Origin: Halogeometricum limi
GTDB taxonomy: Archaea > Halobacteriota > Halobacteria > Halobacteriales > Haloferacaceae
DNA: 64,000 nt
Direction: 5' to 3'
NCBI RefSeq assembly: GCF_900115785.1
Contig: NZ_FOYS01000001.1
Coordinates: forward strand, 310,001 to 374,000
Made by a program: the position numbers and the translations under genes. The notes beneath the pieces were generated by a model. That model ran no database searches. It worked only from the letters and a program-made list of their open reading frames with translations, and was not told the DNA's origin. This document shows, in pieces, positions 1-64,000 of the stretch; positions within the stretch are counted from its first letter, which is position 1; each line of letters begins with the position of its first letter.

Positions 1-294
1 GACCGACTTCCCCTCGTCGGCGAGGAGGGGGAACGGCAGGTCGTACGACTGTTGCCACTTGGCCGTCCGTTCGGCGGGTTCGGGGACGACCGAGACGACT
101 TCCGCGTCCCGCGCCTCGAACTCGTCGTAGCGACGCTTGACCGCCTGTACCTGTCGCCGACACAGCTTACAGTAGTAGTCTCGCTGGAGCAAGAGAACGA
201 GGTAGTCGGCGTCCGAGTCGGCGGGCGAGTACGTCTCCGGACCGCGTCCGACGTTCGGCAACTCGAAGTCGAGGGGGGTCGTGGCCGTGTTCAT
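1..294 (-). CDS. Peroxiredoxin (AhpC/TSA or redoxin family), 5' part only
   Basis: The first 98 codons of a thioredoxin-fold peroxiredoxin; the gene runs off the left edge. ATG is at 292-294. The N-terminus has the usual lead-in [10 protein letters not shown], then a beta-strand [19 protein letters not shown] with a CxxC pair at about residues 43-46, followed by a helix and the strand [10 protein letters not shown]. In this family the first Cys is the peroxidatic or redox-active one that reduces peroxides in the cytoplasm. CxxC at that place is more thioredoxin-like than the single Cys of classical AhpC, so a disulfide reductase role is possible. The C-terminal half is not visible. Confidence 0.8.
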
Positions 295-371
295 ACGTTC
301 ACGAAACGCTGAACGTTGAAGAACGTCCTCCGGGAGTGCGTCCGCGGTACCAGACTCCGGACCGGTCGCGC

Positions 372-578
372 TTACGGCGCGCCGCCCTTTATCAGGCGAA
401 GCACCTTCACGCGGTCGACTTCGACGGGTTGGTCCTCGGGGACGGGCGACCCGTCGACGAGGACGGACACCTCGTGCGGACTGAGGTCGACGGCGCGGAC
501 GAGGTCGGCGTAGGTGCCGTCGTCGTCCACCGAGACGTCGTGCGTCTCCTCGCCGACGACTTCGACGGTGACGTGCAT
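372..578 (-). CDS. samp2: Small archaeal modifier protein SAMP2 (ubiquitin-like, MoaD/ThiS fold)
   Basis: A 68-residue beta-grasp protein starting [16 protein letters not shown] and ending [10 protein letters not shown]. From memory it is very close to Haloferax volcanii SAMP2, which is conjugated to lysines of target proteins by the E1-like enzyme UbaA and also supplies sulfur for tRNA thiolation. The ATG at 576-578 gives the standard N-terminus; a longer in-frame reading upstream overlaps rfc on the other strand and is not needed. The oddity is two residues, Ala-Pro, after the functional Gly-Gly. They would have to be removed before adenylation. It is divergent from rfc, 120 bp away. Confidence 0.93.
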
Positions 579-698
579 ACCGTCTCTCGCCGCGGCGGCG
601 GTTTCTCCGTTTCGCTCTGCGCCTCCGACGACTCGCTTCGCCGACGGTCCGAGACGCAACGCGGGTGCTTTATCACTCGCCGGGACCGTGAACAGCGT

Positions 699-1685
699 AT
701 GAGCGAGGCCGCGGACGCGGAGGACGCCCCCACGGGTCGCGAAATCTGGATCGAGAAGTACCGACCGCAGACGCTGGACGACGTGTACGGCCAAGGCGAC
801 ATCGTCGGCCGTCTCCGGTCGTACATCGAACAGGACGACCTGCCCCACCTGCTCTTTGCAGGACCCGCGGGCGTCGGGAAGACGACTTCCGCGACGGCCA
901 TCGCCCGCGCCGTCTACGGCGACGACTGGCGCGGCAACTTCCTCGAACTGAACGCCTCGGACGAACGCGGTATCGACGTGGTGCGCGACCGAATCAAGAA
1001 CTTCGCGCGGTCCTCGTTCGGCGGGTACGACTACCGCATCATCTTCTTGGACGAGGCGGACTCGCTGACCTCGGACGCGCAGTCCGCCCTCCGCCGGACG
1101 ATGGAGCAGTTCTCCGACAACACGCGCTTCATCCTCTCGTGTAACTACTCCTCGAAGATTATCGACCCCATCCAGTCGCGGTGTGCGGTGTTCCGGTTCT
1201 CACCGCTCGGCGACGACGCCGTGCGCGAACAGGTGAGAGACATCGCCGCGGCCGAGGACATCGAACTCACCGAAGACGGCCTCGACGCCCTCGTCTACGC
1301 CGCCGGCGGCGACATGCGCCGCGCCATCAACTCCCTGCAGGCCGCGGCGACGACGGGCGACGTCGTCGACGAGGAGGCCGTCTACCTCATCACCTCGACG
1401 GCGCGACCCGAAGACATCGAGGAGATGGTCCAGTCGGCCATCGACGGCGAGTTCCTCGCCGCGCGGTCGAAACTGGAGACGCTCCTCGTGGACACGGGAA
1501 TGGCCGGCGGCGACATCATCGACCAACTCCACCGCTCGGTGTGGGACTTCGAGTTGGACGAACGCGCGACCGTTCGACTGATGGAACGCATCGGCGAGGC
1601 GGACTACCGCATCACCGAGGGCGCGAACGAGCAGGTCCAGTTGGAAGCGTTGCTCGCGTCGCTGGCCGCCGCGAGCGAGAACTGA
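699..1685 (+). CDS. rfcA: Replication factor C small subunit (clamp loader AAA+ ATPase)
   Basis: A 328-residue clamp-loader subunit that, with the large subunit, opens and loads the PCNA ring on primer-template DNA using ATP. Visible motifs: Walker A GPAGVGKT at 55-62, Walker B IIFLDEAD around 114-121, sensor 1 LSCNYSSK near 147-153, and the arginine-finger SRC box at 160-162. The C-terminal collar follows. Start: ATG at 699 gives [11 protein letters not shown], the usual acidic N-terminus; the open frame upstream is non-homologous. Many haloarchaeal RFC genes carry inteins, but this one is uninterrupted. Confidence 0.97.
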
Positions 1686-1740
1686 CCCGCGCCGCCCGCC
1701 CTACTCGCATCGCCCGACACCGGACGCCCTTCTCTCGGTC

Positions 1741-4035
1741 TCAGTCCACGTCGAACTCGAAGCGCGCGCCGCCCGACGCCGACTCCGTCACCGACACCGA
1801 CCACCCGTGGGCGTCGGCGATGCGCGAGACGATGGCGAGTCCGTAGCCGATGCCGTCGTCGCCGGTGGTCTCGCCGGGTTCGAAGACGGCGTCGCGTCGG
1901 TCGGCCGCGATTCCCGGCCCGTCGTCCGCGACGAAGAAGCCCGTCTCGGTGGACCCGACGGTGACGGTGACGTCGTCGCCGGACGGTGGGTTCGCGGACT
2001 CGCAGTCCGCGGCGTCATCGGACTGCGTCCGGTTGCCCGTGGAACCGTGTTCCACGGCGTTCCGAAAGAGGTTACCGAACAGTTCGGCGAGGCGGTCGAC
2101 GTCCGCCTCGACGGTCCTCGTCGCTTCCGTCTCCAACGCCGCACGCGTCGTCTCGACGGTTCCCCACGCCTGCCGTGCGACCGAGACCACGTCCACGGTG
2201 TCCGTCTCGCCGACGACTTCGCCCTGTCTGGCCAGCGAGAGCAGGTCGTCGATGAGTTGTTCCATCTGGTCCAGCGCGTCGGCGACCGTCTCGAACGACT
2301 CCGTCCGGTCCATCTCGCGGCCGAGTTCGAGGTGTCCCTGCGCGACGGCGAGGGGGTTCCGCAGGTCGTGGCTCACGATGTTGGCGAACTCCTCTAACCG
2401 CTCGTTCTGCTGTTCTAACTCGGCTTCGCGCCGCTTTCGCTCCGTGATGTCCGTGTAGAGGGCGTAGCCGGAGTCGTCGGTGCCGTCGGTCTCCAGTGGG
2501 ACGACGTCGAGGATGTAGTCGCGGACGTCACCGTCCGCGAGACGCCGTACTTCGCCTCTGTAGCTCTCGCCGTCGGCGACGCGTAACTCCGGCGGGTCGT
2601 CGTCCTCCGGAGGGACGAGTTCGTCGACGACGTCCTCGCCGACGACGTCGACGGCGCGGCAGTCGAACTGCGACTCGAACGCGCGGTTGACGTTCCGGGC
2701 GTGTGCGCCGCCGGACGCCGTGTCGACCTCGTAGAGGACGGCGGCGTCCGAGACGTGGTCGAAGAGCGCCGTCGACCGGTCGCGTTCGTCTCTGAGGTCG
2801 CCTTCGGCGCGAATCCGTTCGGCCGTCACGGCGACGTGCGCCATCAGCACCTCCGTGAGTTCGGCGTCCGCCTCCGAGAACGCCTCGGGAGTGTACGCGG
2901 CGGCTTGAAACACGGCGAAGTCGCCGATGGCGACGCTCAGCCCGGAGCGATACGTCGTCTTCACCGGGTCGGCGTCGTCGGCCTCGGCCATGTCCCTGAT
3001 GAGTCGAGTCTCGCCGGTTCGGTAGACGTCGGCGGCGACGCCGCCCTCTTCGAGGGGCTTGACTTCCGCGCCGTCGTCGGGGAACCCCTCGGACATCGCG
3101 GCGGGACAGATAGCCCCGTCTTCGACGATACCGACGTAGCTCAGGTCGAACGAGAGAATCTCGTCGGTGATGGCGACGGTTCGCTCGAACAGTTCGTCGA
3201 GGTCGGTGACGGCGGCGAGTTCGACGGTGCCCCGGTGCAGTGCCTCCACGCGACTGCGACTCTCGCGGAGCGCGTTCTCCGATTCGATTCGGGCGGCCGT
3301 CTCGGCGGTGTAAGAGACCAGCAGTTCCGCCAACTGGCGGTCCGTCTCGTCGTACGCGTTCACCTCCGTCGAGATGGCCTGGAACACGCCGATGTCGCCG
3401 ATGGGGACGCTGATGGCGGACCGGAACTCGTCTCTGCCCGGCTTGGCCGTCTCGTCCGTGCGGACGTCGTTGACGAGGTGCGGCCGTCCCGTCTGGTACG
3501 TCTTCCCGAGGATGCCCTTGTCCAGCGGAATCAGTTCGTCGTCGCCGTAGTCGCCGTCGCTCGCGCGGACGCGGAAGCCGCCGCCGACGTCGATACACAC
3601 GGAGGAGTTGTCGAACGCGAGGATTCGGTCGGCGATGTCGATGGTTCGGTCGAACAGTTCGGCCGTCGTCTTCGCGGAGATGAGCGCCGAACTCCCCTCG
3701 TAGAGTCGTCTGAGTCGCGTCTCTCGGTCGGGGGAGTGGTCCGCGCGTGCGAGAATCCACCGCAACTGGGTCCGGAGTGCGTCGTCGTCGCCCTCGCGGA
3801 CGAACGCCTCGAAGCGTTCGGGATGGAGGACGTCCGCGGGGTCACAGTCGGCGTAACAGAGGGCGGGGACGTCGTCGTCCACCTCGCACGCCGGGTCCGT
3901 GACGACCACCACGTCGACGGAACGGCTCCCGTCTTCGACGGTCAGCGTCGTCGCCGGTGTCTGGAAATCGAGCGCTTCGCCTCCGCTCCCGTCCGAACCG
4001 TCGACGGCGAATCGCGCTTGTTCTCTTCCTCGCAC
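1741..4035 (-). CDS. Cytoplasmic sensor histidine kinase (GAF-GAF-PAS-HisKA-HATPase_c)
   Basis: A 764-residue signalling kinase. In order: about 100 N-terminal residues that look like a degenerate receiver or linker, GAF at about 110-255, GAF at 265-410, PAS at 420-535 ending in the TDITERKRRE linker, HisKA with the phospho-accepting His556 in VSHDLRN, and HATPase_c with the N box around 655-662, DDGPGI at 704-709 and GYGLAI at 730-735. There are no membrane segments, so it probably senses an intracellular or freely diffusing signal such as redox state or light. Start is GTG at 4035, with a TATA-like stretch 25-33 bases upstream, consistent with a leaderless transcript. No partner regulator is adjacent. 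Confidence 0.92.
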   Translation of the reverse strand: MRGREQARFAVDGSDGSGGEALDFQTPATTLTVEDGSRSVDVVVVTDPACEVDDDVPALCYADCDPADVLHPERFEAFVREGDDDALRTQLRWILARADHSPDRETRLRRLYEGSSALISAKTTAELFDRTIDIADRILAFDNSSVCIDVGGGFRVRASDGDYGDDELIPLDKGILGKTYQTGRPHLVNDVRTDETAKPGRDEFRSAISVPIGDIGVFQAISTEVNAYDETDRQLAELLVSYTAETAARIESENALRESRSRVEALHRGTVELAAVTDLDELFERTVAITDEILSFDLSYVGIVEDGAICPAAMSEGFPDDGAEVKPLEEGGVAADVYRTGETRLIRDMAEADDADPVKTTYRSGLSVAIGDFAVFQAAAYTPEAFSEADAELTEVLMAHVAVTAERIRAEGDLRDERDRSTALFDHVSDAAVLYEVDTASGGAHARNVNRAFESQFDCRAVDVVGEDVVDELVPPEDDDPPELRVADGESYRGEVRRLADGDVRDYILDVVPLETDGTDDSGYALYTDITERKRREAELEQQNERLEEFANIVSHDLRNPLAVAQGHLELGREMDRTESFETVADALDQMEQLIDDLLSLARQGEVVGETDTVDVVSVARQAWGTVETTRAALETEATRTVEADVDRLAELFGNLFRNAVEHGSTGNRTQSDDAADCESANPPSGDDVTVTVGSTETGFFVADDGPGIAADRRDAVFEPGETTGDDGIGYGLAIVSRIADAHGWSVSVTESASGGARFEFDVD

Positions 4036-4059
4036 GGCAATCTGACTAAGGAATATTCA

Positions 4060-4068
4060 GGATTCATA
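4060..4068 (-). promoter_or_regulatory. TATA box for the GAF/PAS histidine kinase
   Basis: On the minus strand the bases read TATTATATG, 25-33 nt upstream of the GTG start at 4035. This is the spacing expected for a leaderless haloarchaeal transcript. The surroundings are G+C rich, so the AT patch stands out. Confidence 0.6.
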
Positions 4069-4131
4069 TAATAGTTGCGGCACGTTCTCCCGGAACGTGT
4101 CGCCGTCTCGCACGGACGCGGGCGGGCGGTC

Positions 4132-4620
4132 TCAGTTCAGCACCCAGAACCGGTAGTTCAGAAGCGTCGCGAACGACACCCACGCCAGGTAGGGGAGCAT
4201 GAGCGCCGCCGCGCGGCGGTCGATGCGGGCGAACAGTCCCGTCACGACGACGATGGCCGCCAGGAGGGGAACGATGACGACGAGGCCGTACAGCGGCGAC
4301 TGGAGGCCGAAGAACGCCAGCGACCACGCGACGTTGAGGACGAGGTGGCCGAGGAAGGCGTACAGCGCGACGTTCGCGCGCGGGTGCGACGACCGAGAGA
4401 CGAGAAACGCCGCCGTCCCCATGAGGGCGTACAGCGTCGTCCAGACGGGGCCGAACACCCAGTTCGGCGGTGCGAACGCCGGTTGCACGAGCGTCGTGTA
4501 CCACGTCTGTACCGCCGACGCCGTCGCGACGCCGCCGAGTACTCCGGCCAGTTCCGACAGGACGACCCACGCCACCCACTCGACGGCGGGGCGACGCCGA
4601 ATCGACGAACGAATCTCCAT
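4132..4620 (-). CDS. TspO/MBR family membrane protein
   Basis: A 162-residue five-helix membrane protein. Hallmarks of the TspO family are PAFAPPNWVFGPVWTTLYALMG after helix 1, the helix LNVAWSLAFFGLQSPLYGL, and the C-terminal YLAWVSFATLLNYRFWVLN with the W/N pattern of the cholesterol/porphyrin-binding family. TspO proteins bind tetrapyrroles and take part in porphyrin or oxygen-related signalling in bacteria; the archaeal substrate is unknown. The ATG at 4618-4620 (MEIRSSIRRRP) places the first helix at about residue 12; an upstream in-frame ATG at 4720-4722 would add a non-homologous, Arg-rich tail. It lies upstream of the histidine kinase on the same strand. Confidence 0.93.
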   Translation of the reverse strand: MEIRSSIRRRPAVEWVAWVVLSELAGVLGGVATASAVQTWYTTLVQPAFAPPNWVFGPVWTTLYALMGTAAFLVSRSSHPRANVALYAFLGHLVLNVAWSLAFFGLQSPLYGLVVIVPLLAAIVVVTGLFARIDRRAAALMLPYLAWVSFATLLNYRFWVLN

Positions 4621-4731
4621 GCGAGAGGAGACGCGCGGGACGATGGTAGCAGTGTCGGTGGTCGCGAGGGACCGTGTCGGTGGTCGCGCACGACCCCGAA
4701 ATCGACGGTCAGTGTCCCGCACACCCGGAAC

Positions 4732-4740
4732 TGTTTTACC
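4732..4740 (+). promoter_or_regulatory. Probable TATA element for alaS
   Basis: The bases GTTTTACCC lie 24-32 nt ahead of the alaS ATG at 4764, matching leaderless spacing. No Shine-Dalgarno sequence precedes the ATG. Confidence 0.45.
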
Positions 4741-4763
4741 CGACGGTGGGTCAATCTGGGGTA

Positions 4764-7532
4764 ATGAGCGAACTCGAAGAGGAGTACCGCCTCGACTATT
4801 TCGAGGAGGAGGGCTTCTACCGGAAGCAGTGTCCCGTGACGGACGCGTACTTCTGGACGCGAGACCCCGACCGCGAGACGTGCGGTGAACCGCCCGCGGA
4901 CGACTACTCCTTCATCGACAACCCCGGTTTCGACGAGGAGTACACGCTCGAAGAGATGCGCGAGAAGTTCCTCTCTTTCTTCGAGGAACACGGTCACGAG
5001 CGAATCGAACCCTACCCGGTCGCGGCGAACCGCTGGCGCGACGACGTGCTCTTGACGCAGGCGTCTATCTACGACTTCCAGCCGCTCGTCACCAGCGGAC
5101 AGACGCCGCCGCCGGCGAACCCGCTGACCATCTCACAGCCCTGCATCCGGATGCAAGACATCGACAACGTCGGCAAGACGGGCCGACACACGATGGCGTT
5201 CGAGATGATGGCGCACCACGCGTTCAACGCGCGCGAGGAGGTGGGCGACGAGTACGCCTACTCCGGCGAGGTGTACTGGAAGGACGAGACGGTCGAACTC
5301 TGCGACCAGTTCTTCGAGTCGATGGGCGCGGACGTCTCCGAGATAACGTACATCGAGGACCCATGGGTCGGCGGCGGCAACGCCGGTCCGGCGTTCGAGG
5401 TGCTCTACCGCGGCGCCGAACTCGCCACGCTCGTCTTCATGTCGATGGAACAGGACCCCGAGGGCGAGTACGAGATGAAAGACGGCAACCGGTACTCGCC
5501 GATGGACACCTACATCGTCGACACCGGCTACGGACTCGAACGCTGGGCGTGGGTGTCGCAGGGCACCGCCACCGTCTACGAGGCGGTGTACCCCGACATG
5601 ATACAGTTCTTGAAAGAGAACGCGGGCGTCTCCATGACCGACGAGGAGGAGGAACTCGTCCACCGCGCCGCGAAACTCTCGGGCTACCTCGACATCGACG
5701 AAGTCGACGACGTGTACGAGGCGCGCGTCGGCATCGCCGACGAACTCGGCGTCGACGCCGAGGAACTCACCAGTCTCCTGCGGCCCCTCGAAGACATCTA
5801 CGCCATCGCGGACCACTGCCGAACGCTCGCGTACATGTTCGGCGACGGCATCGTCCCCTCGAACGTCGGGACGGGCTACCTCGCCCGAATGGTGCTTCGC
5901 CGGACGAAGCGACTGGTCGACAACGTCGGCGTCGACGCGCCCCTCGACGAACTGGTGGACATGCAGGCCGAGCGTCTCGACTACCAGAACCGAGACACCA
6001 TCCGCGACATCGTCCGCACCGAGGAGCGAAAGTACCGCGAGACGCTCGAACGCGGGACGCGGCGGGTGGAGTCGCTGGCCGACGAGTACGCCGACTCCGA
6101 CGAGTCGATTCCGCTGGACGACCTGGTGGAACTGTACGACAGCCACGGCATCCAACCCGACATGGTGCGCGACATCGCCGAGGCGCGCGGTGCCACCGTC
6201 GACGTCCCGGACAACTTCTACTCGCTCGTCGCGGACCGACACGAGGGCGAGGGGGCGTCCGAGGCGGCCGAAGAACGCGAGGAGCGACTCGCGGACCTGC
6301 CCGACACGGAGAAACTCTACTACGACGACCAGGAGCGAACCGAGTTCGAGGCCGTCGTCCTGGACGTCATCGAACGCGAGGAGGGCTTCGACGTCGTCTT
6401 GGACCAGACGATGTTCTACCCCGAGGGCGGCGGCCAACCCGCCGACCACGGGACGCTCTCGACGGACGACGCGACGGTGCAAGTCACCGACGTACAGATT
6501 CGCGACGGCGTCGTCCTGCACCGGGCGGACGCCGACCCCGGAAAGGGGGAGTTCGTCCGCGGGCAACTCGACGTGGAACGCCGCCGTCGACTGATGCGAC
6601 ACCACACGGCGACGCACGTCGTCGGACACGCCGCCCGGCGCGTCCTCGGCGACCACGTCCGTCAGGCCGGCGCGCAGAAGGGCACCGACCGCGCCCGCTT
6701 CGACATCACCCACTACGAGCGAATCTCGCGCGAGGAGGTCAAACGGATAGAACAGGTCGCAAACGACATCGTGATGCAGAACCTCGCGGTGAAACAGGAG
6801 TGGCCGGACCGTCACGAGGCCCAGGAGAAGTACGGTTTCGACCTGTATCAGGGCGGTATCCCGCCGGGACGGAACATCCGCGTCATCACCGTCGGGTCCG
6901 ACGTGCAGGCCTGCGGCGGAACGCACGTCAGGCGGACGGGCGACATCGGAGCCATCAAGATTCTGACGACCGAACCCGTCCAGGACGGTATCGAGCGCAT
7001 CGTCTTCGCCGCCGGTGACGCCGCCATCTCGGCGACGCAGGCCACCGAGGATTCGCTGTACGAGGCGGCGTCCGTCCTCGACGTGACTCCCGAGGACGTG
7101 CCCGCGACGGCCGAGCGGTTCTTCACCGAGTGGAAGGACCGAGGAAAGACCATCGACCGACTGAAGTCCGAACTCGCGGAGGCGCGCGCCGCCGCCGAGA
7201 CGGAGGAGATAGACATCGACGGGACGCCGGCCGTCGTCCAGCGACTGGACGGGGACGCCGACGAACTCCGCGCGACGGCCAACGCCATCGTCGACGAGGG
7301 GAAAGTCGCCGTTCTCGGGTCTGCGGCGGGCGGAAGCGCCCAGTTCGTCGTCGGCGTGCCCGACGGCGTGAGTATCAACGCGGGCGAAGTCGTCGGCGAA
7401 CTCGCCGGACGCGTCGGCGGCGGCGGCGGCGGCCCGCCGGACTTCGCACAGGGCGGCGGCCCGGACGTCGACGCTCTCGACGACGTCCTCGAAGAGACGC
7501 CGAACGTCCTCCGGCAGGTGCTGGACGCGTAG
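4764..7532 (+). CDS. alaS: Alanine--tRNA ligase
   Basis: A 922-residue archaeal-type AlaRS that charges tRNA-Ala. The N-terminus carries class II catalytic elements ([31 protein letters not shown]). The editing/SAD domain has HHTATH near 612-617 and CGGTH near 716, whose His and Cys residues bind zinc and remove Ser or Gly mischarged onto tRNA-Ala. The C-terminal part is a coiled coil plus DHHA1-like domain with a Gly-rich [10 protein letters not shown] stretch. The ATG at 4764 gives [13 protein letters not shown], the usual archaeal start; the longer frame from 4674 overlaps the tspO promoter region. A probable TATA element is 24-32 nt upstream. Confidence 0.97.
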
Positions 7533-7641
7533 GCGCGTCCCGCCGAGGTTCGGTCTGCACTCGCTGGAATCGACGGCGAGTTCGGCCGGTTGCTGTCAGA
7601 GCAAACCTTAAGAACATCTGTTTGATTGGTTAGATAACTGT

Positions 7642-8235
7642 ATGGAGCTCTCCGACCGAGTGACCCGCGAGACGCGTGACCTCTCTTCCGTGCTCGTCCT
7701 CCGCCCGCAGTTTCGTTCCGGGACGGACGCGGCGTGCAAGCGACTGCTCGTCGGCGACGCCGACCGCGTCTCCGTCCTCGGAATCTGCTTCTCTCGTACG
7801 CCTCGCCGATGGTACGAACACTGGTCCGAGGCGCTCGGCGCTCCGCCGGAGACGGCCGCCGTCGTCACCACGCGCGACGAGTTCGGCGGCGACCCGCCCG
7901 CCGGACTCACCGTCGAAACCGTCTCCAGTCCCGCGGACCTGACCGGAATCGGGATGCAGGCGACGAAGCAGTTGACCGCGTTCGGGGAGACGGACGACGC
8001 CGTCGCCGTCTCGCTGGACTCGCTCACGCTCATGCTTCAGTACGTCTCCTTAGAGACGCTGTACCGGTTCCTCCACGTTCTCACCGGTCGAATCGACGCG
8101 CTCGACGCGACCGGACTGTTCCTGCTCGACCCGACGACGCAGGACCCGGCGACGGTGCACACGCTCAAGACGCTCTTTCACGGCGTGTTAGCGTACGACG
8201 ACGAGGCGGACGACTGGACCCTGCAGACGCAGTGA
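7642..8235 (+). CDS. Haloarchaeal conserved protein, RecA/KaiC-like fold without P-loop
   Basis: A 197-residue cytoplasmic protein. I recognise the haloarchaeal family pattern (often listed as DUF7504) but no experimental function. The C-terminal half reads VSLDSLTLMLQYVSLETLYRFLHVL and then GLFLLDPTTQDPATVHTLKTLF, which resembles the Walker B and sensor strands of KaiC/RecA-fold proteins that regulate haloarchaeal signalling genes. No GxxxxGK(S/T) is present, so ATP hydrolysis is unlikely. A CCTTAAG patch near 7604-7610 could be its TATA element. It precedes the hydrolase on the same strand with a 45-nt gap. Confidence 0.7.
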   Translation: MELSDRVTRETRDLSSVLVLRPQFRSGTDAACKRLLVGDADRVSVLGICFSRTPRRWYEHWSEALGAPPETAAVVTTRDEFGGDPPAGLTVETVSSPADLTGIGMQATKQLTAFGETDDAVAVSLDSLTLMLQYVSLETLYRFLHVLTGRIDALDATGLFLLDPTTQDPATVHTLKTLFHGVLAYDDEADDWTLQTQ

Positions 8236-8280
8236 GACCGTGTCGGTGCCGATAAGGGTGTGACTCGCCGACTGACGGGC

Positions 8281-9048
8281 ATGCCTGTGGCTACGAACGA
8301 CGGGGTCTCGTGTTACTACGAACGTGCGGGCGCGGGCGACCCGGTGGTGTTCGTCGGCGACGTGGGGTACGGCGCGTGGCAGTGGGGCTGGCAACACGCC
8401 GCCGTCGCCGGTCCGTACGAGAGCGTCGTCACCGACGTCCGCGGTGCCGGTCGGTCGGACGCCCCGCCCGGTCCGTACTCGGTTCCGGACCTCGTCTCCG
8501 ACCTCGTGAGCGTCCTCTCGGACGCCGGACTCCGCTCTGCGACCGTCGTCGGCGCGGGACTCGGCGGCCTCGTCGGACTCGAAGCGGCGCGCACGTCGGG
8601 TCGCGTGGACCGACTCGTCTGTCTCGGGTCGGGCGCGTCGGGTGCCGACCTCGACTTAGAACCGCTGTACGGGTCGCCGGAGGACCCCGAGACGCTCGAA
8701 CGCTCGCTGGAACGGGCGCTCTCCGCGGAGTTCGTCGACGCGCACCCCGACGCGGTCCGCCAGATGGTGGCGTGGCGGAGCGACGAGGACGCCGCCCGGG
8801 CGGCGTGGGAGGCGCAGGCCGCCGCCGTCGCCGACTACTCGCTCGCCGAACCGTACCGCGTGACGACGCCGACGCTCGTCGTCCACGGACTCGAAGACGC
8901 CGTCTGGCCCGCAGACCGCGGCCGCGAACTCGCCGATGCCCTCCCGCGCGGGGAGTTCGTCGGCGTCGAGGGCGCGGGACACCTCGTTCACGTCGAACGG
9001 TCGAAACCGGTGAACGACGAACTCCTCGGCTTCCTCGCGGACGCCTGA
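8281..9048 (+). CDS. Alpha/beta hydrolase-fold protein with altered nucleophile
   Basis: A 255-residue alpha/beta hydrolase. The oxyanion-hole strand, the DVRGAGRSD loop (52-60), an acid in HGLEDAVWP and a base in GAGHLVHVE are all present. The nucleophile elbow, normally G-x-S-x-G, reads VVGAGLGG (89-96), so position 93 is Gly rather than Ser. Either the protein is non-catalytic or another residue acts as nucleophile. The chosen ATG at 8281 gives MPVATNDGVSCYYE; an earlier in-frame GTG at 8260 adds seven residues. Substrate unknown. Confidence 0.85.
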   Translation: MPVATNDGVSCYYERAGAGDPVVFVGDVGYGAWQWGWQHAAVAGPYESVVTDVRGAGRSDAPPGPYSVPDLVSDLVSVLSDAGLRSATVVGAGLGGLVGLEAARTSGRVDRLVCLGSGASGADLDLEPLYGSPEDPETLERSLERALSAEFVDAHPDAVRQMVAWRSDEDAARAAWEAQAAAVADYSLAEPYRVTTPTLVVHGLEDAVWPADRGRELADALPRGEFVGVEGAGHLVHVERSKPVNDELLGFLADA

Positions 9049-9125
9049 GGAGGGGACCGACCGCGAGAGCGGCAGGACACGTCGCGAGCGCAACGCACTT
9101 TTGACCCCCCCTCGTTGCACCGATA

Positions 9126-9836
9126 ATGAGTCAGGGAGACGAGAGACTCCGGTTCGCCTTACTGGACGCCTCGCACGGCGACACGAACACCAGACGGAAC
9201 TTCCGCCGCGAACTCGACGCCGACTTGGCCGAGTTCGACGCCACCGAGGGGGAACTCCCCTCGCACTTCGACTTCGACGGCGTCGTCGTCACCGGGTCGC
9301 GCGCGTCGGTGTACTGGGACGAGGCGTGGATCCCACCGCTCGTGACGTACGTCCGCGACGCCGCAGAACGCGACGTTCCGATTCTCGGCGTCTGTTACGG
9401 CCATCAGGTCGTCGCCACCGCCCTCGGCGGTCAGGTCGCCGATATGGGCGAGTACGAAATCGGCTACCGCGAGGTGTCGCAGACGGCGGACAGCGAACTG
9501 TTCGAGGGAATCGGCGACTCCTTCCTCGTCTTCACGACGCACTCGGACGCCGTCACCGAACTGCCCGAGGGGGCCGAACTCCTCGCGGAGAACGAGTACG
9601 GCGTCCACGCCTTCCGAAAGGGCCACGCGTGGGGCGTCCAGTTCCACCCCGAGTACGACACGACCACCGCCGAAGCCGTCACGAAGGGGAAAGACCTGCC
9701 CGACGAACGCATCCGGTCGGTGCTGGACGGCATCAACGCGGAGAACTACGACGCTGCCTGCGAGGCCAAGCAGTTGTTCGACAACTTCGTCGCCTACGCG
9801 CGTCGCGTCCGCGCCGACGCCGAAGCGGCGGCCTGA
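9126..9836 (+). CDS. Class I glutamine amidotransferase-like protein
   Basis: A 236-residue stand-alone GATase1 domain. The triad is visible: Cys90 in GVCYGHQ, and His174 and Glu176 in VQFHPEYD. Such free GATases resemble the glutaminase half of GMP synthase and may hydrolyse gamma-glutamyl amides or supply ammonia to an unlinked partner. No synthetase partner is adjacent, so the acceptor is unknown. ATG at 9126, 77 nt after the hydrolase. Confidence 0.9.
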   Translation: MSQGDERLRFALLDASHGDTNTRRNFRRELDADLAEFDATEGELPSHFDFDGVVVTGSRASVYWDEAWIPPLVTYVRDAAERDVPILGVCYGHQVVATALGGQVADMGEYEIGYREVSQTADSELFEGIGDSFLVFTTHSDAVTELPEGAELLAENEYGVHAFRKGHAWGVQFHPEYDTTTAEAVTKGKDLPDERIRSVLDGINAENYDAACEAKQLFDNFVAYARRVRADAEAAA

Positions 9837-9944
9837 CCGTTCCCGCCTCTGGAGCCGACTCCGTCTCCGTTGCCGCCTCCGCGACGCCCGCGTCTCCCGC
9901 GACCGAACGAACACCTTTTGTCGCCGTGCGACCGAGCAACCTTC

Positions 9945-11108
9945 ATGCTCGATTATCTGGGATTGGAGGCGGACCTCACGCAAGAAGAGCGGATGATTCG
10001 CGACGAGGCGCGGCGCTTCGTCGAAGAGGAGGTCAAACCAGACATCGGTGAGCACTTCGAGAACGGCACGTTCCCGATGGACCTCGTCCCGAAGATGGGC
10101 GAACTCGGCTTCTACGCGCCGACGATAGACGGCTACGGACTCCCCGGCGTCGGTGACCGCGCGTACGGTATCCTGATGCAGGAGTTAGAGGCGGGCGACT
10201 CGGGTCTCCGGTCGATGGCGAGCGTGCAGGGCGCACTCGTCATGTACCCCATCTACGCGTTCGGGTCCGAGGAGCAGAAAGAGCGGTGGCTCCCTGACCT
10301 CGGAACCGGCGACGCCGTCGGCTGTTTCGGCCTCACGGAACCCGAACACGGGTCGAACCCGTCGGGGATGCAGACGCGCGCGGAACGCGACGACGACGGC
10401 TTCGTGTTGAACGGGTCGAAGACGTGGATAACGAACTCGCCCATCGCCGACGTGGCCGTCGTCTGGGGGCGCGACACCTCCGCGGACGATTCGCCCGTCC
10501 GGGGCTTCCTCGTCGAGACGGACCGCGACGGCGTGACGACGAACAAGATAGACGACAAACTGTCGATGCGGGCGTCCGTCACCGGCGAAATCGGACTGGA
10601 CGACGTGTGGGTGCCCGAGGAGAACGTCCTCCCGGGCGTGGAAGGGATGAAGGGTCCGCTGTCCTGTCTCACGCAGGCCCGGTTCGGTATCTCGTGGGGC
10701 GTCGTCGGCGCGGCTCGCGACGCGTTCGAGGCCGCACTCGACTACGCGAAGGACCGCGACCAGTTCGGCGGCCCCATCGCGCGCTTCCAGATTCAACAGG
10801 ACAAACTGGCGGAGATGGCGACGCAGATAACGAACGGGCAACTGATGGCCTACCGCCTCGCGGAGTTGAAGTCGCGCGACGAGTTGCGCCATCAGCACGT
10901 GTCGATGGCGAAGCGACACAACGTCCGGATGGCCCGCGAGGTGTCGCGGACGGCCCGTGAGATTCTCGGCGGCAACGGCATCACCACCGACTACTCGCCG
11001 ATGCGACATCTCGCGAACATGGAGACGGTGTACACCTACGAGGGGACGCACGACATCCACACGCTCGTCATCGGGGCGGACCTCACTGGCATTCCAGCCT
11101 TCGAGTAG
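9945..11108 (+). CDS. Acyl-CoA dehydrogenase, glutaryl-CoA dehydrogenase-like
   Basis: A 387-residue FAD-dependent acyl-CoA dehydrogenase. Family marks are CFGLTEPEHGSNPSGM, NGSKTWITNSP, and the catalytic Glu366 in YTYEGTHDIH. The sequences SVQGALVMYPIYAFGSEEQ and LTQARFGISWG match the glutaryl-CoA branch more than the short- or medium-chain branches, so oxidation (and perhaps decarboxylation) of glutaryl-CoA from Lys/Trp breakdown is likely. Electrons would leave through ETF; the membrane Fe-S oxidoreductase at 13614-15731 is a candidate acceptor. The ATG at 9945 gives MLDYLGLEADLT; the longer frame is Pro/Arg-rich and not homologous. Confidence 0.9.
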   Translation: MLDYLGLEADLTQEERMIRDEARRFVEEEVKPDIGEHFENGTFPMDLVPKMGELGFYAPTIDGYGLPGVGDRAYGILMQELEAGDSGLRSMASVQGALVMYPIYAFGSEEQKERWLPDLGTGDAVGCFGLTEPEHGSNPSGMQTRAERDDDGFVLNGSKTWITNSPIADVAVVWGRDTSADDSPVRGFLVETDRDGVTTNKIDDKLSMRASVTGEIGLDDVWVPEENVLPGVEGMKGPLSCLTQARFGISWGVVGAARDAFEAALDYAKDRDQFGGPIARFQIQQDKLAEMATQITNGQLMAYRLAELKSRDELRHQHVSMAKRHNVRMAREVSRTAREILGGNGITTDYSPMRHLANMETVYTYEGTHDIHTLVIGADLTGIPAFE

Positions 11109-11340
11109 CTTGGCTGCTCGAACCGTTGGAATGGCAGTGAGTAGGATGGGGTTCCGGCCTTCGAGCCGTCTCTACCTCACGGGAGGGACCCGTTCGTGTA
11201 TCCGTGCGAAACGTTCTCTATTCACTGTCAATCGTCACAAAAACAACGTCCGTAGTTCGGACGAGAGCACCTGATAGCGGTTCTCGGGGCCGAACGTCAA
11301 TCTTTGCCGCCCGTGCGCGGACTGTGCCAATAGGGCGCAC

Positions 11341-11375
11341 GGTTTATACCTGACAGACCGTACGACTAATCGGAG
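11341..11375 (+). promoter_or_regulatory. TATA box and Shine-Dalgarno for the 96-residue protein
   Basis: TTTATA at 11343-11348 is about 35-40 nt before the ATG at 11383, and GGAGG at about 11371-11375 sits 7 nt before it. A leadered message with a real Shine-Dalgarno is less common here than leaderless starts. The remaining intergenic DNA from 11109 holds no other gene; a short stretch TTCCGGCCTTCGAG near 11152 repeats the 3' end of the preceding gene. Confidence 0.55.
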
Positions 11376-11382
11376 GCAGACA

Positions 11383-11673
11383 ATGACCGCTTCGGCCCAC
11401 AACAGTTCGACTGCACTCGACCTCGACGTCGAAGAGGCGTGGGCGCTCCACGCCGCTCTCCTGTCGGCCATCGAGGATGCGGTGCAGGACGGCGACGACC
11501 CCGAGACCGCTGTATCGCTCCTCGAACGTCTCGAAGACGGCGACGACTTCGACTCCGAGGAACTGGAGTGTCTCGTCGAGACACTTCGCGACTACGTCGA
11601 GCACCGGGCACCGTCGCGTGACCGCGGCCCCGCGCGGAACGTCATCAGCGACATCCAGACCGCCCTCGCGTGA
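11383..11673 (+). CDS. Small acidic haloarchaeal protein of unknown function
   Basis: A 96-residue acidic, mostly helical protein (LDVEEAWALHAALLSAIEDAVQ; AVSLLERLEDGDDFDSEELECLVETLRDYVEHR). No catalytic motif, zinc site or membrane segment is visible. It has its own TATA box and a good Shine-Dalgarno, which supports it being real. The helical repeat-like layout suggests a small protein-interaction module; the function is not known to me. Confidence 0.7.
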   Translation: MTASAHNSSTALDLDVEEAWALHAALLSAIEDAVQDGDDPETAVSLLERLEDGDDFDSEELECLVETLRDYVEHRAPSRDRGPARNVISDIQTALA

Positions 11674-11785
11674 CGCACTCGACACCGAGCACGGACCGCT
11701 ATCGACCCGCCCAACTGCCCCCGTTCCCGCGTGGCGTGTGCGTATCGATGGACTGTCCGCCGGTACTCTCGCGCCCCCGACTGCT

Positions 11786-12268
11786 TCAGGGTTCGTCTTC
11801 CCAGTAATCCACCGTGTCCTCCCGCTTGAAGTACCCCGACACGGTCCGCTCGCCGTCTCCGCCCGGCGGCGCGCCCGCGAAGACACCCACTTTTTCGGAG
11901 TCCGGATAGACGCTCACGTCCGGGTCCCGCATCGTCGAGACCATCAGGTAGCGAAGCGGTTCCTCGCCGTCGTTTCGCAGGCGGTGCGCTCCCGACGGGT
12001 CGGCGGGGAACGCGAGGAAGTCGCCCGCGGCTATCGACTCCTCGCCGTCGGGGGTTCGGACCACGCCCGTTCCCGAGAGGACGTACGCGACCTCTTCGTT
12101 ACCCGTGTGGAAGTGGTACGGCCACGACGACGCTCCCGGCGGGAGTTCGTACAGACTCGCTCCCAACGTCTCCGCCTCCGACGCCGAACCGAGTTTCTTG
12201 CGCCGAAACTGCGTCCGTCCGTGTTCGGTCTCCGTCCACGCCAGTTCTGACTCGCGAACTCGTGACAC
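11786..12268 (-). CDS. Cupin-domain protein
   Basis: A 160-residue single-domain cupin. Motif 1 is PYHFHTGNEEVAYVLSGTG, which supplies two His and one Glu as metal ligands; motif 2 is FPADPSGAHRLRNDGEEP. The SGTGVVRTPDGEESIAAGDFLAFP segment between them is the core barrel. The small cupins bind divalent metal and may act as isomerases, dioxygenases or sugar-binding proteins; the substrate cannot be read here. It starts with GTG at 12268. Confidence 0.85.
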   Translation of the reverse strand: MSRVRESELAWTETEHGRTQFRRKKLGSASEAETLGASLYELPPGASSWPYHFHTGNEEVAYVLSGTGVVRTPDGEESIAAGDFLAFPADPSGAHRLRNDGEEPLRYLMVSTMRDPDVSVYPDSEKVGVFAGAPPGGDGERTVSGYFKREDTVDYWEDEP

Positions 12269-12370
12269 GGATGACAGATTCGCCGCCGCGGTAATCAGTC
12301 CTCGGCCGGGTCGGGTCGAGCGACTTGCCTTCGACGGTGGCTACTTGCGGCCGACGCGCGACCGGACGGT

Positions 12371-12742
12371 ATGGGTTTCATCCACACGGCTCTCGACGTG
12401 ACCGACGTAGACGAGACGCTCGATTTCTACGCGGAACTCGGCCTCTCGAAGACGGGCGAGTTCACGCTGAACGGCGTCCGAAACGTCTACGTCGGCGACG
12501 GTGACGACGCGGAACTCCAGTTGAAACACGACCCCGAGAGAGACGAACCGGTCGAACCGGCCGGTATCGACCACGTCGCGGTCGAAGTCGACGACGCCGA
12601 CGAGGCGTTCGCGAGTCTCGTGGCCGCGACGGACTGTCCGGTGGTCCGCGAACCGTTCGACGTGGACCCGGTGAACGCCCACGTCGCGTTCGTCGAAGCC
12701 CCCGACGGATACGTCGTCGAACTGGTCGAATATCTCGACTGA
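12371..12742 (+). CDS. VOC-family protein (glyoxalase I-like)
   Basis: A 123-residue vicinal-oxygen-chelate protein made of two beta-alpha-beta-beta-beta units. Probable metal ligands are His5 in FIHTAL, a Glu in AELQLKHD, His in GIDHVAVEV and Glu in YVVELVEYLD, the order found in glyoxalase I. It may therefore detoxify methylglyoxal as a thiol hemithioacetal; haloarchaea use gamma-glutamylcysteine rather than glutathione. Related VOC folds also serve as dioxygenases or epimerases. Confidence 0.85.
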   Translation: MGFIHTALDVTDVDETLDFYAELGLSKTGEFTLNGVRNVYVGDGDDAELQLKHDPERDEPVEPAGIDHVAVEVDDADEAFASLVAATDCPVVREPFDVDPVNAHVAFVEAPDGYVVELVEYLD

Positions 12743-12813
12743 CTCGTCTCCGAGAACGACCGTCCCTTCCGCGGGGACCACCTATTTGTCTCCTCCGAAC
12801 GGAGGTACTGGTG

Positions 12814-13269
12814 ATGACGAATCAACAGGTCACGGACCTCCTGAAGAAGGCGTACCTCGACGAACTGGAGACGGTGATGAACTACATGACGAACTCCATC
12901 GTGTTGGACGGCGTCCGCGCCGAAGAGATCAAGGAGTCGCTCAAGGCGGACATCCAAGAGGAACTCGGTCACGCCGAACAGATCGGCAACCGCCTGAAGC
13001 AACTCGACGAGAAACCGCCGGGGTCGGCGTCGTTCGAGGCCAGCCAGATGGACCTTCAACCGCCCGAAGACAGTACGAACGTCATCTCGGTCATCGAGGG
13101 CGTTCTGGCGGCCGAAGAGGACGCAATCTCCACGTACCGCGACCTTATCGACGCCGCCGAAGAGGCGAACGACCCGGTCACGGAGGACCTCGCGGTCACG
13201 CTTCTCGGCGACGAGGAGGCACACCGCACGGAGTTCCGCGGGTTCAAGAAAGAGTACAAGAAGGACTGA
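12814..13269 (+). CDS. Ferritin-like diiron-carboxylate protein
   Basis: A 151-residue four-helix protein with the spacing of a diiron site: Glu17/Glu19 in YLDELETVMNY, Glu50 and His53 in EELGHAEQ, Glu101 in AAEEDAISTY, and Glu134 and His137 in DEEAHR. It belongs to the rubrerythrin/bacterioferritin-like group without the rubredoxin tail and could store iron or scavenge peroxide. GGAGGT at 12801-12806 is well placed for the ATG at 12814; the GTG at 12811 immediately before is too close. Confidence 0.88.
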   Translation: MTNQQVTDLLKKAYLDELETVMNYMTNSIVLDGVRAEEIKESLKADIQEELGHAEQIGNRLKQLDEKPPGSASFEASQMDLQPPEDSTNVISVIEGVLAAEEDAISTYRDLIDAAEEANDPVTEDLAVTLLGDEEAHRTEFRGFKKEYKKD

Positions 13270-13327
13270 GGCGTCCGTTCGTACAGTCCTCGGAACTATT
13301 ATTTCTTACCAGACGACATATCCCTCC

Positions 13328-13567
13328 GTGAGTTCCCTCCTGTTCGACCTGCTCGTGTCTCCGCTCTCGGAGTTGTTCGCCGGCCTCGGCCCCGGAATCC
13401 CGCTGTGGTGGCTGTTTAGCCGCGCGGTTGCAATCGTCGCATTCTCGCTCGGTGCGGTCTTCGCGCTCGCTCGTCCGGCACCGCTCTCGTACGTCGGGTG
13501 GGTACTCCTCGCTCCGGGAGTCGCCTTCGCGGTCTCCGACGCGCGGACGCTCTGGCGGTGGCTCTGA
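13328..13567 (+). CDS. Small membrane protein of unknown function
   Basis: A 79-residue protein with two to three hydrophobic segments (IPLWWLFSRAVAIVAFSLGAV; LSYVGWVLLAPGVAFAV) and a short loop. It starts with GTG at 13328 and an AT-rich patch around 13298-13303 is at leaderless spacing. No known motif; placement in the cytoplasmic membrane is inferred. Confidence 0.6.
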   Translation: MSSLLFDLLVSPLSELFAGLGPGIPLWWLFSRAVAIVAFSLGAVFALARPAPLSYVGWVLLAPGVAFAVSDARTLWRWL

Positions 13568-13613
13568 GCCTGCGTCGAACCCAAACCCACGCCGAACACG
13601 AAAGCAGACGCGC

Positions 13614-15731
13614 TCAGTCGGCCGTCGCGGACGTCGTCTCGTCGCCTGCGGCCGACGCGTCGCGTTTCGACTCCAACGCTTCCACCAGCAACTCGGCCAC
13701 GTCGATTATCTCGATGTCGTCCTCGTAGTCGCCGGTCTTCCGCCCGTCCTCGTACATCGTCGCGCACATCGGACAGGCGACGACGAACTTCTCGACGGCG
13801 CTCCCGGCGGCGGTGTCTTCGAGTGCCTCGCGCAGGCGTTCCTCGCTCGGTTTCGTCTCCTCGTCCTGTTCCATCCAGAGGCCGCCGCCGCCGCCACCGC
13901 AGCAGAACGAGTCGGAGCGATTGCGGGGCATCTCCGCCAGCGTCGCGCCCGTCGCGCGGACGATTTCGCGGGGGGCCTCGTACTCGTCGTTGAACCGCCC
14001 GAGGTGACACGGGTCGTGGTAAGTGACGGTGTAGTCTATCTCGGACCCGTCGAGGCCGACACGGTCCGACTCCACGAGCGATTCGACCACCTGCGTGTAG
14101 TGGTAGACGGGGTAGTCGAACTCGGGGTCCAGTTCGGGGTACTCGTTCAGGAACGTGTTGTACGAGTGCGGGTCCGTACAGACGATTTTGTCGAACTCGC
14201 AGTCGTGGACGGCCGCGGCGTTGTCCTCGACGAGCATCTCGTACAGGCCCTCCTCGCCGACGCGGCGCACGTCGTTGCCGTCGTGCTGTTCGTCCTCGTA
14301 GAGGATGCCGTAGGAGACGCCCGAGAGTTCGAACAGGCGGGCGAGCGACCGCGCGACGCGGCGGTTTCGCTCGTCGTAGGAGGGGTAGTCGCCGACGTAC
14401 CAGAGGAACTCCACGTCCTCCTCGCGGGCGTCGGGCACCTCGAAGTCGAGGTCACGGGTCCAGTCCGGGCGTTTCCGGGCCGGGTCGCCGAACGCGTTGC
14501 CGTTCTGGAAGATGTTCATCATCGCCTCCTGAACGGGTTCCTGTTGCTGGCCCGTCTCCGTGAGACGGCGGTTCATCTCTGTGAAGTGGCTGAGGTGTTC
14601 GATGTCGACGGGGCAGGCGTCCATGCAGGCCATGCAGGCCATGCAGGACTCCATCGATTCGGCCGCGATGACCGAGGTGCCGCCGTCCGCGACGATGTCG
14701 ATTTCGTCGGTCTCTCCCGCGTCTAACTCCTCGCGGTAGCGCTTCAGGTCGAGGATGACGTCCCGCGGGTCGAGGTTCCGACCCGAGGCTTTCGCGGGAC
14801 AGACCGACGAACAGCGACCGCACTTCGTGCAGGCGTCGGTGTCGAGGAGTTGCCGCCACGACAGGTCGTCGATGGAGGTGTAGCCGATTTCGTCGGGGCT
14901 CTCGTCCTCGGGGACGCCCGGAAGGCGCTTACCGGCCTTCTCGTCGGCGGTGACGACGTTGGCGAACGAGGATATCATGTGGAACGGCTTCGCGTAGGGG
15001 ACGAACGCGACGAAGCCGAGGGCGATGATGGCGTGGGACCACCACCCCGCCCAGTAGAGCGTCTCGGCCATCCCGGCGGTCATCCCGCCGGCGTCGAAGA
15101 CGAGGGCGACGAAGTAGCCGACGAACGACACCGTCTCCCACTCGGGGAACTCGGTGCCGACGATGCGCAGGGCCTCTAAGGCGTAGCCGCCGACGCCGAG
15201 GACGAACAGCGTCCAGACGAAGATGTCGTCTTCGAACCCGGTGTGTTTGCCCCAGAGGCGTTCCTCGCGGACGACGTAGCGGCGGTAGATGGCCATGCCG
15301 ACGCCGACGACGAACAGGAAGCCGAGGGCGTCCATGACGAACGAGTACGAGAGGTAGAAGTCGCCGACGAAGAACGACTCGCCCGTAATTCGCCGGTAGA
15401 AGTCGATGTCGATGGCGAGGATGGTCGTCCCGATGAGGAGCGTCAGAAAGCCCCAGAGGATGAACGCGTGCATCACGCCGCCGTACAGGTCACGGTCGAA
15501 CTGCTTCTCGTTCGAGAGGACGACGCGGGAAGCCCGACGGATTCGCCCGGGCAGGTCGTCGAGTCGGTCGAAGGCGTCCGCCTCGCCCTCCGTGTAGCGC
15601 GCGAAGCGTTCGTACACGCCGTACAGGAAGACGAGCACGGCCATCGCGGAGAGGGCGTAGAAGACCACCTCACCCACCGGAGAGATGGTCCAGAACGTCT
15701 CCCGAGTCGGTTCCGACTGCAAGAGTATCAT
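13614..15731 (-). CDS. Membrane-bound HdrD-like Fe-S oxidoreductase (cytochrome b + 2x[4Fe-4S] + CCG domains)
   Basis: A 705-residue fusion. Residues 1-260 hold about six membrane helices of a NarI-like cytochrome b domain, with His89, His233 and His251 as possible heme ligands. Two [4Fe-4S] clusters follow: Cys301/304/307/311 (CTKCGRCSSVCP) and Cys363/366/369/373 (CMACMACMDACP). Two CCG-type cysteine domains end the protein, the second clear as DPCHLGRF and CCGGGG. This architecture matches proteins proposed to pass electrons from ETF (acyl-CoA oxidation) to menaquinone. An acyl-CoA dehydrogenase lies at 9945-11108. Lactate or glycolate oxidation is an alternative. Confidence 0.9.
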   Translation of the reverse strand: MILLQSEPTRETFWTISPVGEVVFYALSAMAVLVFLYGVYERFARYTEGEADAFDRLDDLPGRIRRASRVVLSNEKQFDRDLYGGVMHAFILWGFLTLLIGTTILAIDIDFYRRITGESFFVGDFYLSYSFVMDALGFLFVVGVGMAIYRRYVVREERLWGKHTGFEDDIFVWTLFVLGVGGYALEALRIVGTEFPEWETVSFVGYFVALVFDAGGMTAGMAETLYWAGWWSHAIIALGFVAFVPYAKPFHMISSFANVVTADEKAGKRLPGVPEDESPDEIGYTSIDDLSWRQLLDTDACTKCGRCSSVCPAKASGRNLDPRDVILDLKRYREELDAGETDEIDIVADGGTSVIAAESMESCMACMACMDACPVDIEHLSHFTEMNRRLTETGQQQEPVQEAMMNIFQNGNAFGDPARKRPDWTRDLDFEVPDAREEDVEFLWYVGDYPSYDERNRRVARSLARLFELSGVSYGILYEDEQHDGNDVRRVGEEGLYEMLVEDNAAAVHDCEFDKIVCTDPHSYNTFLNEYPELDPEFDYPVYHYTQVVESLVESDRVGLDGSEIDYTVTYHDPCHLGRFNDEYEAPREIVRATGATLAEMPRNRSDSFCCGGGGGGLWMEQDEETKPSEERLREALEDTAAGSAVEKFVVACPMCATMYEDGRKTGDYEDDIEIIDVAELLVEALESKRDASAAGDETTSATAD

Positions 15732-15814
15732 AGTTTATTGGGCGGAAACTGAGCGGTTAAATCTTGTCACCCGCGGCGGGGGTATCCGACGAGGAATCGG
15801 ACGCCGCACGGCGG

Positions 15815-16519
15815 TCAGACGAACACCGACGCGACGAGCAGGAGTCCGAACGCGAGGACGGGATAGTCCCGCCGAGAGAACCGGAGGTCCGGAAGCGTCG
15901 GATTCCACGCGAAACAGCGCGCGCGGAGGGCGAGTGCCAGCCTGTCCGAACGAGCGAAGGCCCGGCGGACGCCCGCGGTGCCGACGATACGGATTCGGTC
16001 CCGGAGCGAACGCTGGTCTCCTAGTCGCGCCGCCGACGCCTCCCGGACGCGTCGGAGGTCCGCGAGGAGGACGGGGAAAAAGCGGAAGACGAGGGCGACG
16101 CCGACGCCGAAGAACCGGCCCGCCTTCCCGGGCACGAGTCGCTCGACGGCCGCCCGGGAGTCTCTGACCGGCGTCGTCCGCAGGTAGACGGCCGAGACGA
16201 GGAGGACGAGGAGGACGCGATAGCTGGCGAGTGCGGGGTCGACGGCCGCGCCGAGGTCCACGCCGGGCGGCGAGACGGTGACCACGGAGACGAGTGGCGC
16301 GAGGACGACGAACGGAAGCGCCGGGGCGAACCCGCGGAGCGAGTCCACCGGCGAGACGCGCCCGGCGGCGAGGAATCCGGCGGTGAGGACGGTGAAGACG
16401 GCCAGTCCACGGGGAGTCGTGTGCGCGAACGCCGCGACGGCGAAGGCGGCCTGCACGAGCAGTTTCGTCCGCGGGTCGAGACGGTGCGCAAGCGAGTCGC
16501 CGGGGCGGTAGGTCAGCAT
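15815..16519 (-). CDS. bioN: Biotin ECF transporter transmembrane subunit BioN (EcfT/CbiQ family)
   Basis: A 234-residue membrane protein with four to five helices. N-terminal DSLAHRLDPRTKLL is the standard EcfT entry, and the coupling region LGDQRSLRDRIRIVG ... ALALRARCFAW carries the Arg-rich motifs that contact the ATPase. It transmits ATP hydrolysis to the substrate-binding BioY. It is the last gene of bioY-bioM-bioN and its ATG overlaps the end of bioM by 7 nt, so the two are translationally coupled. Confidence 0.92.
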   Translation of the reverse strand: MLTYRPGDSLAHRLDPRTKLLVQAAFAVAAFAHTTPRGLAVFTVLTAGFLAAGRVSPVDSLRGFAPALPFVVLAPLVSVVTVSPPGVDLGAAVDPALASYRVLLVLLVSAVYLRTTPVRDSRAAVERLVPGKAGRFFGVGVALVFRFFPVLLADLRRVREASAARLGDQRSLRDRIRIVGTAGVRRAFARSDRLALALRARCFAWNPTLPDLRFSRRDYPVLAFGLLLVASVFV

Positions 16520-17223
16520 CGGCGCGGGGCGCGGACGTCGTGCGCTTCTAACTGCTCGACGGCCGCGTCGGGCGTCTCGTCGACGACGACGCGGCCACTC
16601 GACAGTACGACGACGCGGTCGGCGACGGCGAGGAGGTCACGCACGTCGTGGGTGACGACGACGACGCTCGTTCCCGCGCCGTGGAGGGATTCGAGACGGT
16701 CCACCACGGCGTCGCGGGCGGGGGCGTCCAACCCGGTGAACGGTTCGTCCAACACGAGGTGGTCGGGGCGCATCGCGAGTGCGCCCGCGATGGCGACGCG
16801 TTCCTGTTCGCCGCCGGAGAGTTCGTCCATTCGCTCGTCGTCTCTCCCCGCCATGTTCACCGCGTCGAGTGCGTCGCTCACTCGTCGGTCTATCTCGGGT
16901 CGCGGGAGGCCGAGGTTCTCCGGCCCGAACGCCACGTCCGCCCCCACCGTCGCGGCGACGAACTGGTCTCTCGGGTCTTGAAACACCATCCCGACGGCCG
17001 TCCGTGCGGCGACGAGGTTCTCCGGGACCGACCGACCGTTGACGGACACCTCGCCCGCGTCGGGTTCGACGAGGCCGTTGAAGTGCCGGACGAGGGTGGT
17101 CTTGCCGGACCCGTTCGCGCCCGCGAGGACGACGAACTCGCTGTCGTCGATAGCGAGGCTCACCCCGTCGACGGCGACGCTGTCGCCGTAGCGGTGGACG
17201 AGCGACTCGGTGCGGATGGTCAT
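16513..17223 (-). CDS. bioM: Biotin ECF transporter ATPase BioM
   Basis: A 236-residue ABC ATPase. Walker A GANGSGKTT (about 34-42), Q-loop VFQDPRDQF, signature LSGGEQERV, Walker B HLVLDEPFTGLDAP and H-loop VVTHDV are all intact. It powers biotin uptake with BioN and BioY. One ATPase gene is present, so a homodimer is likely. It follows bioY by 42 nt. Confidence 0.93.
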   Translation of the reverse strand: MTIRTESLVHRYGDSVAVDGVSLAIDDSEFVVLAGANGSGKTTLVRHFNGLVEPDAGEVSVNGRSVPENLVAARTAVGMVFQDPRDQFVAATVGADVAFGPENLGLPRPEIDRRVSDALDAVNMAGRDDERMDELSGGEQERVAIAGALAMRPDHLVLDEPFTGLDAPARDAVVDRLESLHGAGTSVVVVTHDVRDLLAVADRVVVLSSGRVVVDETPDAAVEQLEAHDVRAPRRC

Positions 17224-17265
17224 CGCAGGGTCATCGTGAGGTCATCGCGAACTGTCTGTTCTCCG

Positions 17266-17847
17266 CTACTCCGCCGCGGCGGCGTCGCTTCTGACGACGC
17301 CGACGGCGGCGGCTATCTTCACGGCCTCGAACGGGACGAACGCGAGGGCGCTGACGACGAACGCTTCGACCAGTCCCACGTCTTGGACGATGGAGAACCC
17401 GAGCGTACCGAGGGTGTAGATGACGACGGTTCCGAGGACCATCCCGCCGACGAGGCGGCCGAGTCCGACCTCCGCGGGGTCACGCAACTCGGACGTCCCG
17501 TGGACGGCGACGCCGACGAGGGCGGCGGCGACGGGGTACGACCAGAGGAAGCCGCCCGTGTAGCCGAACAACGGGCCGAGTCCGGCCTGCCCGCCGGCGA
17601 AGATTGGCGCACCCGCCGCGCCGGCGACGAGATAGAGCGCTATCGACGCGCCGCCCCACACGGGACCGAGGAAGATTCCGGCGAGGAAGACCCCCAACAC
17701 CTGGAGACTCACCGGCACGGGCGAGATAGGGTTCGGGAACGAGACGAAGGCGAACGCGCCGGTGAGCGCCGCGAACAACGCCGCGCGCGCGACGTTGCCG
17801 ACGACGGCGTCGCCGACGAGTTCGACCGAATCGGTGTTCGTAGCCAT
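17266..17847 (-). CDS. bioY: Biotin transporter substrate-binding subunit BioY
   Basis: A 193-residue membrane protein with six helices. The BioY marks are FPNPISPVPVSLQVLGVFLAG near residue 36 onward and the Gly/Ala-rich YLVAGAAGAPIFAGGQAGLGPLFGYTGGFLWSYP loop region. It binds biotin at the outer face and is the S-component of the ECF transporter. Start: ATG at 17845-17847; an in-frame GTG 8 codons upstream would overlap the operator. Transcription is probably repressed by biotin through the inverted repeat at 17861-17892. Confidence 0.94.
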   Translation of the reverse strand: MATNTDSVELVGDAVVGNVARAALFAALTGAFAFVSFPNPISPVPVSLQVLGVFLAGIFLGPVWGGASIALYLVAGAAGAPIFAGGQAGLGPLFGYTGGFLWSYPVAAALVGVAVHGTSELRDPAEVGLGRLVGGMVLGTVVIYTLGTLGFSIVQDVGLVEAFVVSALAFVPFEAVKIAAAVGVVRSDAAAAE

Positions 17848-17860
17848 GCCTCGTCGTGTC

Positions 17861-17892
17861 TCGTAAACCACTATTAGTCGTTCGGTTTACGA
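17861..17892. promoter_or_regulatory. BirA-type biotin operator upstream of bioY
   Basis: A perfect 9-bp inverted repeat, TCGTAAACC at 17861-17869 and GGTTTACGA at 17884-17892, separated by 14 bases. It matches the known BirA operator layout in bacteria and archaea (TTGTAAACC, 14-16 bases, GGTTTACAA) apart from one base at each end. The spacer contains CTAATAGT on the minus strand, a TATA-like element 24-31 nt ahead of bioY, so a bound repressor would block TBP. BirA itself is not in this window. Confidence 0.85.
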
Positions 17893-17994
17893 AGGCCGTT
17901 CGCCGGTCGCGACGCCGTCTCGGTCGCCGCCGTCGTATGGTTCACTCGAATATTCAGTAAGCTTTTGTAGCCACGGACGGTGTAGTATCTGTTC

Positions 17995-18606
17995 ATGGAC
18001 GAGAAGACGGCACACCTGAGAGACATATTCGTCGAGACGACGGGGGGCGACACCGTGACCGAGGCGCAGGAGGAGTCCCGCGGGTCGCTGACGGACGACG
18101 CCGACGACGAACGGGCGAACGCGCGCGTCGCCCGACTCGTCGCGGCGATGCGAGAGCGGTACGAGTTCGAGACCGACCTCGAACCCGCCGACTTACACCG
18201 CGTCGTCCGCGGGTTCTTCGACGGCGACACCGACGCCGAACTCGCCGCCGCCCTCGACGCGGACGCCGACGCGGCGGCCGTGTTCACCGCCCGGATGGAC
18301 CTCCACCTGATTCGCGACGGCGACACCGACGCGCCGTTCGAGTTCGCCGAACTCCGGTCGCTCGTCCGGTCGGGGGCCGACGACGAGACGTGCGCCGCCG
18401 AACTCGGGACGGAGGTGGAGACGGTGCGGCACTCCCGTCGCGTGGTCGAGACGCAACTCGAAGCGACCCGCGCGAACGACCGCTTCCGCACGGAGTTCAC
18501 CGAACTGCTCACCGACTCGGACCTCTCGGCGCGACTGGCCGAGGACGCCCGTCGCGACGGCTTACGCGACGCCACCGAAGACATCGAGACGGACGTGTCG
18601 CTGTAG
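17995..18606 (+). CDS. Conserved haloarchaeal protein (resembles conditioned-medium-induced protein 4)
   Basis: A 203-residue, very acidic, helical protein. From memory it corresponds to the protein called conditioned-medium-induced protein 4 next to mcm in Haloferax; I am moderately sure. The C-terminal part ELRSLVRSGADDETCAAELGTEVETVRHSRRVVETQLEATRANDRFRTEF reads like a degenerate helix-turn-helix followed by a long helix, so nucleic-acid binding is possible. No enzyme motif is present. A TATA-like GTAGTATC lies just upstream, and a T-rich terminator follows the gene. Confidence 0.75.
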   Translation: MDEKTAHLRDIFVETTGGDTVTEAQEESRGSLTDDADDERANARVARLVAAMRERYEFETDLEPADLHRVVRGFFDGDTDAELAAALDADADAAAVFTARMDLHLIRDGDTDAPFEFAELRSLVRSGADDETCAAELGTEVETVRHSRRVVETQLEATRANDRFRTEFTELLTDSDLSARLAEDARRDGLRDATEDIETDVSL

Positions 18607-18629
18607 TCGCACCCTCCTCTCGTCCCCGC

Positions 18630-18899
18630 TCACTTTCTTCTCAGTTTTTCCCCTCGACCGGCCACTGAGGGAATATCGGCGCTTCGAGTCGCTCTCTCCG
18701 CGTCGGTGAGCGACACGCCCAACGCGCCGAGGTTGTCCGCGAGGTGCGCTTCGGTCCGCGGGCCGATTATCGGCGCGTCGACCACGTCCTTGTGAAGCAG
18801 CCACGCGAGACTGACCTGCGCCGGGGTGGCGTCTTTCTCCGCCGCGAGTTCGCGTCCCCTCCTGACGCGTTCACGTCTCGGATTCCCGACCGCCCGACC
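18630..18899 (-). pseudogene. Aldo/keto reductase remnant (C-terminal fragment)
   Basis: Reading the minus strand gives an uninterrupted stretch beginning near RRERVRRGRELAAEKD, continuing ATPAQVSLAWLLHKDVV and APIIGPRTEAHLADNLG, then ALGVSLTDAERA, before ending at a TGA at 18630. This is the distal barrel and NADP(H)-binding segment (IIGPRT) of an aldo/keto reductase. The TIM-barrel N-terminal three quarters, including the catalytic Tyr/Lys, are absent, and no start codon with homologous sequence lies upstream because mcm starts at 18953. I call it a decayed gene. It fills most of the 346-nt gap between the flanking genes. Confidence 0.75.
18633..18649 (+). terminator. Poly-T transcription terminator
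   Basis: The run CTTTCTTCTCAGTTTTT, 27 nt after the stop codon of the preceding gene, is a typical T-rich archaeal terminator. It coincides with the 3' tip of the aldo/keto reductase remnant on the other strand. Confidence 0.5.
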
Positions 18900-18952
18900 A
18901 CTTCCTCTCCGTAGCGAAGACTCTTACCGGATGAAGCACTTACTCCGGTTCG

Positions 18953-21900
18953 ATGGCGCAGGCCCCGCAGGACCCGGACGTGGACCTCACCGAACGGTTC
19001 ATACAGTTCTACAGGAAGTACTACAGCGACGACATCGGTCGACTCGCGCAGCGATATCCGAACGAACAGCGGTCGTTGTACGTCGACTACGACGACCTGT
19101 TCCGCTTCGACGAGGACTTAGCGGAGGACTATCGGAAGAAACCCGACCAGATACGCGAGTACGCCGAGGAGGCGCTTCGACTGTACGACCTCCCGGTGGA
19201 CGTGAAACTCGGGCGGGCGCACGTCCGTCTCCGAAACCTCCCGGAGTCGGTCGACATCCGCAACATCCGCGTCCACGACGACCACATCGGACGGATGGTC
19301 TCCGTGCAGGGTATCGTCCGGAAGGCGACGGACGTGCGCCCGAAGATTACGGAGGCGGCGTTCGAGTGCCAACGCTGCGGGACGATGACGTACATCCCGC
19401 AGACCGACAGCGGGTTCCAGGAACCGCACGAGTGTCAGGGCTGTGAGCGACAGGGACCGTTCCACGTCGACTTCGACCAGTCCGAGTTCGTCGACTCGCA
19501 GAAACTGCGCGTCCAAGAGAGCCCCGAGGGCCTGCGGGGCGGCGAGACGCCGCAGAGCATCGACATCGACGTCGAAGACGACATCACCGGCCGGGTGACA
19601 GCGGGCGACCACGTCGTCGTCACGGGCGTCCTCCACATCGAACAGCAGACGTCCGGACAGGAGAAGACGCCCATCTTCGACCTCTACATGGACGGGGTAG
19701 CCATCGAGATAGAGGACGAGGAGTTCGAGGACATGGACATCTCCGAGGAGGACGTCGCCGAAATCGTCGAACTCTCGAACGAGGAGGACATCTACGACAT
19801 GATGGTCGGGTCCGTCGCCCCGTCCATCTACGGCTACGAACAGGAGAAACTCGCGATGATTCTCCAACTGTTCTCGGGCGTGACGAAGCACCTGCCCGAC
19901 GGGTCTCGGATTCGCGGCGACCTGCACATGCTGTTGATAGGGGACCCGGGAACAGGGAAGAGCCAGATGTTGTCATATATCAGACATATCGCGCCTCGGT
20001 CGGTGTACACGTCGGGGAAGGGGTCCTCCTCGGCGGGTCTCTGCGTGACGGGCGATACCCGAATTCACACCGAAGACGGGTTCCGCGAGATACGCGACCT
20101 CGCTCTCGACGACCATCCCGACCCGGTCTCTGCGGACGAGAGCGCGGAGAAGCGGGTCGGACTCCAGACGTTCGACAGAACCACGGGAACGATGGCCGAG
20201 AGGCAGTCGTCTCACGTCTGGCGGATGCCGAAGAAACCGTGTCGACGCATCGAGACCGCACACGGAAAGGGGCTGACGACGTCGGAGAACACTCCCGTCT
20301 TGACGTGTGGCGAGCACGGACTGGAGTGGGTCGACGCATCCGACGTCGAACCCGGACAGTACGTCGCCGTCCCGAAGTACGGTGACCTCGACCGGTCGGA
20401 AGTCCCCGTCAGGACGTTCCTCGAACTCACGACAGAGAAGGTGAGGCTGGCGGACGATTCCGTCGAACGTCTCCGCAGTGCGCTCTGTGACCGATTCGGA
20501 CACCTGCGCGCCGCGGCGTCGGAACTGGACCTCTCGGAGGACTTCGTCTACGACTCGCTTCGGAACCGCCACGTCCCACTCTCGAAACTCGACCGCATTC
20601 TCGACGCCGTCGAGTTGACCCGCGACGACGTCGACTTCGACCGAGCGATGCTCCGTCACGGAGACAGTATCGCCCTTCCGGAGACGTTCGACGAAGACCT
20701 CATGTACCTCCTCGGGTTGGTCTTCGGCGATGGCGACATCTCGCTCGACCGACGCGGCGGCAACCGCGGGCTGGTCCGTCTCTCCAACGGCGACGAAGCG
20801 CTGTTAGCGCGGGCGCAAACTATCTTCGCGGACAAGTTCGACAAGCGCCCGGAGATAGAACGCCAAGAGGGTCGGGTGCCGTGTATCCGCGTGAACAGTG
20901 CGACTATCGCACGCCTGTTCGCGAACGCCGGGATGCAGACGCCGAAAGTCGGTCTCGAACTCGCATCCGAACTGACGACCGCCGCCCACGCCGACGCGTT
21001 CCTCCGCGGATTCATGGACGCCGACGGTTCGGTTTCGGCCCGCGACGGCGGCGGGTCGAGCGTCCTCGTCTCGACGATCAGCGAATCGCTCGCCGAACAG
21101 GTGCAGTTGATGCTGGAGACGTACGGCGTCCGCGCGCGCCGACGCGAACGTGACCGTCGGGGGACGTACGAACTCGAAGACGGGCGGACCATCGAGTCGA
21201 AACACGTCCAGCACTTCGTCGAGATGTACGGCGCGAACATCGAGCGATACGCGGCCGAGATCGGATTCGATGTCGAAGCGAAACGAGAGGCGCTCGGACG
21301 GATCACGAACGACGCGAAGCGGCGAGAGGAGCGTGTTCCAGTCGGGTCCGCGCTGCTCGCGACCGACGGCGCGGGTGGCGACTACCACACCAACGTCACC
21401 CGCGACGACGATCCGGGGCGCGGACGGGCGAGAGAGATCATCGAAACCGTCGACCTCGGACCCGCGGACGCCGACGTTCGCGAAGTCGTCGAGGCGGACC
21501 TCCGCTGGGACCGGGTCGTGGACACGGAGTCTGTCGGCGAGAAAGAAGTGTTCGACCTGACGGTGCCCGAGACGCACAACTTCGTCGGCAACGGTATCGT
21601 GACCCACAACACGGCCGCCGCGGTTCGCGACGACTTCGGCGACGGCCAGCAGTGGACGCTCGAAGCCGGTGCTCTCGTCCTCGCGGACAAGGGCATCGCC
21701 GCGGTGGACGAGTTGGACAAGATGCGCTGTGTGACCGGTGAGACGCTCGTCCATCTCGCCGACGGACGCGTCGTCCGTATCGGCGAACTCGCTCACGAAG
21801 CGAGTGAGGCGGGAGCGGTCGAGGCGCTTCCCAACGGTCGGACGATTCGCGACGTCGACGCCGAGGCGTGGACGATGACCGAGGACGGGCGAGTCGTCGA

Positions 21901-24592
21901 ACGGCCCGTCACGGCCATCCACGAGTACGACGCGCCGGACGACCTGACGCAGGTGACGCTCCAGTCCGGCGAGCGCCTGACCGCGGTTCACGACCACCCG
22001 TTCTTCGTCTTCGAAGACGGAGAGCGCGTGGAGAAACCCGCAACGGACGTCGCTCCCGGTGAATGGGTGTACGTCCCGCGACACCTCTCGCAGCGGGCGA
22101 CGGACGGCGGCGTCGCGGCCGCCGACTCGCCGGTCGAGACGAACGACTCGACGGCTTCCGCAGACGGCGTCGACGAGAGCGACGCGCTCTCGCCAGCGTT
22201 CGGGGCGGTCCTCGGCTACCTCTCTGGTGACGGAAACGTCTACTACGACCGCGAGGCGGGCGTCTACGGCGTTCGGTTCACAAACAAAGAAGAACAACTG
22301 CTCTCGGACTTCGAGCGGGCCTGTCGTGACGCGTTCGACGCGACACCGATTCGCCCGTCGAGCGAGAAGCGAAACGACGGCGTCGAGACCGTCCGACTTC
22401 CCGGACGCGAGTACGCAGACGCCGTGGTCGACGCGGGCATGAACCTCGAAGTCTACGACGAGAAGGCGTTCCCGACCGCCGTCTCGGCGTCGTCGACGGC
22501 GACGAAGGCCGCGTTCGTTCGCGCGATGGCCGACAGCGAGGGCACCGTCGACACGGACACCGGCAACGTGAAAATCAGTTCGTCGAGCTACGAACTCCTC
22601 GCGGGCATCAAGAGCCTCCTCTTGGAGTTCGACGTGACGACGCAGATTCAGCACCGCGAACGAGACGGCAAGCGCGACCTGTTCGTGCTCGCGATTACGG
22701 CCGCGGACTCGCTTCGACGGTTCGAACACCACGTCGGATTCACGCTCTCTCGGAAGCAGTCCGCGCTGGAAGCGGTCTGTGAATCCGCCTCCGGCGACCG
22801 AACCGTCCTCGATGTGATACCGAACTGCGGCCCGCTACTGTCGTCGCTCCGAGACTCGCTCCGCCTGTACGTTTCGGAGTGCGGGCTCGCCGACGCCACG
22901 TACTGCAACTTCGAGAACGGCGACGCGAACGTCTCGCTCTCGTGCGCCCGAACGATACTCCGCGCGTTCGAGCACAGAGCATCGCGGGCCGAGTCGGACG
23001 CGGCGTCGCTCGCGACGTCGTGTGGTTGGGAGACGCTCTCGACGCTCCGCGAACGGTACCACGTCTCTCAGTCCGAACTGGCGAACGGAACGACGTTCAG
23101 CCAGCAACAGGTCTCGAACGGGTGGGGAACGAGCGACGCGCTCCAGACGGTCGTGACCGACCGACTCCACGAGATTATCGAGTCGGTCGCCGCGACGAAC
23201 CTCGAACCGTTCGAACAGCTCGTCCGAGGCGACGTCAAGTGGCGACGAGTGGAGTCCGTCGAGACGGTCGACTCCGAGTACGCAGACGACCGGATTGGAG
23301 TCCTGACGCACGAACTCGCCGACCACCTCGGTGTCGAGACGGACGCCGCCGTCGCACGTGCTCGGACGCTCCTCGACACTGAGCCATCGGCGGAGGAGTG
23401 GGGCGAACTCCGCGCGGAACTGGAGCGACACGGCGTCTCGTTCGCCGACGTCGCACGTGACCTCGATGTCGCGGCTTCGACCGTCTCTCGGTGGTTCAAC
23501 GGCGTCGTCGAGACGGACCGATTCGACGACGTCGCTGCCGTGGCGCTCGCCCGAATCTCGACCGTCCGGAGCGAGGTTCGACGGTTGCTCGACGCAATCG
23601 AGTCGCGTTCGGAGGCGAAAGTCTACGACCTCACCGTCGAGGGGACGCACAACTTCGTCGCCAACGGGATGGTCGTCCACAACTCCGAGGACCGCTCTGC
23701 GATGCACGAGGCGCTGGAGCAACAGCAGATTTCGGTGTCGAAGGCCGGTATCAACGCGACGCTGAAGTCCAGATGTTCGCTGCTCGGCGCGGCGAACCCC
23801 AAGTACGGACGGTTCGACCAGTACGAACCCATCGGCGAGCAGATAGACCTCGAACCCGCGCTCATTTCGCGGTTCGACCTCATCTTCACGGTGACGGACG
23901 ACCCGGACCCCGAGACGGACGCCGCACTCGCGGACCACATCCTCAACACGAACTACGCGGGAGAACTGCACACCCAGCGGACGAAGATAGCCAACTCCGA
24001 GTTCACCGAGGAGGAGGTGAACTCGGTCACAGAAGAGGTCGCGCCCGCCATCGACGCGGAACTTCTGCGCAAGTACATCGCCTACTCGAAGCGCAACTGC
24101 TACCCGACGATGACCGACGAGGCAAAGCAAATCATCCGCGACTTCTACGTCAACTTCCGCGCGAAGGGGGCCGACGACGACTCTCCGGTCCCCGTGACGG
24201 CCCGGAAACTCGAAGCGCTCGTACGTCTCTCCGAGGCCTCTGCGAGAGTCCGCCTCTCTGACAAGGTGATGGAGGAAGACGCCGTCCGCGTCACCAACAT
24301 CGTCGAGTCCTGCCTGCGCGACATCGGGATGGACCCCGAGACGGGCGAGTTCGACGCCGACATCGTCGAGACGGGCACCTCGAAGAACCAGCGCGACCGC
24401 ATCAAGAACCTCAAACAGCTCATCAGCGACATCGAAGACGAGTACGAGGAGGGCGCGCCAGTCGAGGAGGTCATCGCCCGCGCGACGACCGACCTCAACT
24501 TAGACGAGACCAAGGCCGAACAGGAGATAGAGAACCTCCGCCGGAAGGGCGAGGTGTACGAACCGCGGACGGACCACCTGCGGACGACGTAG
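18953..24592 (+). CDS. mcm: Replicative DNA helicase MCM, interrupted by two in-frame inteins
   Basis: A 1,879-residue precursor; removing the inteins leaves 704 residues, the normal archaeal MCM length. MCM is the hexameric 3'-5' helicase of the replication fork. The N-terminal part has an OB fold and a zinc site (CQRCGTM ... CQGCER, about 139-164). Walker A GDPGTGKS is near residue 330, Walker B IAAVDELDKM lies in the 39-residue stretch between the inteins, and the sensor/arginine-finger region (GAANPKYGRF; ISRFDLIF) follows intein 2. A winged-helix tail closes the protein. Helicase activity requires both splicing events because Walker A and B are on separate extein pieces. Confidence 0.97.
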   Translation: MAQAPQDPDVDLTERFIQFYRKYYSDDIGRLAQRYPNEQRSLYVDYDDLFRFDEDLAEDYRKKPDQIREYAEEALRLYDLPVDVKLGRAHVRLRNLPESVDIRNIRVHDDHIGRMVSVQGIVRKATDVRPKITEAAFECQRCGTMTYIPQTDSGFQEPHECQGCERQGPFHVDFDQSEFVDSQKLRVQESPEGLRGGETPQSIDIDVEDDITGRVTAGDHVVVTGVLHIEQQTSGQEKTPIFDLYMDGVAIEIEDEEFEDMDISEEDVAEIVELSNEEDIYDMMVGSVAPSIYGYEQEKLAMILQLFSGVTKHLPDGSRIRGDLHMLLIGDPGTGKSQMLSYIRHIAPRSVYTSGKGSSSAGLCVTGDTRIHTEDGFREIRDLALDDHPDPVSADESAEKRVGLQTFDRTTGTMAERQSSHVWRMPKKPCRRIETAHGKGLTTSENTPVLTCGEHGLEWVDASDVEPGQYVAVPKYGDLDRSEVPVRTFLELTTEKVRLADDSVERLRSALCDRFGHLRAAASELDLSEDFVYDSLRNRHVPLSKLDRILDAVELTRDDVDFDRAMLRHGDSIALPETFDEDLMYLLGLVFGDGDISLDRRGGNRGLVRLSNGDEALLARAQTIFADKFDKRPEIERQEGRVPCIRVNSATIARLFANAGMQTPKVGLELASELTTAAHADAFLRGFMDADGSVSARDGGGSSVLVSTISESLAEQVQLMLETYGVRARRRERDRRGTYELEDGRTIESKHVQHFVEMYGANIERYAAEIGFDVEAKREALGRITNDAKRREERVPVGSALLATDGAGGDYHTNVTRDDDPGRGRAREIIETVDLGPADADVREVVEADLRWDRVVDTESVGEKEVFDLTVPETHNFVGNGIVTHNTAAAVRDDFGDGQQWTLEAGALVLADKGIAAVDELDKMRCVTGETLVHLADGRVVRIGELAHEASEAGAVEALPNGRTIRDVDAEAWTMTEDGRVVERPVTAIHEYDAPDDLTQVTLQSGERLTAVHDHPFFVFEDGERVEKPATDVAPGEWVYVPRHLSQRATDGGVAAADSPVETNDSTASADGVDESDALSPAFGAVLGYLSGDGNVYYDREAGVYGVRFTNKEEQLLSDFERACRDAFDATPIRPSSEKRNDGVETVRLPGREYADAVVDAGMNLEVYDEKAFPTAVSASSTATKAAFVRAMADSEGTVDTDTGNVKISSSSYELLAGIKSLLLEFDVTTQIQHRERDGKRDLFVLAITAADSLRRFEHHVGFTLSRKQSALEAVCESASGDRTVLDVIPNCGPLLSSLRDSLRLYVSECGLADATYCNFENGDANVSLSCARTILRAFEHRASRAESDAASLATSCGWETLSTLRERYHVSQSELANGTTFSQQQVSNGWGTSDALQTVVTDRLHEIIESVAATNLEPFEQLVRGDVKWRRVESVETVDSEYADDRIGVLTHELADHLGVETDAAVARARTLLDTEPSAEEWGELRAELERHGVSFADVARDLDVAASTVSRWFNGVVETDRFDDVAAVALARISTVRSEVRRLLDAIESRSEAKVYDLTVEGTHNFVANGMVVHNSEDRSAMHEALEQQQISVSKAGINATLKSRCSLLGAANPKYGRFDQYEPIGEQIDLEPALISRFDLIFTVTDDPDPETDAALADHILNTNYAGELHTQRTKIANSEFTEEEVNSVTEEVAPAIDAELLRKYIAYSKRNCYPTMTDEAKQIIRDFYVNFRAKGADDDSPVPVTARKLEALVRLSEASARVRLSDKVMEEDAVRVTNIVESCLRDIGMDPETGEFDADIVETGTSKNQRDRIKNLKQLISDIEDEYEEGAPVEEVIARATTDLNLDETKAEQEIENLRRKGEVYEPRTDHLRTT
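20042..21610 (+). mobile_element. Intein 1 in MCM (523 residues, LAGLIDADG homing endonuclease)
   Basis: Inserted after SSSAGL just downstream of Walker A. It begins with Cys (CVTGDTRIHTEDGF) and ends VGNGIVTHN before Thr+1 of the extein. Block B is GLTTSENTPVLTCGEHG. The endonuclease motifs LLGLVFGDGDISL and LRGFMDADGSVSA keep both acidic catalytic residues, so homing may still be active. Block F is KEVFDLTVPETHNFV. All splicing residues (Cys1, TxxH-type position, His-Asn end, Thr+1) look functional. Confidence 0.95.
21728..23683 (+). mobile_element. Intein 2 in MCM (652 residues, LAGLIDADG endonuclease plus HTH insertions)
   Basis: Inserted directly after DELDKMR, the Walker B segment. It begins CVTGETLVHLADGRV and ends VANGMVVHN before Ser+1. 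Block B is RLTAVHDHPFFVF; endonuclease motifs are VLGYLSGDGNVYY and VRAMADSEGTVDT. It is long because of two extra regions: a haloarchaeal-type segment with VSQSELANGTTFSQQQVSNGWG, and an insertion at 23263-23617 that splits block F between VKWRRVESVE and KVYDLTVEG and contains an HTH-like FADVARDLDVAASTVSRW. Confidence 0.95.
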
Positions 24593-24651
24593 GGTTCCGT
24601 ACCGCATCGCCGTCGCACCGTCTTCGAACGCGCTGAATTCGACGCTCTCTC

Positions 24652-25887
24652 TTACAGTATTCCGTCCAGCCCTCGCCGTACGTCCGCCACCAGGTCGTCC
24701 TCGCGTTCGATACCGACGCTCAACCGGACGAGTCCGGGGTCGATTCCGGCGTCTTTCAACTCTGCCTTCGTGAAGTCCTGATGGGTCATCGCCGCCGGCA
24801 CCTCCACCAGACTCTCGACGCCGCCGAGACTCTCGGCGATGGTGATTGTCTCCAGTCCGGCGACGAACGAGGTGGCGGCGTCGACGCCGCCCGCGAGTTC
24901 GAAGGCGACCATCCCGCCGAAGTCGGCCATCTGCCGCGCGGCCACCTCGTGTCCGGGATGGCTCTCGAATCCGGGGTAGTGGACGGTGTCCACCGCCTCG
25001 TGGCTATCGAGCGTCGTCGCCACGGCCCGCGTGTTGCGGCAGTGGCGGTCCATCCGCGCCTGCAGCGTCTTCGCGCCGCGACGGACGAGGAACGACTCGA
25101 ACGGGCCGAGGATGGCTCCACGGGTGTACTGCGTCCGAGATATCTCCGCCGCGAGGTCGGCGTCCCGCGTCGCCACCGACCCGCCGATGGCGTCCGAGTG
25201 GCCGCCGACGTACTTCGTCAGCGACTCCACGGAGAGGTCCGCGCCGAGTTCGAGCGGTCGCTGCAGGGCGGGCGAGGCGAACGTGTTGTCGACGGCGAGG
25301 AGGGCGTCCGCGGCGTGCGCGGCGTCGGCGACGGCCGCGATGTCGACGATTCGGAGGAGCGGGTTCGTCGGCGTCTCCACGTAGACCAATGCGGTGTCCT
25401 CTCTGATGGCGTCTCGAACCGCGTCGGGGTCGGTCACGTCGACGTGGCTGACCGACACGCCGTACTTCGGGTAGACGTCCGCGAGGAGGTCGTACGTCTC
25501 CGCGTAGAGGCTCTTTCCGGCGACGACGTGGTCGCCCGACTCCAGAAGCGAGAAGACGGCGTCGATGGCGGCCATCCCGCTGGCGAACGCGCTCGCGTGC
25601 GTGCCGCCCTCGAAGTCGGCGACGACCGCTTCGAGGTCGTTGCGCGTCGGCGCGTCCATCCGCGAGTAACGGTACTCCCCGCCGAGTCGGGTCGAGGAGT
25701 CGTACTCGTACGTCGCGTTCGCGTAGATGGGCGTGACGAGCGCGTCGTTCGGGTTCTCCCGTCCGCTGTGTATCGCCCGCGTGTCCAACCCGTCCGAGTC
25801 GTTCGCGCCGACGTCGTCTTCGCTCGCGTCGGCTTCGTTTCGGTCCGCTGTCGATTCGTCGCTCTTCGAGGTGTCCCTGACAGTCAT
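24652..25887 (-). CDS. Trans-sulfuration PLP enzyme (cystathionine gamma-synthase/lyase family)
   Basis: A 411-residue Cys/Met-metabolism PLP enzyme. The PLP-binding Lys225 is in VESLTKYVGGHSDA; other family marks are AIHSGRENPND, YRYSRMDAPTRNDLE, ASAFASGMAAIDAV and YVETPTNPLLRI. The family covers cystathionine gamma-synthase, gamma-lyase and O-acetylhomoserine sulfhydrylase, which sequence alone does not separate; synthase is the common haloarchaeal annotation. The first 32 or so residues are an acidic, low-complexity tail. The ATG at 25885-25887 is preceded by a minus-strand TATA (GTATATTTATC) at about 25947-25957. Confidence 0.88.
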   Translation of the reverse strand: MTVRDTSKSDESTADRNEADASEDDVGANDSDGLDTRAIHSGRENPNDALVTPIYANATYEYDSSTRLGGEYRYSRMDAPTRNDLEAVVADFEGGTHASAFASGMAAIDAVFSLLESGDHVVAGKSLYAETYDLLADVYPKYGVSVSHVDVTDPDAVRDAIREDTALVYVETPTNPLLRIVDIAAVADAAHAADALLAVDNTFASPALQRPLELGADLSVESLTKYVGGHSDAIGGSVATRDADLAAEISRTQYTRGAILGPFESFLVRRGAKTLQARMDRHCRNTRAVATTLDSHEAVDTVHYPGFESHPGHEVAARQMADFGGMVAFELAGGVDAATSFVAGLETITIAESLGGVESLVEVPAAMTHQDFTKAELKDAGIDPGLVRLSVGIEREDDLVADVRRGLDGIL

Positions 25888-26060
25888 TAGCTCGCGTATC
25901 ACGAACGAACTTGTTAATCTGCCGATTCTCTCGAAATGTGTAGATAAATATACAACAACGGCACCGATATCGACACTCGATCCGAACGGCCGTCGGTCGG
26001 CGGACAGTCCGAGAAGCACGAGGGTTCTTGTATCACGATGCAGAAATCACACCGACGCAG

Positions 26061-26345
26061 ATGGACCGAATCTCCGCGCTTCGCAACGTCGAAGACGCCC
26101 TCCGTGACTTCGAGTCCGGCGAGTCCGACCTCGCCGCGACGGAACAACGCGTCGTGACTGTCCTCAGAACGTACGCCACCGACTTCGAGGGTGCGGACGG
26201 ACTCGCGCCCTATCAGGCGACGGGCGAGGGCCGCGCACACGGCCTCGTCGTCGTCGCAGCGAACGAGACGGACGCACGCCAGAAGGTCCACGACTTGCTC
26301 GAGGAAGAACGAGGCACCCTCGACTTCGACGTCGGTCGTCTGTAG
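26061..26345 (+). CDS. Unknown haloarchaeal protein, first gene of the MinD-linked run
   Basis: A 94-residue acidic protein (MDRISALRNVEDALRDFESGESDLAATEQRVVTVLRTYATDFEG). It looks alpha/beta with a C-terminal strand, AHGLVVVAANETDARQKVHDLL. I know no function. It is followed after 63 nt by four genes in the same direction ending in minD, an arrangement I remember as recurrent in haloarchaea. A short hairpin at 26365-26379 separates it from the next gene. Confidence 0.7.
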   Translation: MDRISALRNVEDALRDFESGESDLAATEQRVVTVLRTYATDFEGADGLAPYQATGEGRAHGLVVVAANETDARQKVHDLLEEERGTLDFDVGRL

Positions 26346-26364
26346 CCTCTACGACACGATTCTC

Positions 26365-26383
26365 GTCTCTCCGAGAGACTTTT
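26365..26383 (+). terminator. Hairpin followed by a T run between two genes of the MinD-linked run
   Basis: GTCTCT (26365-26370) and AGAGAC (26374-26379) form a 6-bp stem with a 3-nt loop, followed by TTTT. It may attenuate transcription between the 94-residue gene and the rest of the run, or be a chance structure. Confidence 0.35.
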
Positions 26384-26408
26384 GCCGACACGTGAACGTC
26401 GTCTCGCC

Positions 26409-26747
26409 GTGTTGCTCGTCGTGACCTACTCGCGGGCCGCCCGTGAGACGCTCCGAAACGTCTGCCGAACGCACGAAGAGACGGTCGTCCGGAGGTTCGG
26501 GCGGGCCGCGCTCCTCGAAGAGACGGAGTTCGGCGCGTTCCTCGCGTGTCGGCTCCGCGAGAAGCACGCACACGACGTGCAGGTCCAGCGAACCGAACCG
26601 TTCAACGAGTTCGCGAACGTGCCCGAGGCGGTACGCGAGGCGGCGACGGCGTACGAGTCGCGCGCGACGCCGAGTACGCCGTACGACAAGTTCGCGGCCG
26701 GGACGGACCACCCCCGGTCGTCGACGATGCGTGACAGAGAGCTGTGA
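26409..26747 (+). CDS. Unknown haloarchaeal protein in the MinD-linked run
   Basis: A 112-residue protein, probably starting at the GTG at 26409 (LLVVTYSRAARETLRNVCRTHEETVVRRFGRAALLEETEFGAF). An Arg-rich N-terminal helix is followed by a mixed region ending TAYESRATPSTPYDKFAAGTDHP. No catalytic motif recognised. Its stop overlaps the next GTG start by four bases (GTGA at 26744-26747), so the two are translationally coupled. Confidence 0.7.
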   Translation: MLLVVTYSRAARETLRNVCRTHEETVVRRFGRAALLEETEFGAFLACRLREKHAHDVQVQRTEPFNEFANVPEAVREAATAYESRATPSTPYDKFAAGTDHPRSSTMRDREL

Positions 26748-27619
26748 CGACGGTTCGCGTCCGTCTTCCCGACGGAACGGCGCACGTCGGGCGCGTCGTC
26801 GACCTTCGAGACGTCGAGCGGTCGGGGGACGCTGCGACGGTTCGCCGGTCGATTCGTTCGGGCTTTCCTCTAGAACCCGACGTGCCCCGCGTCTACTGCC
26901 CCGCACCGACGCGGTGTCACCGGTTCGCGGACCTGCTCTCTCGGGAGATGTCGTTCGACCGGTACGGTGCGCTGGCGACGCTCGCTCGGACACGCGGTCA
27001 CACCGCTTCCGAAGAGCGGACGCTCGCACACGTTCGAGACGAGTTGGCGGAGACGGCGGCACCGGCGCCCGAAGACCTGACGACGGCCCGTCGTCGGGCG
27101 GCCGAGGCCGGTGCGGAGACCGAGCGTCTCCGTGAACGCGCCGCGACGATTCGCGGCCGTCTGGAGGCGACCAGAGACGCCGGGGCGGACGCGGAAGCGG
27201 TCGAACGGGAACTCGAAGAGACGATGCGACGGCTCTCGGAGGTGGCGACAGAGCGCGTCGCCGCCCGACAGCGTCTCGACGTGCAGGAGACGCAGGCGCG
27301 GGCCGCGCGCGACAGTCGGGAACGACGGATGCGACTCGAAGACCGAATCGCGAACCTTCGGCGGACGATTCGGCGGTCGCTCGCGGAGACGGTCTACGAG
27401 GAGTTCGGCGGGGCCGTGACCGCACTCCCCGACGCGTTCGACGCCGACGCGGGCGACGAACCCGGCGGGTACGACGGCGAACCCGTCGCCGCCGCACTCG
27501 CGTTCGCCCGCGTCGCGCCGCTTCGTGCACCCGTCGTGGTCGAGGCCACCGTCGCCGAACGGTTCGAGAACGCTGCGACTCTCGCGCGATACCTCCGCGG
27601 ACCACTCGTCGTCTGCTGA
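26744..27619 (+). CDS. Coiled-coil protein in the MinD-linked run
   Basis: A 291-residue protein with three parts: an N-terminal globular region (about 1-85) with a VYCPAPTRCHRFADLLS segment, a long charged coiled coil (about 90-215; EAGAETERLRERAATIRGR through ERRMRLEDRIANLRR), and a C-terminal alpha/beta part (VAAALAFARVAPLRAPVVVEA). I do not recognise a function. Coiled-coil partners are typical for MinD/ParA systems (MinE, MinC, MCD-type activators), so a MinD1-interacting role is plausible by context only. Confidence 0.75.
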   Translation: MTTVRVRLPDGTAHVGRVVDLRDVERSGDAATVRRSIRSGFPLEPDVPRVYCPAPTRCHRFADLLSREMSFDRYGALATLARTRGHTASEERTLAHVRDELAETAAPAPEDLTTARRRAAEAGAETERLRERAATIRGRLEATRDAGADAEAVERELEETMRRLSEVATERVAARQRLDVQETQARAARDSRERRMRLEDRIANLRRTIRRSLAETVYEEFGGAVTALPDAFDADAGDEPGGYDGEPVAAALAFARVAPLRAPVVVEATVAERFENAATLARYLRGPLVVC

Positions 27620-27665
27620 CTCCCGGTCCCTCTTCTTTATCCGTCATCGCGCGGCCAGACCGCGC

Positions 27666-28445
27666 ATGGAGTACGACTGTACGACGGACGTCGCCGCCGG
27701 AACGACGCTGGTGACGGTTCGCGTCCGCAACGACGCCGCCGTCGACCGCCGAGTGAGCGTGCGAAACACACTCTCCGGACCGGTGCTTCCGCCGCGACGT
27801 GAAGGCGTTCCCGAACGCGGGTGGGACGAGGAGGGGTTCGTCGGCGTCGTCGACGCGGAGAGCGAACGAACGTTCGGGTACGCCTGTCCCGTCGTCGAAG
27901 CGTGTGCGGACCCCGTCTCGGTCGAGTCCCTCGGCCGCGTGGACGGCGAGTCGGGGACCGACCTCGAAGCCGCGGCGGTTCGACGGTTGGGCCGGGCGCG
28001 CCCGCCCGCCGACGCGGTGCCGACATCTGCCGACGCCGTACCGGCGTCCGGCGACGCGGTACCGACGCGTGATTCGAACGCCGACCGGTGCGTTCCCGAC
28101 CGAGAGTCTCGACGGCACGACGACGCCGAGAGCGACGCGGCGACGGTCGACGAGTTCGCGGAGTCGCCCTCGGCGAATCGCGCCTCCGAACGCGTCGACC
28201 CGGTCGAGTCGTGGCTCGCGAACGTCGAGTCGCGCGCCGCGCGGGCGGAACGACTGACGGACGCGACTGCCGCCGACGCGGCCGCCGTGTTAGAGACCGA
28301 CGCGGATATCTCGGCCCTCCCGGCCGCCGTCGACGCCGACGAGGCGGCGCTTCGGTCGTTCGCCCGACGGGCTACCGCTCTCGCCGACAGACTCGCCGAG
28401 ACGGACCCCGAACCCGCCGTCGACGCCCTCGCGGAGGCGCTGTGA
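27666..28445 (+). CDS. Unknown haloarchaeal protein coupled to MinD
   Basis: A 259-residue very acidic protein. The first 80 or so residues form a beta-rich domain (MEYDCTTDVAAGTTLVTVRVRNDA ... RVSVRNTLSGPVLPP). A Pro/Ala/Asp linker holds a short imperfect repeat, ADAVPTS-ADAVPAS-GDAVPTR (about 117-137). The C-terminal 90 residues are helical (WLANVESRAARAERLTD). Its stop overlaps the minD GTG by four bases (28442-28445). The coupling suggests that it acts with MinD; no biochemical function is known to me. Confidence 0.75.
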   Translation: MEYDCTTDVAAGTTLVTVRVRNDAAVDRRVSVRNTLSGPVLPPRREGVPERGWDEEGFVGVVDAESERTFGYACPVVEACADPVSVESLGRVDGESGTDLEAAAVRRLGRARPPADAVPTSADAVPASGDAVPTRDSNADRCVPDRESRRHDDAESDAATVDEFAESPSANRASERVDPVESWLANVESRAARAERLTDATAADAAAVLETDADISALPAAVDADEAALRSFARRATALADRLAETDPEPAVDALAEAL

Positions 28446-29107
28446 TACTCGCGGTGACGGGCGGGAAAGGCGGCGTCGGCAAGTCGACGCTCTCTTTCGA
28501 ACTCGGCGCGGCGCTGGACGCCGTCGTCGTCGACGCGGACGTCGGCATGGCCGACCTGCCGACCGGACCGGGACCCGACCTCCACGACGTCCTCGGCGGC
28601 CGCGCCGACGCCGTCGAAGCCGTGCGCGAGGGCGGACCGGTGCGACTTCTCCCGTGCGGTCGCTCGCTCGCCGGTGCCCGCGCCGCCGACGTCCGACGGT
28701 TGGGCGAGGCCCTCCGCGCGGTCGAAGCGGCCTACGACACCGTCGTCGTCGACTGCCCCGCCGGGATGAGAGCGGACGCGGGCGTCCCACTCGCGGCCGC
28801 CGACGCCTGCGTCGTCGTCGCCTCGCCGCAGGAGTACGCCCTCGCCGACGCCGTCCGAACGCGCGAGTTGGCGCGCGAACTCGACGCCGGCCTCGTCGCC
28901 GTCGCGGTCAACCGCGTCGTCGGCGACGCACCCGAGGCCGTGTTCGAGGACGTTCTCGGCGCACCCGTCGTCAGCGTCCCCACCGACCCGCGGGTCGGCC
29001 GCGCCGTCGAGACGGGTCGTCCCGTCTGCCGCGTCGCTCCGACCAGTCGCGCCGGACGAGCGGTCTCGTCGCTCGCGCGTGCGGTCGACCGTTGCTCGAC
29101 GGTCTGA
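28442..29107 (+). CDS. minD: MinD/ParA-family ATPase
   Basis: A 221-residue deviant-Walker ATPase. The P-loop GGKGGVGKST has both signature Lys9 and Lys14; switch I is VVVDADVGMADL and Walker B is TVVVDCPAG. Such proteins dimerise with ATP and position cargo on membranes or the nucleoid. No C-terminal amphipathic membrane helix is obvious. GTG start overlaps the upstream stop codon. From memory it corresponds to one of the four MinD homologues of H. volcanii (MinD1); these influence positioning of archaella or chemosensory arrays rather than of FtsZ. Confidence 0.9.
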   Translation: MILAVTGGKGGVGKSTLSFELGAALDAVVVDADVGMADLPTGPGPDLHDVLGGRADAVEAVREGGPVRLLPCGRSLAGARAADVRRLGEALRAVEAAYDTVVVDCPAGMRADAGVPLAAADACVVVASPQEYALADAVRTRELARELDAGLVAVAVNRVVGDAPEAVFEDVLGAPVVSVPTDPRVGRAVETGRPVCRVAPTSRAGRAVSSLARAVDRCSTV

Positions 29108-29252
29108 GGTTCTTCGGGACCGAAGCGGAGGCGACGCTCTCGCGCGACCGTCGGTTCTCGGCCGACGCGTCGCTCGGACGGTGACGGACTCGCTCCGGAG
29201 AAACAGACTCGTTCGGTCGTCGGCGGTCAGCGTGCGGCGTGGTGTCGGTCGC

Positions 29253-30146
29253 TCATTCTTCGTCGCGGAGTGCGACGTACGTCTTCCGGAGGGTAACGGG
29301 AGTCACGTCGGCCACGTCGGCGACGTCGGCCTGCGTCACGCCGGCGTCGAAGTCGCGCGCGGCGGTGTAGAGACAACCGGCGGCGACGCCGCTCGGGTTT
29401 CGACCGACGGCGAGGCCGGACTCTGCGGCCTCGGTCGCGTACTCGCGGGCGCGGGACTCGACGTCGCGCGAGAGGTCCAGTCGAGTCGCGAAGCGCGGGA
29501 CGTACTCCACGGGGTCGATGGGGCCGACGGGGAGGCCGAGGTCACGGTTCAGCGCGTCGTACGCGGCGGTCTGTTCGGCCTCCGTCGCCTTCGCTTCGGC
29601 GACGACTTCGCCGACGGTCCGGGAGACGTTGACGACGCGGCAGGCGGCGTAGACGCAGGCGGCGGCGAAGCCTTCGAGCGAGCGACCGCAGAGCAGGTCT
29701 TCGTTCTGCGCCGACGTGAACAGCGAACAGGCGTGGTCGCGGATACGGTCCGGGAGCGACAGAGCGCTCGTCAGGCGGCGAATCTCGGTGAACGCGTACA
29801 CCTGGTTTCGCTCGCGTTTGGTGGAGATTCGAGCGCGGTTGTGCTGACGACGCATGCGGGCGAGTCGGCGGCGCTTGCGACCCTTGACACGGGTCGACCG
29901 GCCGATTTCGGTCGACAGGCCGCGGTCGTGACGCGACCGGGTGAGCGGTGCGCCCGTGCGTTTCGGGTTCCGGTCGTCGTCCGCGAACGAGCGCCACTCG
30001 GGACCGTGGTCGATGTGGTACTCGTCGACGACGAGTCCGCAGTCGCCGCAGACCGTCTCGGATCCGTCGGCGCGCAGGCGGCCGTCGCATTCGGGGCAGG
30101 TGTTCGTCGGCGTCGCGTCGTCGGCGGAGCGTGCTTCACTCATCAC
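29253..30146 (-). CDS. tfb: Transcription initiation factor IIB (TFB)
   Basis: A 297-residue TFB with an N-terminal zinc ribbon (CPECDGRLRADGSETVCGDCG, about 18-38), the B-finger/linker EWRSFADDDRNPKRTGAPL, and two cyclin repeats. It bridges TBP at the TATA/BRE and RNA polymerase. Haloarchaea carry several TFBs that select different promoters; which paralogue this is cannot be decided. A TATA box 25-32 nt upstream of the ATG indicates a leaderless message. Confidence 0.95.
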   Translation of the reverse strand: MMSEARSADDATPTNTCPECDGRLRADGSETVCGDCGLVVDEYHIDHGPEWRSFADDDRNPKRTGAPLTRSRHDRGLSTEIGRSTRVKGRKRRRLARMRRQHNRARISTKRERNQVYAFTEIRRLTSALSLPDRIRDHACSLFTSAQNEDLLCGRSLEGFAAACVYAACRVVNVSRTVGEVVAEAKATEAEQTAAYDALNRDLGLPVGPIDPVEYVPRFATRLDLSRDVESRAREYATEAAESGLAVGRNPSGVAAGCLYTAARDFDAGVTQADVADVADVTPVTLRKTYVALRDEE

Positions 30147-30170
30147 AATTGAAACTCGGGCCCGATGGAG

Positions 30171-30178
30171 TATTTAAA
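30171..30178 (-). promoter_or_regulatory. TATA box of tfb
   Basis: TTTAAATA on the minus strand, 25-32 nt ahead of the tfb start at 30146: strong consensus and leaderless spacing. Confidence 0.75.
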
Positions 30179-30220
30179 CACGGGAGAATTCACCCTTCGG
30201 ACTCCGATTCGGGCGGGTAC

Positions 30221-30259
30221 AACCTACCGGTGACCGGTAGGTTTCGTTCTCACGAACGA
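30221..30259. promoter_or_regulatory. Two adjacent perfect inverted repeats between tfb and the next gene
   Basis: AACCTACCGGT (30221-30231) and ACCGGTAGGTT (30233-30243) form a perfect 11-bp inverted repeat around a single G. It is followed at once by TCGTTC (30244-30249), TCAC, GAACGA (30254-30259). Both lie 46-84 nt ahead of the gene at 30305 and 75-113 nt ahead of tfb. Candidate operators for an unknown dimeric regulator. Confidence 0.55.
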
Positions 30260-30304
30260 TATCGACCAAAAACGTTTACGGGGATGTCGAAGTAGCAGCG
30301 AGTA

Positions 30305-30829
30305 ATGGGACTGGCCGATATCGCATCTGACGTGGGGGTGACGACGACCAGACAGGACGAACGCGGCGTCGCGACGGTGGACGACACCGGCGTCGACCTA
30401 GACGCTCGACTTCGCGAACACGCGGACGAGTTGCCGTGCACACCCGAAGCGGCGGCGACCGTCCTCGAACGGCACGCGGCCGGGGAGAGCGCCGGCGACG
30501 CCGGGCGCGCGGCGGTCGTCGCGCCCGTGACGGCGGCGAAGGTGCTCCACCGCGCGGGCATCGAGGGGGTCACACCGCTCGCGCCGACGGCCCGGCGGAT
30601 ACTCCGCGACTGGCTCACCGGTCGACTCTCGCGCGCGGACGCGCTCGAACTCACTGGTGCGGACGACGCGGAGTTCTCTCTCGCGGCGTACGTCGAGACG
30701 CACGACCCGATTCCGGAACTCGCCGACGCGACGCGGCGCGACGCGGCGCAGTCGCTCGGAAGCGACGCACTGGTCGAGAAACGCGAGGCGCTCGCCGAGA
30801 CGATGAGCGCCTCGACCGACCTGTTCTGA
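30305..30829 (+). CDS. Unknown haloarchaeal protein between tfb and a ParA-like gene
   Basis: A 174-residue acidic helical protein (MGLADIASDVGVTTTRQDERG ...). The segment CTPEAAATVLERHAAGESAGDAGRAAVVAPVTAAKVLHRAG could be an HTH-like helical pair, and a second helical pair follows (RILRDWLTGRLSRADALELTGADDAEFSLAAYVE). Function unknown; DNA binding is a guess from the helix pattern. Divergent from tfb, with inverted repeats between them, and convergent with the ParA-like gene. Confidence 0.7.
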   Translation: MGLADIASDVGVTTTRQDERGVATVDDTGVDLDARLREHADELPCTPEAAATVLERHAAGESAGDAGRAAVVAPVTAAKVLHRAGIEGVTPLAPTARRILRDWLTGRLSRADALELTGADDAEFSLAAYVETHDPIPELADATRRDAAQSLGSDALVEKREALAETMSASTDLF

Positions 30830-30861
30830 CGGTTCTTCGCCGTTCTCTCCGCGCGCGGCGG

Positions 30862-31689
30862 TTACTTCACGTAGCGCTCGACGCCGGAGAGGAGTCCACC
30901 GCGGCCGAACGCCGCCCCCACGTCTCGGCCGACTGTCGCGGCGACGAGTTCGACCACGCCCTCGGTGAACGCGCCGTCGCCGCCCACGCAGGCCGGGACC
31001 GAACGCGGGTCTTCGACGCCCGATTCGGGCAGTTCGCAGTCGGCGGCCTCGAACGACCCGCGCGTGGCGACGACGACGTCGGCCTCGCTCCCGACGTGTG
31101 CGAGGCGGGTCCGCATCCGCTGTGCGGCGTCCGCGCCGCGCGTCGTCCCCGGCGCGACGAGGACGACGCGGTCGGCGGCGTTCACGGCCGCGACGGCCTG
31201 ATTCGCGGCTATCGGGGGCGCGTCGACGAGCACGTAGTCGAAGCGGTTCGCCGCGTCGGCGAGGCGCGATTCGAGCCGTCTCGCGGCGTCGGGCGTCTTC
31301 GCGCGCGCGAATCGCTCGAACGGCGCGAACGTCGGGCAGGCGACGACGCGACCCTCGACTTCCCAGTCGAGCGTCGTCAACCCCTCCGAGAGGGGGGCGT
31401 CTGACGCGTCGGTGAGGAGGGCGGTCAGGTCCGTGGCTAGCTGTCCGTCGACGTGGGCCGCGACGCCCTGTGTCGCGAACGCGGCGTCGAACACGGCGAT
31501 GTCAGCACCGTCGACGGCGAGGGCCGCGGCGACTTCGAGCGTGCTTCGCGTCGTCCCCGCACCGCCCGTCGCGCCGACGAAGGTGACGACGGTTGGCTCT
31601 CCCGTTCGCCCGTCGCCGACGTCGTCGACGTCTGCGCCTTCGCTGTCTCCCGTGGTACCCTCGCTCGCTTCGGTGTCGGTCGCGTCCAT
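30862..31689 (-). CDS. MinD/ParA-like protein with a lysine-less P-loop
   Basis: A 275-residue protein of the MinD/ParA fold with a 30-residue acidic N-terminal tail. The P-loop reads VGATGGAGTTRST (38-50): Thr41 and Thr46 replace the two lysines that bind and hydrolyse ATP in MinD. Switch I (VFDAAFATQGVAAHVDG) and Walker B (YVLVDAPPIAANQ) remain recognisable. It resembles CpaE-like or pseudo-ATPase members that bind nucleotide weakly or act as partners of active MinD. The true MinD lies 1.8 kb away. Start ATG at 31687-31689. Confidence 0.85.
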   Translation of the reverse strand: MDATDTEASEGTTGDSEGADVDDVGDGRTGEPTVVTFVGATGGAGTTRSTLEVAAALAVDGADIAVFDAAFATQGVAAHVDGQLATDLTALLTDASDAPLSEGLTTLDWEVEGRVVACPTFAPFERFARAKTPDAARRLESRLADAANRFDYVLVDAPPIAANQAVAAVNAADRVVLVAPGTTRGADAAQRMRTRLAHVGSEADVVVATRGSFEAADCELPESGVEDPRSVPACVGGDGAFTEGVVELVAATVGRDVGAAFGRGGLLSGVERYVK

Positions 31690-31780
31690 ATCTCGCGGTG
31701 GCCGCGCCCTCGTACCTAAACCATCCGGTACGCGTGAACTTCTGTCAGAAAATTATGTCTGCGACGACTCGACTTCTCGC

Positions 31781-33367
31781 CTACCGCGGAATCGGCACCT
31801 CCACCAGCGACATCTCGTCGCTCTCGACGGCCGTCTCCAGCGTCGAGGCCACCTCGTCCCACGTCTCGGGCCGATAGCTCTCGATGCCGAAGCTCTCGGC
31901 GAACCGCTGGAAGTCGGGGTTGGTCAACTCCGTGCCGAAGTGTTCGCCCGTGTGTTCTTCCTGCTTCTCGGAGATGAGGCCGTAGTCGTCGTCGACGAAG
32001 AGCAGGATGGTAAAGCCGCAGTCGAGGCGGGTGGCCGTCTCTATCTCGGCGGCGTTCATGAGAAAGCCGCCGTCGCCGGTGGCGACGACGACGTTCGAGT
32101 CAACCGCGAGGTCGGCGGCGACGCCGCCGGGGACGGCGATGCCCATCGTCGCGAGACCGTTCGAGATGATGCAGGTGTTCGGTTCGTACGTCGGGTAGCG
32201 CTTCGCGATGGTCATCTTGTGGCTCCCGACGTCGGAGACGAGGACGTCGTCGTCGGCCATCGTCTCGCGGAGGTACGGGAGGGTGCCGGCGACGGAGAGG
32301 GGGTCGTCGGCGTCGGGTTTCGCCATCGCGTCGTCGACGATGGCCTCGCGGTAGGACGAACACCACTCGGGGCCGTGGACGCCCTCCAGACGGTCGGCCA
32401 ACGCCTCCAGCGTGGCCGAGATGTCGGCGACGACTTCCACGTCGGGGTTGTAGTGTTCGTACACCTCGGCGGGTTCGTGGTCGACGTGGACGATATCGGT
32501 TCCCAAGTCCTCGTTCCACGACTTCGGGTCGTGTTCGGCGATGTCGTAGCCGACGGCGACGACGCAGTCGGCGCGTTCGATGGCCTCGGCCGCCTCGCCG
32601 TTCGGCCCGGAGTCGAGCGTCATGAGCGAGTTGTCGAGGCGGTCCGACACGGCGCCCTTGCCCATGTAGGTGGCGGCGACGGGGATGCCGGCGCGTTCGA
32701 CGAGTTCGCGGAGGGCCTCGGCGGCGCGGGTGCGGACGGCGCCGTTGCCCGCGAGGACGATGGGCGCCTCGGCGTCGTTCAGCAGTTCCGCGGCCCGGTC
32801 GACCGACGGCCCGTCCGGGTTCGCCCGGCGGACCGGTTCGCGCGTCGGGAGGGGTTCGGCGTCGTCGTCCATCTCGGCGGCGGCGACGTCCTCGGGGAAC
32901 TCGATGTGGGTCGCCCCCGGTTTCTCGTACTCGGCGAGTTTGAACGCCTTGCGGACCGACTCGCCGATGGTCTCGGCTTCGGCTATCTGGGTGTTCCACT
33001 TCGTCACCGGTTCGAACATCCCGACGATGTCCAGCGCTTGGTGGCTCTCTTTGTGGAGTCGTTCGCGCCCGCCCTGTCCGGTAATGGCGACGAGCGGTGA
33101 CTTGTCGAGGTGAGCGTCGGCGACGCCGGTGAGGAGGTTCGTCGCACCGGGGCCGAGCGTCGAGAGGCAGACGCCCGCCTCGCCGGTGAGGCGGCCGTGC
33201 ACGTCGGCCATGAACGCCGCGCCCTGCTCGTGGCGGACGGGGACGAACCGGATGTCGGACTCGCGAAGCGAGAACAGCAGGTCTTCGAGTTCCTCGCCGG
33301 GCAGGCCGAACACGTTCTCGACGCCCTCGGCCTCCAGGCATCGGACGAGGAGGTCGGACGCTTTCAT
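31781..33367 (-). CDS. Acetolactate synthase-like thiamine-diphosphate enzyme (large subunit type)
   Basis: A 528-residue ThDP-dependent enzyme with Pyr, central and PP domains. The catalytic Glu47 is in VRHEQGAAFMAD, and the ThDP motif runs from GDGGFLMNAAEI to VDDDYGLI. FGTELTNPDFQRFAESFGI is typical of acetolactate synthases. No regulatory small subunit is adjacent, which fits a catabolic (AlsS-like) or orphan enzyme; sulfopyruvate or benzoylformate decarboxylases are alternatives. The ATG at 33365-33367 (MKASDLLVRCLEAEGV) is preferred to an in-frame GTG three codons upstream. Confidence 0.87.
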   Translation of the reverse strand: MKASDLLVRCLEAEGVENVFGLPGEELEDLLFSLRESDIRFVPVRHEQGAAFMADVHGRLTGEAGVCLSTLGPGATNLLTGVADAHLDKSPLVAITGQGGRERLHKESHQALDIVGMFEPVTKWNTQIAEAETIGESVRKAFKLAEYEKPGATHIEFPEDVAAAEMDDDAEPLPTREPVRRANPDGPSVDRAAELLNDAEAPIVLAGNGAVRTRAAEALRELVERAGIPVAATYMGKGAVSDRLDNSLMTLDSGPNGEAAEAIERADCVVAVGYDIAEHDPKSWNEDLGTDIVHVDHEPAEVYEHYNPDVEVVADISATLEALADRLEGVHGPEWCSSYREAIVDDAMAKPDADDPLSVAGTLPYLRETMADDDVLVSDVGSHKMTIAKRYPTYEPNTCIISNGLATMGIAVPGGVAADLAVDSNVVVATGDGGFLMNAAEIETATRLDCGFTILLFVDDDYGLISEKQEEHTGEHFGTELTNPDFQRFAESFGIESYRPETWDEVASTLETAVESDEMSLVEVPIPR

Positions 33368-33523
33368 CGCGACCACGCGGCCCGTTTCGGCGCGGTCGGA
33401 CGCACACGAACGACGGTCTCGGCGGCGTGATTCGGTTCCATGTCGGAGACGACGGACGGACGTGCAAAGAACGTAGTTGCCGATTGCGGTGAGTCTCCGT
33501 CGCGTCGCTCTCTCGGCGCGCGG

Positions 33524-33943
33524 CTATCCTTCGATGCTGTCGGCGATGTCGTCCAGTTCCTCGTCCGAGAGGTCGGGTTTCGCGCCCGCGACGGCGTGGA
33601 TGGGGCCGCCGCCGTCACCTTCGAACCGGGGGACGAGGTGGACGTGGACGTGCGGCACCTCCTGTCCGGCGGCCTCGCCGTCGTTGACGCCGACCGTGAG
33701 GCCGTCGGCGTCGACGGCGTCCTCCACGCGCGGCGCGAGTTCGTCGACGGCGGCCCACACGTCGGCGGCCACGTCGTCCGGGAGGTCACGGAGTCGTCGG
33801 TGCGCTTCCTTCGGGACGACGAGGGTGTGGCCGGGCGCGAGTGGGTTCGCGTCGAGGAACGCGAGGACGGTGTCGGTCTCGTAGACGACGCGGGCGGGGA
33901 TGTCGCCGGAGACGATACGCTCGAAGATGGTGGGTTCGCTCAT
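33524..33943 (-). CDS. HIT-family nucleotide hydrolase
   Basis: A 139-residue histidine-triad protein. The motif HVHVHLVP supplies the catalytic His; N-terminal TIFERIVSGDIPARVVYETDTVLAFLD and GHTLVVPKEAH are standard for the HINT/PKCI branch. These enzymes cleave adenosine phosphoramidates or dinucleotide polyphosphates. The ATG at 33941-33943 gives MSEPTIFERI. It lies 156 nt upstream of the acetolactate synthase gene on the same strand, so co-transcription is possible. Confidence 0.93.
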   Translation of the reverse strand: MSEPTIFERIVSGDIPARVVYETDTVLAFLDANPLAPGHTLVVPKEAHRRLRDLPDDVAADVWAAVDELAPRVEDAVDADGLTVGVNDGEAAGQEVPHVHVHLVPRFEGDGGGPIHAVAGAKPDLSDEELDDIADSIEG

Positions 33944-34244
33944 GTGCGGTTCGTGGCGCGGATTCGGCAAGTAGGTTCGGGTCCGTGGCGTCACGAGGTC
34001 CGTTTTTCCGACGACAGTCGCGTCCGACAGGCGACGAGTTCGCGACGGCGATAGTCGGATTCGAAGACGGACCCCGATATCGAATCTCGGAGTGCCGACG
34101 ACTCGGTCCCCTCCTCGCCACCGAGAGGGCCGTGCTCATCTGTCATTGTTCATCTACTTCGCGACATAAGTGATAACCAATGAGGCACATTACTATATCC
34201 GTTGTGAGCCTGATAGTAACAGTTGCTCTACGAGCAGATCGTTT
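33944..34244. other. Intergenic region between the HIT and HalOD1 genes
   Basis: About 300 bases with no convincing gene. The half next to the HalOD1 gene is AT-rich for this genome. A TATA-like TTACTATATCC lies at 34188-34198 and a small inverted repeat TGCTC-TAC-GAGCA at 34224-34236 sits 8 nt before the ATG at 34245. I see no RNA gene. Confidence 0.5.
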
Positions 34245-34601
34245 ATGACGCATGTCACCGCCGGGCCACACCTACACACCGAGTCGATAGAGTGGGACGA
34301 CACTCCCACGGAAGCCCTCTTTCGCGCCCTTTCGAAGGCCGAACTGGACGACAGACCACCCGACGTCGTACTCAACGACTTCGTCGACCCCGACGCCCTG
34401 GACAGTCTCTTTTCGGATGACCGGCCCGCGGGCCACGTCGGTATCGTCACGTTCGAGGCGTGGGGACTCCTCGTCAACGTCACCGCCGACGACGTCTCGC
34501 TCTACGAATCCGTTCCGAGTCACCTCGCGAGTGACACCGGGGCCCCGTCCGGAGCGGCCGGACGGACCGCGCGGGCGGGCGACAAATTCAAAGAAACCTG
34601 A
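34245..34601 (+). CDS. Stand-alone HalOD1 output-domain protein (copy 1)
   Basis: A 118-residue protein made almost entirely of the haloarchaeal output domain HalOD1: VAALFRAL-like helix at the start (EALFRALSKAEL), the signature VDPDALDSLFS, then GIVTFEAWGLLVNVTADDVSLYES. HalOD1 usually sits at the end of receiver or sensor proteins; as a solo protein it is probably a signalling adaptor. A disordered Ala/Gly/Arg tail follows. ATG at 34245. The domain repeats in the next gene. Confidence 0.8.
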   Translation: MTHVTAGPHLHTESIEWDDTPTEALFRALSKAELDDRPPDVVLNDFVDPDALDSLFSDDRPAGHVGIVTFEAWGLLVNVTADDVSLYESVPSHLASDTGAPSGAAGRTARAGDKFKET

Positions 34602-34778
34602 TATATCTTCTTCGCTGCGGGCACGGGTTCGAGCGATAGCGCCGTCCGACGTTCTGTTGAGGTCGACCGCCCGAGTGGCCGCGGAACTCGGCACGTTCTA
34701 GTCATTACATATGTAGCTTATGGCTTAATTTCATTACCATCTCTGTCAGGAGTATAGATAGCACAGCATAGCTCTCTG

Positions 34779-35132
34779 ATGTATCTCTACGAATTTGGTC
34801 CCCTACTCCACACGGAACGAATCGACACGGACGATAGCCCGGTCGCGGCGCTCTTTCGCGGCCTTGAAGCGGTTGACGTCCCTGTCGACGTAAGCGAGGG
34901 CTCCGTCGACGTCCTCCACGATTACATCGACCCCGGTGCGCTGGACCGTCTGTTCAGCGGTCCGCATCCGGCGCGCGACACGGGATTCGTGGTCTTCGAA
35001 CTGTGGGGCGTGGTCGTGCAGGTGACGCGACACGAAGTCGCCATCTACGACTCGCTTTCCGTCGAAGCGACGTCCGACTCGCCGTCCGACTCACTCGGTC
35101 AGCGGCAGGAAGATTCCGAAGACGAACGGTGA
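34779..35132 (+). CDS. Stand-alone HalOD1 output-domain protein (copy 2)
   Basis: A 117-residue paralogue of the preceding gene: PLLHTERIDTDDSPVAALFRGL, IDPGALDRLFSG and GFVVFELWGVVVQVTRHEVAIYDSL align position by position with copy 1. The tail is acidic. A separate TATA-like GTATAGAT at about 34752-34759 and 177 nt between the genes suggest independent transcription. Its last 42 bases overlap the end of the convergent membrane-protein gene. Confidence 0.8.
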   Translation: MYLYEFGPLLHTERIDTDDSPVAALFRGLEAVDVPVDVSEGSVDVLHDYIDPGALDRLFSGPHPARDTGFVVFELWGVVVQVTRHEVAIYDSLSVEATSDSPSDSLGQRQEDSEDER

Positions 35133-35315
35133 CAGGAGCGTGAGCGCGACGCCGAGCAGTTCCGCGTCGAAAAATAGTGTCTGCTCCCACGCGGGGAGCG
35201 GTCCGACGATGGAGGGGGCGACGAGCGTTCCGAACGCGCCGACCGCGAACAGTGCGAGTCCGGAGCCGACGCCGACTTTCGTCAACTTCTCGTAGTCGAA
35301 GCGACCGTGTGCCAT
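35091..35315 (-). CDS. Small two-helix membrane protein
   Basis: A 74-residue protein starting MAHGRFDYEKLTKVGV at the ATG 35313-35315 (an earlier in-frame ATG adds three residues). Two hydrophobic helices are visible (VGSGLALFAVGAFGTLVAP and LLGVALTLLSPFVFGIFLPL). I remember the MAHGRFDYEKLTK start as recurrent in haloarchaea; function unknown. Its 3' end overlaps the convergent HalOD1 gene by 42 nt. Confidence 0.75.
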   Translation of the reverse strand: MAHGRFDYEKLTKVGVGSGLALFAVGAFGTLVAPSIVGPLPAWEQTLFFDAELLGVALTLLSPFVFGIFLPLTE

Positions 35316-35371
35316 ACCCGACAACTCGCTCTCTCGACTATCAATTTTCTCTTCTCGCGGCGCGCACGGCG

Positions 35372-36235
35372 CTACTGTGTGACCGTTTCGAGGGCGGCGG
35401 CGACGTACGGCGCGACGCTGACGACGCTCACGTCGCGTTCGACGGTGTCGGTGCCGACGATACGCTCGATACCGGCGCGTTCGAGTTTCGTCCGCGCGTT
35501 TCGGACCAAGAGCGGGTGGACGCAGGCGGCGAACACGCGGCGCGCCCCGTCGTCGCCGAGGTGCGAAACGGCCTGACTCATCGTCGACCCGGTGGCGACG
35601 ATATCGTCGGTGATGACCACGTCGCGGTCCGACGCGTCGGTGTCGCTCGGTGTTATCTCCACGTCCGTCCCCGAGTGCCGGACTTTCTCGAAGTAGTCTG
35701 TTTCGCCGCGGCCGTAGGCGTCACAGACCGCCTCCGCGAGGTCGACCGCTCCGGCGTCGGGCGAGAGAAAGAGCGGGTCGTCCAGGTCGTCCGGCAGGGG
35801 GTCCGCGAGACACGCCGCGGCGTCGACGACGGTGACGTGCCCGTCGAAGAACGACGAGACGTCCGTCTCGTGGGGATTGACGAGGACGACGCGGTCCGCC
35901 GTCGTGGAGACGGCCTTCGCCATCGCCCGCGCGGAGACTGGGTGGCCGTCGTCGAACGCCTGGTCCTGCCGCGCGTAGCCCATGTACGGGAGGACGGTCA
36001 CGACTTCGGACGCGCCCGCCTCTCGGACGGCGTCTTGGAGTTGGAGCAGTTCGACCCAGGCGTCGTTCGAGTCGGTCGTCGCCACGACGACCGCCCGTTC
36101 GCCCTCGAAGTCGGGGACCGCAGCGAGTGTCTCGCCGTCGGGGAAGCGGTCGTACTCGACGGCCGCGAGCGGTTCGTCTGTCGCCTCCGCGACGGCGGCG
36201 GCGAGTGCCTGCGAGGATGCGCCGGCTACGATCAT
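35372..36235 (-). CDS. prs: Ribose-phosphate pyrophosphokinase
   Basis: A 287-residue PRPP synthase that makes 5-phosphoribosyl diphosphate from ribose-5-phosphate and ATP for nucleotide, His and Trp synthesis. The flexible-loop and PRPP-binding motif DVVITDDIVATGSTM is intact; PYMGYARQDQAF is the ATP-binding region and FPDGET the N-terminal mark. The length is typical of archaeal enzymes. It lies downstream of the beta-propeller gene on the same strand, 78 nt away. Confidence 0.96.
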   Translation of the reverse strand: MIVAGASSQALAAAVAEATDEPLAAVEYDRFPDGETLAAVPDFEGERAVVVATTDSNDAWVELLQLQDAVREAGASEVVTVLPYMGYARQDQAFDDGHPVSARAMAKAVSTTADRVVLVNPHETDVSSFFDGHVTVVDAAACLADPLPDDLDDPLFLSPDAGAVDLAEAVCDAYGRGETDYFEKVRHSGTDVEITPSDTDASDRDVVITDDIVATGSTMSQAVSHLGDDGARRVFAACVHPLLVRNARTKLERAGIERIVGTDTVERDVSVVSVAPYVAAALETVTQ

Positions 36236-36313
36236 GTCCGGAGAATCTCTGTCGCGCGTTAAACCCGTTTTCGTCTCTCCGCGAACGCATCTGCGGACTG
36301 ACCGGTTCGCCGC

Positions 36314-37141
36314 TCAGACGGCGACGGCCGCCGTCACGTTCTGGAGGCCGAGAATCTGGTGTCGCCACTCCGACTCCGAGACGCGGACGAGGAACGTTCC
36401 CGCGTCGGTGACGGCGTACGTGGCCTCGTCGCCGTAGGTGACCGCGGTAACGTCGTCCTCGACGGGAACGGGTTCGGACACCCACTCACCGTCGTCGGTG
36501 CGGGCGTACAGGTCGCCGCTGCCGATTGCGTGCGCCCGGCCGTCGTCGTGGGCGGTCACCACGTCGAACGCGCCGGCGAGCACGTCCATCCAGCCGTTTC
36601 CGAGTTTGTACAGGCCCGTCCCCGTCGCCGCGAGGGGTTCGCCACCGTCGACGTCGCGCGCGTCGTCCAGTCCGACCGCGGTGAGACCGTCGGCCTCGAC
36701 GCGGTAGACGCCGTCGGCGGCGGCGGCGAGTGGCCCGTCGACCGCCCGAATCGGCGACGTCCGGCCGAGCGTCGCCCACGACGCGGCACTCTCTTCGCCC
36801 CCCTCGAACCGCGCGACTCGGCCCCCGTCGTCGCCCGCGAGGAGCGTCGCGTCGTCGAATCCGACGGCGGTTGCGGGACCAAACCCCGTCGGTTCGAACG
36901 GCAGTTCGTCGGCGTCGTCCGTCGTCGTCAGGTCGGCTCGAAGCACGTCCTCGTCGGTGGCGACGGCGAGCGTCTCCGGCCCGGCGGCCACGTCGCGGGC
37001 GCGACACCGGTGTGCGATACCGAACCCGCCCACGAGGTCGTCCGAGACGGAGACGGCGACGACGCCGACGCTACTGGCGACGAACACCGTCTCGGTGCCG
37101 GTGTTGTCGGTGTAGACTCGCTTCTCGTCGATAGTGGGCAT
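36314..37141 (-). CDS. Beta-propeller-like conserved haloarchaeal protein
   Basis: A 275-residue protein made of repeated short beta blades, each like VYRVEADGLTAVGLDDA or LYKLGNGWMDVLAG or LYARTDDGEWVSE, the pattern of a WD/kelch-like propeller. It begins MPTIDEKRVYTDNTG and has no signal peptide. I recall this family in haloarchaea as a beta-propeller protein without an assigned role. ATG at 37139-37141. Confidence 0.75.
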   Translation of the reverse strand: MPTIDEKRVYTDNTGTETVFVASSVGVVAVSVSDDLVGGFGIAHRCRARDVAAGPETLAVATDEDVLRADLTTTDDADELPFEPTGFGPATAVGFDDATLLAGDDGGRVARFEGGEESAASWATLGRTSPIRAVDGPLAAAADGVYRVEADGLTAVGLDDARDVDGGEPLAATGTGLYKLGNGWMDVLAGAFDVVTAHDDGRAHAIGSGDLYARTDDGEWVSEPVPVEDDVTAVTYGDEATYAVTDAGTFLVRVSESEWRHQILGLQNVTAAVAV

Positions 37142-37209
37142 CTCGTTCGGACGTTTGCGGAGGTTCGGGGAAAACGTTGCGGAGGTGGGCGTTCGCGGCC
37201 GGTCGTCGC

Positions 37210-37488
37210 TCACGCCCGCCCGACGACGGACGCGACGAGCACCGCGACGATTACCAGATACAGGTGGAACGCCACGTCGAACGCGAGACCGGTCAGGCCG
37301 GGTGCGAGCGGGTTCTGGAGCAGGTCGAACCCGACCAAGAGCAGGTAGCCGGGAACCTGCGTCGGTTGGAAGCGGAGGGCGAACGCGAGAGCGACGAGTC
37401 CGACCAGCGCGAGGTACGCCACGCCGACGGCGGCGGGACTCGGGCGTCGCGGGCGGTGGAACGGGACGGGGACTGTCACGTGACCCAT
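37210..37488 (-). CDS. Small membrane protein of unknown function
   Basis: A 92-residue protein with three hydrophobic segments (AVGVAYLALVGLVALAFALRF; GYLLLVGFDLLQNPLA; AFHLYLVIVAVLVASVVG). Start ATG at 37486-37488 (MGHVTVPVPFHRPRRP). It lies between the SWIM and propeller genes, all on the minus strand and closely spaced, so an operon is likely. Confidence 0.7.
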   Translation of the reverse strand: MGHVTVPVPFHRPRRPSPAAVGVAYLALVGLVALAFALRFQPTQVPGYLLLVGFDLLQNPLAPGLTGLAFDVAFHLYLVIVAVLVASVVGRA

Positions 37489-37543
37489 ACGCGACGGTAC
37501 GCGGGTGCGACACAAATAATTACTCTCGTGACAGGTCCGGCGC

Positions 37544-38002
37544 TCAGAGGAAGTCGCGCACGTCGGAGTACCACATGTCGTGGCGGTCGAGTTCGCCGAT
37601 TCGCTCGGCGACGGCGGCGGCGAGGACGTGCCAACACCGCTGGTCGTCGTCCTCGGTGTCGAGGTTGTACGAACTGTCCTTGCAGGTACAGCCACCGTCC
37701 TCGACGACGTACTCCTCGGCGTAGCCGACGACGACGGTGAAGTCGCGGTAGCGCTTCACTCGCCCCTCCGAGACGGCTTCGATGGCGCGCATCCCGCGGT
37801 TGCCGTGGATGGTCGCCACGGCGTCGACGACGCCCGGCGTGAGTTCGCCCGCCTCGGCGAGGGCGCGTCGCCACGCCGTCTCGCGGTCGCTCTCCGTCTC
37901 GGTGGGGACGGCGAACGACTCCGCTTCGGGTTCGTCGGCGGCGGGCGTGGACGCCGCTTCGGCGGCGTCTTCGTCTCTCTCGTCGTCGCCCGCCTCTCGC
38001 AC
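37544..38002 (-). CDS. SWIM zinc-finger protein
   Basis: A protein of about 152 residues with an acidic, Ala-rich N-terminus and a C-terminal SWIM finger: CTCKDSSYN followed by QRCWHVLAA (CxC...CxH). It also shows [22 protein letters not shown] before the finger. SWIM domains bind zinc and mediate DNA or protein contacts. The start is uncertain: GTG at 38002 or TTG at 38029; no ATG fits. Divergent from trm1 with about 120 nt between. Confidence 0.8.
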
Positions 38003-38125
38003 GTCCCGACGTTGGCCGGTCCCGGACAAAACGCCACCGATGCCCGCGCCGTCTCCCGTCACTCGCTCGTTTGCTCGTCCGACCGCATCGTATCGCTTTT
38101 CGCCGCGGGGGCCACTCCTCGGGGT

Positions 38126-39250
38126 ATGGACGTACGCGAGGGTGGCCTCGACATCGAGGTGCCGGGAGCGAGAGACGGCGCCTCCGAGGGCGCAGGCGAC
38201 GACGTGTTCTACAACCCCACACAGGAACTCAACCGCGACGTGACCGTCGCGACGCTTCGTGCGTACCGCGACCGAGACGACAGGGCGGAGTCGTATCTGG
38301 ACGCGATGGCGGCCAGCGGTATCCGGGGCGTTCGCGCCGCCGCCGAAGGGTTCGACGCGACTTGCGCCGACGTGGACGAGGAGGCGGTCGAACTCGCTCG
38401 CCGGAACTTCGCGCGCAACGACCTCTCTGGGGAGGCGGTCCACCGCGACGCCAACGCCCTCATGCACGACTCGGTGTTCGACGTGGTCGATTTGGACCCG
38501 TTCGGGACGCCCATCCCCTTCGTCGACGCCGCGTTCGCCAACACCCGCGACCTGGTCTGCGTCACCGCTACCGACACCGCGCCCCTCTGCGGTGCCCACC
38601 AGAAGTCCGGCATCCGCAAGTACGGCACCCTCCCGCAGAACACCGACTACCACCCCGAGATGGGCCTGCGCGTCCTCCTCTCGGCGCTCGTTCGGACGGC
38701 CGCCCGCTACGACAAAGCGGCCGTTCCCATCCTCTCGCACGTCACCCGACACTACGCGCGCACCTACCTCGAACTCGACGGGCGGGCGACGAAGGCGGAC
38801 GAACTCCTGGAGGAGTTGGGCTACGTCTACCACTGCGAGGACTGTCTGGAACGCGACCACGAGTTCAGCCTCGTCTCCCACCCGCCCGAGACGTGCGCCG
38901 CCTGCGGCAGTTCGCGAACGCTGGTCGCCGGACCCCTCTACCTCGGTCCCATCTGCGACCCCGCGTTCGCGCGGGCCGTCCGCGACGAGATAACCGAGGA
39001 GATGGGCGAGAAGAAGCGGGCCCGGTCGATGCTCGACACCGTCGCCGACGAACTCGACACGCCGACGCACTACGACCAACACCGGTTGTGCAAACTCTGG
39101 AACCGGTCGGCGACGGGGATGGACGACTTCCTCGAAGAACTGCGCGAGGCGGGCTACGAGGCGACCAGAGCGCACTACTCCGGGACGGCGTTCAAGACGG
39201 ACGCGACCATCGAGGAGGTTCGCGTCGCGACCACCGACGGCGACGACTGA
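38126..39250 (+). CDS. trm1: tRNA (guanine(26)-N(2))-dimethyltransferase Trm1
   Basis: A 374-residue class I SAM-dependent methyltransferase that makes m2,2G at position 26 of tRNA. Marks: [20 protein letters not shown] near the start, SAM motif [28 protein letters not shown], and the zinc pair CEDCLERD ... CAACGSS in the C-terminal domain. ATG at 38126 gives [14 protein letters not shown]. Confidence 0.95.
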
Positions 39251-39492
39251 CCCGCGTCGCCTCGTTCGACACGCCCTCGTCGCGACCCGTCTCGTCTACG
39301 ATTCGTCCAGAGAACCCTGACAGACCGGCTGAGACACACGAACGCGAGTTCTTTTGATTGCTCGTCACCAAGTAGCGTGGTGTGTAGTGACAGGCTTTCG
39401 TGGCGACTCGCACTCGGGCCGCCACGCGACCCGGCGGCACCGGCGCCGCGCGAGTTCGAGCCCTCACACGCGTACTCCGCCGTTCACCAACC

Positions 39493-40266
39493 ATGATCGA
39501 ACACCGAAACAACCGACGAGACCCGGACGACGACACGCTCCACAGCGACGAGTTGTTCGACCTCCTCTCCAGTACGGCGCGGCGAATCATCCTGTTTCAC
39601 CTCCGCCAACACGGCGCCGCGACGGTGGACGAACTCGTAGACGTCCTCGCCGAAGTCGGTGAGTACGACCGACAACTCGCGTCCGTGGAGTTGTTTCACG
39701 TCCACCTGCCGGAACTCCAGCGGTTGGGCCTCCTGACGTACGACGTGGACGAGCAGATCGTCGAATCGACCGCCTACCTCCGAGAGATACGCGAGTGGCT
39801 CGACCTGGCGGTCAGACGCGACATCCGCTTCGAGATAGACGACGCGGAGGCGCGCGAGGACCCCGAGACGGACGCGGGCTACACGGAGTTCCTGCAGGTC
39901 CTCCTCGTCGACGACGAACCGGGCCTGCCCGAGACCATCGCCGCCTACGTCGAAGAACAGCACGACGACATCGTGGTGACGACGGCGGCCAGCGCCCTCG
40001 AAGCGGTGACGCGACTCGAAGAGGAGAAGTTCGACTGCATCGTCAGCGACTACCAGATGCCCGCCATCAGCGGACTGGACTTCCTGAAGGCGGTCCGCGA
40101 ACAGGACGACGAGATTCCGTTCATCGTGTTCACCGCGAAGGGAAGCGAGACGACGGCGAGCGAGGCTATCTCCAGCGACGTGACCGACTACGTGCAGAAG
40201 AAACCCGGCGTCGGCCAGTACGACGTCCTCATCGACCGCATTCGAAAGGCGGTCGCCGACGACTGA
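39493..40266 (+). CDS. Response regulator with N-terminal winged helix and C-terminal receiver
   Basis: A 257-residue protein. Residues 15-95 form a haloarchaeal winged-helix domain (ELFDLLSSTARRIILFHLRQH; HVHLPELQRLGLLTYD). A receiver domain follows at 134-257 with Asp140/Asp141, phosphoacceptor Asp186 in CIVSDYQMP and Lys216 in FTAKGSE. The order wHTH then receiver is the reverse of most bacterial regulators. The histidine kinase that starts 63 nt downstream is the likely partner. The 242-nt region before it holds no other gene. ATG at 39493; an upstream in-frame GTG adds 31 Arg-rich residues. Confidence 0.85.
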   Translation: MIEHRNNRRDPDDDTLHSDELFDLLSSTARRIILFHLRQHGAATVDELVDVLAEVGEYDRQLASVELFHVHLPELQRLGLLTYDVDEQIVESTAYLREIREWLDLAVRRDIRFEIDDAEAREDPETDAGYTEFLQVLLVDDEPGLPETIAAYVEEQHDDIVVTTAASALEAVTRLEEEKFDCIVSDYQMPAISGLDFLKAVREQDDEIPFIVFTAKGSETTASEAISSDVTDYVQKKPGVGQYDVLIDRIRKAVADD

Positions 40267-40329
40267 GGCTCCCGTGACTCCGTCGTCCGTCGCCGTCGCA
40301 CGCGAGCGACTCTCGGCGGTGGCCCGAAG

Positions 40330-42186
40330 ATGAACTCCGACGCCTCGACCCCCGACGACGGCGAGACAGCCTCTGTCTCCCCCGAGCGACGCGACCGACG
40401 GCGGGACGACCGGCCCACCGGTCACGACGACGTCGACCGCCCCCCAATCGACGTTCTCGACGACTCCGTGGTCGGTACGTTCGTCCTCGACGCGTCGTTT
40501 CGCGTCGTCTGGGCCAACCGGACCGTCGCGACGTTCTTCGGTATCGACCGCGAGGCGCTTCTCGGCGCGGACAAGCGCGAACTGATCGAACACGAGATAA
40601 AACACATCTTCGAGGACGCCGACGGGTTCGCAGAACGGGTGCTCGCCTCGTACGACGACAACGCGCACGTCGACGTGTTCGAGTGCCACGTCGTCGCGTC
40701 CGACGACAGGGCGGACCGGTGGCTCGAACACCGAAGTCTGCCGATAGCGTCGGGTCCGTACGCGGGGGGACGACTCGAACACTACACCGACGTGACGGCG
40801 CAGAAACAGCGCGAACGCCGATTCGAGGCCATCTTCAACAGTACGTACCAGTTCATCGGTCTCATGGAACCCGACGGAACGCTCGTCGAGGTGAACGAGG
40901 CCGCCTTGGCGTTCAGCGGACTCGACCGCGAGGCCGTGGTTGGAAAGCCGCTCTGGGAGGCCCCGTCGTGGCAGGTGGACGACGAGACGCCGCGGGAGTT
41001 GCAGGCGGCGGTCGAACGCGCCGCGGCCGGGGAGTTCGTCCGCTACGACGTCGACGTGCGCGGAACCGACGGCACCGCGACCATCGACTTCTCGATTCGC
41101 CCCGTCACGGACGACGCCGGCGACGTGGTCTTGCTCGTCCCCGAGGGTCGCGACATCTCCGAACTGAAGCGTCGAGAGCAGGAACTCAGACAGAGCCGGG
41201 AGTTTCTCCGGCAGATACAGGCCGTCGCGGACATCGGCGGCTGGGAGATAGACCTGCGAACCGACTCGCTGAAGTGGACCGACGAGGTGTACCGCATCCA
41301 CGACCTTCCGCCGGACTACGAACCCACCGTCGAAGACGCGCTGAGCTTCTACCACCCCGACGACAGGCCGGAGATAGCCGAAGCGGTCGAACTCCTCGTC
41401 GACGGCGGCTATCCGTTCGACCTGCAACTCCGACTCGTGACGGCCACCGGCGAGACGCGGTGGGTCCGCGCGCTCGGCAGTCCGTGGTACGAGGGCGACG
41501 AACTCGTCGGCGCGCGCGGGACGTTCCAAGACATCACCGAGTGGCGCGAACAGCGACGGACGCTCGAACGGCAGAACCGCCGCTTCGAGGAGTTCGCCTC
41601 GGTCGTCAGCCACGACCTCAGAAACCCGTTGATGGTCGCGCACGGGTCGCTCGAACTGGCCCGCACCACCGGCGACGACGCGCACTTCGACCGGGCCGAA
41701 TCCGCACTCGACCGGATGGGGTCGCTCATCAACGACCTGCTGGCACTCGCCCGCGAGGGGCGACGCGTCGAAGGAACGACCACGCTCGAACTCGCGACGG
41801 TGGTCGAGGACGTCTGCGAGACGCTCCCGCTCGACGGCGCGACGGTCGACGTCTCACTCGGCGAGTACAGCCTCGACGCCGACGAACGCCGGTTGCGACA
41901 ACTGCTGGAGAACCTCCTCTCGAACGCGATTCGACACGGGGGCGACGACGTGACCGTCCGCGTCGGCGTCCTCGACGACGAGACGGGGTTTTTCGTCGCG
42001 GACGACGGGCCGGGGATTCCCCCGGAGGTCAGAACGTCGGTGTTCGACCGCGGCTACACCACCTCCCCGGACGGACTGGGTTTCGGACTGGCCATCGTCG
42101 AGAGCATCGTCGCCGCGCACGGGTGGAACGTCGACCTGACGGAGAGCGAGACGGGCGGCGCTCGGTTCGAGATACTCGTCTCGTGA
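40330..42186 (+). CDS. Multi-PAS sensor histidine kinase
   Basis: A 618-residue soluble kinase: a disordered 35-residue start, PAS 1 (about 40-155), PAS 2 (165-280), PAS 3 of the PAS_3 type (290-405; WEIDLRTDSLKWTDEVYRIH), HisKA with His428 in VSHDLRN, and HATPase_c with N box LLENLLSNAIRHG (525-537), DDGPGIP and GFGLAI. It has no membrane segment. Adjacent to the wHTH-receiver gene, so the two form a two-component pair. Confidence 0.92.
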   Translation: MNSDASTPDDGETASVSPERRDRRRDDRPTGHDDVDRPPIDVLDDSVVGTFVLDASFRVVWANRTVATFFGIDREALLGADKRELIEHEIKHIFEDADGFAERVLASYDDNAHVDVFECHVVASDDRADRWLEHRSLPIASGPYAGGRLEHYTDVTAQKQRERRFEAIFNSTYQFIGLMEPDGTLVEVNEAALAFSGLDREAVVGKPLWEAPSWQVDDETPRELQAAVERAAAGEFVRYDVDVRGTDGTATIDFSIRPVTDDAGDVVLLVPEGRDISELKRREQELRQSREFLRQIQAVADIGGWEIDLRTDSLKWTDEVYRIHDLPPDYEPTVEDALSFYHPDDRPEIAEAVELLVDGGYPFDLQLRLVTATGETRWVRALGSPWYEGDELVGARGTFQDITEWREQRRTLERQNRRFEEFASVVSHDLRNPLMVAHGSLELARTTGDDAHFDRAESALDRMGSLINDLLALAREGRRVEGTTTLELATVVEDVCETLPLDGATVDVSLGEYSLDADERRLRQLLENLLSNAIRHGGDDVTVRVGVLDDETGFFVADDGPGIPPEVRTSVFDRGYTTSPDGLGFGLAIVESIVAAHGWNVDLTESETGGARFEILVS

Positions 42187-42297
42187 GCGTGGTGGGCGAG
42201 GAGCGATTGGGGACGGACCGCCGCCGCCACGAACGTCGCTCGCCCGCATCGTGTCGCTACCACGTAACTTCTTGTGTGCCTCGGTCGAAGGTGGTTC

Positions 42298-43581
42298 GTG
42301 AGCGTTCGGATTCGAAATCAAGTTCCCGTGATTCGGTCGGTCGTGAGTACGATTCAAGAGCGCGAGGTGACGTTCTTGGCGGCGAGCATCTCGTACTACA
42401 CGCTCGTCTCGCTCGTCCCGCTCCTCACCCTCGGCCTCCTCGTCGCGTCGTTCGTGGGCGGGGACGCCCTCAGACAGCAGGTGCTCGGCCTGGCGGAGCA
42501 GTACCTCCTCCCGTCCGGGTCGGAGGTCATCCGCGGTGCGTTGGAGAACCCCTCCGGACAGGGCGCGCTCTCCGTCGTCAGCCTCGGCGTCACGCTCTGG
42601 GGGGCGCTCAAACTGTTCCGCGGGCTCGACATCGCCTTCTCCCGCGTCTACGGCTCCGAAGCGGGCGGCATCGTCGACCAACTCAAAGACGGCGTCATCG
42701 CGCTCGGTTCGCTCGGTGCCGGGACGCTCGGCGTCGCCATCGCCACCGCCGTCATCGCCGTCCTCGACATCCCGTTCGTCGACCTGCTCAGCCCGCTTCT
42801 GCTCCTCGGCCTCCTCGTCGCGGCGTTCTTCCCGTTCTACTACGTCTTTCCCGACGCCGGACTCTCTCCGCGGGAGGCGCTTCCGGGGACGGTGTTCGCG
42901 GCCGTCGGATGGGCGGTTCTCGGCGTCGTCTTCGGTATCTACGCGTCGAGTACGGGCGGGTCCGTCGCGGGCGCACTCGGCGCCATCCTGCTTCTCGTGA
43001 CCTGGTTCTACTTCTCGGGCATCCTCATCCTCACGGGTGCGGTGGTCAACGCCGTCCTCGCGGGGAAAGTGGGCGGACCGAGCGACGAGGACGTGGCGGA
43101 CCGGCAGGTACAACACGGACCCGCCCGACTGACCGACCGGACGATGAGCGTGGACGACGCAACCGCTGGTGGCGACTCCCGGGAGACGGAGGTAGAGCCT
43201 CGTGGCGCACCTGACATCGAACAGCTCGAAGGCCGCGTCGAAGAGCTTCGCGCGGACCTCGAAGCGTTCGAGTCGGACGTCGAGCAACGGACCGTCGACC
43301 GGCCCGACGTGGAGTCGGAACTGAAGCGCTACGTGCGCCGCCGGATGCGACAGGGCAAGGCCCGCGGGTGGGGGCCGTACCTCGTTCTCCTCTACGGCAC
43401 CGCCGTCACCATCGCGGCGTTCTTCCTCATCCAGGACGACCTGCTCGCCGTCGTCGCCATGCTCGTCACGTACCTCTCGACGCTCGGCCTGTACGTCCTG
43501 TTCGTCGTGTTCGGCGCCGGACTCGGCGCCCTCGGCGTCCCCGGCCGTCTCGTCGACTGGATTCGCGACCGACGCGCCTGA
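42298..43581 (+). CDS. YihY/BrkB-family membrane protein
   Basis: A 427-residue protein with about six helices in the YihY domain (TFLAASISYYTLVSLVPLLTLGLLV; LFRGLDIAFSRVYGSEAGG; LLVTWFYFSGILILTGAVVNAVLAG). A cytoplasmic region with a coiled coil (LEGRVEELRADLEAFESDVEQ) and two more C-terminal helices are added, a haloarchaeal extension. The family was once called ribonuclease BN but is now regarded as a membrane protein of unknown transport role. GTG at 42298 gives MSVRIRNQVPVIRSVV. Confidence 0.88.
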   Translation: MSVRIRNQVPVIRSVVSTIQEREVTFLAASISYYTLVSLVPLLTLGLLVASFVGGDALRQQVLGLAEQYLLPSGSEVIRGALENPSGQGALSVVSLGVTLWGALKLFRGLDIAFSRVYGSEAGGIVDQLKDGVIALGSLGAGTLGVAIATAVIAVLDIPFVDLLSPLLLLGLLVAAFFPFYYVFPDAGLSPREALPGTVFAAVGWAVLGVVFGIYASSTGGSVAGALGAILLLVTWFYFSGILILTGAVVNAVLAGKVGGPSDEDVADRQVQHGPARLTDRTMSVDDATAGGDSRETEVEPRGAPDIEQLEGRVEELRADLEAFESDVEQRTVDRPDVESELKRYVRRRMRQGKARGWGPYLVLLYGTAVTIAAFFLIQDDLLAVVAMLVTYLSTLGLYVLFVVFGAGLGALGVPGRLVDWIRDRRA

Positions 43582-43707
43582 ACGCGAACGCCCGCCGGTT
43601 CGTCCTGCGCTCGACTCGACCCGCACTCGCTTCACCCCACACTCGCCGCGCCCCGTTCGCGGCGACTCCCGCAGTTATTTGTCGTCTCACTCGTCACTCC
43701 CGCAGTG

Positions 43708-44625
43708 ATGTCGCTCTCTCACCCGGCGGCGGTCGCCCCGTCTCCGCTCGTCGCGCCCGGCGGCGTCCCCGTCGCCTCCCGTGGCGTCGGCGAACTCCTC
43801 GTCGCCGAGTCGCTCCCCGACGCCGCCGTCTCGCTGTTCTCGCTTCTGACCCATCTCGGCGACCCGTGGCTCTGCCTGTTCGCTATCTCGTTCGCCTACG
43901 TCGTCGGTGACCGGGTCGGAATCGCTCGCCCCTCGGCGGCGTTCGTCCTCGCACTCGGCCTCGGAGCGGTCGGTCTCACCGTCGGTCTCAAAGAACTGTT
44001 CGCGCTCCCGCGCCCGCCGATGGCGGCCGAGTCGGGGTACGGGTTCCCCAGCGGTCACGCCCTCGGGACGACGGTGTTCTGGGGCGGGGCCGCCCTCCTC
44101 CTCGACGTCGGGCGCCGTCGCGTCCGTCTCGGCGTCGCTGCCGCCGTCGTCGTCCTCGTTGCTCTCTCCCGCGTCGTCATCCGCGTGCACTACCTCGTCG
44201 ACGTCGTCGCCGGCGTCGCCGTGGGCGTGCTCTTTCTCGCCGCCGTGTTCGCCGTCGGTCCGGGCCTCCGACGCCCGTCGACGCCCTCCGACACCGCCGT
44301 CGTCGCCTGCTTTCTCCTCGGCGGCGTCCTCACCTCCGCCGCGGGGGTTCTCGACCCGATAGAGCGCGAAGTGCTCCTCGGCGTCGGCACCGCCGTCGCC
44401 GGCGCGGTGACGTGGTCGACCCTCGCCGACGCCGTTCACGGTGCTCGAACCGGCGTTTCGCGGCGACGACTCGCGCTGGGCGTGGTCGCGTTCCCCGCGC
44501 CACTCGCGTTGATGCTCGTCGTCGCGAAACTGTCGCCGGCGTCGCTCGTCGTCGTCGCGGCCGGTGCCGTCGGCGGCGCGACGCTCCTCGGACTTCCGGC
44601 CGCGGTGTCGTCACTCGCCGACTGA
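43708..44625 (+). CDS. PAP2-family membrane phosphatase
   Basis: A 305-residue protein with about eight helices. The three PAP2 motifs are present: KELFALPRPP, YGFPSGHALGT and SRVVIRVHYLVDVVAG, including the catalytic His residues. It probably dephosphorylates a lipid phosphate or diphosphate (isoprenoid diphosphate or phosphatidate-type) at the outer face of the membrane. The ATG at 43708 follows a GTG at 43705; either could serve. Confidence 0.92.
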   Translation: MSLSHPAAVAPSPLVAPGGVPVASRGVGELLVAESLPDAAVSLFSLLTHLGDPWLCLFAISFAYVVGDRVGIARPSAAFVLALGLGAVGLTVGLKELFALPRPPMAAESGYGFPSGHALGTTVFWGGAALLLDVGRRRVRLGVAAAVVVLVALSRVVIRVHYLVDVVAGVAVGVLFLAAVFAVGPGLRRPSTPSDTAVVACFLLGGVLTSAAGVLDPIEREVLLGVGTAVAGAVTWSTLADAVHGARTGVSRRRLALGVVAFPAPLALMLVVAKLSPASLVVVAAGAVGGATLLGLPAAVSSLAD

Positions 44626-44640
44626 AAGAAGAGAAAAACA
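44624..44640 (-). terminator. T-rich terminator after glnA
   Basis: Minus-strand bases TGTTTTTCTCTTCTTTC follow the glnA stop by 17 nt. It overlaps the end of the convergent PAP2 gene. Confidence 0.5.
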
Positions 44641-44657
44641 GGCCGCGGTGGGTCGCC

Positions 44658-46034
44658 TCAGAACGTCTCGAGGTACTGGTCGAGTTCCCACTGGGAGACG
44701 TCGATGCGGTACTCGTCGTACTCCTGCCGCTTGGCCTGGTTGAACTTCTCGTAGATGTGCTCGCCGAGTGCGTCCTGAACGGTCTCGTCCGCCTCGAGGG
44801 CGTCGAGCGCCTCGCCGAGGTTCGAAGGGAGCGTCGTGATGCCGTACTCTTCGCGCTTTGCTTCGTCGAACTCGTAGATGTTCTCGCGGACCGGGTCCTC
44901 GCACTCCAGTTCGTTCTCGATGCCTTCGAGACCGGCGTGGATGAGCGCGGCGAACGCGAGATACGGGTTACACGAGGGGTCGGGGAAGCGCGCCTCGATA
45001 CGCGAGGCGGCCGGGACGCGAGCGGCCGGCTTGCGGATGAGCGCAGAGCGGTTGCGGTCGGACCACGCGACGTACACCGGCGCTTCGTAGCCGGGGACGA
45101 GACGTTTGTAGGAGTTCACCGTCGGGTTCGAGACGGCGGCAATCGCGGGGGCGTGCTGGAGGATGCCCGCCGTGAACTGCTTTGCCGTCTCCGAGAGGTT
45201 GAACTCGTCGTCGTCGTCGTGGAAGGCGTTCTCGCCGTCCTCGGTGAAGAGCGACAGGTGCGTGTGCATGCCGGACCCGTTGATGCGCGGGATGGGCTTG
45301 GGCATGAACGTCGCGTGCAGGTCGTGCTGGGCCGCGATGGCGCGGACGACGGTGCGGAACGTCCCCACGTTGTCGGCCGTCGTGAGCGCGTCGTCGTACG
45401 TGAAGTTAATCTCGTGTTGACCCTCTGCGACCTCGTGGTGGCTGGCCTCTATCTCGAAGCCCATGCTCTCCAGGCCGTAGATGATGTCACGGCGGACGTC
45501 GGAGGCGAGGTCCTTCGGTGCGAGGTCGAAGTAGCCGCCGGCGTCGTTTGTCTTCGTCGTCGCGCGGCCCTCTTCGTCCTCCTCGAACAGGAAGAACTCC
45601 GGTTCGGGTGCGGCGTTGATCTGATAGCCCATCTCCTCCGCGCGGTCGATGGCCTGCTTCAGCACGTAGCGCGGGTCTCCCTCGAACGGTTCGCCCGTGC
45701 TCGTATCGATCACGTCGCAGATGAGGCGCGCGGAGCGACCGTCGCGCCACGGGAGGATAGCGAACGTTTCGGGGTCGGGCTTGAGGCGCATGTCGGACTC
45801 CTGGATGCGCACGAAGCCTTCGATGGAGGACCCGTCGAAGTAGATTCCCTCGGTGAACGCCTTCTCGGCTTGCGTCGCCGGGACGGCCACGTTCTTCACC
45901 GTGCCGAGAATGTCGGTAAACTGGAGGCGGAGGAAGTCGACTTCCTTCGACTCGATCTCGTCGACGACGGCCTGCGCCTGCGAGGAGAGGCCACCGTCTG
46001 CAACAACGTCAGAGTTAGCGTTTTCGTCCGTCAT
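44658..46034 (-). CDS. glnA: Glutamine synthetase, type I
   Basis: A 458-residue GS that condenses glutamate and ammonia using ATP. Visible motifs: latch region [28 protein letters not shown], glutamate-binding [12 protein letters not shown], metal and substrate residues HTHLSLF, and the ATP-site segment [21 protein letters not shown]. The short N-terminal extension is acidic. Divergently arranged with lrp across a 126-nt spacer, a layout known in haloarchaea where Lrp controls glnA. Confidence 0.97.
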
Positions 46035-46050
46035 CTTACTGGACAGGAGT

Positions 46051-46133
46051 TTCTGACAACAGCCACCTTAATGATGTTATCGCTTAGCGCAACTCGTGAG
46101 CGCGTCTGTCAGAACTGGATATTCGTAAAATTC
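46051..46133. promoter_or_regulatory. glnA/lrp divergent control region
   Basis: A minus-strand CATTAAGG at about 46067-46074 fits a glnA TATA box and GTAAAATTC at 46125-46133 is 28-36 nt ahead of the lrp ATG. Between and beside them TTCTGACA (46051-46058) and TGTCAGAA (46107-46114) are perfect inverted copies 48 bases apart, plausible half sites for Lrp, which wraps DNA. Confidence 0.5.
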
Positions 46134-46160
46134 TAATGTGGTGAGCGAGTGCGTCGTGTT

Positions 46161-46619
46161 ATGACGTACGAAAACCTCGACGCAAAACTCATCAACGCTC
46201 TGCTTGGCGACGGCCGCGCCAGTCTCCGAAGCCTCGCGGAGGAACTCGACGTCTCCGTCACCACCGTCTCGAACCACCTCCGGGACTTAGAGGATGAAGG
46301 CGTCATCGAAGGGTACACTCCGCGCGTGAACTACGACGAACTCGGCTACGACGTCACCGCCATCATCCAACTCAAGGTGGAGGGAAGCGCGCTTCCGCAG
46401 ATAACCGACCGCCTCCGCGAACAGAAGCAGATGATATCCGTCTACGAAGTGACGGGGGACTACGACATCATCGCCGTCGGGAAGTTCACCGACACGGACG
46501 GCATGAACTCCCAGATAAAGGCGCTCCTGACGGACTCGGACATCCGCGAGTCCAACACCAGCGTCGTCCTTAACGCCGTCGTCGAGAACGAGCAGTTCGA
46601 ACTCGACATCGACGAGTAA
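46161..46619 (+). CDS. lrp: Lrp/AsnC-family transcription regulator
   Basis: A 152-residue regulator: N-terminal HTH ([42 protein letters not shown]) and C-terminal RAM ligand domain ([18 protein letters not shown]). It is adjacent to glnA, and the Halobacterium homologue is known to affect glnA expression, so nitrogen or amino-acid control is likely. ATG at 46161; an ATA-like upstream extension is not needed. Confidence 0.93.
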
Positions 46620-46680
46620 CTCGGCCGACGCCTCTCCGCTTCTCGGCGAAAAAAGTAGTTGTCGAGTGGTATCGCGCGAC

Positions 46681-46833
46681 TCAGACGAAGCGACTCGCGA
46701 CGTCCTCCATGTCCGTCCGACAGTACGGACAACGGTAGCGTGTGTTGAACCCCGAACGCTGCGTCGTCGTCTTCGCCTCCAGTTCGTGCATCCCCACGTC
46801 TCTCCCACACTCGGTACAGAGTACCTTCGGCAT
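46681..46833 (-). CDS. 50-residue zinc-ribbon protein
   Basis: A tiny protein, MPKVLCTECGRDVGMHELE ... TRYRCPYCRTDMEDVASRFV, with two CxxC knuckles (Cys6/Cys9 and Cys35/Cys38) for one zinc. Such haloarchaeal micro zinc-finger proteins often act as regulators or adaptors. ATG at 46831-46833. A T6 run on its strand about 30 nt past the stop (46648-46653) could terminate it. It ends convergently with lrp. Confidence 0.8.
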   Translation of the reverse strand: MPKVLCTECGRDVGMHELEAKTTTQRSGFNTRYRCPYCRTDMEDVASRFV

Positions 46834-46952
46834 GTGTATTGTGCTACGGTAACACAGGTGCATAAATCGACCGGTAGATAAGACAGTCTTCGAAACTGGA
46901 ATAAATGCCCCGACGGCGAACCACCCCGTCTTCCCAGTCACGTGCCGCGGTA

Positions 46953-47228
46953 CCCTCCCACTTTTTCCGGGGGTTCGCTCCGGGAGAATGGAGTTCTCCC
47001 GTGCTCTCGTTCGCACCGACTCACGAGAACTCCGCTCACCCCCGCAAAACCTGGTGGAAAAAGACCGCACCGCGACGTCACCCTCGCTCAGAAGTCGTCC
47101 TCGAACACGAACGTGCCCTCCCACTTTTTCCGGGGGTTCGCTACGCTCACCCCCGCAAAACCTGGCGGAAAAAGACCGCACCGAGACGTCACCCTCGCTC
47201 AGAAGTCGTCCTCGAACACGAACGTGCC
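46953..47228. repeat. Duplicated block containing the 3' end of the aminopeptidase gene
   Basis: An 83-base unit at 47146-47228 recurs at 47035-47117 with two substitutions, and a 27-base unit at 47116-47142 recurs at 46953-46979. The 83-base unit includes the last nine codons and stop of the aminopeptidase gene, so the copy downstream carries a decoy gene end. Between the older halves is a hairpin CGGGAGAA-(5)-TTCTCCCG. This explains most of the 365-base gap downstream of the zinc-ribbon gene. Confidence 0.8.
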
Positions 47229-48281
47229 GTCGCGTTGGACGACGTCGCCGTCGACTTCGATTCGGGAGTCTTCGGACATGTCCAGAATCATGTCGACGTG
47301 TTCTGCGCTGTCGTTCACCTCGTTCTCCTCGCCCACCGTCTCGGGGTACGCCGCGCCGACGGCCATGTGGACGGTGTCGCCCATCTTCTCGTCGAACAGC
47401 ATGTTGTAGGTGAACCGGTCGATGGCGCGGTTCATCCCGATACCGAGTTCGCCGAGGTAGCGCGCGCCCTCGTCCGTCTCGAAGACGCCGTCCAGCACTT
47501 CCTCGTTACGCTCCGCGCTGTAGGATTCGACGCGCCCGTCCTCGAACGTGACGCGGACGTCCGAGATTTCGCGGCCCTGCCGGTAGAGAGGCATGTCGAA
47601 GTGCACCTCGCCCTCGACGCTGTCGCGCACGGGCGCGGTGAACACCTCGCCGCCGGGGAGGTTCTTCTCGCCCTTGTCGTTTATCGTGGAGTTGCCCGCG
47701 ACGCTCATCGTCACGTCCGTCTCGTCGCCGGCGACGATGCGCACCTCGTCGGCGTCGTCGAGAATCTCGACCATCTGCTGTTGGTGTTCGTACTGTTCGT
47801 CCCAGTCGAGGCTCACGGCGTCCCAGACGAAGTTCTCGTAGCCGTCGGTGCTCATCCCCGCGAGTTGGGCGTTGCCCGACGTGGGATACTGCGTGAGACA
47901 CCACCGCTTCGAGAGGCGTTCCTGCAGGACGGGTTGCATCGCCCGGCGGTACGCGGCGTTCGTCTCGGGGTCCACGTCCGACGTCTCCGAGGCGTTCACG
48001 TCGCCGCGGACGGCGACGTAGACGTCCATCTCCTCGTAGAGTGTGAGGAGGTGCTCCGGCGTCTCGAAGTCGCCGTCGTGGTTGCGGAGGAACGCGCGCG
48101 AGGCGCGCGAACTGCTGTTCGTGTAGACGGGGTTCGCGCCGCGTTCGGCGCACTCCTCGTGGAGGGCGACGACCAGGTCCTCGGCCGCGGCGGGCGCGGC
48201 GATGACGACGTTGTCACCCGACTGGATATCGGCGGAGTGGTCCGCGATGGTCTGGGCGTGTTCACGGATACGTGGGTCCAT
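47199..48281 (-). CDS. M29-family metal-dependent aminopeptidase
   Basis: A 360-residue peptidase related to thermophilic aminopeptidase T/AmpS. The N-terminal Rossmann-like part (GDNVVIAAPAAAEDLVVALHEECAERGAN) and the C-terminal metal domain (NLPGGEVFTAPVRDSVEG; NDSAEHVDMILD) carry Glu, His and Asp ligands for two metals. It releases N-terminal residues in the cytoplasm. ATG at 48279-48281. Its last codons are duplicated downstream. Confidence 0.92.
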   Translation of the reverse strand: MDPRIREHAQTIADHSADIQSGDNVVIAAPAAAEDLVVALHEECAERGANPVYTNSSSRASRAFLRNHDGDFETPEHLLTLYEEMDVYVAVRGDVNASETSDVDPETNAAYRRAMQPVLQERLSKRWCLTQYPTSGNAQLAGMSTDGYENFVWDAVSLDWDEQYEHQQQMVEILDDADEVRIVAGDETDVTMSVAGNSTINDKGEKNLPGGEVFTAPVRDSVEGEVHFDMPLYRQGREISDVRVTFEDGRVESYSAERNEEVLDGVFETDEGARYLGELGIGMNRAIDRFTYNMLFDEKMGDTVHMAVGAAYPETVGEENEVNDSAEHVDMILDMSEDSRIEVDGDVVQRDGTFVFEDDF

Positions 48282-48433
48282 ATCCTGTCTCTCTCGCGTG
48301 TGCCCCCAAACACCTTTCGCACATCGTGCGACCCGTTCGCTCGCGTCACCCAGTCTTCGCTCCGCTCTTCGTCCGAATCCTCGAGTCGAAAGGTCCCCCT
48401 CGGCCGTTTCTATCTATCCGAGAATCACGTTCT

Positions 48434-48441
48434 ATTTATAT
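48434..48441 (+). promoter_or_regulatory. TATA box for the DoxX gene
   Basis: ATTTATAT at about 48434-48441 in the intergenic region, 44-51 nt before the ATG at 48485, implying a leader of roughly 20 nt. Confidence 0.6.
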
Positions 48442-48484
48442 GTCGTATCTTCCCGACTGTTCGGTTGTAAGAGGTCGTAGAATA

Positions 48485-49027
48485 ATGAACACTCCCACCA
48501 CCACCACCACGACCGGAACGAAATTTGAAGACGTCCTCGACTTCGACCTGCAGGGGACGATTGCCGGGTACTGGCTCGTCGCCCTTCGTCTGATTACGGG
48601 CTACTGGTTCCTCCACGCGGGATGGACCAAGTTCGCCTTCGTCTCTGGTGACGCGTTCGACGCCAGCGGCTACCTCGCCAACGGCACCGCTGGGAGTCCC
48701 ATCAACGGCTTCTTCGTCTGGGCCGCGGGCACCCCGTGGCTGATGGAGATTACGAACGTCATGATTCCCACCGGTGAGTTCCTCATCGGACTCGGACTGA
48801 TCGTCGGCGGACTCGTCCGACTGGCCTCGTTCTTCGGGGCCGTCCTGATGGTGTTCTTCTACCTCGGGAACGCCGACTGGGCGCACGGACTGGTCAACGG
48901 CGACCTGTTCGGTCTCGTCCTGTTCGTGACGCTCGCGACGTTCGGTGCGGGCCGAATTCTCGGTCTGGACGCCGTCCTCGAGGAGAGATTCGCCGAGTCG
49001 CGCCTCGCCAAGTTCCTCCTCGGGTGA
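48485..49027 (+). CDS. DoxX-family membrane protein
   Basis: A 180-residue protein with four hydrophobic helices (ALRLITGYWFLHAGWTKFAF; MIPTGEFLIGLGLIVGGLVRLASFFGAVLMVFFYLG). The helix-1 segment GYWFLHAGWTKF is the DoxX signature. DoxX proteins are linked to thiosulfate:quinone oxidoreductase or to redox homeostasis; here it stands alone. A Thr-rich N-terminus precedes helix 1. Followed by a T5 terminator at 49051-49055. Confidence 0.9.
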   Translation: MNTPTTTTTTGTKFEDVLDFDLQGTIAGYWLVALRLITGYWFLHAGWTKFAFVSGDAFDASGYLANGTAGSPINGFFVWAAGTPWLMEITNVMIPTGEFLIGLGLIVGGLVRLASFFGAVLMVFFYLGNADWAHGLVNGDLFGLVLFVTLATFGAGRILGLDAVLEERFAESRLAKFLLG

Positions 49028-49050
49028 ACCGACCGACGACCGCGGTCCCG

Positions 49051-49055
49051 TTTTT
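49051..49055 (+). terminator. T5 terminator after the DoxX gene
   Basis: GTTTTTC 24 nt after the stop, the only T run in the spacer before ltaE. Confidence 0.4.
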
Positions 49056-49097
49056 CTCGTCCCCGACTCCGGAGCGTGCGGACCGCCGGGACCGGGG

Positions 49098-49104
49098 TTT
49101 ATAA
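49098..49104 (+). promoter_or_regulatory. TATA box for the threonine aldolase gene
   Basis: TTTATAA, 26-32 nt before the ATG at 49130. Leaderless spacing, and it fixes the start against an earlier in-frame codon at 49076 that would lie upstream of the box. Confidence 0.7.
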
Positions 49105-49129
49105 CTCGGTTCCCTCGAATCGTGTGCGC

Positions 49130-50155
49130 ATGGCTATCGACCTTCGTAGCGACACGGTGACGCTGCCGTCCGAGGAGATGCGCGACGCCGCGCGCGACGC
49201 GCCCGTCGGCGACGACGTGTACGGCGACGACCCGACGGTGAACGAACTGGAGGCGGCCGCCGCCGACGCGGTGGGGATGGAGGCGGCGTTGTACGTTCCG
49301 ACGGGGACGATGGGTAACCAAATCGCCGCCCGCGTCCACACCGACCGCGGTCAAGAGATTCTCGTCGACCAGCAAGCGCACGTCTACAAATGGGAACTCG
49401 GCGGACTCGCGCAACTGTCGGGTCTGCAGGTCCGGACGTTCGACGCGGGCGAGTCGGCCGTCCCGACGCCCGAACAGGTCCGCGCGGGCTACGTCGAGGA
49501 GGCGCTTCACAAGGCCGGAACCGGACTCCTCTCGCTCGAAAACACGCACAACGCCCGCGGCGGGACCGCCGTCTCGCCCGCGGAAATCGGGACCGCCGCG
49601 GACGCCGCCCACGAACTCGGGATTCCGGTCCACTTGGACGGCGCGCGCCTCTTCAACGCCTGCGTCGCCCTTGACGTGGACGCGCCCGCGATGACCGAAC
49701 GCGTAGACTCGGTGATGTTCTGCCTGTCGAAGGGACTCGGCGCACCGGTCGGGTCGATGCTCGCCGGAAGCGAGGAGTACGTCGAGAAGGCCCGTCGCGT
49801 CCGCAAACTGTTCGGCGGCGGGATGCGACAGGCCGGGATAATCGCCGCGCCGGGACTCCTCGCTCTCGACAACGTCGAGCGACTGGCCGAAGACCACGAG
49901 AACGCCGCGCGACTCGCCGCGGGACTGGACGACATCGACGGCCTCCGCGTCCCCGACCCGGACACGAACATCGTCCAGGTGTTCACCGACGACGCCGGAC
50001 TCACCGCCGAGGAGTTCGTTTCTCGCTGCGAGTCGGTCGACGTCCTCGGCGGCGCGCACGCGGAGTACCTCACGCGCTTCTGTACCAATCTCGACGTCTC
50101 ACGGGCGGACGTCGAAGCGGCGGTGGACCGAATCGAGACGGTGATGCGCGACTGA
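49130..50155 (+). CDS. ltaE: Low-specificity threonine aldolase
   Basis: A 341-residue fold-type I PLP enzyme that cleaves L-threonine or L-allo-threonine to glycine and acetaldehyde. Marks: MAIDLRSDTVTLPSEEMRDA at the start, PTGTMGNQIA, HLDGARLFNA and the PLP lysine in MFCLSKGLGAPVGS (about residue 200). The beta-eliminating lyase family also contains related tyrosine phenol-lyases, but length and N-terminus fit aldolase. Confidence 0.93.
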   Translation: MAIDLRSDTVTLPSEEMRDAARDAPVGDDVYGDDPTVNELEAAAADAVGMEAALYVPTGTMGNQIAARVHTDRGQEILVDQQAHVYKWELGGLAQLSGLQVRTFDAGESAVPTPEQVRAGYVEEALHKAGTGLLSLENTHNARGGTAVSPAEIGTAADAAHELGIPVHLDGARLFNACVALDVDAPAMTERVDSVMFCLSKGLGAPVGSMLAGSEEYVEKARRVRKLFGGGMRQAGIIAAPGLLALDNVERLAEDHENAARLAAGLDDIDGLRVPDPDTNIVQVFTDDAGLTAEEFVSRCESVDVLGGAHAEYLTRFCTNLDVSRADVEAAVDRIETVMRD

Positions 50156-50169
50156 GCGACCGCGCGTCC

Positions 50170-51111
50170 TCAGAGTTCGGGCTCGATGTAGACGTGCCGT
50201 ACCCGGTCGTCTTCGGTTCGCAACTTCTCCTCTATCTGCGTGATGTCGTCGTCCAGTTCTTCGGTGCCGAGGTCGGAGTCGAAGCTGATGTCGGCGGTGA
50301 CGAGCACTTCTTCGGGGCCGACGTGGACCGTTCGGAAGGCGTCGACGTGGACGACGCCGGGATGCTCTTTGACGACCGTTCGAAGCCGGTCCTCGACGTC
50401 TTTCGGAAGGCTCTCGCCGAGGAGAAGGCGTTTGTTCTCCCACGCGAGAGCGACGGCGAACCCCATGAGGAGGAGGCCGATACAGACCGCCCCGATGGCG
50501 TCGTACACCTCGTTACCCGTCAGTTCGGAGAGGACGACGCCGACGAGGGCGATGGCCGCGCCGAGCAACGCGATGGTGTCCTCCGTGAACGCCGTGAGCG
50601 TCGTCACGTCGCTGGTCTTCCTGAACGCCTCGCGGTACCCGCTCCACTCGTACTCGCGTATCTGCCGGACGAGTTCGGTGTTGGCCTTCTTCAGCGCGTA
50701 CGTCTCGAAGCCGATGGCGCCGAGGAGGATGACGACGTTGACGTACCACCCGGGGAAGGTGTAGCCGAGCGCCGACACGGCCCCGCCGAGGGCGTGGCCG
50801 CCGTGGACGATGGCCTCGTAGCCGTGTTTCAGCGACTCCCACCCGGCGATGCCGAACAGGAGCACCGAGACGAGAAACGAGTAGAAGAACTGCGCTTTGC
50901 CGTAGCCGAACGGGTGCGCCCTGCTCGACTCCTTCTTGCTGTACCGGATGCCGACGAGGAGGAACACCTGGTTGCCCGTGTCCGAGATGGAGTGGTACGT
51001 CTCCGAGAGCATCGACGGGCTCTGGGTGAGGAGATATCCGAAGAACTTCAGTATCGCGATGGCGCCGTTCGCGAAGAGTGCGGCGATGACGACGCCTCTG
51101 CTACCTGCCAT
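50170..51111 (-). CDS. Cation diffusion facilitator (CDF) metal transporter, ZnT9-like
   Basis: A 313-residue transporter with six helices and a cytoplasmic C-terminal domain. The metal site in helix 2 reads SETYHSISDTGNQ and in helix 5 TEDTIALLGAAIALVG; HPFGYGKAQFFYSF is the connecting signature. The D-T-G-N-Q after the second acid is typical of the SLC30A9 branch rather than classical Zn/Cd exporters. It probably exports zinc or manganese by proton antiport. The tail contains EEVLVTADISFDSDLGTEELDDDI. Confidence 0.92.
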   Translation of the reverse strand: MAGSRGVVIAALFANGAIAILKFFGYLLTQSPSMLSETYHSISDTGNQVFLLVGIRYSKKESSRAHPFGYGKAQFFYSFLVSVLLFGIAGWESLKHGYEAIVHGGHALGGAVSALGYTFPGWYVNVVILLGAIGFETYALKKANTELVRQIREYEWSGYREAFRKTSDVTTLTAFTEDTIALLGAAIALVGVVLSELTGNEVYDAIGAVCIGLLLMGFAVALAWENKRLLLGESLPKDVEDRLRTVVKEHPGVVHVDAFRTVHVGPEEVLVTADISFDSDLGTEELDDDITQIEEKLRTEDDRVRHVYIEPEL

Positions 51112-51238
51112 GCTCTCACGTCAAGCGACTCCCGTAAGAGCGTTTCCACGGTGACGCCGGTGGTGAATCGCCGCCGTCTCCGAGACGCGTCCGGAGAGCG
51201 GAACGTTCCTGTTGCTTCGAATCGTACGGGACCTCAGC

Positions 51239-51760
51239 ATGCTCACCGTCGTCTCCGACACGCACAGTACGGACTCGCATCGACTCACCGGGCGGACGCT
51301 GGACGCCGTCCGCGAAGCGGAACTCGTCGTCCACCTCGGCGACTTCATGCGAGAACCCGTCCTCGACGCGTTCGAGAGCGAGTCGTCGCGCCTCTTCGGC
51401 GTGTACGGCAACAACGACGACGACGGTATCCGCGAACGCCTCCCGGCGGCGCGGAACTTCGAGTTCGGCGGCCTGACGTTCGCGGCGACGCACACCCGCC
51501 GCGGCGGTTCGACGGCGCTCACGATGTTCGGGCGCGAACGCGACGCCGACGTGGTCCTCTTCGGACACAGCCACCAACCCACGTTCGACGCGACGGGTGC
51601 CGTGACGCTTCTGAACCCCGGGAGCCACGCGCAACCGCGGGGTCACCGGGCCGCACACGCCGAACTAGAGTCGATGACCGACGGCGGCGTCAACGGGAGA
51701 CTCGTCACCGTCGAAGGCGAGACGTTCGAGACGTTCACGATTCCACCGGTCGAGGACTGA
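51239..51760 (+). CDS. YfcE-family metallophosphoesterase
   Basis: A 173-residue calcineurin-like phosphoesterase. All metal motifs are visible: SDTHSTDSH (GDxHG-like), VHLGDFM, YGNNDDD, ATHTRRG and FGHSHQP. These small enzymes hydrolyse phosphodiesters with Mn/Ni; the natural substrate is unknown. The ATG at 51239 begins MLTVVSDTHS, placing the first metal ligand at residue 7. Divergent from the CDF gene. Confidence 0.93.
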   Translation: MLTVVSDTHSTDSHRLTGRTLDAVREAELVVHLGDFMREPVLDAFESESSRLFGVYGNNDDDGIRERLPAARNFEFGGLTFAATHTRRGGSTALTMFGRERDADVVLFGHSHQPTFDATGAVTLLNPGSHAQPRGHRAAHAELESMTDGGVNGRLVTVEGETFETFTIPPVED

Positions 51761-52021
51761 CGGCGCGAAAGGGGAAGAGTGGGGGAGGGCGCACCTCGGA
51801 TGTCAGTGCAGGTCACACGGACGCGGGACGCGGTGCGACGCCGGTGGTCGGTTCGATTCGGGAGTGGGGGCGTGCGTCGCGTGGGCGAGACGGTGGAGGG
51901 CGCCTCGCGCGGTGCCGCGTCCGGCGTTCGGATTCGATGGAGGGCCGAAACGCCGTGAGACCTTGCACTTCGTCGGTGTTTCCCCGTGCGGATATACGCA
52001 CCGTAAAGTCAAACTGCGTTT

Positions 52022-53017
52022 TCACCTACGAACCATCCAGTACGCCGTCGCTACCGCGAGGGTGAGGACGCCGCCGAGGAAGAACAGTTCCGCGGGCGAC
52101 AGCGCCGCCAGTTCGACGACGCCCGACCCACTCCCGAGCGACGTCTCGACGGCGGTTCGAGTGGCCTCGGAGGCGGTTTCGGTCGCTCGCGCGGTCACCG
52201 TCTGCGCCGTCTCAGTCGCCGTCGGCGCTTCCGTCTCGGCGGCGGCCGTGGCCGTCTCCATCGAGGTGGCGGCGTCCGTCCGCGTCGCCTCGCCCGCCTC
52301 CGTCGTCGTCGCTTCGGCGGCGCCGAACCCACCGGCGTCGCCGTCCGTCGCCGTCGGAGTTCCCGTCTCGGCGGGAGTTTCGGTCGCTCGTTCCGGCGCT
52401 TCCGTCTCTGCGGCCGTCGGCGTCGTCCCCGCCGTCGCGTTCGTCGCGCCGCCCGCGCCACCGGCGTCGGCCGCCGTCGTCGCCCCGTCGTCGCCGCCTC
52501 CTCCCGACGCCGACCCGCCGTCCGTGGCCGCACCGCCGGCCGACTCGCTCTGGTCGACGAGGGTGACGCCCGGCCCCGCGGCAGTCGTCGTCAACCGCTC
52601 GACGACGACGCTCCCGAGTGCCACGGCACCGAGGCCGCCGAGCAGTTGCGAGAGCACCGTCTGGAGGCCGCCGGTGTCGTCTTCGTTCCCGGCGACGACG
52701 ACGAGTGCGCGGTCGGCGGGCGTGTAGACGGTCATCTCGCGGCCCTTCTCGGAGTACGCCGTCCCGCCGGACTCGATGAGGTCGGCGTCTTCGAGTTTAC
52801 CGAGGTGGTACTGCGCGTTCTGGATGGAGGTGTCCACCCGCGCTGCGACTTCCGAGGGGGTCGCGGGTTCGTCGTGCAGCGAGGAGAGTATCGCTCGCGC
52901 GGTGTTCGAGGAGATGGCCGAGAGCAACTCCGACACCTCGTCGCTGTCGATTCCGACGACGCGAGGCTCTTTGTCGCCCTCTGGAGGGTCGGGCCGAGTG
53001 GGGAGGATGTCGGCCAT
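52022..53017 (-). CDS. Membrane-anchored winged-helix protein with a Thr/Ala/Glu-rich linker
   Basis: A 331-residue protein. Residues 20-95 form an ArsR-like winged helix (LLSAISSNTARAILSSLHDEP; PSEVAARVDTSIQNAQYHLGKLEDADLI). A hydrophobic segment follows (TVLSQLLGGLGAVALGSVVVE, about 110-130), then about 165 residues of low-complexity Ala/Thr/Glu/Gly, and a C-terminal helix ELFFLGGVLTLAVATAYWMV. It may sense an envelope signal and bind DNA from the membrane. ATG at 53015-53017; an in-frame ATG at 53045-53047 is an alternative. The 261-nt gap downstream holds nothing recognisable. Confidence 0.8.
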   Translation of the reverse strand: MADILPTRPDPPEGDKEPRVVGIDSDEVSELLSAISSNTARAILSSLHDEPATPSEVAARVDTSIQNAQYHLGKLEDADLIESGGTAYSEKGREMTVYTPADRALVVVAGNEDDTGGLQTVLSQLLGGLGAVALGSVVVERLTTTAAGPGVTLVDQSESAGGAATDGGSASGGGGDDGATTAADAGGAGGATNATAGTTPTAAETEAPERATETPAETGTPTATDGDAGGFGAAEATTTEAGEATRTDAATSMETATAAAETEAPTATETAQTVTARATETASEATRTAVETSLGSGSGVVELAALSPAELFFLGGVLTLAVATAYWMVRR

Positions 53018-53123
53018 GTAACCAGTCGATTTCCGAGCGGAGGTCATGAGTCTTCTCCTCTCTGTGGGGTGTCGACGCGAGGACGGCGAAACGGCTTTAC
53101 CCGCTCCCCGGAAAGCCCCGCCC

Positions 53124-53303
53124 ATGTCTGCCCGTCCGCTGCAGGGCTTGCTCGACGGCTTCGTGGAGTTCGTACTCTCCGAACCGATATTCGTCGGCTT
53201 TCTGCTCTTGCTCTTGGCGTTCGTCTTCTTCGCGTACCTGTTCATCCGCCGGACGCTGACCGGGATGCGGCAAGGATTCGACGAGGGATACCGGGGGAAG
53301 TAG
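53124..53303 (+). CDS. Small single-helix membrane protein upstream of a PiT transporter
   Basis: A 59-residue protein: MSARPLQGLLDGFVEFVLSEPIFVGFLLLLLAFVFFAYLFIRRTLTGMRQGFDEGYRGK contains one strong transmembrane helix (about 22-44). Only six nt separate it from the PiT gene, so it is co-transcribed and may be a small subunit or regulator of the transporter. No family function known to me. Confidence 0.75.
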   Translation: MSARPLQGLLDGFVEFVLSEPIFVGFLLLLLAFVFFAYLFIRRTLTGMRQGFDEGYRGK

Positions 53304-53309
53304 GCCGCG

Positions 53310-54512
53310 ATGGTTGCGCTCGGAACGCTGGTGACGCTGGTCGTCGCCGCACTGGCGAGTCTGTTCATGGCGTGGGCTATCGGCGCGGGGTCGTCCGGTT
53401 CGACGCCGTTCGCACCCGCCGTCGGCGCGAACGCCATCTCCGTGATGCGCGCGGGGTTCGTCGTCGGCATCTTCGGGTTCGCGGGCGCGTTCCTCCAGGG
53501 GGCGAACGTCACGGAGGCCGTCGGCAACGAACTCGTCCTCGGAAACGTCCTGACGGCCAGTGCCGCCACCGTGGCACTCCTCACGGCCGCCGCCCTCGTC
53601 GCGCTCGGCGTCTTCGCGGGCTACCCCATCGCCACCGCGTTCACCGTCACCGGCGCCGTCGTCGGCGTCGGCCTCGCCAACGGCGGCCTGCCCGCGTGGG
53701 CGAAGTACCAACAGATCGTCTCGCTGTGGGTTCTCACCCCGTTCGTCGGCGGCGGCGCGGCCTACGCGACGGCGCGACTCCTCCGTAAGGAGTCCGTCTC
53801 CGAACGGGTCGCCGTCCCCGCCCTCGGCGGCATCGTCGGCGGCATCGTCGCGACCATCGACTTCGCCGTGTTCGGTACCGAGGGCCAACCCGCGGGTTCG
53901 CTCGCGGAGTTCGTCGCGCGGGCACTCCCGCGGATAGACGTCGCGGGCGTCTCGCTCGGCGTCGCCCTCGTGACGGTGGCGTTCGCCCTCCTCTCCGCCG
54001 GACTCGTCGGCCGCGAGATGGTCCGCGACGAGGCGCAGGGACAGCGTCGCTTCCTCCTCGTCCTCGGCGGCCTCGTCGCCTTCTCCGCCGGCGGAAGTCA
54101 GGTCGGACTCGCCATCGGACCGCTCGTTCCCCTCCTCGATACGGTCGCCATCCCCCTCCCGGCGCTCCTCGTCGGCGGGGGTCTCGGCCTCCTCGTCGGG
54201 TCGTGGACCGGCGCGCCGCGGATGATAAAAGCGCTCGCGCAGGACTACTCCTCGCTCGGACCGCGTCGGTCCATCGCCGCGATGATTCCCTCGTTCGCCA
54301 TCGCACAGATAGCCGTCGCCCTCGGCGTCCCCGTCTCGTTCAACGAGATTATCGTCAGCGCCATCGTCGGAAGCGGGTACGCCGCGGGCGGCGCGGGCGT
54401 CAGCAGAGAGAAGATGGTGAAGACGGTCCTCGCGTGGGTCGGGTCGCTCGCCCTCGCGTTCGGACTCTCGTACGGTATCTTCCGCCTCGTCCGCCTCGTC
54501 GTCTCCGTCTGA
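53310..54512 (+). CDS. PiT-family inorganic phosphate transporter
   Basis: A 400-residue membrane protein with about ten helices in two inverted halves (SLFMAWAIGAGSSGSTPFAPAVGANAISVMRAGFVVGIFGF; SFAIAQIAVALGVPVSFNEIIVSAIVGSGYAAGGAGVS). It belongs to the PiT (PF01384-type) phosphate:cation symporters. The usual GANDVANA motif reads GANAISVM, so the Asp is replaced in the first half. Sulfate or another anion is possible. It follows a small membrane gene in the same operon. Confidence 0.85.
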   Translation: MVALGTLVTLVVAALASLFMAWAIGAGSSGSTPFAPAVGANAISVMRAGFVVGIFGFAGAFLQGANVTEAVGNELVLGNVLTASAATVALLTAAALVALGVFAGYPIATAFTVTGAVVGVGLANGGLPAWAKYQQIVSLWVLTPFVGGGAAYATARLLRKESVSERVAVPALGGIVGGIVATIDFAVFGTEGQPAGSLAEFVARALPRIDVAGVSLGVALVTVAFALLSAGLVGREMVRDEAQGQRRFLLVLGGLVAFSAGGSQVGLAIGPLVPLLDTVAIPLPALLVGGGLGLLVGSWTGAPRMIKALAQDYSSLGPRRSIAAMIPSFAIAQIAVALGVPVSFNEIIVSAIVGSGYAAGGAGVSREKMVKTVLAWVGSLALAFGLSYGIFRLVRLVVSV

Positions 54513-54611
54513 GGTCGGCGTCGCTCGGGTCGTCGACGACTCTCCTTTCCTCCCCTCGCGAGTCGTCGAGGCGCCAGATACGCTCATGAACGCTCGCCAC
54601 GTAGTTCTCGT

Positions 54612-54965
54612 ATGCCGTCGTCGTCACTCGGGCAACCGGCCCAGTCGGGCGGACACGACCGCCGTCGCCGTGTCGTCTACGCGACGTTCTGGGGCGTCTT
54701 CGGCGTCTCGTTCGTCGCGCTCGGTATCGCGCGCGGACTGACGCTCCTCGGCCTCGCGTCCGGACTCGTCGGCGTCGGTGGGTTCGTCCTCACGCTCTAC
54801 TCGCTGTCGGCACCGGCGCGGGCGCTCCCGGCGCCGGGCGTGTTCTCGCGTCGGGTCGCGCCCGACGCGGACGGCGACTCCTTCGGCGTCGCGGCGGCGT
54901 ACGCACTCGCCGTCGTCCTCGGCGCCTTGGCCGTCGTCCTCCTCGCGGTGCTGCTTCTCGTCTGA
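54612..54965 (+). CDS. Small membrane protein of unknown function
   Basis: A 117-residue protein with a charged N-terminus (GGHDRRRRVVY) and three hydrophobic segments (FGVSFVALGIARGLTLLGLASGLVGVGGFVLTL; AAAYALAVVLGALAVVLLAVLLLV). It lies 99 nt after the PiT gene on the same strand. Nothing else recognisable. Confidence 0.65.
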   Translation: MPSSSLGQPAQSGGHDRRRRVVYATFWGVFGVSFVALGIARGLTLLGLASGLVGVGGFVLTLYSLSAPARALPAPGVFSRRVAPDADGDSFGVAAAYALAVVLGALAVVLLAVLLLV

Positions 54966-55001
54966 ACTGTCCGAAAATGTCAAAAAGCCGCTCGACCGGC
55001 G

Positions 55002-56453
55002 CTACTCGTTCTGTATCTCGGCTTCCGTCTCCTCTTCCTCGTCGGCGTCGTAGGACTCGTCGACGGTGATGCGGGCTTTCATGATGCGCGTGTTGTCCAC
55101 CTGTTCGATGCGGATGGTGATGCCCTCGAACTCGATCTCTTCGCCCTCTTCGACGAGTCGCCCCGCGCGGTTGAAGATGAAGCCCGCGAGCGTCTCGAAC
55201 TCTTCGCCCTCCGGGAGGTCGAGGCCGAGCATCTCGTTGACCTCGTCGATGTTGACTTCGCCGCGAACGAGCGTCTCGTGTTCGTTGACGACCTCGAACG
55301 ACTCCTCTTCGTCGTCTTCGAGGATGTCGCCGACGATTTCTTCGACCATGTCTTCGAGCGTGATGAGCCCCTCCGTGGTCCCGAACTCGTCGATGACGAT
55401 GACCATCTGGAGGCGGCTATCCTGAATCTCTGTGAGGAGTTCGTCGACGTTCTTCGACTCGGGGACGTGCAGCGTCGGTTGGACGATGTCGGCCAACTTG
55501 CTGTCGCCCTCGCCGTAGAACTGTTCGCGGACGAGGTCACGGATGTTGACGATGCCGATGATGTTGTCGAGGTTGCCGTCGTAGACGGGGACGCGTTCGT
55601 GGTCGGACTGGACACACGTCTCGATGGCCTCGTCGACCGGCGCGTCCTTCGGCACGGCGGTCATGTCCAGACGCGGGGTCATCACCTCCTTGGCGATGGT
55701 CTTGTTGAACCGGAAGATGCGGTCCAGCATCTCGCGTTCCTCCTCTTCGATGACGCCCTCGCGTTCGCCGGTCTGAATGAGGTCTTGAATCTCGTCGCGC
55801 GTGATGTACGACGTCTCGATGGCCGACCGGCCACCGGTCACCTTGTTGATGACTCGGGTCAGGTAGTCGAAGAACACGACGAGGGGGAGCAGCACGTACT
55901 CCGAGTACTTGAGAGGCCGCGCGATGCGAAGCGACCACGACTCGGTGTTCTCGACGGCGTAGGACTTCGGCGCGCTCTCGCCGAACAGCAACACGAGCGT
56001 CGTGATGCCGAACGTCGAGATGAGCACGGCCGTTCCCGCGTCGTAGTAGATTCCGACTATCGCCGTCGCGATAGAGGACATCGCGATGTTGGCGATGTTG
56101 TTCCCGACGAGGATGGTGACGAGGAGTCGGTGCGGGTCGGATTTGAGCTCACTCACGACTTTCGCGCCCGGCACGCCGCGTTCGACCAGCGAGTCGACGC
56201 GGTGTTTCGCGAGCGAGAACATCGCTATCTCCGAGGAGGAGAAGAACGCCGACAGGCCGATGAGGAAGACGATGGCGAGGGCTCCGGCGATGGTGATGGT
56301 CGTCTCGTCGAGGACCGGGAGCTGTAACACCCCCGCCACGTACCTGGTCACGTCACTCACGATGCCTGCGGTCTGGACGGGCGCTGCTGCATCCGCGATG
56401 CCCGGAGGGCGATGCTGAGCAGCGATAGATGGTTCGAGCGGCGACAAACCCAT
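55002..56453 (-). CDS. CNNM/CBS/CorC_HlyC membrane protein
   Basis: A 483-residue protein of the hemolysin-C/CNNM family. An N-terminal signal-like region is followed by the DUF21/CNNM membrane domain (LSAFFSSSEIAMFSLAKHRVDSLVERG; ILVGNNIANIAMSS), two CBS domains (about 220-345; VMTPRLDMTAVPKDAPVDEAI), and a CorC_HlyC domain near the C-terminus. CNNM proteins export or regulate Mg2+ (or Co2+) and the CBS pair binds ATP-Mg. The ATG is at 56451-56453. Confidence 0.92.
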   Translation of the reverse strand: MGLSPLEPSIAAQHRPPGIADAAAPVQTAGIVSDVTRYVAGVLQLPVLDETTITIAGALAIVFLIGLSAFFSSSEIAMFSLAKHRVDSLVERGVPGAKVVSELKSDPHRLLVTILVGNNIANIAMSSIATAIVGIYYDAGTAVLISTFGITTLVLLFGESAPKSYAVENTESWSLRIARPLKYSEYVLLPLVVFFDYLTRVINKVTGGRSAIETSYITRDEIQDLIQTGEREGVIEEEEREMLDRIFRFNKTIAKEVMTPRLDMTAVPKDAPVDEAIETCVQSDHERVPVYDGNLDNIIGIVNIRDLVREQFYGEGDSKLADIVQPTLHVPESKNVDELLTEIQDSRLQMVIVIDEFGTTEGLITLEDMVEEIVGDILEDDEEESFEVVNEHETLVRGEVNIDEVNEMLGLDLPEGEEFETLAGFIFNRAGRLVEEGEEIEFEGITIRIEQVDNTRIMKARITVDESYDADEEEETEAEIQNE

Positions 56454-56597
56454 GCAAATACGTCTTTTTGTCCGGCCCCGGAATTAAGAGTTGCCCTCTC
56501 CGGCACGACGGAGCGGATGTTTTTCGGGTTTCGACCGCTCGCGGCGGGTGATTCCGGGGTCGAAGCCCTTAGGCGCGGGACGACCGTACGTGGCCCC

Positions 56598-56885
56598 ATG
56601 ACGGGCGACGAATCGGTGATTACGCTGTACCGTCTTCAGGCGTGCCCCTACTGCGAACGGGTCGTCCGCGTCCTGAAGCAACTGAATCTCCCCTACGAGT
56701 CGCGGTTCGTCGAACCGATGCATTCCGACCGAGACGTGGTCAAGCGCATCTCCGGGAAGCGAACCGTCCCGGCCATCGTCGACGAGAACACCGGCGTCAC
56801 GATGTCCGAGTCCGCGAACATCGTCGACTATCTGCAGAACACGTACGGCGACGGCGCCGACGCCGACGCCGGAGGTGTCGCCTGA
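56598..56885 (+). CDS. Glutaredoxin (CPYC) / GST N-terminal-like protein
   Basis: A 95-residue thioredoxin-fold protein. The active site CPYC is Cys16-Pro-Tyr-Cys19; TVPAIVDENTGVTMSESANIVDYL is the cis-Pro and thiol-binding region, which resembles the N-terminal GST fold. It probably reduces disulfides with gamma-glutamylcysteine. Its stop overlaps the start of the next gene (TGATG at 56883-56887), so the two proteins are made together. The ATG at 56598 follows a G+C-rich leader with no clear RBS. Confidence 0.9.
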   Translation: MTGDESVITLYRLQACPYCERVVRVLKQLNLPYESRFVEPMHSDRDVVKRISGKRTVPAIVDENTGVTMSESANIVDYLQNTYGDGADADAGGVA

Positions 56886-57400
56886 TGGTCGACTTCGAAG
56901 TCGTCGAGTTGCCCGAGTCGGACCATCCCGAGGTGGGCGAGACGGCCCCTGACTTCACGCGCCCCCTCGTGAACGCCGAGTCGTGGGAAGACGTCTCGCT
57001 CTCCGAACTCACCGACGAGGGGCCGGTCCTCCTCGTCTTCCACACGATGGACGGGGCGTTCCCCGCGACGTACGTCTGGAACAACCTGCGCGACCGCGGT
57101 ATCCCCGAGCAGATACAGACCGTGGGCGTCTCCATCTCCTCGCCGTACGAGCACAAGACGCTCTTGAAAGAACGCGGCGTCGAAGCGACGGTTCGGCTCT
57201 ACTCGGACCCCGCCGCGGGCGTCGCCGCCGACTACGGCATCGAGAACCCCCTCGACGGCATGACGGGCGTCACCGAACACCGCCCGGCCGTCTTCCTCCT
57301 CGACGAGGACCGGACCGTCCGGTACGCGTGGGTCGCGAGCGAGTGGCCCGAGTTCCCCGACTACGAGGACGTCGCCGACGCCGTTTCCGAACACGCCTGA
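56885..57400 (+). CDS. Redoxin-fold protein without any cysteine
   Basis: A 171-residue AhpC/TSA-like protein: PEVGETAPDFTRPLVN, then the strand GPVLLVFHTMDGAFPATYVWNNLRD, VGVSISSPYEHKTLLKERGV and AVFLLDEDRTVRYAWVASEWPEFPDY. The peroxidatic segment (normally P-x-x-x-T-x-x-C) reads FHTMDGAFPATY and the whole protein contains no Cys. It cannot be a thiol peroxidase. Being translationally coupled to a CPYC glutaredoxin it may be a substrate-binding or scaffolding partner. Confidence 0.88.
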   Translation: MVDFEVVELPESDHPEVGETAPDFTRPLVNAESWEDVSLSELTDEGPVLLVFHTMDGAFPATYVWNNLRDRGIPEQIQTVGVSISSPYEHKTLLKERGVEATVRLYSDPAAGVAADYGIENPLDGMTGVTEHRPAVFLLDEDRTVRYAWVASEWPEFPDYEDVADAVSEHA

Positions 57401-57457
57401 CGCGCCGATACGTCCGCTTCGGCACTCTCTTCTTTCCGTACCGCGTCCACACGAGCG

Positions 57458-58084
57458 ATGCCGAACTTCGACGAGTCGATAGCGGAGGCCGCCCGTGCGG
57501 TCCGCGCGGGCGACGCCGTCGTCTATCCGACCGAGACGGTGTACGGCCTCGGTGCCGACGCGACGGACGCCGACGCCGTCGAACGAATCTTCGAGTTGAA
57601 AGGCCGCGCACGCGAGAAACCGCTCTCCGTGGGCGTCCCCGACGTCGCCACCGCGCGCGAGTACACCCGCCCGACGGCGTTCGAAGCCGAGTTCATGGAG
57701 GCGTTCCTCCCCGGCCCCGTCACCGTCGTCGTCGCACGCGGCCCCGACCTCCCCGACGTCGTCACCGCGGGCGGTGACCGCGTCGGCGTCCGAATCCCGG
57801 ACTACGACGTGACGCTCGAGTTCTACCGACGCGCGGACCGGCCGGTGACGGCGACGAGTGCGAACCGGAGCGGCGACCCGAGCGTGACGAACCCGGCACA
57901 ACTGGACGCCGGCCTCCGGTCGGCGGTGGGTGCCGTCCTCGACGCCGGTGACACGCCCGGCGGCACCGAGAGCACCGTCGTCGACCCCGGCCGAAACGTG
58001 ATTCATCGCCGCGGTGCGTTGGCCGACGACGTGGAGACGTGGCTCACGGACCGCGCCGACGCGCCGCCGACCGTCGACGACTGA
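57458..58084 (+). CDS. L-threonylcarbamoyladenylate synthase (Sua5/YciO/YrdC family)
   Basis: A 208-residue YrdC-fold enzyme that makes threonylcarbamoyl-AMP from Thr, bicarbonate and ATP, the first step of the tRNA t6A37 modification. Marks: DAVVYPTETVYGLGADATDA near the start, KGRAREKPLSVGV and ATSANRSGDPS for nucleotide and threonine. No C-terminal Sua5 domain, so it is the short form. ATG at 57458. Confidence 0.93.
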   Translation: MPNFDESIAEAARAVRAGDAVVYPTETVYGLGADATDADAVERIFELKGRAREKPLSVGVPDVATAREYTRPTAFEAEFMEAFLPGPVTVVVARGPDLPDVVTAGGDRVGVRIPDYDVTLEFYRRADRPVTATSANRSGDPSVTNPAQLDAGLRSAVGAVLDAGDTPGGTESTVVDPGRNVIHRRGALADDVETWLTDRADAPPTVDD

Positions 58085-58129
58085 TACCGTACCGTTCCAC
58101 GCTACGTTTCTCTGTCTTCTCCCGTCGTC

Positions 58130-58798
58130 TCAGAGCCCCAAGAGCGACTTCAGCGACCGGGTTTTCGTGCCGCACGTCGTTCGGTAGTCGCAGGCGGCGC
58201 ACTTGTCGGAGTCGCCGATTCGGGGCGGGACGCCCGCCATCTGCCGGACGGTCCACAGCGTCCGCCGATACGCGCCCGCGTTCCGCGTCGTGAGCCGGAC
58301 GGTTCGGACGACGCCGTGGGCCGGATACTCGACCATCGCCCGCGGAATCTCCCGCTCTTCCTCCCACGCCAACGCCTTCGCGACGGCGACGGCGCGGACG
58401 CGTTGCGGTTCCCACACGCCTCGCTCCGGCGGGTCGCCCGGCGAGACGATGGTCGGGACCGGCGGGTCGCCGTCGAGCACCTTGTGGGCGACGCCGTGAC
58501 AGTCGCGTCCGCGGAGAAACCGCTCTCTGTGGGTCGGCCGCGCCAACTCCGTCCAGTCGTCGCGACGAGCGAGGCGGGCGAGATTCTCGCGGTACGCCGC
58601 GGGTTCAACCGCGAGCGCGTGCGAACGGAGTTCGTCGTCGTCGGCACGCAGCGACTCCTCGTAGCGGAAGGCGAGTTCGCGGACCCGTTCCACCTCGGGC
58701 GGGGGCGCGTGGTCGTCGTCTCGCTCGGCGTAGTACAGTTGTCGCGGGCAGTAGGCGGCCCGTCCGAGGTGTGAGAACGGCGTCGAGGTTCGGGACAC
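58130..58798 (-). CDS. Cas4-like (DUF83) iron-sulfur protein with degenerate nuclease motifs
   Basis: A 222-residue protein with the Cas4/DUF83 cysteine pattern: Cys17 in RAAYCPRQLYY and Cys200, Cys203 and Cys209 in DKCAACDYRTTCG, ligands of a [4Fe-4S] cluster. The PD-(D/E)xK core that Cas4 uses to cut DNA is hard to find: the expected Asp lies in HGVAHKVLDGD as His105 and no ExK follows. It may bind DNA or an Fe-S without cutting. No CRISPR array or other cas gene is in the window. Confidence 0.78.
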   Translation of the reverse strand: MSRTSTPFSHLGRAAYCPRQLYYAERDDDHAPPPEVERVRELAFRYEESLRADDDELRSHALAVEPAAYRENLARLARRDDWTELARPTHRERFLRGRDCHGVAHKVLDGDPPVPTIVSPGDPPERGVWEPQRVRAVAVAKALAWEEEREIPRAMVEYPAHGVVRTVRLTTRNAGAYRRTLWTVRQMAGVPPRIGDSDKCAACDYRTTCGTKTRSLKSLLGL

Positions 58799-58855
58799 GG
58801 CGACTGTGGCCGCCCGTTCGTACTTGAACGTTGGTCCGGTGGCCGCCTCGCCGAC

Positions 58856-59734
58856 TCAGAGGTCGAAGCCGGGTTCGTAGGCCAAGAGCGTCGTCATCGC
58901 GTCCTTCGTCGACCCCTCGCGGACGTGCAGTTCCTCGTCGGAGACGTTCGCGAGTCGTTCGACGACGCGCCGCTTCTCGGGCACCTGCGAGGGATGCTCT
59001 CGGACGAAGTGCAGGAGGGCGGCGTGAGCGTACTCCCACACCACCTCGTCGTCGTCCTCGAACGTCTCCGGGAGCGCCGTCACCGTCCGGGGGAACCGCT
59101 GCGGTTCCGCGCCGAGCAGTTTCCCGGCGGTCATCACGCCGGCGAGTCTGACCGACGGGTCGTCCGCTCGAAGGGCGGCCATGACCTGTCTGTCGGTCCG
59201 CGCGACTCGCTCCGGAAACGCCTGTCCCACCTCGCCGACGACGGCGAGAGCGGCCTGTCGAGTCGGCGTGTGCGGCGTCTCCAGACGTCGAACGGCGGCT
59301 TCGAGTCCCTTCGCGGCCACCCGTGGGCGGACCGCGGACAACTGCGCGAGTGCGCGCAGGCCGACGAACGAGCGGTAGTCGTCGTCGTCGGACGCGAACG
59401 CGACGACGTCGTCCACCCACACCTCGAACTCGACGGGGCGAAGGAGTCCCAGCAAGTCGAGTGCTTCCTCGGCGGCCGTCTGCGCCTCGTCGTCGCCGTC
59501 GCGGACGATGCGTAACAGGTCGCCGACGGCGTCGCCCGCGGCGACGGGGTCCGTGAGCGCCGTCTCCACGACGCGTTTCACGAACGCGTCCGGTTCGAGG
59601 CGTTCTGCGGACTCGTCGACGACGACACCGGCCGGTCGCTCCTCGTCGGGAGTCTGGTCTGTGGACCGGTTCTGCTGCGGGTCGTCGACGGTTTCGAGTT
59701 CGCCCTCGTCTCCGTCTGGTGGCTCTCGTGACAC
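58856..59734 (-). CDS. HEAT-repeat protein
   Basis: A 292-residue protein: an acidic disordered N-terminus (about 1-45), then roughly six helical repeats (FVGLRALAQLSAVRPRVAAKGLEAAVRRL; RQAALAVVGEVGQAFPERVARTD; VRLAGVMTAGKLLGAEPQRFP; EYAHAALLHFVREHPSQV) typical of HEAT/armadillo scaffolds. It likely binds other proteins. GTG at 59734 is my preferred start; TTG at 59758 adds eight residues. A TATA-like CCTATAACT lies at about 59776-59784 on its strand. Confidence 0.78.
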   Translation of the reverse strand: MSREPPDGDEGELETVDDPQQNRSTDQTPDEERPAGVVVDESAERLEPDAFVKRVVETALTDPVAAGDAVGDLLRIVRDGDDEAQTAAEEALDLLGLLRPVEFEVWVDDVVAFASDDDDYRSFVGLRALAQLSAVRPRVAAKGLEAAVRRLETPHTPTRQAALAVVGEVGQAFPERVARTDRQVMAALRADDPSVRLAGVMTAGKLLGAEPQRFPRTVTALPETFEDDDEVVWEYAHAALLHFVREHPSQVPEKRRVVERLANVSDEELHVREGSTKDAMTTLLAYEPGFDL

Positions 59735-59897
59735 AGTGTGGCCTCGGCTATGACTCAAAACTGCACGACGAGGATAGTTATAGGTATGCCAGTAATTCCC
59801 GATTTTGAGAATTTGTCCGCCGACTCGTTCCGTCCGTCGGCGGCCGACAGGTTACCGCGAGGGGAGAGGATTTACGTACTGATTCCTAAGCGTCGGC

Positions 59898-60599
59898 GTG
59901 GATTCTCCGTTCGAGATTCTCGGTGTCGACCCGGACGCAGACGACGCGGAGATAGACCGTGCGTACCGACGGCGCGTCATCGACGTCCACCCCGACCAGG
60001 GCGGGTCCGTCGAGGAATTTCACCGACTTCGAACCGCCTACGAGGCGGTCAAAGACGGGTACACGCCGGAGCAAGACGCACCCGTGGAGAACGGCAAACG
60101 GGAGGCCACCCGAGGGGAGGCCGCCCGGCGAGGCGATGCCGACTCCGCGTCCGCCGACGGCGAGGACGACCCGGATGCGGCCCGCGTGGAGTATCTGAAC
60201 TACGAGGTCATCGACGACCACGGCTGGGACCTCGGCGACGACGACCTGTTCGAGAAGGCCTCCGCGGCGGGACTCGACCACGAGGACTACGGGCAGTTCT
60301 TAGTCCGTCCGAACGAGACGCTCCTCGAAGCCGCCGAGAACCGCGGGTACGCGTGGCCCTACGCCTGCCGCGGCGGGGCGTGCGCGAACTGCGCCGTCGC
60401 CGTCTTCGAAGGCGAGATGGACACCCCCGGCGACCACATCCTCCCGTCGACGATGCTCGACAGCGACATCCGCCTCTCCTGTATGGGTCGCCCCCTCTCC
60501 GACGAGATGCAGGTCGTGTTCAACGTCAAACACCTCCCCGGACTCGACGAACTCCGCCTGCCGCCGTACCCGTTCGAGCAGGCGCACATGAACGACTGA
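59898..60599 (+). CDS. J-domain/[2Fe-2S] ferredoxin fusion protein
   Basis: A 233-residue fusion. Residues 1-55 form a DnaJ domain with the HPD tripeptide (His31-Asp33) that stimulates Hsp70/DnaK. An acidic linker follows (about 58-95). Residues 97-233 are a haloarchaeal plant-type ferredoxin with the halophilic insert (YEVIDDHGWDLGDDDLFEKASAAGLD) and cluster ligands Cys157, Cys162, Cys165 and Cys195 (CRGGACANC, CMGRP). It could deliver electrons or an Fe-S cluster under DnaK control. GTG start at 59898, divergent from the HEAT gene. Confidence 0.9.
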   Translation: MDSPFEILGVDPDADDAEIDRAYRRRVIDVHPDQGGSVEEFHRLRTAYEAVKDGYTPEQDAPVENGKREATRGEAARRGDADSASADGEDDPDAARVEYLNYEVIDDHGWDLGDDDLFEKASAAGLDHEDYGQFLVRPNETLLEAAENRGYAWPYACRGGACANCAVAVFEGEMDTPGDHILPSTMLDSDIRLSCMGRPLSDEMQVVFNVKHLPGLDELRLPPYPFEQAHMND

Positions 60600-60709
60600 C
60601 GCTCCCCGGCCGCCCCCCACTATTTTCACGTCCGCAGATGTATCGGTGCCGTACAAGGTTCTCGAACGCGTCCTCGACGTGAGGCGCCCGAGAACCGGGA
60701 GCAACGCTG

Positions 60710-60988
60710 ATGTTCGAGGAACGCCCGCCCACCGACGCTAGCGCAGAGTTCGACGACGACCCGTCGCAAGAGCACGTGATACACGAAATCGTCTCGGTCG
60801 TCGCAGACGTGAACGACTGTGACGTGATGGACCTGCCGCCCGTCTCGGAGGTCATAGACCCCGACGCCGTCGAGACGGTCGTGCAGAACCCGGGGGCGAA
60901 CGTCGTCCTCGGCTTCGAGTACGCCGGCGGGTTCGTGCGGGTGACGTCGGAGGGCGTGGTGTACGAACGGGCCGGTCTCTCGGAGTAG
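60710..60988 (+). CDS. HalOD1 output-domain protein (copy 3)
   Basis: A 92-residue protein of one HalOD1 domain: HEIVSVVADVNDCDVMDLPPVSEVIDPDAVETVVQN then VVLGFEYAGGFVRVTSEGVVYER. It matches the domain signature better than the two solo copies at 34.2-35.1 kb. Role in signalling inferred from the domain only. Located 110 nt after the ferredoxin gene and just before the integrated element. Confidence 0.8.
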   Translation: MFEERPPTDASAEFDDDPSQEHVIHEIVSVVADVNDCDVMDLPPVSEVIDPDAVETVVQNPGANVVLGFEYAGGFVRVTSEGVVYERAGLSE

Positions 60989-61086
60989 TCTTCGGTCACA
61001 CCTGTCCCGAGAGCGGTGGCGACTGGAACGCGTCGCTCGGGTCTCCGGCTTCGGACGAGTGTCTCCGCTGGGTCTCGGAGAATTAT

Positions 61087-61357
61087 GGGACTGCCCGGAC
61101 TTGAACCGCCGTCTGGGCTGTCGAGAGCATTGTACCGAGACGAGCGTAGCGAGTCTCGGCTTCTTTTTGGTCCAGATTTTTACGAGGAGGGTGTGCGAAG
61201 CGCACCCGACGAAGTAAAAAGGTGGAATGGGACCGCCCGGATTGTGAACCTCACTCGCTCTCTCCGGTCGCTCGCTGGTTCAAATCCGGTCGCTCGTGAC
61301 GATTTCGTCCTCACTTCGTTCGGACAGAAATAGTGGGACCGCCCGGGCCGCAACCAC
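61087..61357. repeat. Three degenerate tRNA-3'-end sequences (probable attachment-site remnants)
   Basis: On the minus strand the end GGTCCCA (or AGTCCCA) preceded by a T-arm-like GGTTCAA/CAATCCGGG recurs three times: 61087-61108, 61228-61250 and 61334-61357. Each has the T-loop GGTTC and the acceptor end but no complete cloverleaf, so none is a functional tRNA gene. Copy 2 is also mirrored by a T-arm-like GGTTCAAATCCGG on the plus strand at 61278-61290. This fills most of the 501-base gap at the element edge. Confidence 0.6.
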
Positions 61358-61489
61358 CCGATAATTTTTCACCGTACAGTACCTCTATCCGCTGAGTCAG
61401 CAAATCTGACGTGTTATGGTTCATGGTCTGAAATGACCGCGTGGTAGGATGTCTGGCTCATTCCGTTCGGCGAGCCTGCTGGAACAGGC

Positions 61490-62518
61490 TCAGTCGATCT
61501 TGAGCTTCCCCAAGTGAGGGCGACGACGCAATTCCATCCGCTCTCGCTGGGAAGCCTTGTCGTAGTGCTTCTCGATGACCTCCTGAGAGGCGTTGACGCG
61601 CTCTGCCGTCACCTCTGGAGGAAAGCCTCGGTCCCTGTGCCACGTAATCGAACCCGTGCGGACGTGGTGCGGTGCCCTCGAGGACGGACACTTGCTCGCC
61701 TCTGAGTGACTCCTGAAGTCGCACGTCGTTCGGTCGTAGTTGTGAGGACACGTGCCCGCGACGCACGGCTGCGTCGCTCGGTACATCCACGACCGAAACG
61801 CGTTCTCCGACACACGGTTCTTGTGATTGGTGACCAGCAGCGGAGAACGACCGAAATCGTCGTGGGCCGACGGTCGGTGATGAGCGACGTAGGCATCGAC
61901 CGCGTCGCAGACCTCCGGAAGTAGCGACACAGAGCGCTCACCACTCCGCTGGTTCTTCAGCGGCGTCTCGGTCTCTGGACGATGAACGAACTCGATAAAC
62001 TGCTCGTCGGAGTGGTAGTCGCGTAGATCGAGGCCGCGAAGCGCACCGAGCCGCGCACCCGTATGAAACGCGAGTTCGAGGATGACGTGGAAACGCGAAC
62101 CGTAGACGTGGTCGTTCGTCCGGTAGAACCGAATCAGATCTTCGGCGTCCTCCGGTCGAAGCATCGTATCGCGAGACATCTCCGACTCCGGGACATCCGG
62201 GACGTGGACCTTCTTCGCGAGTCCGTCGTCGACGGCCTCGATACGCTCAAGGTACTCGACGTGCCCCTTCAGCGTCTCCATCTCTCCGTGGAGCGTCGGC
62301 GACGCAATCCCCTGCCCCGCGCGGAACGCCTCGAACCGCTCGAAGGTCCAGCCGTTCATCTCCTCAACGCGCTCGATGTTCTCGTCCTCACACCACTCGA
62401 CCCAGAGCTTCAGTCGGTACCGGTATGTTCGGACCGATGACTCCGAGAGTTCGGTACTCCGACGGTCGAGGTAGCGGCGGACAGCGTCGCGTGGAGTGAG
62501 GTCTGTCGGTGCGTTCAC
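61490..62518 (-). CDS. Tyrosine recombinase (integrase) with a cysteine-rich insert
   Basis: A 342-residue site-specific recombinase. The SAM-like core-binding domain is at 1-105; the catalytic residues are Arg156 (TGARLGALRG), probable Lys188, HxxR at His284/Arg287, His294 and the nucleophile Tyr319 in EKHYDKAS. A Cys cluster (Cys252, Cys257, Cys266, Cys277) between the Lys and the HxxR could bind zinc. It points toward the attachment-site remnants. ATG at 62516-62518. Confidence 0.92.
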   Translation of the reverse strand: MNAPTDLTPRDAVRRYLDRRSTELSESSVRTYRYRLKLWVEWCEDENIERVEEMNGWTFERFEAFRAGQGIASPTLHGEMETLKGHVEYLERIEAVDDGLAKKVHVPDVPESEMSRDTMLRPEDAEDLIRFYRTNDHVYGSRFHVILELAFHTGARLGALRGLDLRDYHSDEQFIEFVHRPETETPLKNQRSGERSVSLLPEVCDAVDAYVAHHRPSAHDDFGRSPLLVTNHKNRVSENAFRSWMYRATQPCVAGTCPHNYDRTTCDFRSHSEASKCPSSRAPHHVRTGSITWHRDRGFPPEVTAERVNASQEVIEKHYDKASQRERMELRRRPHLGKLKID

Positions 62519-62566
62519 TCACCCGCCTCCTCTGATACGTCGGTGCTATCGCGAGTATTGTTCATC

Positions 62567-62887
62567 TCAGAGAATCCCCCGAGTTACACCAACAGAACGA
62601 AGCTCGGTGTCGGTTTCCTCGTCAAGTCGGTCAGCGACGATACGACCGTCGCGAACGACGAGGATGATGAGGTCACCGATACGGAACTCCGCCGCGCCCT
62701 CGCCGTCGACCGCGTCGAACTGGTCGTCGGACAGCGAGAGAATCGTCATCTCCTTTCCGTCCTCGACGCCAGCAAAGTCGTCAGCCGTCGCAGTCTCGAG
62801 TTGAAGCGCCTCACGGATGAGTTCACGCGAGCGCGTGTGACGAACCTCCTCCTCAGCGCGTTCGAGGAGTTCGACGGCATCACTCAT
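62567..62887 (-). CDS. Small unknown protein of the integrated element
   Basis: A 106-residue acidic protein: N-terminal helix (MSDAVELLERAEEEVRHTR), then beta-rich segments (EMTILSLSDDQFDAVDGEG; RIGDLIILVVRDGRIVADRLDE). Its start overlaps the stop of the upstream regulator by 8 nt, and integrase starts 48 nt downstream, so the three form one operon. An excisionase or antitoxin-like role is possible but unsupported. Confidence 0.7.
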   Translation of the reverse strand: MSDAVELLERAEEEVRHTRSRELIREALQLETATADDFAGVEDGKEMTILSLSDDQFDAVDGEGAAEFRIGDLIILVVRDGRIVADRLDEETDTELRSVGVTRGIL

Positions 62888-63731
62888 CTCGGCCACCATC
62901 CGTGGCAGCCAGTCCAGAGACCTCGCCACCGAGAACACGCGAGACAGCATCCTTCATCGTCCGCCGGACGAGATCTCGTCCCGACGAAGTGGGAACGTAG
63001 TGGTTCGACCGCCGGTCGACCTGACGCTTCTCCATCAGCCCCTTCTCGACGAGCGTATCGAGGTTCGGATACAGTCGACCGTGGTTCACCTCCTGCTCGT
63101 AGAACGCCGAGAGAATCTCCTTCAGTTCGAGTCCGATCGGCGGCTCGTCCTCGACGCGCTCGAACGCGATGGTCTCCAGGAGGAGACGCTGCTGGAACTC
63201 GGTGAGGTCACCCCAGCGGACACCGCCGTCCGCGACCAGTCGGGCCGTGCGAAGGTGACGAACGCGCCAGCGGACAGTGCAACTGTTGTTCGTGTATCGC
63301 TCCAGAACGAGGTCGGGGTCGAGGTCGATCGGGTCGAAGCGCGGGTCCGAACCAACGATGCGAGAGCACCAGTAGCCCGCCTCCGCGCCGGACAGTTCGG
63401 TGCCCTTCGCGATGCGTTTCGCCGTGTAGATGCACCAGTCGCCGGGGTCGACGTTCTCGCGGATGAAGCCCGCGATGGCGTCGACGGGGTCGTGGCCGCC
63501 GTCGGTGATGAGTCGTTTCCCCGCGTTCGGATCGGTGTTGTCGTTACTCATGAGTTCGGAAGCAGGTCTAAAGCCGAGTTCGTGACCGCACGGTTCGGCA
63601 GTCCGTCGACCCGGAGCGCGAGCGCTGAAACCGTCGACAGCCGCGTCGCACACCGGGCAGTTGGTCGTCAATTCGTCGGTCGTTTCGGGGGCTTTTTCAT
63701 CGCCCTCGGCGAGTTTCGGTTGGGTCGTCAT
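62880..63731 (-). CDS. Zinc-finger/PadR-like winged-helix regulator of the element
   Basis: A 283-residue protein. The N-terminus has a CxxC...CxH knuckle (Cys25, Cys28, Cys48, His50 in NCPVCDAAVDG ... EPCGHE). A middle domain (DPGDWCIYTAKRIAKGTELSGAEAGYW) follows, and the C-terminus is a PadR-type winged helix (LELKEILSAFYEQ; GRLYPNLDTLVEKGLMEKRQVDRRSNHYVPTSSGRDLV). It is a candidate repressor of the divergent gene. The ATG at 63729-63731 is chosen; a start at 63551 (MSNDNTDPNAGK) would drop the zinc knuckle. Confidence 0.75.
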   Translation of the reverse strand: MTTQPKLAEGDEKAPETTDELTTNCPVCDAAVDGFSARAPGRRTAEPCGHELGFRPASELMSNDNTDPNAGKRLITDGGHDPVDAIAGFIRENVDPGDWCIYTAKRIAKGTELSGAEAGYWCSRIVGSDPRFDPIDLDPDLVLERYTNNSCTVRWRVRHLRTARLVADGGVRWGDLTEFQQRLLLETIAFERVEDEPPIGLELKEILSAFYEQEVNHGRLYPNLDTLVEKGLMEKRQVDRRSNHYVPTSSGRDLVRRTMKDAVSRVLGGEVSGLAATDGGRDE

Positions 63732-63836
63732 CGTAGGTGACGGCCCTCTTTCGGGTCTCTGCCTCCAGCAGGGGCCCGAGTTTTCGGACCTGTTAGACCC
63801 GGCGAGAGTCGTCTGTATCCCCAATATGACCGATGA

Positions 63837-63863
63837 TATATAATTCTTAACAGCTATAGCTGT
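63837..63863. promoter_or_regulatory. TATA box and perfect 14-bp palindrome between the divergent element genes
   Basis: TATATAAT (63837-63844) is a strong TATA element about 35-42 nt before the ATG at 63879. It is followed at once by ACAGCTATAGCTGT (63850-63863), a perfect palindrome. A dimeric repressor bound there would block initiation on the plus strand. The whole patch is AT-rich compared with the host. Confidence 0.65.
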
Positions 63864-63878
63864 AATTGATTGATACCT

Positions 63879-64000
63879 ATGAGTATCGAACCTGACGACG
63901 ATAGGTGTGATTTTTCCATCACGCTGAATAGCCGTCTCCGAAGAATGGTCCAACACATCTCGTGGTTCTCGAACGTAGACTACGAGATATTCCTCTTTTT
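63879..64000 (+). CDS. Unknown protein of the integrated element, 5' part only
   Basis: The first 40 codons after the ATG at 63879 (MSIEPDDDRCDFSITLN, then SRLRRMVQHISWFSNVDYEI); the gene leaves the window. It is divergent from the regulator with a palindrome between. Lower G+C than the host genes. No family recognised. Confidence 0.55.
   Translation, partial: MSIEPDDDRCDFSITLNSRLRRMVQHISWFSNVDYEIFLF

Follow-up and report, generated by a model that had tools for sequence, protein, structure and literature searches.

A DUF7857-MinD1 gene pair of haloarchaea that accompanies a type IV pilus machine and its possible role in placing it

The window analysed here, the whole 64,000-nucleotide stretch of the Halogeometricum limi contig NZ_FOYS01000001.1 (positions 310,001 to 374,000), contains a compact run of four genes which leads into a MinD-type ATPase gene (Table 1). 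The initial annotation had listed products of 94, 112, 291 and 259 residues, two four-base overlaps and an intact MinD, and the open reading frames were confirmed exactly. The four genes, regarded as unknown, proved by profile matches to be members of the existing Pfam families DUF7854, DUF7855, DUF7856 and DUF7857; in the case of DUF7857 the score of 122.9 bits lies above the Pfam gathering cut-off of 27 bits (PF25256). Profile searches of the PDB returned no significant match for DUF7854-DUF7857, and in the literature searched no mention of DUF7854-DUF7858 or of DUF7125 was found. The neighbours of MinD1 matched DUF7854-DUF7857 only, with neither MinE nor MinC among them. Upstream of the run there are a gene for a PLP-type enzyme on the minus strand and an MCM gene; the latter appears to be intein-bearing. 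Downstream of MinD1 follow a TFB gene (minus strand), a DUF7858 gene (plus strand) and the gene of a ParA-like protein (minus strand), in which both P-loop lysines are missing (GATGGAGTTRST).

Table 1. Features of the DUF7854-MinD1 locus (positions within the window).
Feature	Positions	Strand	Properties
DUF7854 gene	26061..26345	+	94 aa; PF25252, 126 bits; neighbour outside the core pair
A/T-rich promoter-like box of DUF7855-DUF7856	26374..26384	+	conserved across 56 loci
DUF7855 gene	26409..26747	+	112 aa, GTG start; PF25253, 200.9 bits
DUF7855/DUF7856 overlap	26744-26747		4 bases (GTGA)
DUF7856 coiled-coil gene	26744..27619	+	291 aa, GTG start; PF25254, 275.7 bits
TATA-like box of the DUF7857-MinD1 unit	27636..27640	+	A/T-rich at -30..-26, 73 loci
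DUF7857 gene	27666..28445	+	259 aa; PF25256, 122.9 bits
GTGA overlap, DUF7857 stop/MinD1 start	28442..28445	+	exactly 4 bases in 61/63 loci
MinD1 ATPase gene	28442..29107	+	221 aa, GTG start; nearest PDB entry 1hyq
MinD1 deviant Walker A	28460..28489	+	GGKGGVGKST, from the sequence
Lysine-less ParA-like protein gene	30862-31689	-	both P-loop lysines missing

The nearest solved structure to MinD1 in the PDB profile search was the archaeal MinD 1hyq (E 8.5e-28), and the protein combines the deviant Walker A motif KGGxGK[ST] with the MinD fold, the two features that characterize archaeal MinD. It scored 140.8 bits against TIGR01969, under the curated cut-off of 201.75 bits; MinD1 is a diverged member of the MinD/ParA superfamily outside this model. 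The P-loop begins at residue 7 of the 221, and inspection of the paired MinDs by eye revealed no conserved C-terminal amphipathic tail. Since H. volcanii is matched in the DUF7855, DUF7856 and DUF7857 searches and the MCM/MinD1 spacing agrees, the MinD of the window is probably the ortholog of Haloferax MinD1. The MCM of H. volcanii is HVO_0220 (PMC3972481), MinD1 is HVO_0225 and four genes lie between them; by gene order the DUF7857 gene would be HVO_0224. The H. volcanii papers of 2024 state that the functions of MinD1-3 are undescribed and that no MinE-like partner is known (PMC11621097, PMC11588486). Deletion of all four MinD proteins of this organism leaves growth and division unaffected (PMC11588486), and its swimming is like that of a mutant in minD2/4 (PMC11621097, PMC11588486).

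The run is probably composed of three transcription units, since gaps of 63 bp ahead of DUF7855 and 46 bp ahead of DUF7857 each contain a TATA-like box. In order to compare the loci, the regions upstream of each start were aligned (43-73 loci per gene). Each of the positions -30..-26 of DUF7857 was 79-89% A/T, with the pattern TTTAWA (73 loci), an A/T box was present at about -35..-26 of DUF7855 (56 loci), and no such box could be observed in the aligned regions ahead of DUF7856 or MinD. Boxes before DUF7855 and DUF7857 and none before DUF7856 and MinD mean two coupled pairs, each with a predicted promoter. On the basis of the conserved boxes and of separate losses the units are probably DUF7854, presumably transcribed on its own, DUF7855-DUF7856 and DUF7857-MinD. 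Among 194 Halobacteria genomes DUF7857 was detected in 146, DUF7855 in 123 and DUF7856 in 119. DUF7856 is absent from one family (f4), where, as in a few other genomes, DUF7857-MinD persists; altogether 31 genomes have the pair without DUF7856, and the pair is separated from DUF7855-DUF7856 in G013, G065, G097, G193, G136 and G142. DUF7856 is not an obligate partner of MinD1. The five-gene run as one obligate unit was rejected on the separate boxes, the separate losses and the unlinked pairs, and the original suggestion of a four-gene MinD system is likewise not supported, as the pair persists without DUF7856 in f4 and relocates in several genomes.

The comparison of the genomes indicates that DUF7857 and MinD1 very probably form one functional unit. 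The stop codon of DUF7857 overlaps the MinD start by exactly four bases in all but two of 63 loci. A MinD matching that of the window at E<=1e-40 was present in 142 of the 194 genomes; DUF7857 was found also in 141 of these, and in the remaining one (G129) with a custom profile. The two genes are nearly always lost jointly (both are gone in G182, G054, G100 and others) and they stay paired after leaving the run locus. A tree of 128 MinD-like proteins, obtained with a quick method, united all 70 MinDs which follow a DUF7857 in one clade (SH-aLRT 97), while the lysine-less neighbour made up a separate clade of 40 and the MinD-DUF7125 fusion a clade of 16. The lysine-less ParA-like protein had been proposed as a further partner; its separate clade and its survival in G182 and G100, which lack the pair, rule it out as an obligate one. 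A subclade of 18 paired MinDs is no longer at the MCM locus; its members mostly adjoin the MinD-DUF7125 fusion, in many cases together with two membrane proteins of the TrkA_C type, and the DUF7857 of this subclade is shortened to about 120 aa. Since G057 and G137, two f4 genomes with the pair still at the MCM locus, branch at the base of the moved subclade, the MCM locus is probably the ancestral one. In the mirror-tree test, DUF7857 and MinD1 showed no excess correlation of evolutionary distances (partial r 0.08). In the genus g33 (four genomes) the pilus described below and a diverged DUF7857 are kept and MinD1 is lost. DUF7857 spans 49 of 65 genera, far from being restricted to a single one. 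It was detected in 22 of 30 Halobacteria, with one sub-threshold match in 147 genomes from elsewhere in the phylum, and it is essentially absent outside Halobacteria; the expectation of a MinD partner specific to haloarchaea therefore holds for this protein.

The low-depth AF2 model of DUF7857 (3 sequences, pLDDT 57.6), which is of fair quality only, predicts a beta-sandwich at the N-terminus, followed by a disordered linker and by helices at the C-terminus, and Foldseek returned weak matches to Ig-like/MSP-type sandwiches. The conserved core GPvwPPRr.Gvp..gWd lies within the sandwich, which is the only part retained in the short forms. The AF2 model of DUF7855 was poor (pLDDT 48). ParA/MinD ATPases generally reach their cargo through very diverse partner proteins (PMC10241942).

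Beside the moved pair, genes were found for a HerA-like ATPase, the coiled-coil protein DUF7310, DUF7311, a T2SSE ATPase (PilB) and a TadC-type PilC, DUF7310 being located upstream of DUF7311-PilB-PilC. The genome of the window has the operon DUF7310-DUF7311-PilB-PilC-DUF7283-DUF7285-DUF7284-DUF7286 about 537 kb from the pair. The pair and the pilus operon are typically hundreds of kb apart, and in 23 genomes the pair is less than 20 kb from DUF7311. The relocation to the vicinity of the pilus genes amounts in essence to a single event, with transfers in addition. Many of the pilus loci have a cetZ gene at their flank. A CxC motif was present at the N-terminus of PilB in 22 of the 24 rows examined. 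Makarova 2016 (PMC4858521) describes subclade 4F by an ATPase whose N-terminus is rich in Cys and by a coiled-coil protein located inside the cell. The pilus would belong to halobacterial subclade 4F by its Cys-bearing PilB N-terminus and its coiled-coil gene rather than by a tree, and DUF7310 may correspond to arCOG07564. The PilB3 system was considered as the identity of the pilus; given that the ATPase carries Cys at its N-terminus, that a coiled-coil gene accompanies it and that further PilB paralogs are present, subclade 4F fits better.

Since the moved pairs lie beside the pilus operon, we asked whether the pair and the pilus co-occur also where the loci are not neighbours. In the 194 genomes (G129 was counted as having DUF7857, the remnant in G191 as absent) DUF7857 and PilB were both present in 143, both missing in 46 and discordant in 5, an agreement of 189/194 (phi 0.93). 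The corresponding numbers for MinD1 were 139, 46 and 9 with PilB and 140, 45 and 9 with DUF7311 (phi 0.88 in both cases). The controls gave phi 0.12 for MinD1 versus the archaellum marker PF04659, a profile which rules out the archaellum as cargo, and phi 0.04 versus the rhodopsin PF01036, an unrelated accessory trait. Removal of f4 and of the moved genomes left the unlinked lineages with phi 0.82, and within-genus shuffling in these lineages gave a p value of 0.001 with PilB, compared with about 0.5 with either control. Two pairs occur in G058, G141 and G160 alone, and it is in exactly these three genomes that PilB and strong DUF7311 are likewise present in two copies each. The losses coincide too: PilB and the pair are both missing from G125, whose DUF7311 is interrupted by a stop, and in G191 a DUF7857 remnant goes with the absence of the pilus. 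Among 54 genomes examined in this respect, the ones lacking an intact DUF7311 contained only distant PilB paralogs (about 30-35% identical in the ATPase core) or, in the case of G182, no PilB paralog at all, so what is missing is a specific machine and not all pili. The exceptions are G100 and G189, which have PilB and the pilus without the pair, and G045, G121 and G183, which have the pair without a PilB match; G121 is in 70 contigs and kept a weak DUF7311 match, and G183 is 93% complete. Since g33 keeps DUF7857 without MinD1, DUF7857 tracks the pilus even more closely than MinD1, which is what one would expect of the cargo-facing part.

Thus the pair and the pilus machine go together in their presence, their losses and their copy number, and in one clade also in their location; this co-retention suggests that the pair places or controls that pilus. 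The reading we prefer, with a probability of roughly 0.6, is that DUF7857-MinD1 is a two-gene unit of ATPase and adaptor, the cargo of which is the DUF7310-DUF7311-PilB-PilC pilus, and that it places or licenses these machines. As to the parts of this proposal, it is likely that the pair serves this pilus, and spatial positioning as its role is given tentatively, at a little below even odds. ATP-bound MinD1 dimers would bind the membrane or another surface, the beta-sandwich of DUF7857 would link them to the PilB/PilC platform or to its coiled-coil protein, and DUF7857 would trigger ATP hydrolysis by MinD1, so that the place or the number of the assembled pilus machines is set. The physical contact and the stimulation of the ATPase, as well as the spatial role and the way in which the two proteins share the work, are predictions from the genomic pattern. 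CpaE/TadZ set place or number for Tad pili, and FlhG/FleN for flagella. The initial idea of a positioning or assembly system remains the best reading of the locus; its membership was drawn too wide and the pilus cargo was missed.

The presence correlations do not separate positioning from control of expression or assembly, and the co-occurrence with PilB fits equally well with a pair which controls the pilus without placing it, for example as a checkpoint licensing PilB or by binding a regulator. FleN, which acts on FleQ, is among the PDB relatives of MinD1, and the moved pair adjoins the MinD-DUF7125 (KaiC-like) ATPase and the TrkA_C membrane proteins, a surrounding of regulatory appearance. 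However, DUF7857 has no DNA-binding domain, and for the majority of ParA/MinD ATPases linked to appendages placement is at least part of the role; we consider such control without placement somewhat unlikely. The possibility that DUF7854-DUF7857 and MinD1 are one positioning system, with DUF7856 as a scaffold and f4 having a reduced version, is unlikely to a greater degree. DUF7855-DUF7856 also track PilB outside f4 (DUF7856 versus DUF7311, phi 0.73), the gene order is kept in most genera and the evolutionary distances of DUF7856 and DUF7857 are correlated (partial r 0.43), but the correlation outside f4 is inflated by block-wise deletion, and the separate promoter-like boxes, the unlinked pairs and the genomes having the pair without DUF7856 speak against it. 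Improbable is another cargo (chromosome, chemotaxis array, or cell shape via CetZ) with the pilus link due to shared ecology: the locus adjoins MCM, MinD2 and MinD4 affect the localisation of CetZ1 (PMC11621097) and cetZ accompanies many pilus loci, but the archaellum and rhodopsin controls show no general correlation between accessory traits, the pair follows the pilus in copy number and relocation too, and growth and division are normal in the quadruple minD deletion of H. volcanii (PMC11588486).

The preferred reading, DUF7857-MinD1 as a unit placing or licensing the pilus, provides MinD1, whose function had been undescribed, with a likely cargo and a likely adaptor, and a testable job for this ATPase follows from the pilus association. 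It would also explain why motility and division assays miss the pair, the predicted phenotype being in pili and surface adhesion. The unit of ATPase and adaptor evolves apart from its cargo operon, yet it is tied to it through presence and copy number. DUF7857 could represent a new class of ParA/MinD adaptors, a cytoplasmic Ig-like sandwich translationally coupled to the ATPase, and MinD1-DUF7857 the first archaeal positioning system for a type IV pilus other than the archaellum; we put both forward together with some reserve, as slightly less probable than not.

Among the closest known systems, bacterial MinCDE shares with MinD1 the MinD fold and the deviant Walker A, but the MinD1 locus has no MinC or MinE and no division link. 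FlhG/FleN control a surface appendage and are PDB relatives of MinD1 (5j1j, E 4.4e-10; 4rz2, 7.6e-11), but they use FlhF and FleQ/FlrA-type partners, none of which was found among the MinD1 neighbours. Haloferax MinD4 (HVO_0322) and MinD2 (HVO_0595) are haloarchaeal paralogs acting on surface machines, and MinD2, like MinD1, is encoded together with a small gene of unknown function, HVO_0596, the deletion of which gave no phenotype (PMC11588486); they act on archaella and chemotaxis, whereas MinD1 tracks the type IV pilus and not archaella. In the excerpted text of Makarova 2016 (PMC4858521), MinD-like ATPases of the FleN/MinD type (arCOG00589) are predicted for archaeal type IV pili in general, which agrees with our proposal; that excerpt does not assign MinD1 to 4F and names no DUF7857-like partner. 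MinD1 resembles CpaE/TadZ of the bacterial Tad pili in being an ATPase of the MinD fold that goes with a pilus machine of the TadA/TadC type and has a proposed placing role. MinD1 differs from it in having no N-terminal receiver-like domain, the P-loop being at the start of the protein, in being encoded off the pilus operon in most genomes, as in the window, and in its haloarchaeal adaptor, which is not known from Tad systems. In the best reading, DUF7857-MinD1 would work like bacterial TadZ/CpaE without being one.

In genus g33 the MinD1 ATPase has been lost, and the type IV pilus and a diverged form of the proposed adaptor DUF7857 have been retained; adaptor and ATPase are here separated by nature. 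The tubulin-like cytoskeletal protein CetZ is tied by gene proximity to the same DUF7310-DUF7311-PilB-PilC pilus. Its gene was found close to the operon in 11 of the 20 pilus loci examined, and in the window genome it is located divergently, directly upstream.

Where the DUF7857-MinD1 pair has moved away from the MCM locus, it mostly adjoins a gene for a MinD domain fused to a KaiC-like DUF7125 domain (approx. 425 aa), frequently accompanied by two TrkA_C-type membrane proteins. The MCM helicase of the window itself appears to harbour two inteins.

Comparison of 20 diverse DUF7855 sequences indicated a strikingly high mean column identity (62%); lower values were obtained for DUF7856 (41%) and the DUF7857 core (31%). 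The lysine-less ParA/MinD-like protein, encoded next to DUF7858 and TFB, forms a separate conserved clade (n=40) and is probably a non-hydrolysing paralog.

Location of the features in the window and in the compared loci (L) and genomes (G)
Feature	Position	Strand	Remark
MCM helicase gene	window 18953-24592		1879 aa product
DUF7855	window 26409-26747		
Lysine-less ParA/MinD-like protein	window 30862-31689	-	
cetZ near pilus operon	L091:7753-8838	-	
Other cetZ-bearing pilus loci	L092, L093, L094, L096, L100, L103, L104, L105, L106, L110		
MinD-DUF7125 fusion	L050:4958-6229	+	15 similar loci in addition
g33 loci	L045, L046, L080		genomes G036, G037, G099
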